From the NCBI RefSeq assembly GCF_000759795.1, contig NZ_BBMZ01000012.1, positions 1 to 64,000 on the forward strand: a stretch of 64,000 nucleotides of DNA. The letters are read 5' to 3'. The DNA comes from Pseudescherichia vulneris NBRC 102420. GTDB taxonomy: Bacteria > Pseudomonadota > Gammaproteobacteria > Enterobacterales > Enterobacteriaceae. A program made the translations under genes and the position numbers. Below are positions 1-64,000 of the stretch, piece by piece (position 1 is the stretch's first letter; each line of letters begins with the position of its first letter). The notes under the pieces were generated by a model. The model had not been told where the DNA came from. It saw nothing but the letters and a program-made list of their open reading frames with translations, and did not search any database.

Positions 1-8
1 GAGGTATG

Positions 9-38
9 TAGGCCCGCGTAAGCGTAGCGCCACCGGGC
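9..38. repeat. REP-like palindrome
   Basis: A GC-rich imperfect palindrome with the arms GGCCCG and CGGGC flanking a GTAGCGC core, directly after the stop of the acyltransferase gene. This is the usual form and position of enterobacterial REP units; several more occur in this window. Confidence 0.6.
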
Positions 39-39
39 A

Positions 40-1749
40 TTAACCCGGCATCAGATGCGCACCGATGTAGCGCGCATAGCGCTGGCTTTTCAGATGGGTG
101 AGATCCACCAGCACCAGACCGTCCACGCAGTGGTTGAAGTCCGGATCGCTACCGAAGTCGATAAACTGAACGCCGCCCGGCGTGCACAGCTCTGAATACT
201 GCTTGTAGAGCGGAGGAATGCCGCAGCCCAGGTTGCCGAGCAGCGACTTCAGGCGGGTAAGATCCTCGGTGTAATCGTCGCCGGTAAACTGGGCCAGCAC
301 CTCAGGAAGCGAGGCAGGCCAGGGGCGACGGGAGGCGGCCAGCGGATGCACTGGTGGAAACCAGAGGCGGTAGAAGGCCACCAGCAGATCCCGCGCCGCC
401 GGAGGCAGGCCGCCGGAGATCGACACCGGGCCGAAGAGATAGCGGTACTGCGGGTAGCGCGCCAGGTATGCGCCAATGCCCGACCAGAGGTAGTCCAGTC
501 CGCGACGGCCCCAGTAGCGCGGCTGAATAAAGCTACGTCCGAGCTCAATGCCATGCTGTAAAATATCATCCATTTTATCGTCATAGTGGAACAGGCTGTA
601 GCTGTACAGCCCGCCCAATCCCTGCTGCGCCACCTGCTGCGCCGTGGGCATAAAGCGGTACGCGCCGACAATCTCCAGATCCGCCTCATCCCATAAGATC
701 AAATGCAAATAGTCATCGTCATAGCGGTCGATGTCACGCCGCTGCCCGCTGCCTTCCCCCACGGCGCGAAAGGCGATCTCCCGCAGCCGACCTAGCTCGC
801 GTAGCACCGGGACATCCTCCTCGCCGTTGCGCTGCCAGAGGTAGATGGTCTTGCCGTCCGTGGTCTGGCCGAGGCACTCCGCCTGTGCCAGGGCGCGTTT
901 CAGGAGTAGCCGCGGCTCCGGCCGGGCGATGGCGCACTCGGTTTTAAACAGCCCCGGCAGACCTTTGCCCAGACGGATAACGTGCTGGCGACACCGCTCC
1001 GCCGTCTCACGAACGCTGGCGTGCGGATTATGCAGGCTCTCCCAGGGGATGCGCTGGCCGAGGGTGATGGGCAGGCTGCTGCCCTGGCGGCGAAACATCT
1101 GCTGCATCAGCAGCAGCATCGGCAGGGTAGAGGAGATCAGCGTGCTGGCGTAGAAGAGCGGGCTGTTGTGAGCGCGAATAAACACCGGCAGCAGCGGTGT
1201 ACGAAACTTTGCCGCCAGCTTCACGAAGCCGCTGTGCCAGGCGTTGTCGCCAATACCGTGGCGGGTCAGGCGCGACACTTCGCCCGCTGGAAAGAAGATC
1301 AGCACGCCGCCCTGCTGGAGCTGCGTTTCCATCTGCAGCAGCGAGGATTTACGCGTGCGTCCGCCCAGGTTATCGACGGGAATAAACAGCGAGCTGAGCG
1401 GCTGAAGATGGGTCAGCATCCGGTTGGTAACGACTTTGACATCCCGCCGCACGCGGGAGACGGCATGAAGCAGAGTGAGGCCGTCGAGGGTGCCGGTGGG
1501 ATGGTTGGCGACAATGATGAGTGGGCCATGCTCGGGGATCTGCTCAAGGTCGTGGGCGGAGAGGGTGCTGCGAATGCGAAGGTACTCAAGGATCTGCTCG
1601 ACCATATCCAGCCCCTTCAGGTGGCGATGGCGGGCGGCGAACTGCTGAAATTCCTCCTCGTAGAGCAGGCGTTTTAGCAGATTGCGTTGCCAGGGGGCGG
1701 GCCTGGCCTGAGGCCAGAGGTCATCAAGAACGCTGTCGAGACTAAACAT
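40..1749 (-). CDS. OlsF-like bifunctional acyltransferase (putative ornithine lipid synthase)
   Basis: A 569-residue two-domain acyltransferase. The N-terminal half is PlsC-like: an acceptor motif NHPTGTLD with His83 and Asp89, and a later FPAGEVS block at about residues 153-159. The C-terminal half (from about residue 320) resembles the hemolysin/OlsB type of GNAT N-acyltransferase (REIAF...YDDDYLHLILWD...GAYRF). This order, O-acyltransferase then N-acyltransferase, is that of OlsF, which makes ornithine lipid from ornithine and acyl donors in Serratia and Flavobacterium. The start has a good SD (GGAGGAG). It lies upstream of hemB on the same strand, separated by a REP unit, and has no counterpart at this site in E. 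coli K-12. The fold call is firm; the substrate is inferred. Confidence 0.72.
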   Translation of the reverse strand: MFSLDSVLDDLWPQARPAPWQRNLLKRLLYEEEFQQFAARHRHLKGLDMVEQILEYLRIRSTLSAHDLEQIPEHGPLIIVANHPTGTLDGLTLLHAVSRVRRDVKVVTNRMLTHLQPLSSLFIPVDNLGGRTRKSSLLQMETQLQQGGVLIFFPAGEVSRLTRHGIGDNAWHSGFVKLAAKFRTPLLPVFIRAHNSPLFYASTLISSTLPMLLLMQQMFRRQGSSLPITLGQRIPWESLHNPHASVRETAERCRQHVIRLGKGLPGLFKTECAIARPEPRLLLKRALAQAECLGQTTDGKTIYLWQRNGEEDVPVLRELGRLREIAFRAVGEGSGQRRDIDRYDDDYLHLILWDEADLEIVGAYRFMPTAQQVAQQGLGGLYSYSLFHYDDKMDDILQHGIELGRSFIQPRYWGRRGLDYLWSGIGAYLARYPQYRYLFGPVSISGGLPPAARDLLVAFYRLWFPPVHPLAASRRPWPASLPEVLAQFTGDDYTEDLTRLKSLLGNLGCGIPPLYKQYSELCTPGGVQFIDFGSDPDFNHCVDGLVLVDLTHLKSQRYARYIGAHLMPG

Positions 1750-1826
1750 GGTGGCTCCTCCATCCGTCTTAGGCAGACAGTAGAAGGACGAGATGTTGTT
1801 TATGTGACAGAGAGGTGAACTTTAGG

Positions 1827-1856
1827 ATGCCCGGCACGCAGAGCGCCACCGGGCAC
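1827..1856. repeat. REP-like palindrome
   Basis: A palindrome with arms ATGCCCGG and CCGGGCA around a GCGC core, in the 113-bp gap between hemB and the acyltransferase gene. Confidence 0.65.
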
Positions 1857-1862
1857 GGCGGT

Positions 1863-2837
1863 TTAACGTAGGATTTTCCGTTCGGCCAGATCCAGCGCGA
1901 AGTAGCTGAAGATCAGATCCGCACCGGCGCGTTTGATCGCACCAAGGCTTTCGAGGATCACTTTGTCCTCATCGATAGCCCCGGCCTGGGCAGCAAACTT
2001 GATCATCGCATACTCACCGCTGACCTGATACGCGCCGAGAGGCAGCTCGGTACGCTCGCGGATATCGCGCAGGATGTCGAGGTACGCGCCTGCGGGCTTA
2101 ACCATCAGGCAGTCTGCGCCCTGTGCTTCGTCAAGCAGCGACTCGCGGATCGCTTCCCGGCGGTTCATCGGGTTCATCTGGTAGGTTTTACGATCGCCCT
2201 TCAGTGCCGTTCCGGCTGCTTCACGGAACGGGCCGTAGAAGGAGGAGGCGAACTTGGTAGAGTAGGACATGATCGCCGTATCGGTAAAGCCTGCGGCATC
2301 CAGCGCCTGACGGATCGCCTGCACCTGGCCGTCCATTGCGGCAGACGGAGCGATGAAATCAGCCCCGGCGGCAGCGGCAACCACCGCCTGCTTGCCCAGG
2401 TTGAGCAGGGTTGCGTCGTTGTCCACGCCGTGATCGCACAGCACGCCGCAGTGACCGTGGGAGGTGTACTCGCAGAAACAGGTGTCGGACATGACCACCA
2501 TCTCCGGTACCGCGTCCTTACAGATCCGCGACATACGCGCTACCAAGCCATCCTCTTTCCAGGCATCGCTGCCGGTGGCGTCGGTGTGGTGGGAAATACC
2601 AAACGTCATGACCGAGCGAATGCCCGCGTTGGCGAAGCGCTCGATCTCACGGGCGAGATACTTCTCCGGAATGCGCACCACGCCCGGCATGGCCTCGATG
2701 GCTTTATAGTCGTCCAGCTCTTCTTCAACAAAGATAGGCAACACGAAGTCATTGAGGCTCAGCGTTGTCTCTTCAAACATGGCGCGCAGTGCGGGAGACT
2801 TGCGCAGGCGGCGCGGGCGGGTAATTAAATCGGTCAT
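1863..2837 (-). CDS. hemB: Delta-aminolevulinic acid dehydratase (porphobilinogen synthase)
   Basis: A cytosolic enzyme that condenses two 5-aminolevulinate molecules to porphobilinogen, an early step of haem synthesis. The 324 residues equal the E. coli length. The Zn-binding cysteines are visible in [14 protein letters not shown] (Cys120, 122, 130). The two catalytic lysines are Lys195 in SYSTKFASS and Lys247 in MVKPAGAY. It has its own gap to ampH upstream (100 bp) and probably its own promoter. Confidence 0.98.
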
Positions 2838-2937
2838 GGTATGCCTGAGGTTGGTGAGTCAGAGGGCTATTATAACCCAATCAACTCCGGGGTGTTTCGC
2901 CAAAACAGGCGTTAACCACCCCGGAGCGGGGAGCGGA

Positions 2938-4104
2938 TCAGGAGGCCGGGACGATCTGCGGCTGGTTGCCGCTCAGCTCGCTGACCAGGTCGTTAACCCC
3001 GTCGCTCATATTTTTAAAGCGGGTCAGCGGAGAGCGGGTCACCACCACGAAAACGCCAACGTTGCTCTTGGGGATCATCGCCATATAGGTAATAAATCCA
3101 CCGCCGCCGCCGGTTTTTTGGATAATCCCCGGTCGGCCATCTTTTGGTGACATATAGACCCAGCCCAGCCCCAGCGCGTCGGCTTTACCCGGCACGTCCA
3201 TACCTATCACGCGGGTCAACTGGGCGCGCTGGTAGATAAGGGTCTGCATCCGGTCGGCCTGGTTGCTACGGGCGTAGAAGTCCGAAGAGAGGAATTGCTG
3301 CATCCAGCGCATCATATCTCCCGGCGTGGAGTAGACGCCGCCGCTGCCGATTGCCGCCAGGGTGTTATCGCAGGGGCTGGCCCCTTTCTCCGCCACCATC
3401 AGGCGTCGGCACTGATCCGGCGAGGGGGTAAAGGTGGTGTCCTTCATCCCCAGCGGGCGTGCGATCTGCTCATCAAACAGCTGCGGGTAGGGCTTACCGG
3501 CGGCGTTGGCTAGTGCATCGGCCAGCAGGTCAAAGGCGAGGTTTGAGTAGGCCGCCTGTGAGCCGGGGGCCGTTTTCAGCGTGGCGGTAGAGAGCCAGTT
3601 CCAGCGCTGATCGCGCGTCGGCCAGGTAAAGACCGAGCGTTGCGCCGCGCCGCCGGGCTGCTCGCGGGGCAGGGCGCTGGTGTGGGTCGCGAGGTTCACC
3701 AGGGTGATCGGCGTTCCCTGCCAGCTCGGCACCCGCGCACCGGGAGGCGCATACTTACTGAGCGGATCGTTGAGCTTCACCACGCCCTGGTCGAGCAGCT
3801 TCACCAGCATTTCGCTGGTCATCAGCTTGGAGATAGAGGCGATGCGGATCAGCGAGTCGAGCTGCGGACGCACGTTGTTGCCCGGACGCGTTTCACCGAA
3901 GCTGCGAAACACGCGCTGGTTGCCGTCGATCGCCACCATCGCCATGCCGGTCGCGCCGCTGCCATAGAAGATATGGTTGGCATAGCGATCGACAATATCG
4001 GACGCAAATTCGGGATCGGGAGAGGTCTGTGCCGCATTTACTGATGAAAAGGTCAGGGCGCACAACAGGGTGGATAAGAGCAGGCAACGTTTCAACGACA
4101 GCAT
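2938..4104 (-). CDS. ampH: D-alanyl-D-alanine carboxypeptidase/endopeptidase AmpH
   Basis: A penicillin-binding protein of the class C beta-lactamase fold that trims and recycles peptidoglycan. 388 residues with an N-terminal signal peptide (hydrophobic stretch ending near VNAAQ). The three serine-hydrolase motifs are present: SxxK at Ser90-Lys93 (SISK), YSN at 187-189, and KTG in QKTGGGGGF near the C-terminus. Nearly identical to E. coli AmpH. No strong SD precedes the chosen ATG, so the start could lie a few codons downstream. Transcribed away from sbmA across a 238-bp gap. Confidence 0.96.
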   Translation of the reverse strand: MLSLKRCLLLSTLLCALTFSSVNAAQTSPDPEFASDIVDRYANHIFYGSGATGMAMVAIDGNQRVFRSFGETRPGNNVRPQLDSLIRIASISKLMTSEMLVKLLDQGVVKLNDPLSKYAPPGARVPSWQGTPITLVNLATHTSALPREQPGGAAQRSVFTWPTRDQRWNWLSTATLKTAPGSQAAYSNLAFDLLADALANAAGKPYPQLFDEQIARPLGMKDTTFTPSPDQCRRLMVAEKGASPCDNTLAAIGSGGVYSTPGDMMRWMQQFLSSDFYARSNQADRMQTLIYQRAQLTRVIGMDVPGKADALGLGWVYMSPKDGRPGIIQKTGGGGGFITYMAMIPKSNVGVFVVVTRSPLTRFKNMSDGVNDLVSELSGNQPQIVPAS

Positions 4105-4342
4105 CCATCACAAAAGTTAAAGAGATAGAGGGTATTTATACTACTTACCGGCCCGATGCAAAGCCCGGAAAAGCGCTTTATTTTGCGGTCAAGCGTAACG
4201 CCGGGTAAACAGACGCTTTTTTCCTGCAACACAATGTCTTCTTTTGACATAGCGCGCTTGTGGTAATCTCACTGGCTTCGGTATTTTCATACCCATAGCG
4301 AATTAACCACACAATAAGAGTGAGCCGTCGCAGGAGTATTTC

Positions 4343-5563
4343 ATGTTTAAATCTTTTTTCCCCAAGCCGGGACCGTTTTTGCTCTCGGCGATCCTGTGGT
4401 CGCTGATCGCCGTCATCTTCTGGCAGGCGGGCGGCGGGGATTGGTTAACCCGTATTTTAGGGGCGTCTAAAGAGACCCCAATAGGCGCGTCGCGCTTCTG
4501 GTCCGGCAGCTTCCTGATTTTTTATGCTTACTACGCCCTGTGCGTGGGTGCGTTTGCCCTGTTCTGGTTTACCTACGCCCCACACCGTTGGCAGCGCTGG
4601 TCGATTCTTGGCACCGCGCTGATTATCTTTGTCACCTGGTTTATGGTCGAGGTCAGCGTGGCGATCAACGCCTGGTATGCGCCGTTTTACGATCTGATCC
4701 AGCGCGCCCTCAGCGCGCCGCATAAGGTGACCATCGACCAGTTCTACCGTGAAACAGGCGTGTTCCTTGGCATCGCGATGATTGCGGTTACCGTTGCGGT
4801 GTTGAATAACTTCTTCGTCAGCCACTACGTTTTCCGCTGGCGTACCGCGATGAACGAATACTACATGGCCAACTGGCATCGCCTGCGCCATATTGAGGGC
4901 GCGGCCCAGCGTGTACAGGAGGACACCATGCGGTTCTCCTCAACGCTGGAGGATATGGGCGTCAGCCTGCTCAACGCGATAATGAAGCTGATCGCGTTTC
5001 TGCCGATCCTCGTGGCCCTGTCGCCGCATGTGCCGGAGCTGCCGATCGTCGGCCACGTCCCCTACGGGCTGGTGATCGCCGCCATTGTCTGGTCGTTGGT
5101 GGGAACCGGCCTGCTGGCAGTGGTGGGGATCAAGCTGCCGGGGCTGGAGTTTAAGAACCAGCGCGTCGAAGCGGCCTACCGTAAAGAGCTGGTCTATGGC
5201 GAGGACGATCCTGAGCGCGCCTCGCCCCCTACCGTGCGCGAGCTGTTTGGGGCGGTGCGGCGGAACTACTTCCGCCTCTACTTCCACTACATGTATTTCA
5301 ACATTGCGCGCATTTTCTATCTGCAAATCGACAACGTTTTCGGCCTGTTCCTGCTGTTTCCGTCGATGGTTGCCGGTACGATTACGCTCGGCCTGATGAC
5401 CCAGATCACCAACGTTTTCGACCAGGTGCGCAGCTCGTTCCAGTACCTGATCAACTCCTGGACCACGCTGGTAGAACTGATGTCTATCTATAAGCGTTTA
5501 CGTACCTTTGAGCGTGAACTTGACGGTGAGGATGTGGTACACGCGACAACTTCACTCAGCTAA
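4343..5563 (+). CDS. sbmA: Inner-membrane peptide transporter SbmA
   Basis: An inner-membrane, proton-driven transporter that imports microcin B17, microcin J25, bleomycin and proline-rich antimicrobial peptides. 406 residues, E. coli length, with several hydrophobic segments (for example residues about 10-28, 55-80, 90-110) and the SbmA/BacA family signature [13 protein letters not shown] near residue 170. SD AGGAG lies eight bases before the ATG. The stop overlaps an ATG, placing yaiW immediately downstream in one operon, as in E. coli. Confidence 0.97.
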
Positions 5564-5577
5564 TGACCGGAGCGGCT

Positions 5578-6666
5578 ATGCAAGCATCACGCAGTTTAAC
5601 CCTGCTGGCGGGGGCGATCCTCGTCGGCTGTAGCACCTCGCAACCGCCACCCCTCAAAGAGGGCGAGAAGGCGGTGGACGTGGCGAAGCTGGTGCGGCAG
5701 AAGATCCCTGCCAGCGTAAAGGATCGTGACGCCTGGGCAGAGGATCTTGCCACCGCGTTCAAGAGCCAGTCTCTTGCGCCGACGCGGGAGAACGTCTGCT
5801 CGGTGCTGGCGGTGGCGCAGCAGGAGTCGAACTACCAGGCCGATCCTGCCGTACCGGGTCTAAACAAAATCGCCTGGCAGGAGATTGAGAAGCGCGCCGG
5901 GCGGCTGCACATTCCCGCTTTTGTGGTGCGCACCGCGCTAAAGGTTCCCTCGCCCAACGGCAAAAGCTACGCCGAGCGGCTCGATAACGTCAAAACCGAG
6001 AAGCAGCTTAGCGCGATCTTCGACGACCTGATTAATATCGTTCCGCTGGGACAGACCCTGTTTGGCTCTCTTAATCCGGTGCACACCGGCGGGCCGATGC
6101 AGGTCAGCATCGCCTTTGCCGAGCAGCATACCCGAGGTTATCCGTGGAAGATGGAGGGCACCGTACGTCAGGAGGTCTTCTCCCGGCGCGGCGGCCTGTG
6201 GTTCGGGACCTACCATCTGCTTAACTACCCGGCCAGCTACAGCGAGCCGCTCTACCGCTTCGCCGACTTTAACGCTGGCTGGTACGCCAGCCGCAATGCC
6301 GCTTTCCAGAGCGCGGTCAGCAAGGCCAGCGGCGTGAAGCTGGCGCTGGACGGCGATGTGATCCTCTACGGCAGCCGTGAGGCGGGCAGCACCGAGCGGG
6401 CGGTGCGCAAGCTAGGGCCGCAGCTGGGCCTCAGCGACGCCGAGATCCGCGATCAGCTGGAGCAGGGCGATCGCCAGGAGTTTGAGAAGACAGAACTCTA
6501 CAAAGGGGTCTATCGTTTGGCGGAGAAGAAGAGTGGGAAGACGCTACCAAGAGCGCTGCTGCCGGGGATCCAGCTTGAGAGCCCGAAGATCACCCGCAAC
6601 CTGACAACGGCCTGGTTTGCGAAGCGCGTGGACGATCGTCGGGCGCGCTGTATGCAAGCGAATTAA
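5578..6666 (+). CDS. yaiW: Outer-membrane-associated lipoprotein YaiW (DUF1615)
   Basis: A lipoprotein that in E. coli works with SbmA in uptake of proline-rich peptides. The N-terminus MQASRSLTLLAGAILVGC is a type II signal peptide with a lipobox ending in Cys18. The rest matches YaiW throughout (conserved NPVHTGGPMQVSIAFAEQH and SRRGGLWFGTYHLLNYPASY). I chose the ATG with an SD (CGGAG) five bases ahead. An upstream in-frame ATG at 5563, overlapping the sbmA stop, would add five residues but lacks an SD. Co-transcribed with sbmA. Confidence 0.93.
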   Translation: MQASRSLTLLAGAILVGCSTSQPPPLKEGEKAVDVAKLVRQKIPASVKDRDAWAEDLATAFKSQSLAPTRENVCSVLAVAQQESNYQADPAVPGLNKIAWQEIEKRAGRLHIPAFVVRTALKVPSPNGKSYAERLDNVKTEKQLSAIFDDLINIVPLGQTLFGSLNPVHTGGPMQVSIAFAEQHTRGYPWKMEGTVRQEVFSRRGGLWFGTYHLLNYPASYSEPLYRFADFNAGWYASRNAAFQSAVSKASGVKLALDGDVILYGSREAGSTERAVRKLGPQLGLSDAEIRDQLEQGDRQEFEKTELYKGVYRLAEKKSGKTLPRALLPGIQLESPKITRNLTTAWFAKRVDDRRARCMQAN

Positions 6667-6684
6667 TTTACTTACGGCGTCACG

Positions 6685-6984
6685 TTAATAGTGACGCCAG
6701 CGCAGCAGCAGGGCGATAACGCCAAGCAGGGCGCTGCCAATGAGAAACGGAACCAGACCAAAAATCGTGCCCACGCCAAGTCCCATATCAATGCGTGGCC
6801 GGTTGCTTTCCTGCATCTGCATCAGATTTTCAAACACGCCAGGGGCATGTATCAGCGCATTCAGCAGTTGCGCACCCGCCCAGAAGCAGAGCAGCACGAA
6901 GACAGCATAAGCGATATTGCCCGGCGTGGAGGCGTCTCGTTTCTTCTCGTTGGCAAAGGGCTTCGACATCATAAATTCTGCCAT
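6685..6984 (-). CDS. yaiY: Inner membrane protein YaiY (DUF2755)
   Basis: A 99-residue protein with two hydrophobic segments (around residues 26-48 and 70-92). It matches E. coli YaiY strongly ([24 protein letters not shown] and [17 protein letters not shown]). Function unknown. A clear SD (GGAGGT) precedes the start. It converges with yaiW, leaving 18 bp between the stops. Confidence 0.93.
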
Positions 6985-7239
6985 AGTGACCTCCGATACG
7001 CGTTATTGAGCTGGTAATACACCAGTAATTCAGGCTGATTTTGACAGGTCAGGCGCATTGTCAATATCAGATTGGTGACAATTTACGCATTATTATTAGC
7101 CCTATTTAAGGTTTTACATCTCTAGTCACAAATTCATGACTTTTGTTGCGTTTTATTAACGATTTCGGATTTTCCGCATGCACCAGGGGCTTGCGGTGGG
7201 TAATATGCTGCGATGCTGTATTTCTCTACCGGAGTTGCT

Positions 7240-7461
7240 ATGAAACTGCCTGCCAAAATTCGCCGTGACTGGCACTACTACGCCTTTGCTATCGGGCTGA
7301 TCTTTATTCTTAACGGCGTGGTTGGGCTGCTGGGTTTTGAGGCGAAGGGCTGGCAAAGCTACGCGGTCGGCCTGGTCACCTGGGTGATCGGTTTCTGGCT
7401 GGCGGGGTTGATTATTCGCCGCCGTCCCGAGGAAGAGACAGCGGCAGAGTCGCAGGATTAA
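7240..7461 (+). CDS. yaiZ: Membrane protein YaiZ (DUF2754)
   Basis: A 73-residue protein beginning [20 protein letters not shown], almost the same as E. coli YaiZ, with two membrane segments (about 13-30 and 41-60) and an Arg/Glu-rich tail. Function unknown. The start is fixed by GGAG eight bases upstream; an in-frame ATG 27 bases earlier has no SD. Its stop overlaps the ddlA stop by four bases tail to tail. Confidence 0.92.
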
Positions 7462-8555
7462 GCCATGGTACTTTTCAGGGTGCTATCGGCCTGATGGCGC
7501 TCTAACGCCAGATCGATCAGGCGGCTGATCAGATCGGTATAGCCGAGGCCGCTGGCCTGCCACAGCTTGGGATACATGCTGATGTTGGTAAAGCCGGGCA
7601 GGGTGTTAATCTCATTGATAATAATATCGTTGTTGTCGGTCAGGAAGACATCCACCCGCGCCATACCGGCGCACTCCAGCGTCTGGTAGGCGGCAACAGC
7701 GGTCTGGCGAATGGCTTCGTTCACTGCCGGATCGATCGCCGCCGGGATCACTACCTGCGCGCCGTTGTCATCGATGTATTTGGTATCGTAGGCATAGAAC
7801 TCGCTGTTGAGCACGATCTCACCGCAGGTGCTGGCCTGGGGATTATCGTTCCCCAGTACGGCGCACTCAATCTCCCGCCCCTTAATGCCGGTCTCTACCA
7901 CCACCTTATGATCGAAGGTAAAGGCGAGGTCGACGGCGGCATGGTACTGCGCCTCGCTGGTGACCTTGCTGACGCCTACGGACGAGCCCTGGTTAGCTGG
8001 TTTGACAAACAGCGGCAGACCCAGCTGCGCCTGCACGTCAGCAAAAGCGTATCGCTGACGGTTAGCGCGAGTGAGGGTGATGAAAGGCGCAATCTTCAGC
8101 CCGGCATCGCGAAGCAGGCGCTTGGTGACGTCTTTATCCATGCATGCCGCCGATCCGAGCACGCCGGAACCGACGAACGGCAGATTGGCCATCCTCAGCA
8201 TCCCCTGCAGGGAGCCATCTTCCCCCAGCGTGCCGTGAACGATAGGGAAGATCACATCTACCGCTGGCAGGGGCGCGCCGCTTTCGGCGTTGATAAGCTG
8301 CGCCGTCTCTCTGCCGGGAATATGCGCCACGCTGATAGCGGAAGGATTCAGCGCGATACGTGCCGGATCGCTGGCGTTCTGTAAATAGTTAGCCGCGTCG
8401 TTGACGTGCCACTGCCCCTGTTTATCAATCCCCAGCAGCAGCACCTCGAAGCGGCTCTTATCGATAGCGTCGACGATATTTTTTGCTGACTGAAGCGAGA
8501 CTTCATGCTCTGCTGATTTTCCACCAAAAACGATCCCTACCCGCATTTTTGCCAT
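7458..8555 (-). CDS. ddlA: D-alanine--D-alanine ligase A
   Basis: An ATP-grasp enzyme of the cytosol that joins two D-alanines for the peptidoglycan stem peptide. 365 residues against 364 in E. coli. Family motifs seen: the N-terminal [20 protein letters not shown], the ATP-binding [16 protein letters not shown], and the metal/substrate-binding [16 protein letters not shown] near the C-terminus. I start at the Met of [10 protein letters not shown], matching E. coli; the reading frame is open for 42 codons upstream but without similarity. Divergent from the extensin-like gene across 106 bp. Confidence 0.97.
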
Positions 8556-8661
8556 CACCACATCCACTCTTATTATCCGGAAAAAAGATACCTTACCACG
8601 GCAAAACGCGTGATTCGCGCGCTTCTGCCATAATGTTTTTAGGTGATTAAAGGGGGAGCGC

Positions 8662-9345
8662 GTGAGAGGCACAGGAGCCATCGTTTTTTTACTTATCGTA
8701 GGGGCAGGAGTAGTGGGCTATCGTCACCTGCCCTCATACTACAACCCCTTTGCGCCGCTGCGCCTCGACGATCCGCCGGGCCGTATTACCCAATTTAAGC
8801 TTAAGCGGCTGACGCCCGAGCAGTGCGACGCCCTGCTCGTGGAGGCCAACCAAAAGAGGCTGATCGCTTCCCAGCCCGTCGCCGACAGCACCGGCACCTG
8901 TCCGCTGACCCATACCGTACGGGTACGGGATTTTGGCCCGGTTAAGCTCAGCAGCAGCTTTCTCGCCTCCTGCCCGCTGGCGCTCAGCTCGGCGCTTTTT
9001 GTGCAGCAGCAGGCCAGGCCGCTGACCGCGCGGTATATGTCCAGCGAGCTGGTGCGTATCGATCATCTTGGCAGCTATGCCTGCCGCAATATATACCATC
9101 GCGCCAACGCCCGGCTGAGTGAGCACGCCACCGCCGAGGCGCTGGACATCAGCGGCTTTCGCCTCGCCAACGGCCAGCAGGTGACGGTGCTGCGCGGCTG
9201 GAAGCAGGACAAAACCCAGCCCTGGCTGCGGGCGATGCTGAGCGCCAGCTGCGGCTACTATGGTAACGGCCTGGGGCCAGACTACAACGCCGCCCATGCC
9301 AACCATTTTCATCTGGGGATGCGTGGCTATGGGTTATGCCATTAA
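8662..9345 (+). CDS. Extensin-like C-terminal domain protein, putative LAS-type metallopeptidase
   Basis: 227 residues starting with GTG after a GGGGGAG SD. An N-terminal hydrophobic segment (residues 5-20) suggests an uncleaved membrane anchor or signal, placing the rest in the periplasm. It matches the bacterial extensin-like C-terminal family. Motifs [10 protein letters not shown] (His155-x6-Asp162) and NHFHLG (His215, His217) reproduce the H-x6-D...HxH zinc site of LAS metallopeptidases (D-Ala-D-Ala peptidases, MepA). A role in cell-wall cleavage is inferred from those motifs and from the divergent ddlA. There are six cysteines. Not at this site in E. coli K-12. Confidence 0.75.
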
Positions 9346-9412
9346 GTGCCGCTAAGCATAATCCACAGTTATGCTATGCTGGAGCCTGCTGTTAAAACCT
9401 GAATAATTGCAG

Positions 9413-10633
9413 ATGCTTATGGAATCCTGGAAGGTTAATCTTATTTCGGTCTGGTTTGGCTGCTTTTTTACCGGCCTTGCAATCAGCCAGATTTTACCGT
9501 TCTTGCCGCTCTATATTGCCGAGATGGGCGTGACCTCGCATGAGGCGCTGTCGATCTGGTCCGGGCTAACCTTTAGCGTGACCTTTCTGGTGTCGGCCAT
9601 CGTCTCGCCCATGTGGGGAAGCCTTGCTGACCGCAAGGGGCGCAAGCTGATGCTGCTCCGCGCCTCGCTGGGGATGGCGATCGCCATTCTGCTACAGGCC
9701 TTTGCCACTAACGTCTGGCAGCTGCTCTTTCTGCGGGCCATCATGGGGCTCACCTCCGGCTATATTCCCAACGCGATGGCGCTGGTGGCCTCCCAGGTGC
9801 CGCGCGAACGCAGCGGCTGGGCGCTCAGCACGCTCTCCACGGCGCAGATCAGCGGCGTCATCGGCGGCCCGCTATTGGGGGGCTTTCTCGCCGATCACGT
9901 TGGCCTGCGAGCGGTGTTTTTCATCACCGCCACGCTGCTGATGGTCAGCTTTCTGGTAACCCTGTTCCTGATTAAAGAGGGGGGACGGCCCAAAGTCAGC
10001 AAGGCGCAGCGCCTGACCGGCAAAGCGGTGTTTGCCAGCCTGCCCTATCCGAAGCTGATTGTGAGCCTGTTCGTGACCACCATGGTGATCCAGCTCTGTA
10101 ACGGCTCGGTGGGACCGATTCTGGCGCTATTTGTCCAGTCGCTGGCTCCGGACAGCAGTAATATCGCCTTTCTGAGCGGTATGATTGCCGCCGTGCCGGG
10201 CGTCTCAGCGCTGATGTCGGCCCCGCGCCTGGGCAAGCTTGGGGATCGGATTGGCACGGCGCGGATCCTGATGGCGACGCTAATCTGCGCGGTAGCGCTC
10301 TTTTTTGCTATGTCTTTCGTGACCACGCCGCTACAGCTCGGTATCTTACGCTTTATGCTGGGGTTTGCTGACGGGGCGATGCTGCCTGCGGTGCAGACGC
10401 TGCTGCTGAAATATTCGAGCGATCAGGTGACCGGCCGCATTTTTGGCTATAACCAGTCGTTTATGTATTTGGGTAACGTTGCCGGGCCGTTGATGGGGGC
10501 AAGCATCTCCGCAATGGCCGGTTTCCGCTGGGTGTTCATCGCCACCGCCGTAGTGGTGCTGATTAATATCTGGCAGCTGGCAATCATACTTAGACAAACC
10601 AGACGAACTGCCGCTGGTGCTTCGCAAAAATAG
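9413..10633 (+). CDS. MdtG-like MFS multidrug efflux transporter
   Basis: About 406 residues, twelve predicted membrane segments. Resembles E. coli MdtG throughout: the loop 2-3 signature [15 protein letters not shown], the motif [34 protein letters not shown], and [27 protein letters not shown]. It is probably a proton-coupled drug exporter, but a paralogue rather than mdtG itself, which lies elsewhere in E. coli. The start is uncertain: ATG codons at 9413 and 9419 and a TTG at 9407 are all possible, with no clear SD. It follows the extensin-like gene by about 70 bp and may be independent. Confidence 0.8.
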
Positions 10634-10716
10634 TATTAAAAATGTTATTTTTACGTAACGTGCCATGATAAATTTGGCTGAAAACCTTAAAGAGTTGTGT
10701 ATGAGGATGGTACGCG

Positions 10717-10980
10717 ATGAAAAACCTGATTGCAGAGCTGCTGGTTAAGCTAGCGGAAAAGGAAGAAGAGTCTAAAGAGCTGGTCGCGCAGGTTGAGGCG
10801 CTGGAAATTGTCGTTACCGCGCTGCTGCGTCATATGGCTCAGCCGGAGCAGCTGGCATTGATTCAAAGTATCGAAGGCGCGCTGGAGGCGGCTGGCCCTG
10901 ACTCGCAGGTACCCAGCCAGGACACCGAGCTGTTGCAGCAGTACCTAAATAAACTCCTGCACCACCCGCGCTCCCGGTAA
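10717..10980 (+). CDS. iraP: Anti-adapter protein IraP
   Basis: 87 residues (E. coli 86). IraP binds the adapter RssB and so protects the stationary-phase sigma factor RpoS from ClpXP, notably on phosphate starvation. The N-terminus [31 protein letters not shown] is nearly the same as in E. coli and forms the expected coiled coil (residues about 1-40). SD GAGGA lies upstream. In E. coli phoA and psiF follow; here dgcC does. Confidence 0.94.
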
Positions 10981-10991
10981 GCTTAACCCTA

Positions 10992-11021
10992 TCGGGTGAG
11001 TGTGATCTTCCTCTCACCCGA
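10992..11021. promoter_or_regulatory. Inverted pair of CsgD-like sites upstream of dgcC
   Basis: A perfect 9-bp inverted repeat, TCGGGTGAG (10992-11000) and CTCACCCGA (11013-11021), with a 12-bp spacer. Each arm matches the reported CsgD consensus CGGGKGAGNKA at ten of eleven positions: CGGGTGAGTGT on plus, CGGGTGAGAGG on minus. The pair sits about 30-60 bp upstream of a good -10 element for dgcC, a known CsgD target. No U-run follows, which argues against a terminator for iraP. Confidence 0.6.
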
Positions 11022-11052
11022 AATATCATACTTTCTCCCCGCCGCACCTCTC

Positions 11053-11058
11053 TATAAT
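11053..11058 (+). promoter_or_regulatory. dgcC promoter -10 element
   Basis: TATAAT with weak -35 similarity, the pattern expected for an RpoS-dependent promoter needing CsgD. Transcription would start near 11065, giving a leader of about 25 nt before the chosen ATG. The leader contains a small hairpin, TGGGAA (11061-11066) with TTCCCA (11080-11085). Confidence 0.5.
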
Positions 11059-11088
11059 TTTGGGAAATGTTTCAGAATATTCCCAATA

Positions 11089-12192
11089 ATGATGAATGAT
11101 AACAATCTTTATTCTAAAACCGCTGTTAACAAGGAATGGGTTGAGACCCCCAGTCAGGATGAGCACTTCCTGTCTGGCCAGCTGTTTGCCCGGCGACTGC
11201 GCTTGCCGCGTATTTTTGGCCTTGGATGCCTCTTCTTTCCCTTAGGTGGCGCCATGACCTCCCAGCCCGTAGCCGGAGGCTGGTGGCTATTTCTCTTGAG
11301 CTGGTCTTTTGTCTGGCCCCATCTTGCCTGGCAGCTGGCGAGCCGCGCAAGCGATCCTCATGCCGCTGAAATCAACAACCTCAAAATTGACGCTATTCTG
11401 GCGGGGATCTGGATCGGCGTGATGGGAATGAACATCATGCCGTCGGCGGTGCTGGTGATGATGGTCAGCCTGATGCTGATGGGCATGGGTGGCCCAAGGC
11501 TGTTTGGTATTGGCATCGTCTTGCTAGTGGGCGCAAGCCTGGTGATGCTCCAGCTTACCGGCACGGCGATAACCTTTACCAGTGCGCCGCTGGAGTGGTG
11601 GCTCTGCCTGCCGTTTATCCTGCTCTATCCGCCGCTGTTTGCCTGGGTGAGCTTTCGTACGTTTACCCGTCTCGCCAGGCAGAGGCAGCGCCTACGCATT
11701 ATGAGCACCCGCGACGGCATGACCGGCGTCTATAACCGGCGGCACTGGGAAATATTGCTGCGCAACGAGTTTGAGAGCTGCCGACGCAACCAGCGGATGG
11801 CGACCCTGCTGCTGATCGACGTCGACTACTTTAAGACCATCAACGATACCTATGGCCATGACGTAGGGGATGAGGCGATTATCGCCATCAGCCGCCATCT
11901 TCAGATGACCCTGCGCGGAAGCGATATTATCGGGCGCTTCGGCGGCGATGAGTTTGCGGTGATCATGAGCGGTACGCCGGTCGACAGCGCGCTGGCGGCA
12001 ATGAGCCGGGTTCACGATACGCTGGCGGAGATCCGGCTACCCTGCGCCCCGCATCTGACGCTGCAAATCAGCATTGGCCTCGCACCGCTCACCCCTGGCA
12101 CGGAGAACTACCGCGAGTGGCTCAAGGCCGCCGATATGGCGCTCTATAAAGCCAAGAAAGGCGGTCGCGGCCGCACGGAGGTGGCGGCATAA
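11089..12192 (+). CDS. dgcC: Diguanylate cyclase DgcC (AdrA/YaiC)
   Basis: A membrane enzyme making cyclic di-GMP that activates cellulose synthesis in biofilms. 367 residues. Several N-terminal membrane segments (MASE2-type, residues about 35-190) precede a GGDEF domain with the active-site motif GGDEF and, five residues before it, an RGSD (RxxD) inhibitory site. The C-terminus KAGR-like KKGGRGRTEVAA matches AdrA. The frame is open upstream to 10996, but the -10 element at 11053 and similarity to E. coli (IMND...) favour ATG 11089 or 11092. Confidence 0.95.
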   Translation: MMNDNNLYSKTAVNKEWVETPSQDEHFLSGQLFARRLRLPRIFGLGCLFFPLGGAMTSQPVAGGWWLFLLSWSFVWPHLAWQLASRASDPHAAEINNLKIDAILAGIWIGVMGMNIMPSAVLVMMVSLMLMGMGGPRLFGIGIVLLVGASLVMLQLTGTAITFTSAPLEWWLCLPFILLYPPLFAWVSFRTFTRLARQRQRLRIMSTRDGMTGVYNRRHWEILLRNEFESCRRNQRMATLLLIDVDYFKTINDTYGHDVGDEAIIAISRHLQMTLRGSDIIGRFGGDEFAVIMSGTPVDSALAAMSRVHDTLAEIRLPCAPHLTLQISIGLAPLTPGTENYREWLKAADMALYKAKKGGRGRTEVAA

Positions 12193-12200
12193 GGCGGTTT

Positions 12201-12284
12201 TGTAGGCCGGGCAAACGCAGAGCCGCCCGGCGTTGCAGCCTTAGCAAAGTCATGCCCGGTGGCGCTACGCTTACCGGGCCTACA
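12201..12284. repeat. BIME: two inverted REP units
   Basis: Two GC-rich palindromes in opposite orientation (TGTAGGCCGGGCAAACGC... and ...GCTACGCTTACCGGGCC TACA), filling the gap between the convergent dgcC and proC stops. The outer ends TGTAGGCC and GGCCTACA are complementary. Confidence 0.75.
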
Positions 12285-12294
12285 GCCGCACCTG

Positions 12295-13104
12295 TCAAAG
12301 TTTGCTTAACGCCTCGGATTTCTCCATGCACTTGGTCATCGCTTCAATCACTGCGGCACGGAATCCACGCTCCTCCAGCACCCGCACCGCCTCAATAGTG
12401 GTGCCGCCCGGTGAGCAGACCATATCCTTCAGCTCGCCAGGGTGTTTGCCGGTCTCCAGCACCATTTTCGCTGACCCCATCACCGCCTGGGCAGCAAACT
12501 TGTAGGCCTGCGCGCGCGGCATACCGCCCAGCACGGCAGCGTCGGCCATCGCCTCGATAAACATAAAGACGTAGGCAGGGGCAGAGCCGCTGACGCCCAC
12601 CACCGGGTGGATCATCGATTCGGCCACCACTTCCGCCTCGCCAAAGCTGCGGAAAATAGCCAGCACGTCGGCCACGTCTTCCGGGGTCACCAGTGCGTTC
12701 GCGGTGATGGAGGTCATGCCTGCGTTGACCAGCGCCGGGGTGTTAGGCATGGTGCGCACGATTTTGCGATCGTGGCCAAGGGCGCGCGCCAGCTGGTCAA
12801 GGGTGACGCCTGCGGCAATCGATACCACCAGCGTCTCTTTATTCAGGCTGGAGGTGATCTCGCTCAGCGTTTTGATCATCACGTTGGGCTTCACCGCGCC
12901 AAAGACGATATCGGCGATCTGCGCGACCTCCTGCGCACTCTGCGCCGGGTTGATGCCATACTCACTGCTGAGGGCAGCGACCTTCTCAGGTGTCGGGGTG
13001 TAGACCCAAATCTGCTCTGGCTGTACCTGGCCGCTGGCAATCATCCCGCCCAGAATGGCTTTGCCCATATTGCCGCAGCCGATAAATCCGATCTTTTTCT
13101 CCAT
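12295..13104 (-). CDS. proC: Pyrroline-5-carboxylate reductase
   Basis: Cytosolic NADPH-dependent enzyme for the last step of proline synthesis. 269 residues, the E. coli length. The N-terminal Rossmann motif GFIGCGNMGKAI and the family signature SAPAYVFMFIEAMADAAVLGGMPRAQA-type region are present, ending PGGTTIEAVRVLEERGFR. The start at MEKKIGF is supported by AGGGAAAAGG upstream; a longer frame to 13161 would overlap the divergent yaiI leader. Confidence 0.97.
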   Translation of the reverse strand: MEKKIGFIGCGNMGKAILGGMIASGQVQPEQIWVYTPTPEKVAALSSEYGINPAQSAQEVAQIADIVFGAVKPNVMIKTLSEITSSLNKETLVVSIAAGVTLDQLARALGHDRKIVRTMPNTPALVNAGMTSITANALVTPEDVADVLAIFRSFGEAEVVAESMIHPVVGVSGSAPAYVFMFIEAMADAAVLGGMPRAQAYKFAAQAVMGSAKMVLETGKHPGELKDMVCSPGGTTIEAVRVLEERGFRAAVIEAMTKCMEKSEALSKL

Positions 13105-13180
13105 CGCCTTTTCCCTGAATGTGTGATTAATGGGGGAGTTATAGCTTATCATAGTGACCATAAACTATTCAGGAGCAGCT

Positions 13181-13660
13181 ATGGCAATTTGGGTGGATGC
13201 GGATGCGTGTCCAAATGTAATTAAAGAGATCCTGTTTCGCGCAGCGGAACGGACACAGACGCCGCTGACGCTAGTGGCGAACCAGACCCTGCGCGTGCCC
13301 CCTTCAAAATTCATCCGCTCCCTGCGGGTGCCGGCGGGCTTTGACGTCGCCGATAACGAAATTGTGCGCCTGTGTAGCCCCGGCGATCTGGTGATCACCG
13401 CCGATATTCCGCTCGCGGCGGAAGTGCTGGCGAAAGGCGCGGCGGCGCTTAATCCTCGGGGCGAACGCTATAGCGAGGCCACCATCCGCGAGAAGCTGAC
13501 GATGCGTGATTTTATGGATACGATGCGCGCCAGCGGCGTACAGACCGGCGGGCCGGATACGCTCTCCCAGCGCGATCGCCAGCATTTTGCCGCCGAGTTG
13601 GATAAGTGGCTGCTGGCGCGAGCACGGCAGGACTTGTCAACGGGACGCCCTTTAAAGTAA
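13181..13660 (+). CDS. yaiI: UPF0178 family protein YaiI
   Basis: 159 residues (E. coli 152). Starts [18 protein letters not shown], with the Asp-rich PIN-like opening typical of the family (VDADACP) and a [23 protein letters not shown]-terminal block. Biochemical function not established. SD AGGAG lies seven bases before the ATG. Divergent from proC across 76 bp. Confidence 0.93.
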
Positions 13661-13674
13661 GGTGGCGCGACAGA

Positions 13675-13692
13675 TGCCATTTTATCTTTACA
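13675..13692 (+). promoter_or_regulatory. Weak TyrR box upstream of aroL
   Basis: TGCCAT-N6-TTTACA: the right half equals the TyrR consensus (TGTAAA-N6-TTTACA), the left half is degenerate. Together with the stronger box 40 bp downstream it resembles the multi-box arrangement of E. coli aroL. Confidence 0.45.
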
Positions 13693-13731
13693 CGCTGAAA
13701 CACGCCATTCATCGCAGTATCATCATAAACT

Positions 13732-13749
13732 CGTAACGTTTTATTTACG
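13732..13749 (+). promoter_or_regulatory. TyrR box upstream of aroL
   Basis: CGTAAC-N6-TTTACG against the TyrR consensus TGTAAA-N6-TTTACA: nine of the twelve consensus bases match, with correct spacing. TyrR with tyrosine represses aroL in E. coli. Confidence 0.65.
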
Positions 13750-13756
13750 TATTTTT

Positions 13757-13776
13757 CGTACTAGTGTAATAGTATG
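13757..13776 (+). promoter_or_regulatory. TrpR operator upstream of aroL
   Basis: CGTACTAGTGTAATAGTATG closely follows the TrpR operator core (GTACTAGTT-AACTAGTAC), an imperfect palindrome. aroL is a known joint TrpR/TyrR target, so the context fits. Confidence 0.7.
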
Positions 13777-13830
13777 GCGCTTCAACTATTTGTGTTCCGC
13801 AGATCGCGGAACAGGGGAGAACACCAGGTC

Positions 13831-14355
13831 ATGACGTTACCCATTTTTTTAATTGGCGCTCGCGGTTGTGGAAAATCCACCATCGGTGCTGAGCTGGCTC
13901 AGGTGCGAGACTGCCGGTTTGTCGATACCGACCACGCGCTGCAGGAGCTGGCGCAGATGACCATCGCGACGATTGTTGAAAAAGAGGGCTGGCCCGGTTT
14001 CCGCGCTCGGGAAACCGCAGCGTTGCAGGCCGTCTCAGCGCCTGGAACGGTGATTGCGACCGGCGGCGGGATTATTCTCAGCGAGGTTAACCGCCGTTTT
14101 ATGCGCGAGACGGGCATGGTCATCTATCTCTGCGCCCCGGTAGCGGTACTGGCAGAGCGGCTGGAGGCCTTCCCTGAAGAGGCGCAGCGTCCGACGCTCA
14201 CCGGCAGGCCAATAAGCGAAGAGGTCAGTGAGGTGCTGGCCCAGCGCGACGCGCTCTACCGCGAGGCCGCGCATCATATTGTCAATGCCGCCCAGTCGCC
14301 GGAGCAGGTAGTGGCCGATATTCAGGCGGCGCTGCTGCTGGCGCGAGCGAGCTGA
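13831..14355 (+). CDS. aroL: Shikimate kinase II
   Basis: Phosphorylates shikimate at O3 in the common aromatic pathway. 174 residues (E. coli 174). P-loop GARGCGKST at about residues 9-17; the shikimate-binding Asp and Arg lie in DTDHAL and FRARE; TGGGIIL carries the conserved glycine triplet; RPTL is the lid region. The start MTLPIFLIG agrees with E. coli and has an upstream GGGGAGA. First gene of aroL-yaiA-aroM, under TyrR/TrpR-like boxes. Confidence 0.96.
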
Positions 14356-14412
14356 TTGCAGATCGCGGCCTTTGGCTATACTCATAGCTCTACCAATAAA
14401 AAAGGAAGCGCT

Positions 14413-14604
14413 ATGCCTACAAGACCGCCTTACCCGCGTGAAGCCCGTATTGTTACCGTTGAGAAAGGAGGCCAGCAGGAGACGGTAACCTGGTATCAAC
14501 TGCGTGCTGACCACCCTGAACCGGACTCGCTGATTAGCGAGCACGAAACCGAGCAGGAGGCGCTGGATGCTAAACGGCGCTATGAGGATCCTGATAAAAC
14601 GTAA
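14413..14604 (+). CDS. yaiA: Small protein YaiA
   Basis: 63 residues, [20 protein letters not shown]..., matching E. coli YaiA along its full length, including [23 protein letters not shown] and the ending YEDPDK. Unknown function; in E. coli it belongs to the TyrR-controlled aroL operon. SD AAGGAAG sits just before the ATG; the 19 codons open upstream show no similarity. Confidence 0.93.
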
Positions 14605-14612
14605 TCTACACT

Positions 14613-14653
14613 CTCCCGCTTCATAAATTCAGACAGCCTTTAAGAAGCGGGAG
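14613..14653. repeat. 10-bp inverted repeat between yaiA and aroM
   Basis: CTCCCGCTTC (14613-14622) and GAAGCGGGAG (14644-14653) are exact reverse complements around a 21-nt loop. No U-run follows, so it is not a standard terminator. It may stabilise the yaiA message or modulate read-through into aroM. Confidence 0.6.
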
Positions 14654-14742
14654 GTTGAACGTTACAGAATTGTTATGAGAGCATAGGTCAGTAGCATAAT
14701 GATAAGAACAGACGACTGACGTTAAGAAAGGCGGAAACAAAG

Positions 14743-15426
14743 ATGAGTGCAACCCTGGCTATCCTCACCGTGGGTGTGGTGCCTGTCGATGCCGTGATGC
14801 CGCTCCTGACCGAGCACATCGATGCGCAGCAGATTACCCAAATTAGTTTGCTGGGGAAGATGGATCCTCAGGATGTGTATGAGGATTACGCCATCGAGCC
14901 GGGGGAGAGGCCAGTTCATGCACTGCTAAACAATGGTGAAGTGGCTCAGGTTTCGCGCAAGAAGGTAGAGCGTGATTTGCAGGCCGTCATCGGCGTGATT
15001 GATAAACAAAACTACGACGTCATTTTACTCATGAGCACCGAGCGCTTTACCACGCTCTCCCTTTCAGCCCGTCACGCTATTTTGCTGGAGCCTGACAGGA
15101 TCATCCCCCCGCTGGTCTCCTCTATTGTCGATGGGCACCAGGTCGGCGTTATTGTGCCTTTGGCCGGACTTATCGAAGGCCAGATGGAGAAGTGGCAGCT
15201 GTTAGAAAAGGCTCCCTACTACGAGGTTGCCAGCCCCCTGCACGGCCACGAGAACGAGCTGATTGCCGCCGGAAAAGCCCTACTGGCAAAAGGCGCTGAC
15301 GTACTGATGCTGGACTGCCTCGGCTATCACCAGAAACACCGTGACCTGCTGCAAAAAGCGCTGGATGTGCCGGTGCTACTCTCTAACGTGCTGGTGGCCC
15401 GTCTGGCCTCTGAGCTGCTGCTATAG
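14743..15426 (+). CDS. aroM: AroM family protein
   Basis: 227 residues, matching E. coli AroM ([16 protein letters not shown]..., [11 protein letters not shown]-like [20 protein letters not shown], and [16 protein letters not shown]). The Cys-containing MLDCLGY block recalls Asp/Glu racemase-like folds, but the reaction is not known. Third gene of the aroL operon, 138 bp after yaiA. Confidence 0.93.
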
Positions 15427-15469
15427 CCATTTTTCGTGACAGAAATTTTGCGTGACAGAGACAAAGGCT

Positions 15470-15510
15470 GGCCCCTATAGTGATTTTCCATACACTTATT
15501 TATAAGGGCC
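15470..15510 (+). promoter_or_regulatory. Leader hairpin covering the ppnP SD
   Basis: GGCCCCTATAGTG (15470-15482) can pair with CAC (15493-15495) and TATAAGGGCC (15501-15510), leaving a small bulge and one mismatch. The SD-like AAGGG at 15504-15508 lies in the 3' arm, six bases before the ppnP ATG. Structural role inferred only. Confidence 0.4.
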
Positions 15511-15514
15511 ACCC

Positions 15515-15799
15515 ATGCTTCAAAGTAATGAATACTTTTCAGGTAAAGTGAAATCCATTGGTTTTACCAGCAGCAGCACCGGCCGCGCCAGCGTAGGCGT
15601 GATGGCCGAGGGTGAGTACACGTTTGGTACGGCCCAGCCGGAAGAGATGACCGTGGTGAGCGGGGCGCTGAACGTGCTGCTGCCCGGCGATACCGAGTGG
15701 AAAACGTACTCCGCCGGCGAGGTGTTCAACGTGCCGGGCCACAGCGAATTTCATCTGCAGGTGGCCGAAGCCAGCGCCTACCTCTGCCGCTACCTGTAA
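15515..15799 (+). CDS. ppnP: Pyrimidine/purine nucleoside phosphorylase PpnP (YaiE)
   Basis: 94 residues of the single-domain cupin type, the same length as E. coli and about 80% alike by eye ([44 protein letters not shown]). PpnP splits many nucleosides by phosphorolysis to free base and ribose 1-phosphate. Monocistronic by position. Confidence 0.96.
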
Positions 15800-15857
15800 C
15801 GCGTTCTGCCTGTCCCCTGCATCTGTCCCCTACACTGAGGGGACAGTGCGTGCCGTC

Positions 15858-16769
15858 TTAGCGCTGCGCTTCGCCACCAAGGCCTTCTACCAGACTCTGC
15901 ACCAGCGCTGCCAGCTCGCCGGTCATCAGGATAAAGTCCGCGTCAAAACGCTGGGCGAAATCATCCCGGTCGATATCTTCATTCTGGTCGCGCAGCTCGT
16001 CGGCAAACTTCAGCCGCTTGATCGAGCCGTCGTCGCACATCACAAACTGAATACGCTGCTGCCAGTCGAGCGCCAGCTTGGTCACAAGCTTGCCTGCTTC
16101 AATGTGCACCGCAATCTCATCGCTCACCAGATCCTGCTTTTTACAGCGGATCACGCCGCCATCTTCGAGGATCGCTTTCAGCTCCGCCTCGTCCTGGATC
16201 TGGAAGCCCTGCGCCGCGCTGCCGCTGCGCACCCACTCGGTCAGGGTCAGTTCGATAGGATTCTCCAGCGTCAGCGGCACCACCGGCAGCGAACCGAGGC
16301 TTTTACGCAGCAGGGCCAGGGTATCTTCCGCTTTCTTGGCGCTGGCGCAGTCGACCATGATCAGGCCGTTAACGGTATCGATCCACATCATGGTCTGGCT
16401 GAAGCGGCTGAACGCGCGGGGCAGCAGAGAGTGGAGCACCTCATCCTTCAGCGAATCTTTTTCGGTCTTCTTCAGCTTGCGGCCCTGATCGGCCTCCAGC
16501 TTGGCAATTTTGGCTTCCAGGGTCTGCTTGACGACCGATGACGGCAGGATCTTCTCTTCTTTACGGGCACAAATGATGATTTGGCCGTTGTTGGTGTGGG
16601 TCAAAGCATCACTGTGTGAACCCATCGGCGGAACCCAACCGGTTTTTGCCATATCCTGGCTACCGCAAGGGGTAAATGAGAGCGCGGATAACTGTTTTTC
16701 CATCTCCTCTGCACGCAGCGCAATATCGCGGCTGAGACGGTAAACCATTAAATTTTTGAACCACAGCAT
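15858..16769 (-). CDS. rdgC: Recombination-associated protein RdgC
   Basis: A nucleoid-associated DNA-binding ring protein that restrains RecA filament formation. 303 residues, same as E. coli, starting [15 protein letters not shown]. The conserved block [21 protein letters not shown] and the C-terminus [29 protein letters not shown]-type ending are clear. The frame continues 22 codons upstream without similarity. Divergent from mak. Confidence 0.97.
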
Positions 16770-16893
16770 GATATTTTCCACAGCCTTGTCGTTAAATGCA
16801 GCGGGCATGATAGCGAATTGTCTTGCCGCTTGCATTGCTAATCCCCCGGTGGGGTTCTACTCTCTTGATATTGCTAAAAATAAGGAGATCGCT

Positions 16894-17805
16894 GTGCGTA
16901 TAGGTATTGATTTGGGCGGCACCAAAACAGAGGTTATTGCGCTCGGCGACAGCGGTGAACAGCTGTTCCGCCACCGTCTGCCCACCCCGCGCGACGACTA
17001 TCAGCAGACCATTGAAACCATCGCCACGCTGGTCGAGATGGCAGAGAGAGAGACGGGCCAGCAGGGCACGGTGGGAATGGGGATCCCTGGCTCACTCTCC
17101 CCCTACACCGGGGTCGTGAAAAACGCCAACTCCACCTGGCTGAATGGCCAGCCGTTTGATAAGGATCTGAGCAAACGGCTGAGTCGTGAAGTGCGTCTGG
17201 CTAACGATGCCAACTGCCTGGCGGTCTCAGAGGCCATCGACGGCGCGGCCGCCGGGGCGCAGACCGTTTTCGCGGTGATTATCGGCACCGGCTGCGGGGC
17301 GGGGATCGCCTTTAACGGCCATGCTCACTCCGGTGGCAACGGCACGGCGGGCGAGTGGGGCCATAATCCGCTGCCGTGGATGGACGAAGACGAGCTGCGC
17401 TATCGGGAAGAGGTGCCGTGCTACTGCGGCAAGCAGGGGTGCATTGAGACCTTTATCTCCGGGACCGGTTTTGCCCGGGATTTCCATCGCCTGAGCGGCC
17501 AGCCGCTGAAGGGCAACGAGATTATTCGCCTGGTGGACGAGCAGGATGCCGTCGCTGAGCTGGCGCTAAGCCGCTACGAGCTGCGGCTGGCGAAGTCGCT
17601 GGCGCACGTGGTAAATATTCTCGATCCGGATGTGATCGTGCTCGGCGGCGGCATGAGCAACGTCGACCGACTCTATAAAACCGTGCCGCAGCTGATCAAA
17701 AACTGGGTGTTTGGTGGCGAGTGTGAAACGCCGATCCGCAAGGCGGTGCACGGCGACTCCAGCGGCGTTCGCGGTGCAGCATGGCTCTGGCCGCTGGAGA
17801 AGTAG
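16894..17805 (+). CDS. mak: Fructokinase (manno(fructo)kinase) Mak
   Basis: ROK-family sugar kinase that phosphorylates fructose and mannose to the 6-phosphates. 303 residues from a GTG with SD TAAGGAG. Phosphate-1 motif [15 protein letters not shown] at the N-terminus; the ROK zinc motif [10 protein letters not shown]...[15 protein letters not shown] with Cys residues; adenosine motif [11 protein letters not shown]. The open frame to 16756 overlaps the rdgC start and is not coding. araJ, next to mak in E. coli, is absent. Confidence 0.96.
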
Positions 17806-17810
17806 TTTTG

Positions 17811-17848
17811 GCATAACGCCCGGCGGCGCGCTGCTTGCCGGGCCTACG
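17811..17848. repeat. REP-like palindrome
   Basis: ACGCCCGGCGGCGCGCTGCTTGC-type palindrome with arms GCCCGGC and GCCGGGC, filling the 45-bp gap between the convergent mak and sbcC stops. Confidence 0.7.
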
Positions 17849-17850
17849 TG

Positions 17851-20800
17851 TTATGACACTGCAAACCTGCCATCAAGCTTGCTATAACCCAATCCGTTGA
17901 TCTTCCTCACCTTGATCTGCACCGGGATGCGCTCCTTCATCGCCTCGACGTGGCTGATCACGCCGATGGTCTTGCCGCTGGCGTTAAGCGCGTCGAGGGC
18001 GTCGAGGGCGGTATCGAGGGTCTCGCTATCCAGCGTGCCGAATCCCTCGTCAAGGAAGAGCGAGTCGATACGTGTTTTATGGCTCACCAGATCCGAGAGC
18101 GCCAGCGCGAGCGCCAGGCTAACGAGGAAGCTCTCTCCACCGGAAAGCGTGCGCGTATCGCGTACCGCATCCGCCTGCCAGGTATCCACCACCTCCAGCT
18201 CCAGCGCCTCGCTGGCTTTACGCTTCAGCAGGTAGCGGCCGTGCAGGCGAGTGAGCTGGTTATTCGCCAGCCAGACCAGGTTATCCAGCGTCAGCCCCTG
18301 AGCGAACTTACGGAACTTATCCCCCTCTTTAGAGCCAATCAGCCCATTCAGGTAGCTCCAGTCTGCGAGCAGGCGGGTCGCCTCTTCAATCTCCTGTAAC
18401 AGCGCCTGCTGGCGCTGACGACTCTCGGCGTCCTGCCGCAGCTGCTGGCGGATCTCGCCTTGACGGGTAGTGTTCTCCCGCAGCTGCTGCGCCAGCGCGT
18501 TTAGCGTGGCGCGCGTCTGCTCGACGCTGGCCTCTTCGCTCAGCCCGGCAGGCGGCTGGGCCTGATGCGCCGTCAGCGCTGCCTGAGCCTGAGCCAGCAA
18601 GACCTGGCTCTGCTGTAGCTGACTCTCCAGCGACTGCTGAAGCTGCTCAAGACGCTGGCGTTCGCCATCCTCAAGCAGGGCGGCGAGAAATGCCTGCCGA
18701 TCGGGGAAGGGGCTCTGCGCCAGCTCGGCGTCAAACTGCGCCTGCTGCTGCGCTACGCGCCCGGCCTCCAGGGCCAGCTGCTGCTGAAGCGTCTGGACCT
18801 GGCCGTGGAGAGAGACGCAGTCGTGGTGCACCTGCTGCCAGCCGTCAAGGCTGACGGCAGGACCTTCTGCTTGTCCATCGGCAGGGAGCGTCTCCAGCAG
18901 GGGCTGAATCTGGGTCATGCGCTCCTGGAGCGTTGCTGCCTGGGTTTGGCTCTGCTGCCAGCGGCGGGACTCCTCCTCGCGGGCGGCAAACCAGGCTGAC
19001 TCTTCCCCCTCTGCGGGCAGGGTCAGCCCGAGCTGGGTCAGGCTCGCTGCCAGCGTCTGGCGGCGAGAGTCGATGTTCTGCTGGGCGTGCGCCGCCTGCT
19101 GCTGGAGCTCGTTGAGCTGCTCCTCCAGCGCCAGCCGCTGGCTGAACCGGTAGAGCTGCTGCTCGCGAGTCTCTTCAGCCTGTAACCAGCCGCTGACGTC
19201 ATCCTCGGGCGTCAGCGTGATATTGAGCGCGGTGCACAGCTCGCGCCATTGCTGGCTTAGCGCCACATCGTTTTGCGCTTCGGCCTCGGCGGCGAGGCGA
19301 TCCCTCTCGCTCTGCTTCACCAGCGCATCCAATTGCCCACGCAGGGCTGCACCGCTCTCCGCTAGCTGCTTAACCTCACGCTCCAGAGCATCGCGCCGGG
19401 CCTGGTTGGCATCCACGGTCATCGCCTGGTACTCCGCGACCGCCGGGTGGGCTGTCGATCCGCAGAGCGGGCAGGGCTCGCCGGCCCGCAGTCGTTCACG
19501 CTCGGCCTCCAGCCCTTTGATCCGCTCTTCGAGGGCACAAATCGTCTTCACCTCGGTCAGCAGCGCATTCTTCTCTTTATACGCCTGACGCCGCTCGGTC
19601 AGGGTCTGGTTGAGAGCTGCCTGCTCGGCGTTGCTCTCGACCAGCGTTTTTTGCAGCTGCTTGATACGCTGCTGAAGAGGAGCGAAGCTGGCATGCAGCA
19701 CGTTCAGACGCTGGCGCAGCGGGCGCTGTTGAGCGAGATCGGCTATTGCCTGCTGCAACGCCTCGGCGCTCAGATCCAGCCCAGGCGCGTTCAGCGCCGT
19801 CAGCTGCTGCTGAAGCTTTTCCCGGCGTGCGCTGAGCGTCAGGGCGTGCTTCTTCTCTTCGGCCTGCTGAGCAAAGTTGGCCCGCCAGCCAGTGAGTTCG
19901 CTCTGCCACCGCTGCCAGCGTTCGTGGGCGGTCAGCCAGTCGGCCAGCGTTTTCTGTTCCTGCTGTAGCGCGCTTATCTGCGCGTCGGCGGCGGCGCGAA
20001 TGCGGCTGCGCTTGCTCAGCTGCTGTTGTAAGCGAGTATTCACTTCATCGGCCTGACGCTGGGTCTGGCCGTGAGTGCGGATCTGCTCCTGTAAGCTCTG
20101 CCACACCGGACGCAGTTGCTGGGCGGGGCGAGCCTGCTCCAGCGCGGCAAGCTGTGGATGGGCGGTCTCCAGCGCCTGCTGGGCGCTATTCAGCGCTGTC
20201 TGTGCCCGGCCTGCGTCGGCACGCAGTTCGTCGCCGCGCGTCAACCAGTGGAGCAGAGTCTGCTCGCGCTGCTGGGTAGCGACCAGCGTCTGCTCCTGGT
20301 CAGTAAGCACCTGCAAACTTTCATTCAGGATCTGGATCTGCTCGGCGCTCAATAGCTGGATGCCCTCAGCCTGGGCCTGGCGCTGCTCCAGCTCGGTTCG
20401 CGCCGCCTTGTGTTTTTCAAATACCATCGCCGAGATCTGACCGTAGATCTCGGTGCCGGTCAGCTCTTCCAGCAGCTCGGCTCGCTCTTTCGGTTTGGCA
20501 TTCAGGAAGGCAGCAAACTGCCCCTGGGAGAGCAGCATCGAGCGGGTAAAGCGGCCATAGTCCAGCCCCGTCAGGGTGGCGGTGAGCTCCAGCTTATCTT
20601 TCACCTTATCGGCGAGGATTTTACCGTCGGCGCACAGCGCCAGCTCGACGCGAGGTACCTGGAGGTTGCCCCCGGCCTGGTTGCGGGCGCGGTTCTGGCT
20701 CCAGAAGGCGCGGTAGGCCACGCCTTTTACCTCAAACTCCACCTCGGCCAGGCACTCGGCGGTGTCGCGGGTCATCAGGTCGTTCTGCGACTGCGACACG

Positions 20801-20988
20801 TTGCTCAGGCGCGGCGTCTCATGATAGAGCGCCAGGCAGATAGCATCCAGCAGGGTGGTTTTTCCCGCGCCGGTGGGGCCGGTGATGGCGAACAGGCCGT
20901 TGCTTGCAAACGGCTCGGCGGTAAAATCAATCTTCCACTCCCCCTTCAGGGAGTTAATGTTTTTCAGGCGCAGGCTGAGGATTTTCAT
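17851..20988 (-). CDS. sbcC: Exonuclease SbcCD subunit C (SMC-like ATPase)
   Basis: The ATPase subunit of SbcCD, which cuts DNA hairpins and processes double-strand breaks. 1045 residues. Walker [15 protein letters not shown] at about 36-49; two long coiled-coil arms rich in Gln, Ala and Leu; a zinc-hook CPLCGS near the middle (about 495); the ABC signature [17 protein letters not shown] and Walker [13 protein letters not shown] near the C-terminus. The start overlaps the sbcD stop by four bases (ATGA), so the two are translationally coupled. Confidence 0.97.
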
Positions 20989-22187
20989 ACGTCTTGCTCC
21001 TGGGTCAGCTCTTCCACGGTGGCGCTAAAGAGGGTGCGAACCCGCTGGCCCTGTGCGTCGTCAGGCTCTTCCAGCGCCAGGCGACGCTCGAATACCTCCT
21101 CCACGCGTAGCTCGCTGAGGGTTTCCCGCAGCTCGCCCGCCATCATTCGCTGACGCTGCTCGCGGCTGCGGCGTACCAGCAGCACCTCAACCGGCAGATC
21201 CTCGGTCATGGCCTGGATCCGGCGCTGCATGTCCGTCAGCCAGTCGTCGGTAGTGATTTCAATATCGAGCCACACCTGCGGCGACGCGGGGGCTCCGCGC
21301 CACTGCTCAAGCTGCTGGCCAATGGCGGCAAGATCGCCTTTGATCACCGCCAGTTGCTGAGTCACCGGCACGGTCAGGGGCGTAACGTCCGCCAGCCTGC
21401 CGTCGGCGAAGGTCACCAGGTTAACGCTTTTCGCCTTGCCGGTTTCGTCGAAGCTGAGAGCAATAGGCGAGCCGCAGTAGCGGATATGCTCCTGACCGCC
21501 AATGATCTGCGGACGATGAATGTGCCCGAGGGCAATGTAATCCACCGGAGGAAAGTTTTGCGCCGGGAAGGCGTCCAGAGTACCAATATAGATGTCGCGC
21601 ACCGCGTCGCTTTTGCTGGCCCCGACGGTGGTCAGGTGGCCGCTGGCGATAATCGGCAGCGGCGCATCGCCGCGCAGATCGCAGGCCTGCTGGTACTGCT
21701 GCTGATAGTAGTCGGTGATCGCTGCCAGCAGATGCTGCTGCTTCTCGCTGCCGGAGAGACCCGCCTGGCTGGTAACGATGTCGCGCGGGCGTAAAAACGG
21801 CACAGGGCAGAACACCGCGCCCGGCTTGCCGTCGCGATGCTTAAGAATGAACGGCGCGCAGCCCGCTGCGGCCACCACGGTGGTGTGCAGAAAGGCCAGG
21901 ATCTCCCGGGATTCGTTCAGAGTAGCCACCGAGTCGTGGTTACCTGCCAGTACCACCAGGTGACAACCGGTCTGCTGGAGCTGAACCACAAAGCGGTAGT
22001 AGAGTTCGCGCGCGTAGCTGGGGGGGGCACCGGTATCAAAGATATCGCCGGCAACGATAATGGCATCAACCTGCTGGGCCTGCGCCGTCTCCAGCAGCCA
22101 GTCCAGAAAGGCGGCATGTTCAGCGGCCCGGCTCTTGCTGTAAAAGTTTTGGCCGAGATGCCAGTCAGAGGTGTGAAGGATGCGCAT
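20985..22187 (-). CDS. sbcD: Exonuclease SbcCD subunit D (nuclease)
   Basis: The Mre11-like metallophosphoesterase of SbcCD. 400 residues, as in E. coli. The phosphoesterase motifs are in order: [33 protein letters not shown], and SGHLTTVGA and ALGHIHRPQ. First gene of sbcD-sbcC, divergent from phoB over 190 bp. A weak SD (GGAACC) precedes the ATG. Confidence 0.97.
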
Positions 22188-22303
22188 ATCGGTTCCATGG
22201 CAAAAAAGCGTAAGGCGGATTATAAACGTTTAGGCACAGCGGGAAAGCGGCGATCGTCTTGCTGATGTCATCTGCACGCGTTCAGGTTCATACTGCCTTC
22301 ATG

Positions 22304-22332
22304 CTTTTCATAAATCTGTCATAAAACTGACG
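22304..22332 (+). promoter_or_regulatory. Pho box upstream of phoB
   Basis: Tandem 11-bp units around CTTTTCATAAA, TCTGTCATAAA and ACTGACG match the PhoB consensus (CTGTCATAAA) and correspond almost base for base to the E. coli phoB pho box. It indicates autoactivation of phoBR at low phosphate. Confidence 0.85.
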
Positions 22333-22377
22333 CATAATGCGACGCAACATATTGATTACAACTATATAGGGCAAATC

Positions 22378-23067
22378 ATGGCGAGACGTATCTTGGTCGT
22401 AGAGGATGAGGCCCCCATTCGGGAGATGGTCTGCTTCGTACTCGAGCAAAACGGCTTTCAGCCTGTTGAAGCGGAAGATTATGACAGTGCGGTGAACCAG
22501 CTCAACGAGCCGTGGCCCGATCTTATCCTGCTCGACTGGATGCTGCCCGGCGGCTCAGGGATCCAGTTTATTAAGCACCTGAAACGCGAAAACATGACCC
22601 GGGACATTCCTGTTATGATGCTCACCGCGCGCGGCGAAGAGGAAGATCGCGTTCGCGGTCTGGAGACCGGGGCGGACGACTACATCACCAAACCCTTCTC
22701 GCCGAAGGAGCTGGTGGCGCGTATTAAAGCCGTGATGCGCCGAATCTCGCCGATGGCGGTGGAAGAGGTGATTGAGATGCAGGGCCTGAGCCTCGATCCC
22801 ACCTCTCACCGGGTCATGACCGGCGAAAACCCCCTCGACATGGGGCCGACCGAGTTCAAGCTCCTGCACTTCTTTATGACTCACCCGGAGCGGGTCTACA
22901 GCCGCGAACAGCTGCTGAACCACGTCTGGGGAACCAACGTCTACGTTGAGGATCGCACGGTGGACGTGCATATTCGCCGCCTGCGTAAAGCGCTGGAGCT
23001 GAGCGGCCATGACCGTATGGTGCAGACCGTTCGCGGCACGGGTTATCGTTTTTCGACCCGTTTCTAA
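22378..23067 (+). CDS. phoB: Phosphate regulon response regulator PhoB
   Basis: Transcription factor of the phosphate-starvation regulon. 229 residues. Receiver domain with the phosphoacceptor Asp53 in LLDWMLPGG, acidic pocket at VEDEA, Lys in [10 protein letters not shown]; then an OmpR-type winged helix ([14 protein letters not shown]...[14 protein letters not shown]). A pho box lies about 50 bp upstream. 21 bp separate it from phoR. Confidence 0.98.
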
Positions 23068-23088
23068 TCATTGACTGGAGTGTGACGC

Positions 23089-24384
23089 GTGCTGGAACGG
23101 CTGTCATGGAAAAGGCTGGTCTTAGAGCTGTTTTTAAGCTGTATCCCGGCCCTGGTGCTTGGAGCAATGTTTGGCTATCTGCCGTGGTTTCTGCTGGCCT
23201 CGGTCACCGGATTACTGATCTGGCACTTCTGGAATCTGCTCCAGCTCTCCTGGTGGCTGTGGGTTGACCGCAGCATGACCCCGCCTCCCGGACACGGCAG
23301 CTGGGAGCCGCTGCTCTACGGCCTCCATCAGATGCAGCTGCGCAACAAAAAGCGCCGCCGAGAGCTGGGCAGCCTGATCAAACGCTTTCGCAGCGGCGCA
23401 GAGTCACTGCCGGATGCGGTGGTACTCACCACCGAAGAGGGGGTGATCTTCTGGTGTAACGGCCTTGCCCAGCAGCTGCTGGGACTGCGCTGGCCGGACG
23501 ATAACGGCCAGAATATCCTCAACCTGCTGCGCTACCCCGAGTTTACCCAGTACCTGAAGCAGCAGGCGTTTACTAAACCGCTTAACCTGGTGCTGAACAA
23601 CGGACGGCATCTGGAGATCCGCGTGATGCCCTACAGCGAGCAGCAGCTGCTGATGGTCGCCCGCGACGTCACCCAAATGCACCAGCTGGAGGGGGCACGA
23701 CGCAACTTCTTTGCTAACGTTAGCCATGAGCTGCGTACGCCGCTGACGGTATTGCAGGGCTACCTGGAGATGATGCAGGAGCAGACTCTGGCCGGGGCGA
23801 CGCGGGAAAAGGCGCTGCACACCATGCGTGAGCAGACCTCCCGCATGGAGGGCCTGGTCAAACAGCTGCTCACCCTGTCAAAAATTGAGGCCTCGCCGAT
23901 TCATACCCTGAACGAGGTCATTGATGTGCCGATGATGCTGCGGGTCGTTGAGCGAGAAGCGCAGACCCTCAGCCAGCAGCGGCAAACCATTGAGTTTCAC
24001 GTCGATCCTTCCCTGAAGGTGTTGGGCAGCGATGAGCAGATGCGCAGCGCCATCTCTAACCTGGTCTATAACGCGGTAAATCATACTCCTCCTGCAACGC
24101 ACATCATCGTCAGCTGGCAGCGGGTCGCGAGCGGGGTAGAGTTCAGCGTGGTGGATAACGGGCCGGGCATTGCCGCTGAGCATATCCCCCGCCTAACCGA
24201 GCGTTTCTACCGCGTTGATAAGGCACGATCCCGCCAGACCGGCGGCAGCGGGTTAGGGCTGGCGATCGTGAAGCATGCGGTCAACCACCACGACAGCCGT
24301 CTGGAAATTACCAGCGAGCCGGGCAAAGGCACCCGATTTAGCTTCACGCTACCGGAAAGGCTCATTGCCAAAAGCACAGAGTAG
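23089..24384 (+). CDS. phoR: Phosphate regulon sensor histidine kinase PhoR
   Basis: Inner-membrane kinase that phosphorylates PhoB when phosphate is scarce. 431 residues from a GTG. Two close membrane segments (about 11-55) with almost no periplasmic loop, a PAS domain (about 100-195), phosphoacceptor His213 in [13 protein letters not shown], and N, G1 and G2 boxes ([26 protein letters not shown]). Signals come through the Pst transporter and PhoU rather than a periplasmic sensor. Confidence 0.98.
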
Positions 24385-24411
24385 CGTCGTTACTGTCACT
24401 ATAACTTTCCA

Positions 24412-24432
24412 CAGGCCGCAAAATGCGGCCTG
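24412..24432 (+). terminator. Hairpin after phoR, possible terminator
   Basis: A perfect 9-bp stem, CAGGCCGCA and TGCGGCCTG, with an AAA loop, 27 bases past the phoR stop. The tail TTAGCTTTG is only weakly U-rich, so termination may be partial. Confidence 0.55.
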
Positions 24433-24791
24433 TTAGCTTTGCACCATTCAGCACAGCACCTCTTTTTCTGTGGTTGCTGCTTTTTTGTTCGCATGTTTAG
24501 CCATGTGTTTTTCTTATAATTAGCGTTTTATGCTGGTTATTCACTCCACCCTACGATAACCATCTGGTTTTGCGATCCCATCTTGCCTTTAAACGTTATA
24601 AGCGTTTAAATTGCGCCCCTGTCGATGACAGACAGGCTGGATTTGCGTGGTAAATCGAAAAACTATTCTTCGCCACGCCCGGTGGGAAGCATATCCCGCT
24701 GGAATCTAATGATATTGCCGCTGTATTGTCCCGTAGGGACTGGCGAAAAATTCAACACGTTCAACACCACATCCACAGGCAGTTAATACAT
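24433..24791 (+). promoter_or_regulatory. brnQ upstream region with a TTTAAACG palindrome
   Basis: The rest of the 407-bp gene-free stretch between phoR and brnQ. It contains a perfect 8-bp inverted repeat, TTTAAACG (24588-24595) and CGTTTAAA (24603-24610), seven bases apart, and AT-rich DNA at 24480-24540 that could hold a promoter. No coding frame with similarity is seen. The last part would form a long leader for brnQ. Confidence 0.45.
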
Positions 24792-26111
24792 ATGACCCAT
24801 CGTTTAAAACCACGAGATATCGTTGCTCTGGGCTTTATGACATTCGCGTTGTTCGTCGGCGCGGGTAACATCATTTTTCCGCCAATGGTCGGCTTGCAGG
24901 CGGGTGAACACGTCTGGACGGCGGCTTTTGGTTTCCTGATCACCGCGGTTGGTCTGCCGGTGCTAACGGTCATCGCCCTGGCGAAAGTGGGTGGCGGTGT
25001 CGATAGCCTCAGCGCGCCGATCGGCAAAGTGGCCGGTGTGCTGCTGGCCACCGTCTGCTACCTGGCTGTAGGTCCGCTGTTTGCGACCCCGCGTACCGCG
25101 ACCGTGTCGTTCGAAGTGGGGATTGCTCCGCTGACTGGCGACGGTGCGATGCCGCTGTTTATCTACAGCCTGGTCTACTTTGCCATCGTTATTCTGGTCT
25201 CGCTCTATCCGGGCAAGCTGCTGGATACGGTGGGTAACTTCCTTGCGCCGATGAAGATCGTCGCGCTGGTGGTGCTCTCGGTGGCCGCCGTCGTCTGGCC
25301 TGCTGGCCCGATCAGCCACGCCATGGAGGCCTACGAGCACGCCTCGTTCTCCAACGGATTTGTTAACGGCTACCTGACCATGGATACCCTCGGTGCGATG
25401 GTATTCGGGATCGTGATCGTCAACGCGGCCCGCTCTCGTGGCGTCAGCGATGCACGTCTGCTGACCCGTTACACCGTTCTGGCTGGCGTGATGGCGGGCG
25501 TAGGCCTGACCCTGCTCTACCTGGCTCTGTTCCGCCTCGGTTCCGACAGCGCTACGCTGGTGGATCAGTCGGCAAACGGCGCGGCTATCCTGCATGCCTA
25601 CGTGCAGCACACCTTTGGCGGCGCGGGCAGCATGATGCTGGCAGTGCTGATCTTCCTGGCGTGCCTGGTCACCGCCGTAGGCCTGACCTGCGCCTGCGCC
25701 GAGTTCTTCGCTCAGTACGTGCCGCTCTCTTACCGCACGCTGGTGTTTATCCTCGGCGGCTTCTCGATGGTGGTCTCAAACCTCGGCCTGAGCCATCTGA
25801 TCCAGCTCTCTATTCCGGTGCTGACGGCGATCTATCCGCCCTGTATCGCACTCGTTGTATTAAGCTTTACCCGCAACTGGTGGCATAATTCGTCCCGCGT
25901 CATTGCGCCAGCCATGTTTGTGAGTCTGGTCTTCGGTGTGATGGACGGTATTAAAGCGTCGGCGTTAGGCGGTATCTTACCGGCCTGGACGACGCGTCTG
26001 CCGCTGGCAGAGCAGGGTCTGGCATGGTTGATGCCGACCGTAGTAATGGCGGTACTGGCAATCTGCTGGGATCGCGTCGCGGGACGTCAGGTGACTTCCA
26101 ACGCACATTAA
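24792..26111 (+). CDS. brnQ: Branched-chain amino acid transporter BrnQ
   Basis: Inner-membrane LIV-II carrier for leucine, isoleucine and valine, driven by a cation gradient. 439 residues with twelve hydrophobic segments; the N-terminus [31 protein letters not shown] and the C-terminal GRQVTSNAH agree with E. coli. The frame runs 22 codons further upstream without similarity. A terminator follows, separating it from proY. Confidence 0.97.
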
Positions 26112-26128
26112 TCTACGGTTGCGTCTTT

Positions 26129-26162
26129 AACCACGGGGCTTACAATCCCGTGGTTTTTTTAT
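26129..26162 (+). terminator. Rho-independent terminator after brnQ
   Basis: Stem CCACGGG (26131-26137) and CCCGTGG (26147-26153), then seven or more T residues. It lies 20 bases past the brnQ stop. Confidence 0.85.
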
Positions 26163-26183
26163 TTTTAAACGGCAGTGGAAACG

Positions 26184-27542
26184 ATGGAAAGTACGAACAA
26201 GCTAAAGCGGGGATTAAGCACCCGGCACATCCGCTTTATGGCACTAGGCTCGGCGATTGGTACCGGGCTGTTTTATGGCTCGGCAGACGCCATCAAGATG
26301 GCAGGTCCCAGCGTGCTGCTGGCCTATATTATTGGCGGCGCGGCGGCGTACATTATTATGCGTGCCCTGGGCGAGATGTCGGTGCATAACCCGTCGGCCA
26401 GCTCGTTTTCGCGCTACGCCCAGGAGAACCTCGGGCCGCTGGCGGGGTATATCACCGGCTGGACCTACTGCTTTGAAATTTTGATTGTCGCCATCGCCGA
26501 CGTCACCGCCTTCGGTATCTATATGGGCGTCTGGTTCCCGACGGTCCCGCACTGGATCTGGGTGCTGAGCGTGGTGATGATCATCTGCGCCGTCAACCTG
26601 ATGAGCGTCCGGGTCTTCGGCGAGCTGGAGTTTTGGTTCTCGTTTTTCAAAGTTGCCACCATCATCATCATGATTGCCGCCGGTTTCGGCATCATCATCT
26701 GGGGCATCGGCAACGGCGGACAGCCTACCGGCATTCACAACCTGTGGAGCAACGGCGGCTTCTTCAGCAACGGCTGGCTCGGCACGGTGATGGCGTTACA
26801 GATGGTGATGTTTGCCTACGGCGGCATTGAGATCATCGGCATCACCGCCGGTGAAGCCAAGGAGCCGGAGAAGTCGATTCCGCGCGCCATCAACTCTGTA
26901 CCGCTGCGCATCCTGGTGTTCTATGTGGGCACGCTGTTTGTCATCATGTCGATCTACCCGTGGAACCAGGTGGGAACCCAGGGCAGCCCGTTCGTGCTGA
27001 CCTTCCAGCATCTCGGGATCACCTTTGCCGCCAGTATCCTTAACTTTGTCGTGCTGACCGCCTCGCTTTCAGCCATTAACAGCGACGTGTTTGGCGTCGG
27101 ACGTATGCTGCACGGCATGGCGGAGCAGGGCAGCGCCCCGCAGATTTTCGCTAAAACCTCTCGCCGCGGCATTCCGTGGGTGACGGTGCTGGTGATGACC
27201 GTGGCGCTGCTGTTTGCCGCCTGGCTGAACTACATCATGCCGGAGAATATCTTCCTGGTGATCGCCTCCCTGGCAACCTTCGCTACGGTGTGGGTATGGA
27301 TTATGATCCTGCTGTCGCAGATCGCATTCCGTCGTCGTCTGTCGCCGGAAGAGATCAAGGCGCTGAAGTTCAAGGTGCCGGGCGGAGTGCCGACAACGGT
27401 TGTCGGCGTGCTGTTCCTGGTCTTTATCATCGCCCTGATTGGCTACCACCCTGAGACCCGCATTTCGCTCTACGTCGGCTTTGCATGGATAGCTCTGCTG
27501 CTGGTGGGCTGGATGTTTAAACGCCGAAAAGCAGTGGCGTAA
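26184..27542 (+). CDS. proY: Proline-specific permease ProY (cryptic in E. coli)
   Basis: An APC-family amino acid permease with twelve membrane segments, 452 residues. The APC signature [32 protein letters not shown] and [29 protein letters not shown] are present. E. coli ProY takes up proline when overexpressed. I start at ATG ([10 protein letters not shown]); an in-frame GTG three codons earlier is possible. It ends 54 bp before malZ. Confidence 0.94.
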
Positions 27543-27596
27543 ACCACCGCACATCGCATACTGTTCTCTGGCAGGTTAATCTAAAGGAGAGCAGTT

Positions 27597-29414
27597 ATGC
27601 TGAATGCCTGGCATCTTCCGGTCGCGCCGTTTGTAAAACAGAACAAAGATAAGCTGCAGGTTGTCCTGTGGCTGACCGGAGACGCGCTGCCGCTGCGGGT
27701 AACCCTGCGAGCAGAACACGATAACGAAGAGATCTCGATCCGCATGCGTCCGCTGCGCAGTGCGCCAAAGCCTGGCGTTACGGCCTGGCGGGCTGAGATC
27801 GACTTAACCAACGGTCAGCCGCGCCGCCGCTATAGCTTTAAGCTGCTGTGGGACGACCGCCAGATCTGGTTTACCCCGCAGGGCTTTAGCCGCTTTCCTC
27901 CTGCCCGGCTGGAGCAGTTCGCCGTTGACGCACCGGATAGCGGGCCGCAGTGGGTGGCCGATCAGGTCTTCTACCAAATTTTCATCGACCGCTTTGCCCG
28001 CAGCCTGCCGCGCGAGTCCAGCCAGGACAACCTCTACTATCACCACGCCGCCGGGCAGAACATTGAGCTGCGCAGCTGGGATGAGCCTGTCACCGCCCAC
28101 GCTGGCGGCTCGACCTTCTACGGCGGGGATCTCGACGGGATCAGCGAAAAGCTGCCGTACCTGAAGAAGCTGGGCGTCACTGCGCTCTACCTGAACCCGG
28201 TCTTTACCGCCCCCAGCGTGCATAAATACGATACTGAAGACTATCGCCACGTCGATCCGCAGTTCGGCGGCGATGGGGCGCTGCTGCGCCTGCGGGAGAA
28301 CACGCACCGGGAAGGATTCCGCCTGCTGCTGGACGGGGTCTTCAACCACAGCGGAGACTCCCACGCCTGGTTTGACCGCCACAATCGCGGCACCACTGGC
28401 GCCTGCCATAACCCGGCATCACCCTGGCGGTCGTGGTACAGCTTCTCCGCTGACGGACGGGCGCTGGACTGGCTGGGCTATCCGAGCCTGCCGAAGTTGG
28501 ACTATCAGGATCCCTCTCTGGTAGAGGAGATTTACGGCGGCGAAGACAGCATTGTACGCCACTGGCTGAAAGCCCCGTGGAGCATGGACGGCTGGCGGCT
28601 TGATGTGGTGCACATGCTGGGCGAGGCGGGTGGGGCGCGCAATAACCTCCTGCACGTCACCGGCATCAGCCAGGCGGCAAAAGAGACCAACCCAGACGCC
28701 TATATCGTCGGGGAGCACTTTGGTGACGCCCGCCAGTGGTTGCAGGCTGACGCCGAAGATGCCGCCATGAACTACCGGGGCTTTACCGTGCCGGTGTGGG
28801 GCTTTCTGGCCAACACCGACATCTCCTACGATCCGCAGCATATCGATGCGCAAACCTGCGCGGCGTGGATGAATAACTACCGCGCTGGCCTGTCGCATCA
28901 GCAGCAGCTGCGCATGTTTAACCAGCTCGACAGCCACGACACCGCCCGCTTTATCTCCCTGCTGGGTAAACAGGTGGATCGCATGCCGCTGGGGGTGGTC
29001 TGGCTCTTTACCTGGCCGGGCGTACCCTGCATCTATTATGGCGATGAGGTCGGTCTGGACGGCAACAACGATCCCTTCTGCCGCAAGACCTTCCCGTGGG
29101 ACAAAAAACAGCAGGATGCCACGCTGTTTGCGCTTTATCAGCAGATGGCGACGCTGCGCAAGAAAAGCCGCGCGCTGCGTTACGGCGGCTGTCAGGTAGT
29201 GAGTGCGGAAGGCGATGTGGTGGTGTTTGTGCGCGTTTACCAACATGAACGCGTGCTGGTGGCGATCAACCGCGGCGAGGCCTGCGAGGTGGTACTCAGC
29301 GATGTACCGCTGCTGGATGTTCCTGCCTGGCAGTGTAAAGTGGGCACCGGCACCATCGAGGATAATGTGCTGTCGCTACCGGCGGTCTCCGCCACGATTT
29401 GGCGCAATCGCTGA
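27597..29414 (+). CDS. malZ: Maltodextrin glucosidase MalZ
   Basis: A cytosolic GH13 enzyme that removes glucose from the reducing end of maltodextrins. 605 residues (E. coli 604). N-terminal beta-rich domain (about 1-120), then the catalytic barrel with DGVFNHSG, the nucleophile Asp in [10 protein letters not shown], the acid/base Glu in IVGEHFGD and the third Asp in [18 protein letters not shown] precedes the ATG. No MalT box was identified. Confidence 0.97.
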
Positions 29415-29494
29415 ACCTGTTGCAACATTTTTACCAGTATTGAAAAGAAATGTAATATCCTTTCGGGAGTGATCACCGAACCGAAGGTAAAACC

Positions 29495-32146
29495 ATGGAT
29501 GAGCTTTTGCTGGTTGCCGGTCTTGTTCTCTTTCTCGCCGTGATTGTCGCCCCTGCGCTGGCGATCGGAGCCTGGCGAAAAAGCAGCGATACGCAGCGGG
29601 AACTGGGCATATTGCGTGAACGGCTGACGGCGCTGGAGCAGCAGCTGGCGGGGCAGGTGAGTGTACCTGCTCCACCACCGTTGTCTGATGAAATAGCGGA
29701 GCCGGAACCTGTTCCTGTCATTGTTCCTGCGGCAGAACACCCCATCGTCGATCCCTGGGCTGCGCAAACGGCGCTGCCTGAGCCGGTCGCCGTCACTCAG
29801 ATGGCGACCAGCACCCCCCTGGCCGAGGAGCCGCGCGGCGGCATGATCTCCTCGCTGGTCAGCTGGTTTATGCGTGGTAACCCCCTGGCGAAACTCGGCA
29901 TTCTGTTGCTGTTCTTCGGGCTGGCGTTTTTATTTCGCTATTCCGTCGAGCGCGATCTGTTCCCGCTGGAGCTGCGCCTCTGCGTGGCAGCATTGGCGGC
30001 CGTGGTGCTGCTGGCGCTCGGCTGGCGGCTGCGCCACAAACAGCCGGTGTATGCGCTGATTTTGCAGGGCGGTGCTACCGGCGTGCTCTACCTCACGGTG
30101 TTTGGCGCGTTCCGCCTCTGGCAAATGCTGCCGATGACGCTGGCGTTTGCCTTGCTGCTGCTGATCTGTGCGGTAAGCGTCGGGCTGGCGGTATTGCAGC
30201 GCGCCTTAAGTCTCGCCATGCTCGCCAGCCTCGGTGGTTATCTCGCGCCGCTGCTGCTCTCTACCGGCGGCGGCAGCCACATCGGGCTGTTTTCATTCTA
30301 TCTGCTGCTCTCCTGCGGCATTCTGGCCATCAGCGTCTGGCAGCACTGGCGTGTGCTTAATCTGCTTGGTCTGCTATTTACCTTTGGCGTCGGTGGGGTA
30401 TGGGGACTTTATAGCTATCAGCCTGCGTTTTACCTTAGCTGCCAGCTGTTCTTGATCGCCAATATCGTGCTGTTTGGCGTGTTGAGCGTCGGGCTGTCGC
30501 TGCGCGCGCAGGGCGGCGGCCAACGTATCCTTGACGGTGTGCTGCTGTTCGCGCCGCCGCTGATCGGTTTTGGCATGCAGTACGTTCTCACTCAGGATTT
30601 CACCTTTGGCCCGGCGTTTTCCGCGCTCGGGTTCGGCGCGTTTTATCTGCTGCTGGCGTGGCTGGTGCTGCGGCGTAAACCCGAGCTCGGGCGGCCGCTG
30701 GTGCTGGCCGCGCTGGCGCTGGGCGGTGCGTTTGTCACGCTGGCGATCCCGCTGGCGCTTTCTGCGCGCTGGACATCAATGGCCTGGGCGTTGGAAGGGC
30801 TGGGCATTCTCTGGCTTGGCGTTCAGCAACAGCAACGGCGGATGAGCTACAGCGGCACCGGTCTACTGCTGCTTGCCGTGGGCAGCGCGCTGTGGGCGGT
30901 GCAGGATACGCTGCCAGCGCTGTCGCAACTGATGATTTTTGCGGTGCTGAGCCTGACGTGGATCGCCGCCGCCTGGCTGTGGCGCGGCCTGAATACGCAG
31001 GGCAGCTATGGCCTGCTGGCGGGAGGCATTATCTTCTGGCTGCTGGCCCTGCACGGGCTGTCGGCGCTGACCTTAAGCCGATGGATGAACGATCTGCCGG
31101 GCCTGCTGGCGCTCACCGCCCTGAGCGTCCATGGCTGGCAGTGGGCCGCGCAACGGTTGCGCTGGCGCGCGTTCAGCTATAGCGTCTGGCTGCTGTGGCC
31201 TTTGATGCTGGCGACGCTGGTCTGGCAGATCGCCGCCCAGGGCGCGATCTTCAGCGCTGGCTGGCAAAATCTCGCCTGGTGTGTTGCGCTACCATCTGCG
31301 TTCTGGCTGCTGTATCAACAGCGCACACCGCCTGTGCCTTATCTTTCGCAGGGAATGCACCTGTCGCTGTTCTGGATGATTGTCACCGCGCTGGCAGCAG
31401 AGCTGTGGTGGTATATCGATACGCTGCCGTGGGGCATGTTCCCGTGGCAGGCGGGGCTGGCAATGACATCGGCGGCAGCGACGATTTTGCTGGTGCGCGC
31501 CGGGCTGAAACGTTCGTTGTGGCCGTTACGCGTCTGGCCGCAGTGGTACGGTACGCTGGCGCTGGCCCCCATGGGCTTCTTCCTGCTGGTGATGCTGCTG
31601 CTGACCAATATCGATGATGGCGTGGTAATGGGGCAGGGCTACCGGCCATTGCTTAATCCGCTGGAAGAGGGTGCCGCCTTTGCCTTAATGGCGCTGCTCG
31701 TGCTGGCGCGGTTGTGCGCCCGCTATTTCCCAGTGCAGGGACGTAAGATCCATAAACGTGTGCCGCTGCTGCTGGCGGGGCTTGCCTTCTGGTGGCTGAA
31801 CGGCCTGCTGTTGCGCAGCCTCGCGTGGTATGGCGGGATCGAATGGTCGATAAGCGCGCTGTGGTCGTCCCGGCTGGTACAGACCTGCTTCGCGCTGTTC
31901 TGGATGCTGGTGGCGCTGCTGGTGATGCTGCGTGCCGCCAGGCAGTTATCGCGGCGTGAATGGCTGTGCGGTGCGGTGCTACTTGGCGTGGTGATTGTGA
32001 AACTGATGCTGGTGGACAGCGCTGGCGGCGGCGGACTGGCCCGCGCGGTTGCCTTTATTGGCGTGGCGGTGCTGGTGCTGATCGTAGGCTACTTCTCACC
32101 GCTGCCGCCTCGGGTACAACAGACGCATAACGAGGAACAAGGATAA
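29495..32146 (+). CDS. DUF2339 multi-pass membrane protein
   Basis: 883 residues. An N-terminal membrane segment (residues 4-27), a short coiled coil (QRELGILRERLTALEQQLAG), a Pro/Glu-rich linker to about residue 120, then a very long hydrophobic region with some 20 or more predicted membrane helices. This is the architecture of DUF2339 proteins; the function is unknown. Its stop overlaps the next start (TAATG), so the pair is translationally coupled. In E. coli K-12 malZ is followed by acpH, so this cassette is extra here. DUF2339 and DUF3999 genes are often paired in other proteobacteria. Confidence 0.82.
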   Translation: MDELLLVAGLVLFLAVIVAPALAIGAWRKSSDTQRELGILRERLTALEQQLAGQVSVPAPPPLSDEIAEPEPVPVIVPAAEHPIVDPWAAQTALPEPVAVTQMATSTPLAEEPRGGMISSLVSWFMRGNPLAKLGILLLFFGLAFLFRYSVERDLFPLELRLCVAALAAVVLLALGWRLRHKQPVYALILQGGATGVLYLTVFGAFRLWQMLPMTLAFALLLLICAVSVGLAVLQRALSLAMLASLGGYLAPLLLSTGGGSHIGLFSFYLLLSCGILAISVWQHWRVLNLLGLLFTFGVGGVWGLYSYQPAFYLSCQLFLIANIVLFGVLSVGLSLRAQGGGQRILDGVLLFAPPLIGFGMQYVLTQDFTFGPAFSALGFGAFYLLLAWLVLRRKPELGRPLVLAALALGGAFVTLAIPLALSARWTSMAWALEGLGILWLGVQQQQRRMSYSGTGLLLLAVGSALWAVQDTLPALSQLMIFAVLSLTWIAAAWLWRGLNTQGSYGLLAGGIIFWLLALHGLSALTLSRWMNDLPGLLALTALSVHGWQWAAQRLRWRAFSYSVWLLWPLMLATLVWQIAAQGAIFSAGWQNLAWCVALPSAFWLLYQQRTPPVPYLSQGMHLSLFWMIVTALAAELWWYIDTLPWGMFPWQAGLAMTSAAATILLVRAGLKRSLWPLRVWPQWYGTLALAPMGFFLLVMLLLTNIDDGVVMGQGYRPLLNPLEEGAAFALMALLVLARLCARYFPVQGRKIHKRVPLLLAGLAFWWLNGLLLRSLAWYGGIEWSISALWSSRLVQTCFALFWMLVALLVMLRAARQLSRREWLCGAVLLGVVIVKLMLVDSAGGGGLARAVAFIGVAVLVLIVGYFSPLPPRVQQTHNEEQG

Positions 32147-33513
32147 TGACGATCGTCAGACGGATACTTTTTTGTGCGTTGCTCGGCGCGTCGCTGCCGG
32201 CCTGGAGCCAGGACGCCACCTCGGAAACGCCGCAGGATTATGCCTGGGGCGCGGCGCTGGCGACGACGTCAGCGTCACCGCTGTATCAGGTGATGCTGCC
32301 GGAGCGTATTTATACTGACAGCGTTGCGTCCGATCTGCGCGATGTGCGGGTCTTCAATCAGCAGGAGCATGCGGTGCCTTTTACGCTGATCCCGGCGGTG
32401 CAGAAACAAACGCCCCCGCGCACGCTGCCGCTGCGCCTGTTCGCCCTCGAACCGGTGCCGGATAATAGCGCCGCGTCAGAAAATCTGTGGCTGCGCTCGC
32501 AGGACGGCATTGAAATCCGCCTTGATGGCGAAGGCAAAAAGCGGGTGAGCAAAAGCTACCTGTTAACCCTGCCGGAAACGCAAAAAGACGAATTTCTGCT
32601 GTCGCAGCTGAAGCTGACATGGAACGCCGTGCCTGCCAACTGGCAGGCACGGACAGATGTGTTCGTCAGCAGCGATCTGAAAAACTGGATGCTGTATGAC
32701 CGCGATATGCCGCTGATGGATCTGACCTCTGGCAGCGACCACCTGCTGCTGAATACCCTGGATTTTAGTACCTCACTCTATCCGACGGGGATGCGTTATG
32801 TTCTGGTGGTGTTCAATGATGCCGCGCGTGCGCCGACGCTGACCGGCGCGACGGCAGTGGAGCAGATTTACAGCAATACGGCGGTAAATATCCCTCTAAA
32901 CGCAGTGGCGAAAACCGTCTCCTCGTCGGTGCAAGAGTTCTCCTGGCAACGGCCACAGCCGCTGGTGTCAGTGGTGATCGAAGCCCGGGAAGGGCGCGTG
33001 CTACCGCTGGCGATCGAGTACCGCAGCGAGGCAAAGGCCGCATGGCAGCCGCTGGCGAAAAGCGTAATTTATCAACTCAACGGTAAGTCCTCTGAGCCGT
33101 TGCCCACTGGCGGGATGGTGCAGGCGATCCGCGTGACGGCGGTTAACGGCCAGCTTGAGGACGGCATCGCCCTGGTGACCGGCAAGCGCGCCAGCCAGAC
33201 GCTGATCTTCAACGCCCAGGGTAAAGGGCCGTTTTTACTGGCCTGGGGTAATGGTGCCGCGCAACCGCAGGCAATGGATGTCGATATGCTGGTACCCGCC
33301 GCGCTGCGCCAGGCAAACGCAGATATTCCGTACGCGTTGGTAGAGGATCGCATTGTGCTGGGAGGTGATGCGCGGTTGACGGCAGTGGATCCGGCGTTGC
33401 AGCAAAGCCAGTGGAAGAAAATGCTGGTGTGGGCGGCGCTGGGGCTGGGTGTGCTGGTGCTGGTCTGGGTGGGGCTTGGCATCTGGCGCGAAGTGCGGCA
33501 GAAGTCAGCATAA
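32146..33513 (+). CDS. DUF3999 family exported, membrane-anchored protein
   Basis: 455 residues. A signal peptide (IVRRILFCALLGASLPAWSQ) leads to a large periplasmic beta-rich part, and one C-terminal membrane helix (about 427-447, MLVWAALGLGVLVLVWVGLGIW) ends in a short basic cytoplasmic tail. This matches DUF3999, function unknown. Overlap with the DUF2339 gene by one base suggests both proteins act in one envelope complex. Possible roles include envelope polysaccharide handling, but nothing in the sequence proves it. Confidence 0.8.
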   Translation: MTIVRRILFCALLGASLPAWSQDATSETPQDYAWGAALATTSASPLYQVMLPERIYTDSVASDLRDVRVFNQQEHAVPFTLIPAVQKQTPPRTLPLRLFALEPVPDNSAASENLWLRSQDGIEIRLDGEGKKRVSKSYLLTLPETQKDEFLLSQLKLTWNAVPANWQARTDVFVSSDLKNWMLYDRDMPLMDLTSGSDHLLLNTLDFSTSLYPTGMRYVLVVFNDAARAPTLTGATAVEQIYSNTAVNIPLNAVAKTVSSSVQEFSWQRPQPLVSVVIEAREGRVLPLAIEYRSEAKAAWQPLAKSVIYQLNGKSSEPLPTGGMVQAIRVTAVNGQLEDGIALVTGKRASQTLIFNAQGKGPFLLAWGNGAAQPQAMDVDMLVPAALRQANADIPYALVEDRIVLGGDARLTAVDPALQQSQWKKMLVWAALGLGVLVLVWVGLGIWREVRQKSA

Positions 33514-33516
33514 AAA

Positions 33517-33597
33517 TGCCGGGCGGCTATGACGCCTTGCCCGGCAGAGGATCTGCGAAGCAATAGCAGACCTGGTAAGCGCAGCGCCACCAGGCAA
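33517..33597. repeat. Two REP-like palindromes
   Basis: ATGCCGGGCGGC...GCCTTGCCCGGCA (33517-33545) and CCTGGTAAGCGC...GCGCCACCAGG (about 33570-33594) fill the gap between the convergent DUF3999 and peroxiredoxin genes. Confidence 0.65.
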
Positions 33598-33603
33598 CAC
33601 CGC

Positions 33604-34206
33604 TTACAGGCTGGTGAGGTGTTCGCTAAGGAACTTCGCCACGCCGTCCGGAGAGGCGTTCATTCCCTCTTTACCTTTTTCCCACTGGGCCGGGCACACT
33701 TCGCCGTGCTCTTCATGGAACTGCAGCGCGTCAACCATGCGCAGCATTTCGTCGATGTTACGACCTAAAGGCAGATCGTTCACTACCTGATGGCGCACGA
33801 TGCCCGCCTTATCGATCAGGAAGGATCCGCGCAGGGCAACGCCCTCGTCCGGATGCTCAATGCCGTAGGCTTTCTGCACTTCGCGTTTGATATCCGCCAC
33901 CATGGCATACTTCACCGGGCCGATACCGCCCTTTTCGACCGGGGTATTACGCCAGGCGTTGTGGACAAATTCAGAGTCAAATGAGACGCCAACCACTTCA
34001 ACGCCGCGCTGCTGGAACTCTTCGTAGCGTTTATCGAAAGCGATCAGCTCAGACGGGCAGACGAAGGTAAAGTCCATCGGCCAGAAGAAGAGCACGGTGG
34101 CTTTGCCTGCGGTGTGCTGTTTGAAGTTAAACTTCTCAACGATCTCACCGCTGCCTAATACCGCTGCAGCGGTAAAGTCCGGAGCCGGACGCGTGACCAG
34201 AACCAT
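33604..34206 (-). CDS. Typical 2-Cys peroxiredoxin (AhpC/TSA family)
   Basis: 200 residues. The peroxidatic cysteine lies in DFTFVCPSE and the resolving cysteine in HGEVCPAQWEKG near the C-terminus, with a GGIG motif that marks sensitivity to over-oxidation. It reduces hydrogen and alkyl peroxides with a thiol donor. A strong SD (AAAGGAG) precedes the start. E. coli K-12 lacks a gene here, whereas Salmonella carries a tsaA-type gene next to acpH. It follows acpH on the same strand after 76 bp. Confidence 0.9.
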   Translation of the reverse strand: MVLVTRPAPDFTAAAVLGSGEIVEKFNFKQHTAGKATVLFFWPMDFTFVCPSELIAFDKRYEEFQQRGVEVVGVSFDSEFVHNAWRNTPVEKGGIGPVKYAMVADIKREVQKAYGIEHPDEGVALRGSFLIDKAGIVRHQVVNDLPLGRNIDEMLRMVDALQFHEEHGEVCPAQWEKGKEGMNASPDGVAKFLSEHLTSL

Positions 34207-34282
34207 ATTAAATCTCCTTTTAATAATCAGGTTATTTAGCGCAACGCGGCCAGTATAAAAGGGCGAAAAGAGAACGCAATGC

Positions 34283-34864
34283 TTAAAGCTGCTTATTTTG
34301 CGCCTGATCCATCATGCGCGGATAGAACTGCCAGAACAGCTTCTCCAGTGCCGGATAGTGGGCGTCCAGATCGTGCCACGAGTCACGCAGGGCGTCGAGG
34401 CGGGGACGGCGATTCGCCATGCCGTTCAGCACCTGCTGGATAAACGCCATCTCACGGTAGCGCTCCAGCCAGTTTTCCGACCACAGGTAGTTATTGAGGT
34501 TAACGAACGGCGGCGGCGATTCCGGCAGGATGGTCGCCACCTGCGCCCGAGCGTAGCGGACAAACTCGGGCAGTGACCGATCGGGGGAGATCTGCGCCCA
34601 GTGGCGGGAGAGAAAGTGATCCCACATGACGTCCAGCGTAATGGGCGCGACGCGGCGGGTCTCCGGGCGGAACCAGGCCTTGGCCTCGCGCACTTCCGGC
34701 AGGCCGTCGGTCAGGACATCCACGCGACGGTGCATACGGATACCCTCCACGACCTCGTGAGCGTAGGTCCCGTCCGGGTTGCCGCGCACAAAATCGGCGA
34801 GCAAATTACCAGAGAGCGAGCTTTGTGCGAGATGTGCCAGATGTAAATGAGCAAGAAAATTCAT
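34283..34864 (-). CDS. acpH: Acyl carrier protein phosphodiesterase AcpH
   Basis: Removes the 4'-phosphopantetheine group from acyl carrier protein. 193 residues, as in E. coli. The N-terminus [29 protein letters not shown] and the metal-binding HRRVDVLTD and [12 protein letters not shown] blocks (HD-like phosphohydrolase fold) are clear. Divergent from queA over 93 bp. Confidence 0.96.
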
Positions 34865-34957
34865 CGTCTATTCTTTATCCACAGGCGGGTAACGGTTGCA
34901 GGGAGCACGCCCCGGCACTAGACTACCCGCCTCTTAATTATGTCTTGAGTTAGCGTC

Positions 34958-36028
34958 ATGCGTGTTGCCGATTTTTCCTTTGAACTACCTGAATCCCTGA
35001 TTGCCCACTATCCGCAGCCTGAGCGTAGCAGCTGTCGTTTGCTGTCGCTTGACGGGCCGACGGGGGCGCTGACGCATGGTACTTTCACCGATCTGCTCGA
35101 TAAGCTCAACCCGGGCGATCTGCTGGTGTTCAACAATACCCGCGTCATCCCGGCCCGTCTGTTTGGCCGTAAAGCCAGCGGCGGTAAGATTGAAGTGCTG
35201 GTCGAACGCATGCTCGATGATAAACGTATTCTGGCACATATTCGCGCCTCTAAAGCGCCGAAGCCGGGTGCAGAGCTGCTGCTGGGCGACGATGAGAGCA
35301 TCCAGGCCACCATGGTAGCGCGTCACGATGCGCTGTTTGAGGTGGAGTTTAACGATGCGCGCCCGGTGCTGGATATCCTCAACGCCATCGGCCATATGCC
35401 GCTGCCGCCCTATATCGACCGCCCGGATGAAGACGCCGACCGCGAGCTGTATCAGACCGTCTATAGCGAAAAGCCGGGTGCAGTTGCCGCGCCAACGGCG
35501 GGCCTGCACTTCGACGAGCCGCTGCTGGCCGCGCTGCGCGAGAAGGGCATTGAGCAGGCCTTTGTCACCCTGCACGTCGGCGCGGGTACCTTCCAGCCGG
35601 TGCGCGTGGACAGCATTGAAGACCACATCATGCACTCGGAGTATGCCGAGGTGCCGCAGGAGGTGGTTGACGCCGTGCTGGCCGCGAAAGCACGCGGCAA
35701 TCGCGTGATCGCCGTGGGAACCACCTCGGTACGCTCGCTGGAGAGCGCGGCCCAGGCGGCGAAAAGCGATCTCATCGAACCCTTCTTTGGCGATACGCAG
35801 ATCTTCATCTACCCAGGCTATCAGTACAAAGTGATCGACGCGCTGGTGACCAACTTCCACCTGCCGGAGTCGACGCTGATTATGCTGGTATCAGCATTTG
35901 CGGGGTATCAGCACACGATGAATGCCTATCACGCTGCCGTAGAAGAGAAATATCGCTTTTTTAGCTACGGCGACGCGATGTTTATCACGTACAATCCTTC
36001 CGCTATTCATGAGCGTGTCGGGGAATAA
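34958..36028 (+). CDS. queA: tRNA preQ1(34) S-adenosylmethionine ribosyltransferase-isomerase QueA
   Basis: Transfers the ribosyl part of SAM to preQ1 in tRNA, giving epoxyqueuosine. 356 residues, same as E. coli. Conserved blocks [21 protein letters not shown] and [11 protein letters not shown] are present. First gene of queA-tgt-yajC-secD-secF. Confidence 0.97.
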
Positions 36029-36081
36029 GTCCGCGACACCGGTTTAAACGTCAGACTGTTTTTCTGATGCTGGAGAGTTAA

Positions 36082-37209
<1,128 letters not shown>

Positions 37210-37231
37210 TTTTAATAATGAGGGAATTTAA

Positions 37232-37564
37232 ATGAGCTTTTTTATTTCTGATGCTGTAGCGGCAACAGGTGCACCGGCGCAGGGTAGCCCGATGTCTCTG
37301 ATCCTGATGCTGGTCGTCTTCGGTCTGATCTTCTACTTCATGATCCTGCGCCCGCAGCAGAAACGCACCAAAGAGCACAAAAAGCTGATGGACTCCATCG
37401 CTAAAGGTGATGAAGTGCTGACCAACGGTGGTCTGGTTGGCCGCGTAACCAAAGTAGCGGAAACTGGCTACATTGCTATCGCGCTGAACGACACCACTGA
37501 AGTGGTTATCAAACGTGACTTCGTAGCTGCCGTTCTGCCGAAAGGCACCATGAAGGCGCTGTAA
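37232..37564 (+). CDS. yajC: Sec translocon accessory protein YajC
   Basis: 110 residues with one membrane segment (about 20-40, SLILMLVVFGLIFYFMILRPQQKR) and a cytoplasmic tail. It associates with SecDF and YidC at the Sec translocon. Same length and sequence type as E. coli. Confidence 0.97.
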   Translation: MSFFISDAVAATGAPAQGSPMSLILMLVVFGLIFYFMILRPQQKRTKEHKKLMDSIAKGDEVLTNGGLVGRVTKVAETGYIAIALNDTTEVVIKRDFVAAVLPKGTMKAL

Positions 37565-37591
37565 TCTACTGTTTTCCCAAAGGGAACTGCC

Positions 37592-39439
37592 GTGTTAAAC
37601 CGTTATCCTTTGTGGAAGTACATTATGCTGGTCGTCGTCATTGTCGTCGGCCTGCTTTACGCACTTCCCAACCTTTATGGTGAGGATCCGGCTGTTCAAA
37701 TCACTGGCGCGCGCGGTGTCGCCGCCAGTGAGCAAACGCTGATCCAGGTCCAGAATACTTTACAAGAACAAAAAATTACCGCTAAGTCTGTGGCACTGGA
37801 AGAGGGTGCGATCCTTGCCCGCTTTGACTCCACCGATACGCAGCTGCGCGCCCGTGAGGCGATGATGAGCGTATTGGGCGATAAGTACGTTGTGGCGCTG
37901 AACCTTGCTCCGGCCACCCCGCGCTGGCTCTCCATGCTGAAAGCGGAGCCGATGAAACTCGGCCTCGACCTGCGTGGCGGCGTGCACTTCCTGATGGAAG
38001 TGGATATGGACACCGCGCTCGGTAAGCTCCAGGAGCAGAACATGGACAGCCTGCGCAGCGATCTGCGCGAGAAGGGCATTGCCTATACCAACGTGCGCAA
38101 AGAAGATAACTACGGTATGAGCATCGTGTTCCGCGACAGCGCGGCACGTGACGCTGCTATCTCTTATCTGACGCCACGCCACCGCGATCTGGTTATCAAC
38201 ACCCAGGGCGGCAACGCGCTGCGTGCGGTGATGACCGATGCCCGCCTGAGCGAAGCCCGCGAGTACGCGGTGCAGCAGAACATCAACATTCTGCGCAACC
38301 GTGTTAACCAGCTGGGTGTTGCTGAGCCGCTGGTGCAGCGTCAGGGCGCTGACCGTATCGTCGTCGAGCTGCCGGGTATTCAGGACACCGCGCGCGCGAA
38401 AGAGATCCTGGGCGCGACCGCAACGCTGGAGTTCCGTCTGGTTAATACCAACGCGGACAGCTCTGCTGCCACATCAGGCCGCGTGCCGGGCGACTCGGAA
38501 GTGAAGCAGATGCGCGAAGGGCAGCCGGTTGTGCTGTACAAACGCGTTATTCTGACCGGAGATCACATCACCGACTCCACCTCCAGCCAGGATGAGTACA
38601 ACCAGCCGCAGGTTAACATCTCGCTGGACAGCGCTGGTGGTAACATCATGTCTAACTTCACCAAGGACAACATCGGCAAGCCGATGGCGACCCTGTTTGT
38701 GGAGTACAAGGACAGCGGTAAGAAAGATGCCAACGGTCGTGCCGTGCTGGTGAAGCAGGAAGAGGTGATTAACATCGCCAACATCCAGTCTCGCCTTGGC
38801 AACAGCTTCCGCATCACCGGCATCAACAACCCGAACGAAGCGCGTCAGCTTTCGCTGCTGCTGCGTGCGGGCGCGCTGATTGCGCCAATCCAGATCGTTG
38901 AAGAGCGCACCATCGGCCCAACCCTTGGGATGCAGAACATTCAGCAGGGTCTGGAAGCGTGTCTGGCGGGCCTCGCTGCCTCCATTATCTTCATGATCTT
39001 CTTCTATAAGAAGTTTGGTCTGATCGCGACCTCGGCGCTCATTGCCAACCTGGTGCTGATCGTCGGCGTGATGTCTCTGCTGCCGGGGGCCACCCTGACC
39101 ATGCCGGGTATCGCGGGGATCGTCTTAACCCTTGCGGTGGCGGTGGATGCCAACGTGCTGATTAACGAACGTATCAAAGAAGAGTTGAGCAACGGGCGTT
39201 CGGTACAGCAGGCGATCGACGAAGGCTACAAAGGCGCATTTAGCTCCATCTTTGACGCTAACGTCACGACGCTTATCAAGGTCATCATCCTGTATGCCGT
39301 AGGCACCGGGGCAATTAAAGGCTTTGCGATTACTACCGGTATCGGTGTGGCGACGTCAATGTTTACCGCCATCGTCGGTACACGTGCCATCGTAAACCTG
39401 TTGTACGGCGGCAAACGCATCAACAAGCTGTCTATCTGA
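37592..39439 (+). CDS. secD: Protein translocase subunit SecD
   Basis: RND-type membrane protein that uses the proton gradient to pull proteins through the Sec channel. 615 residues from a GTG. One N-terminal helix, a large periplasmic P1 domain (motif [16 protein letters not shown]), then five C-terminal helices with [18 protein letters not shown], carrying the conserved Asp. 27 bp after yajC and 10 bp before secF. Confidence 0.98.
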
Positions 39440-39449
39440 GGAGTGCGTT

Positions 39450-40421
39450 GTGGCACAGGAATATACTGTTGAACAATTGAACCACGGGCGTAAGGTCTAT
39501 GACTTTATGCGCTGGGATTACTGGGCTTTCGGCATCTCCGGGTTTCTGCTGATCCTGTCGATTATCATTATCGGCGTGCGCGGCTTTAACTGGGGTCTCG
39601 ACTTCACCGGCGGTACGGTCATTGAAATCTCGCTGGAAAAACCGGCCGATATGGACATGATGCGTGACGCGCTGCAGAAAGCCGGTTTTGAAGATCCGCT
39701 GCTGCAGAACTTTGGCAGCAGCCGTGACGTGATGGTGCGCATGCCGCCTGCCGAAGGGGCAACCGGTGGTCAGGCGCTGGGCAGCAAAGTGGTGAGCGTC
39801 ATTAACGAGGCCACCAACCAGAACGCGGCGGTAAAACGCATCGAGTTCGTGGGGCCAAGCGTCGGTGCCGATCTGGCACAGAACGGTGCCATGGCGCTGC
39901 TGGTCGCGCTGATCTCCATCCTGGTTTACGTCGGCTTCCGCTTTGAGTGGCGTCTGGCGGCAGGGGTGGTTATCGCCCTGGCGCACGACGTGATCATTAC
40001 CATGGGCGTGCTGTCGCTGTTCCAGATCGAAGTGGATCTGACCATCGTGGCATCGTTGATGTCCGTTATCGGCTACTCGCTTAACGACAGCATCGTGGTT
40101 TCCGACCGTATTCGTGAGAACTTCCGCAAAATCCGTCGCGGTACGCCTTACGAGATCTTTAACGTGTCGCTGACCCAGACGCTGCACCGTACCTTGATCA
40201 CCTCAGGGACCACCTTGGTGGTGATCCTGATGCTCTATCTCTTCGGTGGCGCAATGCTCCAGGGCTTCTCCCTGACCATGCTGATCGGTGTTTCCATCGG
40301 TACGGCGTCGTCCATCTACGTAGCCTCGGCGCTGGCGCTGAAGCTTGGAATGAAGCGTGAGCATCTGCTGCAGCAGAAGGTAGAGAAAGAAGGGGCGGAT
40401 CAGCCGTCAATTCTGCCTTAA
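39450..40421 (+). CDS. secF: Protein translocase subunit SecF
   Basis: Partner of SecD. 323 residues from a GTG. N-terminal helix, short periplasmic domain with [13 protein letters not shown], then five helices with [19 protein letters not shown], the SecF signature. Last gene of the tgt-sec operon; a terminator follows. Confidence 0.98.
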
Positions 40422-40450
40422 CCGGCGCTTCTCCAGCAAAAAAAGCCAAC

Positions 40451-40480
40451 AAAAAAGCCAGCGATTACGCTGGCTTTTTT
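40451..40480. terminator. Bidirectional terminator between secF and tsx
   Basis: Stem AAAAAAGCCAGCG (40451-40463) and CGCTGGCTTTTTT (40468-40480) with a short loop. The A and T runs on both sides allow it to end secF on plus and tsx on minus. Confidence 0.85.
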
Positions 40481-40482
40481 TA

Positions 40483-40525
40483 TGCCTGACGCCGGATGGC
40501 GCTGCGCTTATCCGGCCTACGTGTC
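40483..40525. repeat. REP-like palindrome
   Basis: TGACGCCGGATGGCGCTGCG followed by CTTATCCGGCCTACG, a typical REP unit between the secF/tsx terminator and the tsx stop. Confidence 0.75.
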
Positions 40526-40548
40526 GTGCTTTTTGTAGGCCAGGCAGC

Positions 40549-41433
40549 TTAGAAGTTGTAACCTGCTACCAGGTAACCACCCCAGCCGGTAGAGCGGACG
40601 TTGAAGTTGCCGCTGCCGAAGTTCAGGCTGGCATCGTCATTCCACTGGCCGCCGTTGTGCCAGTAACGCGCCACCACCGAGTAGTGCCAGTGATCGTAGT
40701 TCAGGGCCAGAATGTGGCTGGAGGCGATAGAGTCGTTGGTACGCGCCTGCATGCCGTTCAGATCGCGGAAATCCTTGTCGCCCAGCTCGGAACCCCAGTC
40801 AAAGTTGGTAAAGCCGATATAGCTCAGCTGGCCGCCCCACAGTTGGGTGATCGGTACAAAGTATTTCACCTTGAAGCGGTAGCCATCCCACTCGTTCTCG
40901 TTCGCCGCTTCGTAGTTCTGCCACTGGTATTTCGCGTAGACGTTCAGGGAGAGGCTCATCGGCAGGCCGGTATCGATATCCGTACCCAGACCCATGTACC
41001 AGGTGCTCTGACGGCCCGCTTTGTTGCGGCCCATGTCGTAGATATAGTTGTTTGCGAAGTACCACTCTTTGAACGGACCAAACGCCAGGCTGGTGCCGGT
41101 CAGCTTGTCGATAGAGAAGCGCGGTTCAATCTCCATAAACAGCGGGGAGCCGTGGTTCCAGATACCCTGCGCGGTGCTGTTACCGCCAAAGAATACCGGC
41201 GCATCCATGTAGCCATAGAAGTCGAACCAATCTTTCTTGGCGAACGCTTCGTACTCCAGGTAGGTATCGTTACGAATGGTCGGCCCGAAACGGGTGTGGT
41301 AGCTGCCTACCACGTTAACGCTCTGATGCCACCAGTCGGAGACGAACTCGCTGTTGCTGGTTTCGGCCGCATTCACGGCGAAGGTGGAAGAGAGCGCGAG
41401 TGCCGCACCGGCGACGAGTAATGTTTTTTTCAT
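40549..41433 (-). CDS. tsx: Nucleoside-specific outer membrane channel Tsx
   Basis: A 12-stranded outer-membrane barrel that admits nucleosides and serves as receptor for phage T6 and colicin K in E. coli. 294 residues: signal peptide [22 protein letters not shown], then the mature barrel ending in the aromatic C-terminus AGYNF. The frame is open a further 35 codons upstream, but MKKTLL matches E. coli. Surface loops (for example around [18 protein letters not shown]) differ from E. coli, as expected for phage-exposed sites. Confidence 0.97.
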
Positions 41434-41731
41434 ATGTATGCCACTGATTAAAGTCCCTGATGGGATCGAAAGGACGCGGTTGATGCTTTTCAAAATGTTT
41501 CGTATTTCTGCGGGCCTATTATAAGTTTCCTTGCTCACAAAAATATGTGTTGTTTCACATATCCATCATCTACGTAATCGATTGCGTTCACGTTTGCGTA
41601 GATAAAACGGGGCGATTGTACTGGCATTCCGCAACGTTGCCAATATTTGAGGTTTGTAAGGGGAGGTAAAAAGGTGTGAGCGAGGCAAAAGGGCGGCGCT
41701 GCGCCCTTACAGAAAGTAACCGAATATGACG
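41434..41731. promoter_or_regulatory. tsx upstream region with palindromes
   Basis: 298 bp without a gene between tsx and yajI. Sites seen: a perfect inverted repeat ATATGTG-N6-CACATAT (41543-41562); a LacI-family-type stretch GCGTTCACGTTTGCGT (41584-41599), whose right half equals the PurR/CytR-like ACGTTTGCGT; and GCAACGTTGC (41631-41640). E. coli tsx is controlled by CRP, CytR and DeoR, but no perfect CRP site was found. Confidence 0.45.
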
Positions 41732-42274
41732 TTACTGCATATTGGCTGGCTGAATGTCATGGATGCGGATAAAGCCAAGCTGCTCAGGGGTGATGCCGTT
41801 GAGCTGCAGCGGCACGCTGACGTCGCTCGGCGCAAGGGTGCTGGCCGGGGCGCTGATCAGCTGGTTCTGAACGTTAACTTCCTGCGGATTTTCGGTGGTA
41901 CCCTGAATCTGTCCCCACTCAACCGTGCCGCTAAAGGCCGGAAGCGGTGTATTAGACTCGCCCTGGATGAGCAGCGTCAGGCGCGTGCCGCCAGCGTTGG
42001 GGGCGATATCCTTCAGGGACATACGCAGCATACCGAGCTGGCTGTTCAGGCGCGCCGGGGTATTGGCACCCGGTAGCAGGTAGACGCCGCTCTCCGACTT
42101 AGCGTTCAGGCTGTTCTGCTGGGTGATCTTCACCGTCTCCTGATTGAGCTTGCTCATCTCTTTATTGAGCGTGCTCACGCTCTGATGCAGCTGACGCACC
42201 TCGCTCTGTTGGGCGCAGGCGCTAAGAGTAAACAGGCTCCCCAGCAGGGCGAGCTTCAGATAACGTCTTGTCAT
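41732..42274 (-). CDS. yajI: DUF3251 lipoprotein YajI
   Basis: 180 residues (E. coli YajI 179). Signal peptide MTRRYLKLALLGSLFTLSAC with a lipobox ending at Cys20, then a coiled-coil stretch (VRQLHQSVSTLNKEMSKLNQE) and a beta-rich domain. Unknown function. I choose this Met because the signal peptide begins there; the frame is open upstream to 42382 without similarity. Divergent from nrdR. Confidence 0.88.
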   Translation of the reverse strand: MTRRYLKLALLGSLFTLSACAQQSEVRQLHQSVSTLNKEMSKLNQETVKITQQNSLNAKSESGVYLLPGANTPARLNSQLGMLRMSLKDIAPNAGGTRLTLLIQGESNTPLPAFSGTVEWGQIQGTTENPQEVNVQNQLISAPASTLAPSDVSVPLQLNGITPEQLGFIRIHDIQPANMQ

Positions 42275-42392
42275 GATGGCGGTTTCCTTAAACAAGTTAT
42301 TGCCTGTAAGGGTAGATCGTTCGGACACGCTTGGCATCGATCCTTTATCCCAAAAGTGCTGATGCCTTTGTTGTCGCGGCATATCGGGTTAA

Positions 42393-42878
<486 letters not shown>

Positions 42879-42882
42879 GCTC

Positions 42883-44010
42883 ATGCTGGAAGATAAGCAG
42901 GACGACAAGCAGGACGAGATATACATGGCCCGCGCGCTGAAGCTGGCGCAGCGCGGGCGTTACACCACCCATCCTAATCCGAACGTAGGCTGCGTGATTG
43001 TGAAAGAGGGTGAGATCGTCGGGGAAGGGTTCCACTTGCGCGCCGGTGAGCCGCATGCCGAGGTGCACGCCCTGCGCATGGCGGGTGAGCGCGCCCGCGG
43101 TGCTACTGCCTATGTGACGCTGGAGCCGTGCAGCCATCATGGCCGGACGCCGCCCTGCTGCGAGGCGTTGATTAACGCCGGTGTCGCCCGCGTCGTCGCG
43201 GCGATGCAGGATCCCAACCCGCAGGTGGCGGGCCGGGGACTATATCGTCTCGCCCAGGAGGGAATCGAGGTCAGTCACGGTCTGATGATGAGCGAGGCCG
43301 AGCGGCTTAACCGCGGCTTCCTCAAGCGCATGCGTACCGGCTTCCCGTGGATCCAGCTCAAGCTCGGCGCGTCGCTGGACGGACGCACGGCGATGGCCAA
43401 CGGCGAGAGCCAGTGGATCACCTCGCCCGAAGCGCGCCGGGACGTTCAGCGCCTGCGCGCCGAGAGCCACGCGATATTAACCAGCAGCGCCACGGTGCTG
43501 GCGGACGATCCGGCTCTGACCGTCCGCTGGGACGAGCTGGGTGCTGATACCCAGGCGCGCTATGCCCAGGCAGATCTGCGTCAGCCGGTGCGTATCGTTG
43601 TCGACAGCCAGAACCGTGTGACGCCGGCGCATCGTCTTGTTCAGCAGCCGGGCGAAACCTGGTTTGCCCGCACCCGCGCCGACGAGCGCCAGTGGCCGGA
43701 CGGGGTGCGCCACATTCTGGTTCCTGAACATAACGGCCATCTCGATCTGGTCTCAATGATGATGCTGCTGGGACGCCAGCAGATTAACAGCATCTGGGTT
43801 GAAGCGGGCGCGCAGATGGCGGGCGCGCTGCTGCAGGCCGGGCTGGTGGACGAGCTGATTGTCTATCTGGCACCGAAGCTGTTAGGCAGCGAGGCGCGTG
43901 GCCTCTGCGTTCTGCCAGGGCTTGAGAGCCTGGCCGCCGCGCCGCAGCTTAAGTTCACCGAAATCCGTCAGGTAGGCCCGGATCTGTGCCTGCATCTGAT
44001 CCCCGCGTAG
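42883..44010 (+). CDS. ribD: Riboflavin biosynthesis deaminase/reductase RibD
   Basis: Bifunctional enzyme: deaminase domain with the zinc motif HAEVHAL...PCSHHGRTPPC, then a reductase domain (QLKLGASLDGRTAMANGESQWITS). 375 residues, eight more than E. coli, because the N-terminus begins MLEDKQDDKQDEIYMARAL with a repeated DKQD. I chose this start for its SD (AGGA, eight bases ahead). Confidence 0.96.
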   Translation: MLEDKQDDKQDEIYMARALKLAQRGRYTTHPNPNVGCVIVKEGEIVGEGFHLRAGEPHAEVHALRMAGERARGATAYVTLEPCSHHGRTPPCCEALINAGVARVVAAMQDPNPQVAGRGLYRLAQEGIEVSHGLMMSEAERLNRGFLKRMRTGFPWIQLKLGASLDGRTAMANGESQWITSPEARRDVQRLRAESHAILTSSATVLADDPALTVRWDELGADTQARYAQADLRQPVRIVVDSQNRVTPAHRLVQQPGETWFARTRADERQWPDGVRHILVPEHNGHLDLVSMMMLLGRQQINSIWVEAGAQMAGALLQAGLVDELIVYLAPKLLGSEARGLCVLPGLESLAAAPQLKFTEIRQVGPDLCLHLIPA

Positions 44011-44057
44011 TGCGCTCGTAAAAGGGAAGCAGTGCGTAAAATAGTATGATAAAATCC

Positions 44058-44073
44058 GCCCCCCTGCGGGGGC
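44058..44073 (+). other. Hairpin in the ribD-ribH gap
   Basis: GCCCCC and GGGGGC with a CTGC loop, about 25 bases before the ribH start. It has no U-run and does not cover the SD (CTAAGGT). Confidence 0.5.
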
Positions 44074-44098
44074 TATATGAGAACCCTAAGGTAAGTTT

Positions 44099-44569
44099 AT
44101 GAACATTATTGAAGCTACTGTTGCTGCCCCGGACGCTCGCGTCGCCATCACCATTGCGCGTTTCAACAACTTCATCAACGACAGCCTGCTGGAAGGTGCT
44201 ATCGACGCCCTGAAGCGTATCGGCCAGGTTAAAGATGAAAACATCACCGTTGTTTGGGTTCCAGGTGCTTATGAGCTGCCTCTGGCGGCGGGCGCGCTGG
44301 CAAAAGCCGGTAAATACGATGCGATTATTGCGCTCGGCACGGTGATCCGTGGCGGTACGGCACACTTCGAATACGTCGCGGGCGGCGCAAGCAACGGCCT
44401 GGCGCACGTGGCTCAGGAGAGCGCCATTCCGGTAGCCTTTGGTGTGCTCACCACTGAAAGTATTGAACAAGCCATCGAACGCGCTGGCACGAAAGCGGGT
44501 AACAAGGGTGCTGAAGCAGCACTGACCGCGCTTGAAATGATTAATGTATTGAAAGCCATTCAAGGCTGA
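44099..44569 (+). CDS. ribH: 6,7-dimethyl-8-ribityllumazine synthase
   Basis: Penultimate step of riboflavin synthesis, forming a hollow capsid-like 60-mer. 156 residues (gene ribE in E. coli naming). The conserved [16 protein letters not shown] and [19 protein letters not shown] motifs are present. Cotranscribed with ribD and nusB. Confidence 0.98.
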
Positions 44570-44588
44570 TTTTTGTAAGGGGAATTCC

Positions 44589-45008
44589 GTGAAACCTGCT
44601 GCTCGTCGCCGCGCCCGTGAGTGTGCCGTCCAGGCGCTTTACTCCTGGCAGTTGTCCCAGAACGACATCGCCGATGTTGAATACCAGTTCCTGGCGGAAC
44701 AGGATGTCAAAGACGTTGACATCGCTTACTTCCGCGAGCTGCTGTCCGGGGTGGCGACTAACAGCGCATATCTCGACGGCCTGATGAAGCCCTATCTGTC
44801 CCGCCTGCTTGAAGAGCTGGGCCAGGTTGAGAAAGCGGTACTGCGTATCGCGCTGTTTGAACTCTCCAAACGTGATGACGTGCCGTACAAGGTTGCCATC
44901 AACGAAGCCATTGAACTGGCAAAAACGTTTGGTGCAGAAGACAGCCACAAGTTTGTGAATGGCGTGCTGGATAAAGCCGCACCCGCGATCCGCCCCCACA
45001 AAAAGTAA
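44589..45008 (+). CDS. nusB: Transcription antitermination factor NusB
   Basis: 139 residues from a GTG; binds boxA RNA with NusE (S10) in rRNA antitermination. [25 protein letters not shown] is the family N-terminus. 19 bp after ribH, 76 bp before thiL. Confidence 0.98.
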
Positions 45009-45084
45009 TCTCAAGGCCGGTACGGCGGAGCGCAGTTGCCGCTTCGCCCCGGCCTTACTCATTTATTCTGCTGAGGCATAACGT

Positions 45085-46062
45085 ATGGCATGCGGCGAAT
45101 TCTCCCTTATTGCCCGTTACTTTAACCGTGTCAGACGTGCGCGTCTGGATGTCGAAACCGGCATCGGCGATGACTGCGCGCTGCTGAACGTTCCGGAAAA
45201 ACAGACCCTGGCAATCAGTACCGATACGCTGGTATCGGGCATCCACTTTCTCCCGGATATCGATCCTGCCGACCTGGCCTACAAAGCGCTGGCAGTAAAC
45301 CTGAGCGACCTGGCGGCGATGGGCGCTGACCCGGCGTGGCTGACCCTTGCGTTGACCCTGCCAGAGGTCGACGAGCCCTGGTTGAAAGCGTTTAGCGATA
45401 GCCTGTTCGAGCAGCTTAGCTACTACGACATGCAGCTCATCGGCGGCGACACGACGCGCGGGCCGCTCTCCATGACGCTGGGTATTCACGGCTACGTTCC
45501 CGTGGGCCGGGCGCTGAAACGCTCTGGCGCGAAGCCCGGAGACTGGATCTACGTCACCGGCACGCCGGGAGACAGCGCCGCCGGACTGGCGATCCTCCAG
45601 GATCGTTTGCAGGTAGACGATCCCAAAGACGCCGACTGGCTGATCAAACGCCATCTGCGCCCGACGCCGCGTATTTTGCACGGCCAGGCGCTGCGCGATC
45701 TGGCTAACTCGGCCATCGATCTCTCCGACGGGCTGATCTCCGATCTGGGACACATTTTGCAGGCCAGCGAGTGCGGCGCGATGATCGACGTGGATGCGCT
45801 GCCGTACTCGGATGCCCTGCATCGCCATGTGGATCCAGACCAGGCCCTGCGCTGGGCGCTGGGCGGCGGTGAAGATTACGAACTCTGCTTCACCGTGCCC
45901 GAGTTGAATCGCGGTGCGCTGGAGGTGGCGATTGGTCAGCTTGGCATTCCGTATACCTGCATCGGGCGGATGAGCGCCGATATCGACGGCATCAGCTTTA
46001 CCCGCGAGGGCAGGGCAGTGACTTTTGACTGGAAAGGATATGACCATTTTGCCGCGCACTAA
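45085..46062 (+). CDS. thiL: Thiamine-monophosphate kinase
   Basis: Makes thiamine diphosphate from the monophosphate with ATP. 325 residues (E. coli 325). AIR-synthase-like motifs: [24 protein letters not shown] and [13 protein letters not shown]. Its 3' end overlaps pgpA by 23 bases, linking the two. Confidence 0.97.
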
Positions 46063-46555
46063 AGATATCGCCAAAAGCCGCCTGAACTTGCGTAACCCGT
46101 GGCACCTGCTGGCCACCGGGTTTGGCAGCGGCCTGAGTCCGGTGGTGCCAGGCACCATGGGTTCGCTGGCGGCGATCCCGTTCTGGTATCTGATGACCTT
46201 CCTGCCGTGGCAGCTCTACTCCATGGTGGTGATGCTCTCTATCTGTATTGGCGTCTACCTGTGTCATCAGACGGCAAAGGATATGGGCGTGCATGACCAT
46301 GGCAGCATCGTCTGGGATGAGTTTATCGGGATGTGGATCACCCTGATGGCGTTACCTACCAATGACTGGCAGTGGGTGGCCGCCGGGTTTGTGCTGTTCC
46401 GTATCTTTGATATGTGGAAGCCGTGGCCGATCCGCTGGTTTGACCGCAACGTGCACGGCGGGATGGGGATCATCGTTGATGATATTGTCGCCGGGATCGT
46501 GGCGGCAGGGATCCTCTATCTGATTGGCCATCACTGGCCCATTGGTATCCTTTAG
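46040..46555 (+). CDS. pgpA: Phosphatidylglycerophosphatase A
   Basis: Inner-membrane enzyme that converts phosphatidylglycerol phosphate to phosphatidylglycerol. 171 residues, start [15 protein letters not shown] as in E. coli with [27 protein letters not shown] and [15 protein letters not shown] hold the conserved acidic residues; three or four membrane segments. Overlaps thiL. Confidence 0.97.
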
Positions 46556-46562
46556 CGGGGTA

Positions 46563-46603
46563 AAATGCCGGATGGCGGCGGTAACGCCTTATCCGGCCTG
46601 GGG
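46563..46603. repeat. REP-like palindrome
   Basis: ATGCCGGATGGCGGCGGTAA then CGCCTTATCCGGCCTGG, a REP unit in the 66-bp gap between the convergent pgpA and yajO stops. Confidence 0.75.
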
Positions 46604-46621
46604 GTTTCAGATCAACCGAAC

Positions 46622-47596
46622 CTATTTGAACCCTACCACCGGATGCTGCTTATATGGCGTCTCCAGCTCGGCAATCTGCTCTGGCGTCAGGGTTAACTCT
46701 ACCGCCTGAATCAACTCCTCAAGCTGCTCTTCCCGGGATGCGCCGATAATCGGGGCGGCCACGCCGGGCTTACTCAGCAGCCAGGCAATCGCCACCTGTG
46801 CCCGGGTCGCTCCGGTATCTTCTGCAATCGCCGCCAGCCGCTCGGCAATCTGCGCGTCCCCGGCGTCGCTCTCGTTATAGAGCGTTTTACCAAATTCATC
46901 TGACACCGAGCGAGCAGTGGTTTCTCCCCACGGGCGCGTCAGACGGCCGCGCGCCAGCGGGCTCCACGGGATCACCGCCACGCCCTCCTGATAGCAGAGC
47001 GGCAGCATCTCGCGCTCTTCTTCACGGTAGATAAGATTGTAGTGGTTCTGCATGGTGACAAAGCGCGCCCAGCCGTGCTGCTCCTGAAGCTTAAGCGCCT
47101 CGGCGAACTGCGAGGCATGCATAGACGATGCGCCGATGTAGCGCGCCTTACCGGCCTTGACCACGTCGTTCAGCGCTTCCAGCGTCTCTTCGATAGGGGT
47201 GTTGTAGTCCCAGCGATGGATCTGCAACAGGTCAACATACTCCATGCCGAGCCGGCGCAGGCTGTCATCAATCGAGCGCAGGATCTGCGGGCGAGAAAGC
47301 CCTTCCGGCAGATCGCCCACCTGATGGTAAACCTTGGTGGCGACCACCACCTCTTCGCGGTAGGCGAAATCTTTCAGCGCCCGGCCAACGATCTCTTCGC
47401 TGCTGCCGTCGGAGTAGCTGTTTGCGGTGTCGAAAAAGTTGATGCCGCCCTCAAGGGCGTGCTTGATGATGAGACGGCTGCTCTCTTCTGGCAGGGTCCA
47501 GGCGTGACTGCCCCGATCCGGTTCGCCAAAGGTCATACAGCCAAGACAAAGACGGGAAACCTTAAGATCTGTTTTTCCTAACGTATTGTATTGCAC
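46622..47596 (-). CDS. yajO: Aldo/keto reductase family protein YajO
   Basis: 324 residues (E. coli 324). Aldo-keto reductase barrel: the catalytic Asp and Tyr in FFDTANSYSDG, Lys in VVVATKVYH, His in LLQIHRWD. E. coli YajO can form deoxyxylulose 5-phosphate from ribulose 5-phosphate in mutants. It starts with GTG. The SD GCAGGAG lies in a large hairpin covering the dxs-yajO gap. Last gene of xseB-ispA-dxs-yajO. Confidence 0.95.
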   Translation of the reverse strand: MQYNTLGKTDLKVSRLCLGCMTFGEPDRGSHAWTLPEESSRLIIKHALEGGINFFDTANSYSDGSSEEIVGRALKDFAYREEVVVATKVYHQVGDLPEGLSRPQILRSIDDSLRRLGMEYVDLLQIHRWDYNTPIEETLEALNDVVKAGKARYIGASSMHASQFAEALKLQEQHGWARFVTMQNHYNLIYREEEREMLPLCYQEGVAVIPWSPLARGRLTRPWGETTARSVSDEFGKTLYNESDAGDAQIAERLAAIAEDTGATRAQVAIAWLLSKPGVAAPIIGASREEQLEELIQAVELTLTPEQIAELETPYKQHPVVGFK

Positions 47597-47651
47597 GGTT
47601 CCACTCCTGCTTAAGGGTACGAGTACCCTTAAGCATAGCAGGAGCGGAACC
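47597..47651 (-). promoter_or_regulatory. Long hairpin hiding the yajO SD
   Basis: The arms GGTTCCACTCCTGC+TTAAGGGTAC (47597-47620) and GTACCCTTAA (47623-47632) plus GCAGGAGCGGAACC (47638-47651) pair over 24 bases with one mismatch and a 5-nt bulge (GCATA). In the mRNA, read on minus, the yajO SD (GCAGGAG) is in the 3' arm. No U-run follows, so it is unlikely to be a plain terminator. Confidence 0.7.
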
Positions 47652-47657
47652 GGAGGC

Positions 47658-49520
47658 TCAGGCCAGCCAGGTCTGAATTTTTGCGATAATGCCGGCGGCG
47701 TCGAGGCCCAGCTCGATGCGCGCCTCCTCCTGGGTGCCCTGCGGGATAAAGTAGTCCGGCAGGCCGAGGTTGAGAACCGGAACCGGTTTACGGTTAGCCA
47801 TCAGCACTTCATTCACGCCGCTGCCCGCACCGCCGATAATGGCGTTCTCTTCCAGGGTGACCAGAGAAGTATGGGTTGCGGCCAGCTCCAGAATCAGCGC
47901 CTCGTCGAGGGGCTTCACAAAACGCATATCCACCAGCGTGGCGTTCAGCGTCTCGGCGGCTTTCTGCGCCTCCGGCATCAGCGTACCGAAGTTAAGGATC
48001 GCGATCGCTTCACCCTGACGTTTCACGACCCCTTTACCGATAGGCAACGCGGCCAGCGGCTCAAGGGTGACGCCGACGGCGTTGCCGCGCGGATAGCGCA
48101 CGGCGCTCGGGCCTTCACTGTAGTGGTAGCCGGTGTAGAGCATCTGGCGACATTCGTTCTCGTCGCTCGGGGTCATGATCACCATCTCCGGCACGCAGCG
48201 CAGGAAGGAGATATCAAACGCCCCCTGGTGCGTCTGCCCGTCCGCGCCGACAATCCCCGCCCGATCGATAGCAAACAGCACCGGCAGCTTCTGGATCGCC
48301 ACGTCGTGGATCACCTGGTCATAGGCGCGCTGCAGGAAGGTAGAGTAGATCGCCACCACCGGCTTGTAGCCGCCAATCGCCAGCCCGGCGGCAAAGGTCA
48401 CCGCGTGCTGTTCGGCAATCGCCACGTCAAAATACTGTTGCGGATAGGTGCGGGAGAACTCCACCATGCCCGAGCCTTCGCGCATTGCGGGCGTAACGGC
48501 CATCAGCTTGTCGTCTTGTGCCGCTGTCTCGCACAGCCAGTCGCCGAAAATTTTCGAGTAGGAGGGCATCCCGCCGCTGCTTTTTGGCAGCGTTCCCTTG
48601 GCCGGATCGAATTTCGGTACGGCGTGGAAGGTGATCGGATCCTTTTCGGCGGGCTCGTAGCCGCGTCCTTTTTTAGTCATGATGTGCAGGAACTGCGGGC
48701 CCTTCAGGTCACGCATATTTTTCAGCGTGGTGACCAGACCCAGCACATCATGGCCGTCAACCGGGCCGATGTAGTTAAAGCCCAGCTCTTCAAACAGGGT
48801 GCCGGGCACAACCATGCCCTTAATATGCTCTTCTGTGCGTTTCAGCAGCTCTTTGATCGGCGGCACATTGGAGAAGACCCGCTTTCCGCCTTCGCGCAGG
48901 GTGGAATAGAGCTTGCCCGAGAGCAGCTGCGCCAGATGGTTGTTAAGCGCGCCAACGTTCTCGGAAATCGACATCTCGTTGTCGTTGAGGATCACCAGCA
49001 TATCCGGTCGGATATCACCGGCGTGGTTCATCGCCTCGAAGGCCATACCGGCGGTGATCGCCCCGTCGCCAATCACGCAGACGGTACGGCGCTGCTTGCC
49101 CTCTTTCTCTGCTGCTACCGCGATGCCAATCCCGGCGCTGATCGAGGTAGAGGAGTGGCCGACGCTCAGCACGTCATACTCGCTCTCGCCGCGCCATGGG
49201 AAGGGGTGCAGGCCGCCTTTCTGGCGGATGGTATCGATGCGATCCCGGCGACCGGTCAGGATTTTGTGTGGGTAAGCCTGATGGCCGACGTCCCAGATAA
49301 GCTGATCGAACGGCGTATTGTAGACATAGTGCAGTGCCACGGTCAGCTCAACCGTGCCAAGCCCGGAGGCGAAGTGGCCGCTGGAGCGGCTCACGCTGTC
49401 GAGAAGATAGCGGCGCAGCTCGTCGCACAGCTTCGGCAGGCTCTCTTTAGGCAGCAGGCGCAGATCCTGGGTGGCATTCACCAGCGCCAGGGTCGGGTAT
49501 TTGGCAGTATCAAAACTCAT
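47658..49520 (-). CDS. dxs: 1-deoxy-D-xylulose-5-phosphate synthase
   Basis: First enzyme of the MEP isoprenoid pathway, also feeding thiamine and pyridoxal synthesis. 620 residues (E. coli 620). The ThDP motif [32 protein letters not shown] and the C-terminal pyrimidine domain [16 protein letters not shown] are present. 17 bp after ispA, in one operon with xseB. Confidence 0.98.
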
Positions 49521-49537
49521 CAGAGACTCATTGTTGT

Positions 49538-50437
49538 TTATTTATCACGCTGAATTATAAAGTCGGCCAGCGCTTCAAGGGTCGAGGTGTCCAGAGAGTG
49601 GGCGGCCAGCTGCGCTAACGCGCTGCGGGCGTCGTCAATCAGGTCACGGGCTTTCGTCCGGGCTTGCTCAAGGCCCAGCAGGGCGGGATAGGTGCTTTTA
49701 CCCAGCTGCTGATCGGCCCCCTGACGTTTGCCGAGAGTTGCAGTATCACCCACCACATCCAGAATGTCATCCTGTACCTGGAAGGCCAGACCGATACACT
49801 CAGCGTATTGATCCAGAATCGGCAGCACGTCACGACCCCGTTCACCGGCGGTCAGAGCACCCATGCGCACCGCCGCGCGGATCAGCGCCCCGGTTTTATG
49901 GCGGTGGATACGCTCCAGCTCGGCAAGCTGCACCTGTTTACCTTCGGCGTCCAGATCCAACGCCTGGCCGCCGCACATACCTGCCACGCCGCTGGCCTGT
50001 GCCAGCTCGGCAACCATCGCCAGCCGATCGCGATCGGTCACCTCCGGCATCGGTGCATCGGCAAGGATAGAGAACGCCAGCGTTTGCAGGGCATCTCCCG
50101 CCAGAATGGCACTCGCCTCACCGTATTTAATGTGGCAGGTCGGCTGGCCCCGGCGCAGATCGTCATCGTCCATGGCTGGCAGATCGTCATGGATCAGGGA
50201 GTAGGCGTGTATGCACTCCACGGCGGCGGCGGGGGCATCCAGCGTGTTGACGCTGACGCCAAACATGCTGCCTGTGGCATAGACCAAAAAGGGTCGCAGA
50301 CGCTTGCCGCCTAATAGTGCGCCATAGTGCATGGCCTCAACCAGTGGAGTGTTCTGAAAGGGCAGGGGAGCAATGAAACGCCGCAGCGCGGCATTAGCCT
50401 GCTCGACGCAGGTTTCTAATTGTTCAGTAAAATCCAT
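49538..50437 (-). CDS. ispA: Farnesyl diphosphate synthase
   Basis: Adds two isopentenyl units to make farnesyl diphosphate. 299 residues. The first Asp-rich motif is in [15 protein letters not shown], the second in [23 protein letters not shown] binds diphosphate. One base separates it from xseB. Confidence 0.98.
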
Positions 50438-50438
50438 A

Positions 50439-50681
50439 TTACTCGGCGTCCGGGGTAAAGGGGGTGAGCGGGGCCTCTTCCTGTTCTGACAGCAGGATCT
50501 GCACGCGCTGCTCCGCCTGCTGTAACTTGGTCTGCCCCTGGCGTGCCAGCTGCACGCCGCGTTCGAATTCGCTCAGGGCCTCTTCAAGGGGCAGATCGCC
50601 GCTCTCAAGACGGGTCACTATCTGTTCCAGCTCGGTAAGCGCCGTTTCAAAGCTGGCCGGTGCGTCGTTTTTCTTTGCCAT
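50439..50681 (-). CDS. xseB: Exodeoxyribonuclease VII small subunit
   Basis: 80 residues, helical, as in E. coli ([38 protein letters not shown]). It joins XseA to form exonuclease VII, which degrades single-stranded DNA. First gene of the xseB-ispA-dxs group, divergent from thiI. Confidence 0.97.
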
Positions 50682-50885
50682 AAGGATGTCTGACTCTCGT
50701 TTTATTCGTCTGCGCTATGGTAGCGAAGTCGGGCCGCGTATTAAATAACGCGCAATGGTCATGCGGTGTGCAAGGTAGACCCCGATGGTGGTATACTTGC
50801 GCGCCTGGAAGCAGCCGCGGTTAGGGGCTGCTGTATTAATCCCCCACAAGTCCACTATGCGACTTGCCAAAGAACCTTTGCCGCC

Positions 50886-52334
50886 ATGAAGTTTATCATT
50901 AAATTGTTCCCGGAAATCACCATCAAAAGCCAATCCGTGCGTTTGCGCTTTATTAAAATTTTAACCGGAAACATTCGTAACGTTCTGAAGCACCACGACG
51001 AAGAGATTAAAGTCGTTCGTCACTGGGACCACGTGGAAGTGCGTACCAAAGACGAGTCCCTGCGTCCTGCTATCCGCGATGCGCTGACCCGTATTCCCGG
51101 TATTCACCATATTCTGGAGGTAGAAGATGTGCCTTATACCTCCCTGCATGACATTTTCGAGAAAGCGCTGGCCCAGTATCGCGAGCAGCTAGAGGGGAAA
51201 ACCTTCTGCGTGCGCGTGAAACGTCGCGGTAAACATGAGTTTAGCTCCATTGAAGTAGAACGCTACGTCGGTGGCGGGCTGAATCAGCATATTGAGAGCG
51301 CTCGCGTAAAATTGACCCACCCGGATTACACGGTCCATCTGGAGATTGAAGACGATCGCCTGTTGCTGATAACGCGCCGCTCGGAAGGCATCGGTGGCTT
51401 CCCTATCGGTACCCAGGAGGATGTCCTGTCGCTGATCTCCGGTGGCTTTGACTCCAGCGTCTCCAGCTATATGCTGATGCGCCGTGGCTGCCGCGTGCAC
51501 TACTGCTTCTTTAACCTCGGTGGCGCAGCGCACGAAATTGGCGTGCGTCAGGTGGCTCACTATCTGTGGAACCGCTTCGGCAGCTCGCATCGCGTACGCT
51601 TTGTGGCGATCAACTTTGAGCCGGTGGTCGGTGAGATCCTGGAAAAAGTCGATGACGGTCAGATGGGCGTGGTGCTGAAACGCATGATGGTGCGTGCGGC
51701 CTCTAAGGTCGCCGAGCGTTACGGTGTGCAGGCCCTGGTCACCGGTGAAGCGCTGGGCCAGGTCTCTAGCCAGACCCTGACCAACCTGCGTCTGATCGAT
51801 AACGTCTCTGATACGCTGATCCTGCGTCCGCTGATCTCCCACGATAAAGAGCACATTATCGACGTGGCTCGCGCGATCGGCACGGAAGACTTCTCCCGTA
51901 CCATGCCGGAATATTGTGGCGTGATCTCCAAAAGCCCGACGGTAAAAGCAGTGAAGTCGAAGATCGAAGCCGAAGAGCAGAACTTCGATTTTGCGATCCT
52001 CGATCGGGTGGTGGAAGAGGCGACCAACGTCGACATCCGCGAGATCGCGCAGCGAACCGAAGAGGAAGTGGTAGAGGTAGAGACCGTCACCGGCTTTGGT
52101 CCGAACGACGTGGTGCTGGATATCCGCTCTCCGGACGATCAGGAGAGCAAGCCGCTAGTGGTGGAGGGCGTCGACGTGGTAACGCTGCCGTTCTACAAGC
52201 TGAGCACCAAATTTGGCGATCTCGATCAGAGCAAAACCTGGCTGCTGTGGTGCGAGCGTGGCGTGATGAGCCGCCTGCAGGCGCTCTACCTGCACGAGCA
52301 GGGCTTCACTAATGTGAAGGTTTATCGCCCATAA
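50886..52334 (+). CDS. thiI: tRNA 4-thiouridine synthase / thiamine thiazole synthesis ThiI
   Basis: Transfers sulphur to tRNA U8 and to ThiS for the thiazole ring. 482 residues. N-terminal ferredoxin-like and THUMP domains (to about 170), PP-loop [12 protein letters not shown] at about 183, and a C-terminal rhodanese domain with the catalytic Cys in WCERGVMS. The start [15 protein letters not shown] agrees with E. coli; the frame extends 40 codons upstream without similarity. Confidence 0.98.
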
Positions 52335-52338
52335 GAAA

Positions 52339-52411
52339 ACGCCCGGCGAGCCTGCCGGGCCTACAAAGTGCATAATGTAGGCCGGGTCAGGCGAAGCCGC
52401 CACCCGGCGTT
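52339..52411. repeat. BIME: two inverted REP units
   Basis: CGCCCGGCGAGCCTGCCGGG then TGTAGGCCGGGTCAGGCGAA...CGCCACCCGGCG, filling the gap between the convergent thiI and yajL stops. Confidence 0.75.
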
Positions 52412-52418
52412 TTATTGC

Positions 52419-53012
52419 TTACGCTTCGTAAAAGTTATAGATCCCCGCCGCCATTACCAGCTGCGACGCCACCTCATGTGCTTTCTCGCGCCCGACCAGC
52501 AGGTCGATAATCTTCAGCGCAAAATCGATCGACGTTCCCGGCCCCTGGCTGGTGAGCAGATTCACCCGTGGATCCCAGACGACGCGCTTATCCTGCCACT
52601 GCTCCTCAGGGATGCGATCCTTCAGCGCTGGAAAACCGGTCATATTGCCGATGGGGAAGAGATTGTGCGGAACCAGCACAATACCTGCCGCCGCGCAGAT
52701 AGCCGCCACGATCCGGCCCGAGCGGTGAAACTGTTTTACCGTTTCGACCAGCAGGGGACTGTCACGAAAGCACTCCGCACCTTTAACGCCACCGGGCAGA
52801 ACAATCACGTCATAGTCACCGTCGGCCACCTCCACTAGCGGGGCATCGGCGAGCAGCTTGACGCCCCGGGAGCAGGTCACCGCTAGATTGCCGTCGCTGG
52901 CCACGCTGGCGGTAGTGACCGCTATGCCGCCGCGAACCAGCAGGTCGATAGTGGTGACGGCTTCAGTCTCTTCGCTACCAGGGGCGAGGCATATCAGTGC
53001 CGATGCGCTCAT
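52419..53012 (-). CDS. yajL: DJ-1 family protein deglycase/chaperone YajL
   Basis: 197 residues (E. coli 196). DJ-1/PfpI fold with the reactive cysteine in the nucleophile elbow AAICAAAG and the acidic residue in [10 protein letters not shown]. Proposed to repair glycated proteins and protect against oxidative and electrophile stress. Its first 38 bases overlap the 3' end of panE, so the two are coupled. Confidence 0.96.
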
Positions 53013-53886
53013 ACTCACTCTCCTTACGTTTAATCTGTTCATACAGGCGGGTATTTTCCGGCACCGCAATGCCGTGGGCGCGGGCGCGGCGCAGCAGATA
53101 GCCGGTGATGTAATCCGCTTCGGTGCGGCGCTGGGCACGAAAGTCCTGCAGCATCGATGAAATGTTCTTCGCCGTATTTTCAATGACCTGATTAACGTAA
53201 TAGAGCAGGTCATCCGCTGAAGTATGATGGCCTTCGCGCTCCATCACGGCCGCCACCTCATTACAGATGGCCTCGGTCAGCTCCGGGTGCGCCAGCAGTT
53301 CGCCGTTTGGACAGTTCCACAGGGCCGTCAGCGGGTTGATCACACAGTTAACCGCCAGCTTGCGCCACAGCTGCGGGCGGATGGTGTTATGCCAGGCCAC
53401 GTCCGGCAAGACCTCCTGTAACGTGTCCGCCAGATAGCTGTAGTCACCGTCCTGCTGCCGGGCGGGGCCAATATGGGTTGTACCGCTGGCAACGTGAATA
53501 ATAATGTTGCCGTCCCGACGGGCTGCATGGGTAGTAATACCCATCAGCAGTGGGTGGGGGATCGCTTTTAACTCCTCCACCGTGCCCATACCGTTGTGGA
53601 TCAGCAGCACCGGTGTGGTAGTGGGCAACATAGAGGCCAGGCTTTTTACCGCATCGGAGACCTGCCACGCCTTGAGCGTGACCAGCAGCAGATCGCTCTG
53701 TGCCAGAAAATCAGGGTCGTTCGCCGTCAGAGATTCATTGAACACGCTGCCATCTTCATCAATCACGTTGACGCTGCAGTAGGGTTGGGGCACCCGCAGC
53801 CAACCCTGTACTTCATGACCACGCTTACACAGGGCGGCCAGCCACAGTTGCCCTAATGCTCCGCATCCAAGCACGGTTATTTTCAT
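52975..53886 (-). CDS. panE: 2-dehydropantoate 2-reductase
   Basis: NADPH-dependent ketopantoate reduction in pantothenate (CoA) synthesis. 303 residues. The N-terminal Rossmann motif is GCGALGQLW; the catalytic Lys is in [16 protein letters not shown]; the Glu is in [12 protein letters not shown]. Upstream gene of panE-yajL; divergent from yajQ. Confidence 0.97.
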
Positions 53887-54011
53887 TGTTCCTCCTCACC
53901 CGCAACAGCGCCAGGTGGCAATGCGTTAAGTATAGCGCCGTCGGCTAAGCTTCTCGTTATGTCCTGTTGCGGGTATTATGCATCGCAACAAAAGTGAAAG
54001 GAGAAGAAAAG

Positions 54012-54503
54012 ATGCCATCTTTCGATATTGTTTCTGAAGTTGACCTTCAGGAAGTCCGTAACGGCGTAGACAATGCCAGCCGTGAAGTTGAGTCACGTTT
54101 CGATTTCCGTGGCGTTGAGGCAACGTTTGAGCTGAACGATGCCAATAAGACCATTAAGGTACTGAGCGAGTCTGATTTCCAGGTCAATCAGCTGCTGGAT
54201 ATCCTGCGCGCCAAGCTGCTTAAGCGCGGTATTGAGGGGGCCTCTCTCGATGTGCCGGAAGAGTTTGTGCACAGCGGTAAAACTTGGTTTGTTGAAGCCA
54301 AGCTGAAGCAGGGAATTGAGAGCGCGGTGCAGAAGAAGCTCGTGAAGCTCATCAAGGACAGCAAGCTGAAGGTACAGGCGCAGATTCAGGGGGAGGAGAT
54401 CCGCGTTACCGGTAAATCTCGCGACGATCTGCAGTCGGTGATGGCGCTGGTGCGTGGGGGGGATCTGGGGCAGCCGTTCCAGTTCAAAAACTTCCGCGAT
54501 TAA
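54012..54503 (+). CDS. yajQ: Nucleotide-binding protein YajQ
   Basis: 163 residues, the E. coli length, starting [15 protein letters not shown]; two ferredoxin-like halves. Homologues bind nucleotides, and in Xanthomonas cyclic di-GMP; the role in enterics is unsettled. SD AAAGGAGAAG is close upstream. Immediately downstream lies the structured element. Confidence 0.96.
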
Positions 54504-54578
54504 TAAAAATGCCCGGTTATCCGCAATGCTTGTCAGTTAAACTGCTGGATAAGGGAGATATGTGACTCTGGTATATGT

Positions 54579-55160
54579 GTTCCGTTCACCTCATGGAGGG
54601 CAGAACATATAGCGAGTGTCACACGTGAACGGGATAAGGGGGCCACCGCGGCCCCCTTATCGATCCCCGCGGCCCCGCGGGGAAACCGGTGCTGCGCACT
54701 GCGCTCACCTCCCGCCCGGCTGACCGACGGCCGGCTCGACTCGACGTCGTGTCTCGTTTCGCCTCTGGCCGCCCTCCCTGGCGTCCAGTCCTTGTCATCC
54801 GGTCTCCGGTTCGCCGGTTTCAGCGGGGACTCAACACCCACGCTGTAAGACCGAAACTTACAGCAACATTGAAGCCGCTATAAGTACGGTATCAAAGCGA
54901 GGTGTTGGGTCCGGCTGAAAATCGCCGAGGCGTTCACTTCTGGCCGGGGCAGCCCGCATGGATGCGGGCTGAGGGCGTGCCTTACAGGGAAGTTACCTCA
55001 CGCCCGACCCGGAAGCCGGAAGGGCTAAGCTGAGGGAACCGCAAAGCGGCGATTTTCCCTGCCGGGAGCCCGGGTCGCCAGGGTGGTGGCGGCGAGCCAC
55101 CCTGGCACGTTCACGTGTGTAGATTTCCCAAAGAAGCACTGTCCATGAGGTGAACGGAAC
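54579..55160. other. 582-bp structured noncoding element bounded by 19-bp inverted repeats
   Basis: A gene-free GC-rich element. Ends: GTTCCGTTCACCTCATGGA (54579-54597) and its exact reverse complement (55142-55160). A nested second repeat, CACACGTGAACG (54620-54631), pairs with CGTTCACGTGTG (55108-55119). Inside are many hairpins: a 12-bp stem at 54633-54661, CCCCGCGG/CCGCGGGG at 54665-54682, GCTGTAAG/CTTACAGC at 54842-54864, AGCCCGCAT/ATGCGGGCT near 54951-54970, CGACCCGG/CCGGGTCG enclosing 55013-55069, and GCCAGGGTGG/CCACCCTGGC at 55077-55106. It fits a large folded RNA or a non-autonomous mobile element. I do not recognise the family. Confidence 0.75.
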
Positions 55161-55194
55161 CTCAGCGGCCCCTCATATTCTTCCTACCCTTGCC

Positions 55195-55229
55195 AAAAAA
55201 AATGCCAGTCGATTTAACTGACTGGCATT
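55195..55229 (-). terminator. Terminator after yajR
   Basis: On minus, a stem AATGCCAGTC and GACTGGCATT is followed by eight T residues (A run at 55195-55202 on plus). It lies about 20 bases past the yajR stop. Confidence 0.85.
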
Positions 55230-55248
55230 AACTATTATCTGTGCTTGT

Positions 55249-56610
55249 TTAGGCTCTGAGCGCCTGCTCAACCTCAAAACGATTCGTTACTTTGCTGTCG
55301 ATTTTCACGTAGGCGCTGCGCTCTTCGGGGACGATCAGCACCTCGCTGACGCCCGCTTTGCTCTCTAGCTGCTGCTTAAGCGTATCGGTGATCGCTACGT
55401 CATCCGGGATCTCCACGCGCAGGCTGCTGACGTAGGGCGGCTCCTGCATGGTACTGGCGACCAGCAGCCAAACGGTGGCCAGCAGCGCGCCTGCCAGGAA
55501 GACCGTCTGGGAGTCAAACAGGCCGTCAACCCAGCCCCCCAGCGAGCCGCCGATGGCGACGCCGATAAACTGGCTGGTGGAGTAGATGCCCATCGCCGTA
55601 CCTTTATAGCCCGCCGGGGCCTCTTTGCTGATCAGCGAGGGGAGGAGGGCTTCCATCAGGTTGAAGGCCAGGAAGAAGAGCTGGACGCCCGCGACCAGCT
55701 CCCAGAAGTGCGGTCCCGCACCCCAGAGCACAATCTCGGCAATCAGCAGGACGATCACGCAGAAGATGAAGACCCGCTTCATATGGCGCTTCACTTCAGC
55801 GTAGATAATAAACGGCACTACGCTGACGAAAGAGATAAGCATCGTCACCAGGTAGATCTTCCAATGCTCCGATGCCGGGAAGCCTGCGGCCTCCATCTGT
55901 CCTGGCAGGGCAACGAAAGTGGACATCAGCAGAATGTGCAGACACATAATGCCGAAGTTAAGCTTCAGCAGCGGCGGGCGGGCTATCACTTTACTAAAGC
56001 AGCCTTTCACCATGCCTGACTCACGGTTCAGCACGTGATTTTTGCTGTCCGGAACCACCCACAGCGTCAGAATGATGCCCGCCGTGGCCAGGCCAGCAAT
56101 CATCCAGAACAGGGCGTGCAGGCCAAGCCGATGGGTAATAATAGGGCCAAGCACCATAGCAATAGCAAAGGTAATGCCAAAGCTAACGCCGATAAAGGCC
56201 ATCGCCTTGGTGCGGTTCTGTTCGCGAGTGAGGTCAGAGAGCAGGGCCATGACCGCGGCGGCAATGGCCCCGGAGCCCTGCAGGGCGCGGCCAAGAATAA
56301 TGCCCCAGATCGAATCTGAGAGAGCGGCAATCACGCTGCCAATAACAAAAATCACCAGCCCGCCGACGATCAGCGGCTTACGGCCAATGCGATCCGACAG
56401 CAGGCCGAAAGGGATCTGGAATACCGCCTGGGCCAGGCCGTAAATGCCAATGGCAAAGCCAATCAGCGCTTCGCTGGCCCCCTGTAGCGCCATGCCATAG
56501 GTGGTCAGAACGGGCAGGACCATAAACATGCCGAGCATACGCAGCGAGAATACTGTCCCTAAACCCCAGGTGGCGCGTAGCTCGCCTGGCGTCATTTTAT
56601 AATCGTTCAT
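55249..56610 (-). CDS. yajR: MFS transporter YajR
   Basis: 453 residues: twelve membrane helices followed by a C-terminal ferredoxin-like YAM domain (about 388-453, SSLRVEIPDD...AYVKIDSKVTNRFEVEQALRA), the mark of YajR. Loop 2-3 motif GLLSDRIGRKPL. Substrate unknown. The start MNDYKMTPGELRATWGLG matches E. coli; nine upstream codons are excluded. Confidence 0.95.
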   Translation of the reverse strand: MNDYKMTPGELRATWGLGTVFSLRMLGMFMVLPVLTTYGMALQGASEALIGFAIGIYGLAQAVFQIPFGLLSDRIGRKPLIVGGLVIFVIGSVIAALSDSIWGIILGRALQGSGAIAAAVMALLSDLTREQNRTKAMAFIGVSFGITFAIAMVLGPIITHRLGLHALFWMIAGLATAGIILTLWVVPDSKNHVLNRESGMVKGCFSKVIARPPLLKLNFGIMCLHILLMSTFVALPGQMEAAGFPASEHWKIYLVTMLISFVSVVPFIIYAEVKRHMKRVFIFCVIVLLIAEIVLWGAGPHFWELVAGVQLFFLAFNLMEALLPSLISKEAPAGYKGTAMGIYSTSQFIGVAIGGSLGGWVDGLFDSQTVFLAGALLATVWLLVASTMQEPPYVSSLRVEIPDDVAITDTLKQQLESKAGVSEVLIVPEERSAYVKIDSKVTNRFEVEQALRA

Positions 56611-56726
56611 TACTACCTCAATCAAAAAACCGGACACAGTATAGTGCAGGGGAGGGCGGGGCAGGTTATCCCGTGATGCGCAAAGCGCGGAATATAGTAC
56701 ATCAATGAGTTATTGATTTAATAAAT

Positions 56727-56753
56727 AAAAAAGGGCGCCGTAGCACCCTTTTT
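56727..56753 (-). terminator. Terminator after cyoE
   Basis: On minus, AAAAAGGGTGC and GCGCCCTTTTTT form an imperfect stem ending in a T run, 18 bases past the cyoE stop. Confidence 0.75.
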
Positions 56754-56770
56754 GTAACATCTTTTTTAAA

Positions 56771-57661
56771 TTACCAGACGTAGGTCAACAGGTTATGTGA
56801 GTCCGGAACCATAAAGTCCACGGACATCATCACCGAGAGGGAAGTGATCGCTACGATAGAGAACACGAACAGCTTACGCGCCCATACTCTGTCGTCTTCG
56901 ACCTTATACCCCTTCAGCGCCATACCCAGCCACCAGACGCTAACCGCTGCCGCCACCGCCAGATATTTGTATCCAGCGTAGCCGCCCAGGGAGAGCATCA
57001 GGGTCGCCACGGCAAAGGCGATGATATAGAGCGTAATGTGGTTCTTCGCGACCGAGATCCCTTTCACCACCGGCAGTACCGGGATGTTCGCCGCCTGATA
57101 ATCCTTAAAGCGGAAAATCGCGATGGCGTAGGAGTGCGGCATCTGCCACAGGCTAAAGATAGCCAGCAGGATCAGCGCACCGCTGTCGAAATCCCCGGTA
57201 ACCGCGCAGTAGCCAATCACCGGCGGCGCAGCGCCGGAGAGAGAGCCAATCAGCGTGCCGTAGACGGAGTGGCGTTTCATATACAGGCTGTAGACGCCCA
57301 CATACACCACGAACCCCATCACCCCCAGCCAGCAGGCCAGCGGATTAGCACCAAACCACAGCAGCATAAAGCCAGCAATACCCAACAAGGTGGCGTACAC
57401 CAGCGAAATTTTCGGGGAAATCAGGCCTTTGACCAGCACCCGGTTCTTCGTACGCTCCATTTTACGGTCAATGTCACGGTCGATGTAGTTGTTAAATACA
57501 CAACCCGATGCCACCACCAGCGACACCCCAATCAACGTATAGGCGAAGAGGGGATAGTCGATGCTGCCCTTAGAGGCCAGCAGGAACCCCCCGATCACGG
57601 AGATCAGGTTGCCGAAAATGATGCCTGGTTTCGTTACTTGCAGGTATTGCTTAAACATCAT
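56771..57661 (-). CDS. cyoE: Protohaem IX farnesyltransferase (haem O synthase)
   Basis: Adds a farnesyl group to haem B, giving the haem O of cytochrome bo3. 296 residues, seven or more membrane helices. UbiA-type Asp motif [18 protein letters not shown] is present. The start [13 protein letters not shown] matches E. coli. Last gene of the cyoABCDE operon, 11 bp after cyoD. Confidence 0.98.
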
Positions 57662-57672
57662 ACTCGCCGCTC

Positions 57673-58002
57673 TTAGTGAACCATCATGTTGTAATTCAGG
57701 TTCCACATAATCCAGATTGAGCCTACCACCAGAATGGCGATGATCAGCACGGTAAAGACAAAGGCCACCAGGTTCCAACGCTCTTCAGAAGAGGTGTTCA
57801 TGTGCAGGAAGCACACCAGGTGAACCAGAATCTGTACCACCGCCGTCACCAGCACGACACCAAGAATAGTGGCGTGCGAGGCGGAGCCGGTCATCACCAT
57901 CCAGAACGGAATAGCCGTCAGGATGATCGACAGGATAAATCCTGTCATGTAGGTTTTTACGCTGCCGTGAGAGGCGCCGCTATGATCGGTAGAATGACTC
58001 AT
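57673..58002 (-). CDS. cyoD: Cytochrome bo3 oxidase subunit IV
   Basis: 109 residues with three membrane helices; [25 protein letters not shown] is as in E. coli. It assists assembly of the CuB site. Overlaps the cyoC stop by one base. Confidence 0.98.
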
Positions 58003-58619
58003 TACATCGCCCCCATCAGGTAAACTACAGAGAACACACAGATCCAGACCACGTCCAGGAAGTGCCAGAACATGCTCAGGCACATCAGACGGGTGCGGTT
58101 AGTGCTGGTCAGCCCGCGACGGGTAACCTGGAACATCAGAATCGCCATCCACACCAGACCAGAAGTCACGTGCAGACCGTGGGTACCGACCAGGGCAAAG
58201 AAGCCTGACAGGAAGCCGCTGCGATCCGGACCGAAGCCCTCAGCAATCAGGTGGTGGAACTCATAGAGCTCCATCCCGATAAAGCCCGCACCGAACAGGA
58301 AGGTCAGCGCCAGCCAGGAGATAACCTGGCTTTGACGACCGTTGTTCATGGCGATAATCGCCATGCCGTAGGTGATGGAGCTGAACAGCAGCAGGGCAGT
58401 TTCAACCAGCACAAACGGCAGTTCGAAAATATCCTTCCCGCTCGGACCACCTGCAGTGCCGTTCACCAGAACGGCATAGGTAGCAAACAGACATGCAAAG
58501 AGAATGCAGTCGCTCATCAGGTAGATCCAGAAGCCGAACACTTTGTTCGACCCTGTATCGTGGTGGTGCTCATGCTCGTGGGCATGAGCGTTAGCGTGAG
58601 TTAGAGTCTCAGTTGACAT
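58002..58619 (-). CDS. cyoC: Cytochrome bo3 oxidase subunit III
   Basis: 205 residues, His-rich N-terminus ([14 protein letters not shown]), five membrane helices; matches E. coli CyoC ([34 protein letters not shown] region). It overlaps the cyoB end by 11 bases. Confidence 0.98.
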
Positions 58620-60600
58620 TTTTCAGTCCTGCCTTGCTAATTTCGTCGAAGTGCTGGTTTTCCAGTTTTTCAACGGTGGCAACCGGTACGTAGTAATCCA
58701 CGTCCTCATCGAAGCTTTTCACAATCCAGGTCACGATCATGCCGGCAAAGCCGAGGATCGCCATCCACCAGATATGCCAGATCATGGCAAAGCCGAAGAT
58801 AAGGCTGAAAGCAGAGATAATTACACCTGCGCCGCTGTTTTTCGGCATATGAATCTCTTCATAGTGCGTCGGCTGGATGTACGCTTCGCCTTTGTCTTTC
58901 ATTTCCCAGAATGCATCACGCTCATGAATGTGCGGCACAACGGCAAAGTTATAGAACGGCGGCGGAGAAGACGTTGACCACTCCAGCGTACGAGCGCCCC
59001 ACGGATCACCCGTCAGGTCGCGGTTCAGGTCACGATCGCGCACGGAGGTGTAGATCTGCATGATGATGGAGAAGATACCGAGCGCAATCAGCAGCGCACC
59101 GATCTCAGCCACAATCATCAGCGGCTGGAACATCGGATCGATGTTCTGGCTCACACGACGCGTCATACCCATGAAGCCCATGGCATACAGCGGCATAAAG
59201 GTTACGAAGAAGCCGATGATCCAGAACCAGAAGGCGCGTTTGCCCCAGGTCTCGTTCATGGTGTAACCAAAGGCTTTCGGCCACCAGTAGGTCAGGCCCG
59301 CGAAGCAACCGAATACCACACCACCGATGATAACGTTATGGAAGTGCGCAATCAGGAACAGGCTGTTGTGCAGAACAAAGTCCGCGCCCGGCACCGCCAG
59401 CAGTACCCCGGTCATCCCACCGATAGAGAAGGTGATGATAAAGCCGATACTCCACAGCATTGCTGAGTGGAACACGATACGGCCCTGGTACATGGTAAAC
59501 AGCCAGTTGAAGATCTTCACCCCGGTCGGGATGGCGATAATCATCGTGGTGATACCGAAGAAGGCGTTAACGTTCGCGCCGCTGCCCATGGTAAAGAAGT
59601 GGTGCAGCCATACGATAAACGACAGAACGGTAATCGCGATGGTCGCCCATACCAGGGAGGTGTAGCCAAACAGACGCTTTTTAGAGAACGTTGCCACAAC
59701 TTCTGAGAACACACCGAACACTGGCAGAACGAGAATGTACACTTCCGGATGGCCCCAGGCCCAAATCAGGTTGATGTACATCATCATGTTGCCGCCCATA
59801 TCGTTGGTAAAGAAATGGGTGCCCAGATAACGGTCAAGCGTCAGCAGCGCGATGGTTACCGTCAGGATAGGGAACGAGACGATAATCAGCACGTTAGTAC
59901 AGAGTGACGCCCAGGTAAATACCGGCATTTTGAACATGGTCATGCCAGGGGCACGCATGCGCAGAATGGTCACAAAGAAGTTAATACCGGTCAGGGTTGT
60001 ACCAATACCGGAGAGCTGAAGACTCCAGATCCAGTAGTCAACGCCTACGCCGGGGCTGTACTCAATGCCCGAGAGCGGTGGATAAGCGACCCAGCCGGTC
60101 TGAGCAAATTCGCCCACGCCCAGCGAGATGTTAACCAGCACCACGCCGACAACGGTGAACCAGAAGCTCAGGTTGTTCAGGAATGGGAAGGCAACGTCAC
60201 GGGCGCCGATTTGCAGCGGCACCACCAGGTTCATCAGGCCTACCACGAACGGCATCGCCACGAAGAAGATCATGATAACGCCGTGGGCGGTAAAGATCTG
60301 ATCGTAGTGGTGCGGTGGCAGGAACCCGGCTTCGCCTGACGAGACCAGCAGCTGCTGGGTACGCATCATGATGGCGTCGGCAAAGCCACGCACCAGCATC
60401 ACGATAGCAACGAGGATATACATAATCCCCAGACGTTTGTGGTCCACGGAGGTGAGCCACTCGTGCCACAGATATGACCACTTACCGAAATAAGTGAGTG
60501 CTGCAACTAACGCCAGTCCCCCGACGAGAATTGCTGCCACCGTAACCATGATAATCGGTTCATGGTACGGCACTGCATCCAGTGTAAGTTTTCCGAACAT
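58609..60600 (-). CDS. cyoB: Cytochrome bo3 oxidase subunit I
   Basis: The catalytic haem-copper subunit that reduces oxygen with ubiquinol and pumps protons. 663 residues, 15 helices. The CuB ligands are seen in [11 protein letters not shown] (His with Tyr) and WLHHFFTMG (two His); the haem ligands in [10 protein letters not shown]. Confidence 0.98.
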
Positions 60601-60619
60601 CGTATTATTCCTCGGCCCC

Positions 60620-61567
60620 TTAGTGAGAGGTTTCCGCGTGATTCATGTTCATGCCTTCCATGCCTTTGTGCGAGTTCTGTTCGCCTTCAGCCTGAGTCAC
60701 GTCCATGCTCTTCCCAGGTCCCATAAATTTGTTAATCACATCAACAAACAGGTTAGGTTTAACACTGGAGAAGTATTCGACTTTATTGTATTCGCTAGGT
60801 GCTGCCAGCTTGTTGTACGCGTCCATGTCATTCATGACTTTCGGCGACTGCTTCGCTTGCGCTACCCACTGGTTGAAGGTCGCGGCATCCGGTGTTGCGA
60901 TGGCTTTGAACTTCATGCCGGAGAAACCAGCACCACTGTAGTTAGCAGAAATACCATCGTAGGTGCCGGCTTCGTTGGCGATCAGGTGCAGCTTGGTCTG
61001 CATCCCGGCCATCGCGTAGATCTGGCTACCCAGTCGCGGAATGAAGAAGGAGTTCATCACCGAGTTCGATGTGATTTTGAATTCCACAGGCGTATTCGCC
61101 GGGAACGCAATCTCATTGACCGTTGCGATGCCCTGCTCCGGGTAAATAAAGAACCACTTCCAGTCCATTGCAATGACTTCGATGGTCACCGGCTTCGCAT
61201 CGTGCACCAGCGGACGGCTGGGTTCGAGCGCATGCGTGGTTTTCCATGTCAGTACCGCAAGGAAAATGATGATAAGGATGGGAATCGTCCAAACCACAGC
61301 TTCAACTTTGTTCGAGTGCGACCAGTTGGGGCTGTATTTGGCTTCCTTGTTCGACGCCCGGTACTTCCAGGCAAAACCGATAGCCATCACGATGGCGGGG
61401 ATAACGACAATCAACATCAGGCCAAGCGCCGTCAGTATCAATGAACGTTGTTCCAGTCCAATCTGTCCTTTGGGATCGAGAAGTGCAGAATCACAGCCGC
61501 TCAGTAACGCCGCGCCTGTGATTAATGACAACATTCCCAAAATTTTATTGTATTTCCTGAGTCTCAT
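60620..61567 (-). CDS. cyoA: Cytochrome bo3 oxidase subunit II
   Basis: A lipoprotein (signal peptide with lipobox LLSGC, Cys25) with two membrane helices and a periplasmic cupredoxin domain that has lost copper ligands, as in quinol oxidases. 315 residues. Opens the cyoABCDE operon; SD GAGG about six bases from the ATG. Confidence 0.98.
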
Positions 61568-62025
61568 TTAACGACCTCAATTCCACGGGGGTCTGGTGGC
61601 GCTTAAAGTGTGCGGGCATTTTACGGGAAGGTTACATTACTGTAAACATGCGTGGCGCGCTGTCAGTAGGGTGTTACTGGGTTCTGCCGCGTATGTCACA
61701 CAGAAGGCAACAATCTGTAAAATCTCGCAATCGCCGCGTTCGGCCCCAAGGTTATAACCAAAACCGGGCCTAATACTTATAGACCAGGAGAAATGGTATA
61801 ACCAATCCATTTTGTGAACATTTAGTTAACATTAATTCAGCAATTATCAAACATTGCACGAAGCTTAATTTGATAACCATGCTGAATCATTAAAGCGTAG
61901 TCGTAAATGTATACCGCACAAAATAATTAAACAAAAAGAGAGATGAAGCCAGAATTAAACAAATATATGCTGAAATTAAATATTTTAATTATTTTGCGCG
62001 ATTATTACCTGTAGTAACTAACGGG
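61568..62025 (-). promoter_or_regulatory. cyo promoter region
   Basis: 458 bp without a gene between cyoA and ampG. It holds a PdhR-like box (61792-61806), an AT-rich tract at 61807-62020, and TTAGTTAACATTAATT (about 61821-61836), which resembles ArcA sites. E. coli cyo is repressed by ArcA and FNR and by PdhR, so this fits. No coding frame is supported. Confidence 0.6.
61792..61806. promoter_or_regulatory. PdhR-like box upstream of cyoA
   Basis: AATGGTATAACCAAT matches the PdhR consensus ATTGGTNNNACCAAT except at one base. cyoABCDE is a reported PdhR target in E. coli. Confidence 0.65.
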
Positions 62026-63504
62026 TTATTTTTCCTGCGCGGTTTTGCGCAGGGAGAGGTAGTCCAGCAGCCCGCCGTAGAGAATGCCGCCTACGGCCAG
62101 CAGTGCGCCGATCTCTAACAGCAGCCCGGCGAAAGCCCATGAGGTCACACCGAGGGCGTTAAGCGCAATGACCCCCAGCCAAACCGCCAGCAGCACGCAG
62201 CCCACGGCCAGCGTGCGGAGCGCCAGCTGGTAGGCACCGGCATAGCGGGTGCGGGGAAGAAAGCCGTCGGTGCGCTGGGTATAGGCCAGCGTCTCTTTAC
62301 ATACCAGCAGCAGGAGCAGCCCCGGCACGGCGGCGATCACCGAGAAGAGATAAAACGTCGACCAGCCCCAGCTCTCGACAAACCAGCCGGCGATAGGGCC
62401 AACGTAAACGCGCCCGATGGCCGAGAGAGCAGAGAGCAAGGCGAACTGGGTGGCGGAAAACGACTTGTTGCACAGGGTCATCAGCAGGGCAACAAACGCG
62501 GCCGTCCCCATCCCGCCGCACAGGTTCTCAAAGAATACCGCCGCCGCCATACTGTAGAGATGCTTATCCGTTACCGACAGCAGCCAGTAGCCCGCGTTTG
62601 AGGCTCCCTGCAGGATGCCAAAGATCAGCAGGGCGCGGAACAGCGTCAGGCGCTGCATCAGCACGCCGCCGTACAGCGCCCCGAGAATGGTTGCGATCAG
62701 CCCGAGCGTCTTATTCACCACGCCGACGTCACCTGCGTCAAACCCCACACCGCGGATCAGAAAGGTGGTGGTCAGGCTCATGGCGAAAGCGTCACCCAGC
62801 TTATAAAGGACGATAAGTAGTAGGATCAGCCAGGCGTTGTTACGCCCGAAGAAGTCACGCAGCGGGGCAACTACGGCCTGCTCCAGCGATTTCGGTACCG
62901 GCACGGCATCATCCGGCTCGGGAGCCAGCAGGGTAGCAATAATGCAGGGCAGCATCAGCGCCGCCATCAGCCAGTACATTCCCTGCCAGCCAAGCCAGCG
63001 GTCCGCCAGCCACAGCGCCAGCCCACCAGAGACCAGCATGCCGAGGCGGTAGCCCAGCACGCTGATGGCTGCCCCTGCGCCACGCTCTTCGGCAGGCAGC
63101 ACGTCCGTCTTCCAGGCATCGAACACAATATCCTGCGAGGCGGAGCAGAAGGCGATGATAACCGCCAGCCCCGCCATCCAGCGCAGCTGCGAGGTGGGCT
63201 CAAGGAAGCCCATCCCTGCAATAGCGATCAGCAGCAGGATCTGGGTAGTCAGCAGCCAGCCGCGACGACGGCCAAAGAACGGCGGCGTATAGCGGTCCAT
63301 TACCGGCGACCATAAAAACTTAAACACGTAGGCCTGGCCCACCAGCGAAAAGAAGCCGATGGTCTTCAGGTCAATGTTTTCGACGGTCATCCACGCCTGA
63401 AGCGTGCCGGAGGTCAGGGCAAGGGGAAGGCCTGAGGCAAAACCCAGGATCAGTAGGATGGCTGACTTAGGCTGCTGAAAGATGCGTAGGTAGCGATTGG
63501 ACAT
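62026..63504 (-). CDS. ampG: Muropeptide permease AmpG
   Basis: Imports GlcNAc-anhydroMurNAc muropeptides for peptidoglycan recycling and beta-lactamase induction. 492 residues (E. coli 491), about 14 membrane helices; MDRYTPPFFGRRRGW and ERGAGAAISVLGYRLGMLVSGGLALW match. The SD is weak. It lies 43 bp after yajG, probably in one operon. Confidence 0.97.
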   Translation of the reverse strand: MSNRYLRIFQQPKSAILLILGFASGLPLALTSGTLQAWMTVENIDLKTIGFFSLVGQAYVFKFLWSPVMDRYTPPFFGRRRGWLLTTQILLLIAIAGMGFLEPTSQLRWMAGLAVIIAFCSASQDIVFDAWKTDVLPAEERGAGAAISVLGYRLGMLVSGGLALWLADRWLGWQGMYWLMAALMLPCIIATLLAPEPDDAVPVPKSLEQAVVAPLRDFFGRNNAWLILLLIVLYKLGDAFAMSLTTTFLIRGVGFDAGDVGVVNKTLGLIATILGALYGGVLMQRLTLFRALLIFGILQGASNAGYWLLSVTDKHLYSMAAAVFFENLCGGMGTAAFVALLMTLCNKSFSATQFALLSALSAIGRVYVGPIAGWFVESWGWSTFYLFSVIAAVPGLLLLLVCKETLAYTQRTDGFLPRTRYAGAYQLALRTLAVGCVLLAVWLGVIALNALGVTSWAFAGLLLEIGALLAVGGILYGGLLDYLSLRKTAQEK

Positions 63505-63547
63505 AGGAGATGGGCTGACCCGGCGCGAACCGGGTCAGCGGGCAGAA

Positions 63548-64000
63548 TTAACGCGCGTTCTGCTTGATGAAATCGTGGATGCTGGTGTCCTGAGACATGT
63601 CAGCGATGGTATCGGTCAGCACGCTGTTCACGCTGTCGGCGATGTTTTTATTCGACGCCTGCAGTGCACCTTCAACCGAGTAGTTCGCACGGTAGTTTTT
63701 GGTCATCTTGTTGCCGTTCGGGGCAGTAGCGATGATCGCGATATCGGCTTTGGTGGCGATGTTGTAGCGCACGTTGCCCTGGGAGACGTCAGCGTAGAGC
63801 TGGCTCACGATGATCTGCAGATTCACCGCGCCGTTCGGGCCAATCATGTAGCCGCGAGCGGTCATCTGTTTCTCCAGCACTTCCTGCAGCAGGAAACGCA
63901 GGTCGCGGGAGGCGGTCAGGGTCACCAGCTGGTTGTCGCGGGTCACTTTTGCCAGCGCCTGATCCTGACGCTGATCGGCACCGTTGATGCTCACGGTCAC
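63548..64000 (-). CDS. yajG: Lipoprotein YajG, 5' part outside the window
   Basis: 150 codons of the C-terminal part (E. coli 192 residues), beginning inside the window edge at VTVSINGADQRQDQALAKVTRDNQ; about 42 residues with the lipoprotein signal are missing. Matches to the end (SVLTDTIADMSQDTSIHDFIKQNAR-type tail). Function unknown. Confidence 0.93.
   Translation of the reverse strand: MTVSINGADQRQDQALAKVTRDNQLVTLTASRDLRFLLQEVLEKQMTARGYMIGPNGAVNLQIIVSQLYADVSQGNVRYNIATKADIAIIATAPNGNKMTKNYRANYSVEGALQASNKNIADSVNSVLTDTIADMSQDTSIHDFIKQNAR

Follow-up and report, generated by a model that had tools for sequence, protein, structure and literature searches.

The intergenic region between yajQ and yajR of Pseudescherichia vulneris holds a mobile, multi-copy element with a covarying, RNA-type structure, as we observe in its copies, its insertion, its homology, its fold and its conserved loops. 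Sequence comparison makes it a homologue of the TRIP1 repeats of Escherichia coli and, via intermediates, of the Rfam family TwoAYGGAY. The best reading, towards which we lean at a little over an even chance, is that the element is a non-autonomous mobile repeat which bears an RNA for CsrA docking. Its transcription, its binding of CsrA, its effect on the host and its mobilising enzyme are what we infer. The link between TRIP1 and TwoAYGGAY, together with the ANGGAN loops, would tie an unexplained repeat family to a predicted CsrA-binding RNA. If this is true, then mobile elements seed binding sites for the global post-transcriptional regulator CsrA.

Within the window (the whole 64,000-nucleotide stretch analysed) the original prediction had marked a gene-free, heavily self-complementary element of 582 bp. 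Such an element exists, but its extent has to be corrected: the 582 bp lie inside a larger insert at about 54525-55229. The perfect 19-bp inverted ends are located at 54579-54597 and 55142-55160, and homology between copies runs on outside them, past the 582 bp. An outer inverted repeat, AATGCCAGTCAGTTAA, is found at 54525-54540 (2 mismatches) and at 55214-55229 (exact). The nested inverted repeat that had been described joins 54620-54643 to 55096-55119 (24 nt, 79%) and contains the perfect 12-bp CACACGTGAACG / CGTTCACGTGTG; the further internal hairpins were also found and positioned. The neighbours are indeed yajQ and yajR, identified by NF003819 for YajQ and by the YajR_YAM domain for YajR, and the two genes converge on the element. 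Its features, with approximate 5' limits for the two units, are as follows.

54525-55229, no strand: probable full element of ~705 bp with outer inverted repeats, delimited by its AATGCCAGTCAGTTAA ends and by the uninterrupted terminator in congeners
54525-54540, plus: left outer inverted repeat, AATGCCAGTCAGTTAA pattern with 2 mismatches
54579-54597, plus: left arm of the perfect 19-bp inverted repeat, where unit A has its 3' end
54579-54868, minus: unit A, reading leftwards, homologous to unit B
54633-54661, minus: unit A 12-bp GC-rich hairpin close to the 3' end
54740-54756, minus: unit A hairpin 2, degenerate (ACACGACGU), GGA changed to CGA
54765-54788, minus: unit A hairpin 1, loop AGGGAG (ANGGAN), GGA unpaired probability 0.47
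54842-54864, minus: unit A 5' hairpin at the A/B junction
54870-55160, plus: unit B, TRIP1-type, reading rightwards, homologous to TRIP1a
54875-54899, plus: unit B 5' hairpin at the A/B junction
54950-54971, plus: unit B hairpin 1, loop AUGGAU (ANGGAN), GGA unpaired probability 1.0
54973-55005, plus: unit B hairpin 2, AC[AGGGAA]GU, GGA unpaired probability 0.62
55076-55106, plus: unit B GC-rich hairpin close to the 3' end
55107-55157, plus: unit B 3' CGTTCAC/GTGAACG hairpin, whose counterpart stem in TRIP1a is GCGCTCC/GGAGCGC
55142-55160, plus: right arm of the perfect 19-bp inverted repeat, where unit B has its 3' end
55195-55229, minus: terminator-like hairpin 3' of yajR, one arm of which is the right outer repeat
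55214-55229, minus: right outer inverted repeat, exact, also an arm of the terminator-like hairpin

By alignment the element is made of two diverged ~290-nt copies of one unit, set 5' end to 5' end. The reverse-complemented left half matches the right half at 62% over 133 nt (E 3e-10), a second homologous block lies at the 5' end, and the 5' ends of unit A (minus) and unit B (plus) meet near 54869. Our covariance model R1 describes the core of B and was built from B units related by blastn (for the unit alignments 9 B labels and 1 A label were removed as partial or misplaced, and alignment A2 used 29 of 31 B cores). R1 also matches the window's unit A (E 9e-7; locus L001, 1592-1751 minus); hence A and B form one family. 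The arrangement recurs: in all 25 loci with exactly one unit per strand the order is minus-plus, with the 5' ends facing each other.

As had been noted from the letters alone, the element pairs heavily with itself on either strand, and each strand folds far better than its dinucleotide shuffles. One strand reaches -315 kcal/mol against -244 +/- 8 (z -9.0), the other -316 against -246 +/- 7 (z -9.5), and none of 100 shuffles is as good in either case. Both strands look structured because the element contains two inverted copies of one unit.

The mobile-element reading is borne out by comparison among genomes. Four copies, one of them broken into two pieces, are present in the genome itself, and DNA matches occur in 11 of the 99 genomes of a sample of relatives, its own included. 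The element is thus neither confined to a single copy nor devoid of homologues, and at the two sites checked the orthologous position is empty in both congeners. At yajQ-yajR both congeners searched have an uninterrupted hairpin terminator, AAAAATGCCCGGTTATCCGGGCATTTTTTT. The window copy sits within this terminator, about 8 bp of which are lost, and compared with the congeners it has evidently replaced half of the bidirectional yajQ-yajR terminator. Target duplications, which had been suggested as a mark of mobility, gave a divided result. None is found at yajQ-yajR; at a second site (C48), empty in both congeners, a 15-bp CCGTAAGGCCCTTTT, itself terminator sequence, stands on both sides of the insert. 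The one copy read in genome G102 (L162) has one arm of a terminator-like repeat on each side. In E. coli the evidence speaks against clean target duplications: at alx-sstT and proX-ygaY, occupied in other strains, K-12 has unrelated filler, and these sites resemble replacements (the proX-ygaY alignment being poor on its left side).

The outer ends are less uniform than the units. Allowing at most 2 mismatches, AATGCCAGTCAGTTAA occurs at four places in the genome: the two ends of the window element, one end of the copy at C47:61668 and a place on C53 that is not at an element copy. The other two copies in this genome show it only at 4 mismatches or more; a copy in a congener (L006) has it at both ends. 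Copies in G106 and G102 have outer ends different from those in the window's genome, so different hosts may supply different mobilising enzymes. For an autonomous insertion sequence sharing the outer ends, the one candidate place in this genome is that on C53, the only AATGCCAGTCAGTTAA match away from the copies. A phage origin is disfavoured: a search of 50,697 phage records by blastn gave no match at E <= 1e-5.

The copies of ~710 bp in G106 (L151, L152, L154 and L155) end in TGTCTCTTAGTCACAAC and about ATAAGAGACAG, unlike AATGCCAGTCAGTTAA. We take these ends to resemble those of IS50/Tn5; the outer-end pattern has ten matches in G106. A separate observation concerns the yajQ-yajR terminator of congener G001 (L254), where another GC-rich inverted repeat, GTAGGCCCGGCAAGCAGAGCGCCGCCGGGC, similar to REP on visual inspection, is found. 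The terminator thus looks as if it were a hot spot for unrelated repeats.

The family, which the original prediction could not name, can now be placed: it is that of E. coli TRIP1, a diverged relative of TwoAYGGAY in Rfam. Unit B is 82.6% identical to TRIP1a over 178 nt (E 9e-45; L037, which carries exactly the unit of K-12 MG1655) and 78.6% identical over 285 nt to the copy at yegH-asmA (L034). B-type sequence is found in 5376 of 5426 complete E. coli genomes, and the E. coli loci that we read carry it at lysO-aqpZ, dusC-yohP, alx-sstT, proX-ygaY and yegH-asmA. R1 extends the family further. At E <= 1e-3 it matches 104 of 295 genomes of the bacterial family and 21 of 197 in a sample of the order, 14 of the 21 lying outside the family. 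In a class sample of 274 it matches 15 genomes besides the window's own, the weakest near E 2e-4. With more candidates scored, R1 at E <= 1e-5 finds 2-47 copies in each of 19 positive genomes.

TRIP1a-e have been described as single repeats of 146-273 bp whose role is unclear (PMC10888264, which cites Rudd et al. 1999). Like TRIP1, to which it is homologous, unit B is GC-rich and intergenic, has a very stable predicted RNA fold and occurs in few copies per genome. Unlike the E. coli copies read, which are lone B units, the window holds an A/B head-to-head pair with inverted ends; at ~705 bp this pair is outside the range of a single TRIP1 repeat, and unit B alone is of similar size. Both TRIP1a and TRIP1c are reported in two orientations per locus, in 3448 and 1255 genomes and in 2952 and 2789 genomes, respectively (PMC10888264). 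These reported orientations, at lysO-aqpZ and dusC-yohP, point to an in-place inversion. The K-12 RefSeq record annotates no RNA or gene feature over TRIP1a, b or c.

The connection to TwoAYGGAY (RF01731) runs through intermediate sequences. R1 finds L103 (E 5e-18), L079 (4e-16) and L088 (1e-12), all three of which pass the RF01731 threshold, and the L103 unit aligns with RF01731 from end to end. Below the gathering threshold of 43 bits are the TRIP1-type units of L033, L037 and L039 (28-32 bits) and TRIP1a (30.6). Window unit A scores 23.6 bits and is thus not a member by Rfam's rule. RF01731 matches neither the window's own genome at E <= 0.01 nor the window locus L001 at E <= 5; among 14 loci it matches 8 at E <= 5, always at the position and on the strand of the unit. 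Across 36 genomes (33 positive for R1 and 3 negative) it matches 23 at E <= 0.01, 12 of them over the cut-off. None of the 3 R1-negative genomes and none of 14 control genomes was matched.

Like TwoAYGGAY, the window units have a closing stem that holds two consecutive hairpins with GGA loops; unlike it, they and TRIP1 score under the threshold. The AYGGAY pattern itself is fitted by AUGGAU of window unit B. Its second loop, AGGGAA, fits ANGGAN only, and unit A has AGGGAG and a degenerate second loop. TwoAYGGAY has been listed as a motif that is probably RNA (PMC2864571) and has already been proposed to bind CsrA (PMC4333381). The CsrA idea for TwoAYGGAY is therefore already known and is credited to the latter. 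For TRIP1 we found no work that joins the repeat with CsrA, and the accessible text of PMC10888264 mentions neither CsrA nor TwoAYGGAY. In the parts of the literature on either family available to us, a link between TRIP1 and TwoAYGGAY, a head-to-head pair and insertion into terminators were not found, nor was copy number in that on TwoAYGGAY. In the CLIP-seq study of E. coli CsrA (PMC5694010), a term search of the main text found none of aqpZ, putP and yohI.

Covariation speaks for the structured RNA that had been one of two candidate explanations. Each of the 43 base pairs in the model has compensatory changes, both partners varying, across an alignment of 130 distinct units. They cover the long-range closing helix (helix 1) as well as local hairpins. 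In the alignment, whose fitting to the model biases it in the model's favour, 94.5% of pairing cells can pair, against 65.9% after shuffling and 33-44% after sliding. G-U occupies 61 of 2289 cells and A-C 21, in an alignment that leans towards G-U. The excess of G-U over A-C favours an RNA on the unit strand; yet G-U is rare overall, and a structure kept in DNA would also fit such rarity.

The loops are more constant than the stems that display them. RsmE recognises an ANGGAN hexaloop, and CsrA selected by SELEX the sequence RUACARGGAUGU, mostly in six-nucleotide loops closed by AC/GU (PMC7652899, section 4). Alignment A4 holds 150 of 173 R1 matches; 148 of these (at least 140 nt) were thinned at 0.85 similarity to 55 non-redundant units. 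At least one ANGGAN hexaloop on a stem of at least 4 bp is present in 48 of the 55 (50 with at least 3 pairs). On the reverse strand the count is 1 of 55, and 200 shuffle sets give a mean of 1.0 and a maximum of 4. Apical stems exchange freely and the loops keep GGA. In the 29 B units found by blastn, A.GGA of hairpin 1 is invariant (29/29) and its second letter varies. In a set chosen by the motif A.GGA, the letter before GGA is G in 38, T in 16, C in 7 and A in 5. GNRA tetraloops as the source of the GGGA loops are disfavoured by this variable letter and by the invariant A.GGA of the 29 B units.

Against the circularity of the loop test we used R3, a covariance model with the loops masked, which matched 18 of 345 genomes at E <= 1e-4. 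From 22 loci and 20 further stretches, a part of all R3 matches, 52 matches were used, of which thinning left 28 non-redundant ones (at least 90 nt). An ANGGAN hexaloop is present in 15 of the 28 and a GGA loop of 4-8 nt in 26; on the reverse strand, the sole control here, the counts are 0 and 3. Five class-level loci from outside the order have GGA loops on the unit strand in 5 of 5 cases and on the other strand in 1 of 5.

Two strict hexaloops are found in a minority of units: 16 of 55 with stems of at least 3 pairs and 13 with at least 4. Their spacing is 28-30 nt in 14 of the 16 two-loop units with at least 3 pairs, which falls inside the 10-63 nt over which one CsrA dimer bridges two sites (PMC7652899, section 4). 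Window units A and B and K-12 TRIP1a have only one strict ANGGAN hexaloop each, stem-closed and with GGA unpaired, among 8, 7 and 4 GGA triplets, respectively. In unit B the loop of hairpin 2 is closed by two pairs only and hence is under the strict three-pair test. Counting its two strands together, the 64-kb window contains 8 ANGGAN hairpins; the element accounts for two, one per unit and in the sense of the unit. K-12 TRIP1a reads CCCAC[AUGGAU]GUGGG and UUUUAC[AGGGAU]GUUACC, TRIP1c likewise. TRIP1b (L176, putP-efeU) has lost both apical ANGGAN hairpins and forms a natural negative control; it is reported to carry a 125-bp deletion and to be retained in 3529 genomes (PMC10888264).

CsrB and CsrC (RF00018 and RF00084) are the obvious points of comparison. 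They share Rfam clan CL00106 with TwoAYGGAY and have many GGA motifs. CsrB has 22 GGA in 369 nt and is one dedicated sRNA gene; window-type units, unlike it, are dispersed repeats with 1-2 displayed loops and no recognised promoter. The many GGA sites in one sRNA that make a sponge of the CsrB/CsrC type are not found in the window units. On the same test CsrB and CsrC have no strict ANGGAN hexaloop. Thus the strict test cannot serve as a general indicator that an RNA binds CsrA.

With regard to position, 74 elements had neighbours that could be called by simple open reading frames (loci of less than 2,900 bases, duplicates and loci without a 110-codon frame on both sides were excluded). They lie between convergent genes in 37 cases, co-directional genes in 33 and divergent genes in 4, and 70 of the 74 adjoin at least one gene 3' end; these counts stand without a genome-wide baseline. 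Lone units between co-directional genes are in the same direction in 12 cases and opposite in 7, which does not make a convincing sense bias. A consensus scan of 54450-55300 found no sigma-70-like promoter, and a minus-strand terminator-like hairpin stands between yajR and the element. Both make transcription less certain, above all that of unit A.

The mechanism that we propose is the following. Two head-to-head RNA units of TRIP1/TwoAYGGAY type form one non-autonomous mobile repeat, which inserted into the bidirectional yajQ-yajR terminator after the split from the congeners. Transcription running in from one or other neighbour would yield RNA with one sense unit, B from yajQ or A from yajR. 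This unit would fold stably into two consecutive GGA-loop hairpins ~29 nt apart, at least one with a firm ANGGAN hexaloop, and each of the two loops may bind one face of a single CsrA dimer. In effect the repeat would probably supply, at several sites per genome, either a CsrA-binding 3' tail or a small decoy for CsrA. The wider claim is possible but doubtful: CsrA-docking RNAs would form a transposable family, with as many as tens of copies in a genome, that enters terminators and either gives genes CsrA-binding tails or titrates CsrA as a dispersed reservoir, so that mobile elements partly shape the Csr network. Several observations count against docking. Strict two-loop units are the minority, window unit A has lost one GGA, TRIP1b lacks the loops and yet is kept, and each unit has few sites, unlike CsrB.

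The structure could instead act as DNA. Single-stranded hairpins would then be the substrate of a transposase or a replication process, the loops would be recognition letters and the RNA would be incidental. Mobility with inverted ends, outer ends that vary among host genomes and the rarity of G-U pairs all agree with this. Moreover, template switching at quasi-palindromes can yield compensatory changes without selection on RNA. We think such a role fairly unlikely, since covariation includes the long-range closing helix in addition to local hairpins and the clan placement with CsrB and CsrC is independent. Furthermore, ANGGAN confined to one strand, its second letter free to vary, agrees with a known RNA-binding protein and with no DNA rule that we know of.

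Alternatively, the element may be an ordinary GC-rich intergenic repeat, a bidirectional terminator or a stabiliser of mRNA 3' ends similar to REP/BIME, with GGA loops that have no function. The element resembles REP and BIME in being an inverted intergenic repeat of a family that lies mostly at gene 3' ends; it differs in its ~290-nt units with a complex conserved fold, compared to 20-40 bp for REPs (PMC3733652). The preference for 3' ends (70 of 74, with 37 convergent and 4 divergent pairs), the terminator-like sequence at sites with junctions read, the different repeat at yajQ-yajR in G001 and the persistence of TRIP1b without loops are in its favour. It leaves unexplained why ANGGAN is constant amid diverging stems and why the complex fold is conserved, and we consider it unlikely. 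A decayed or small protein gene is hardly credible. A frame of 102 amino acids exists at 54533-54841 minus. Nevertheless, the three longest-looking frames have no Pfam or NCBIfam match at E <= 1, consistent with the absence of a convincing coding frame in the original prediction, single-base indels among A units break any frame, and K-12 RefSeq has no gene over TRIP1a, b or c. The CsrA-docking mobile repeat stays our preferred reading.

In E. coli ABU 83972, an Rfam JUMPstart match adjoins wza (L033:867-905 minus). Some loci depart from the simple pair. In G030, about 880 bp of other sequence with open frames separate two divergent A units (L009 and L028). Tandem arrays of alternating A and B units with a period of ~640 bp occur at two loci of G013 (L021 and L029). 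At 719-2892 of L127 (G193) there are five B units; four follow one another at intervals of exactly 446 bp and three have an equal model score. Such exact spacing and equal scores are a sign of recent tandem amplification.
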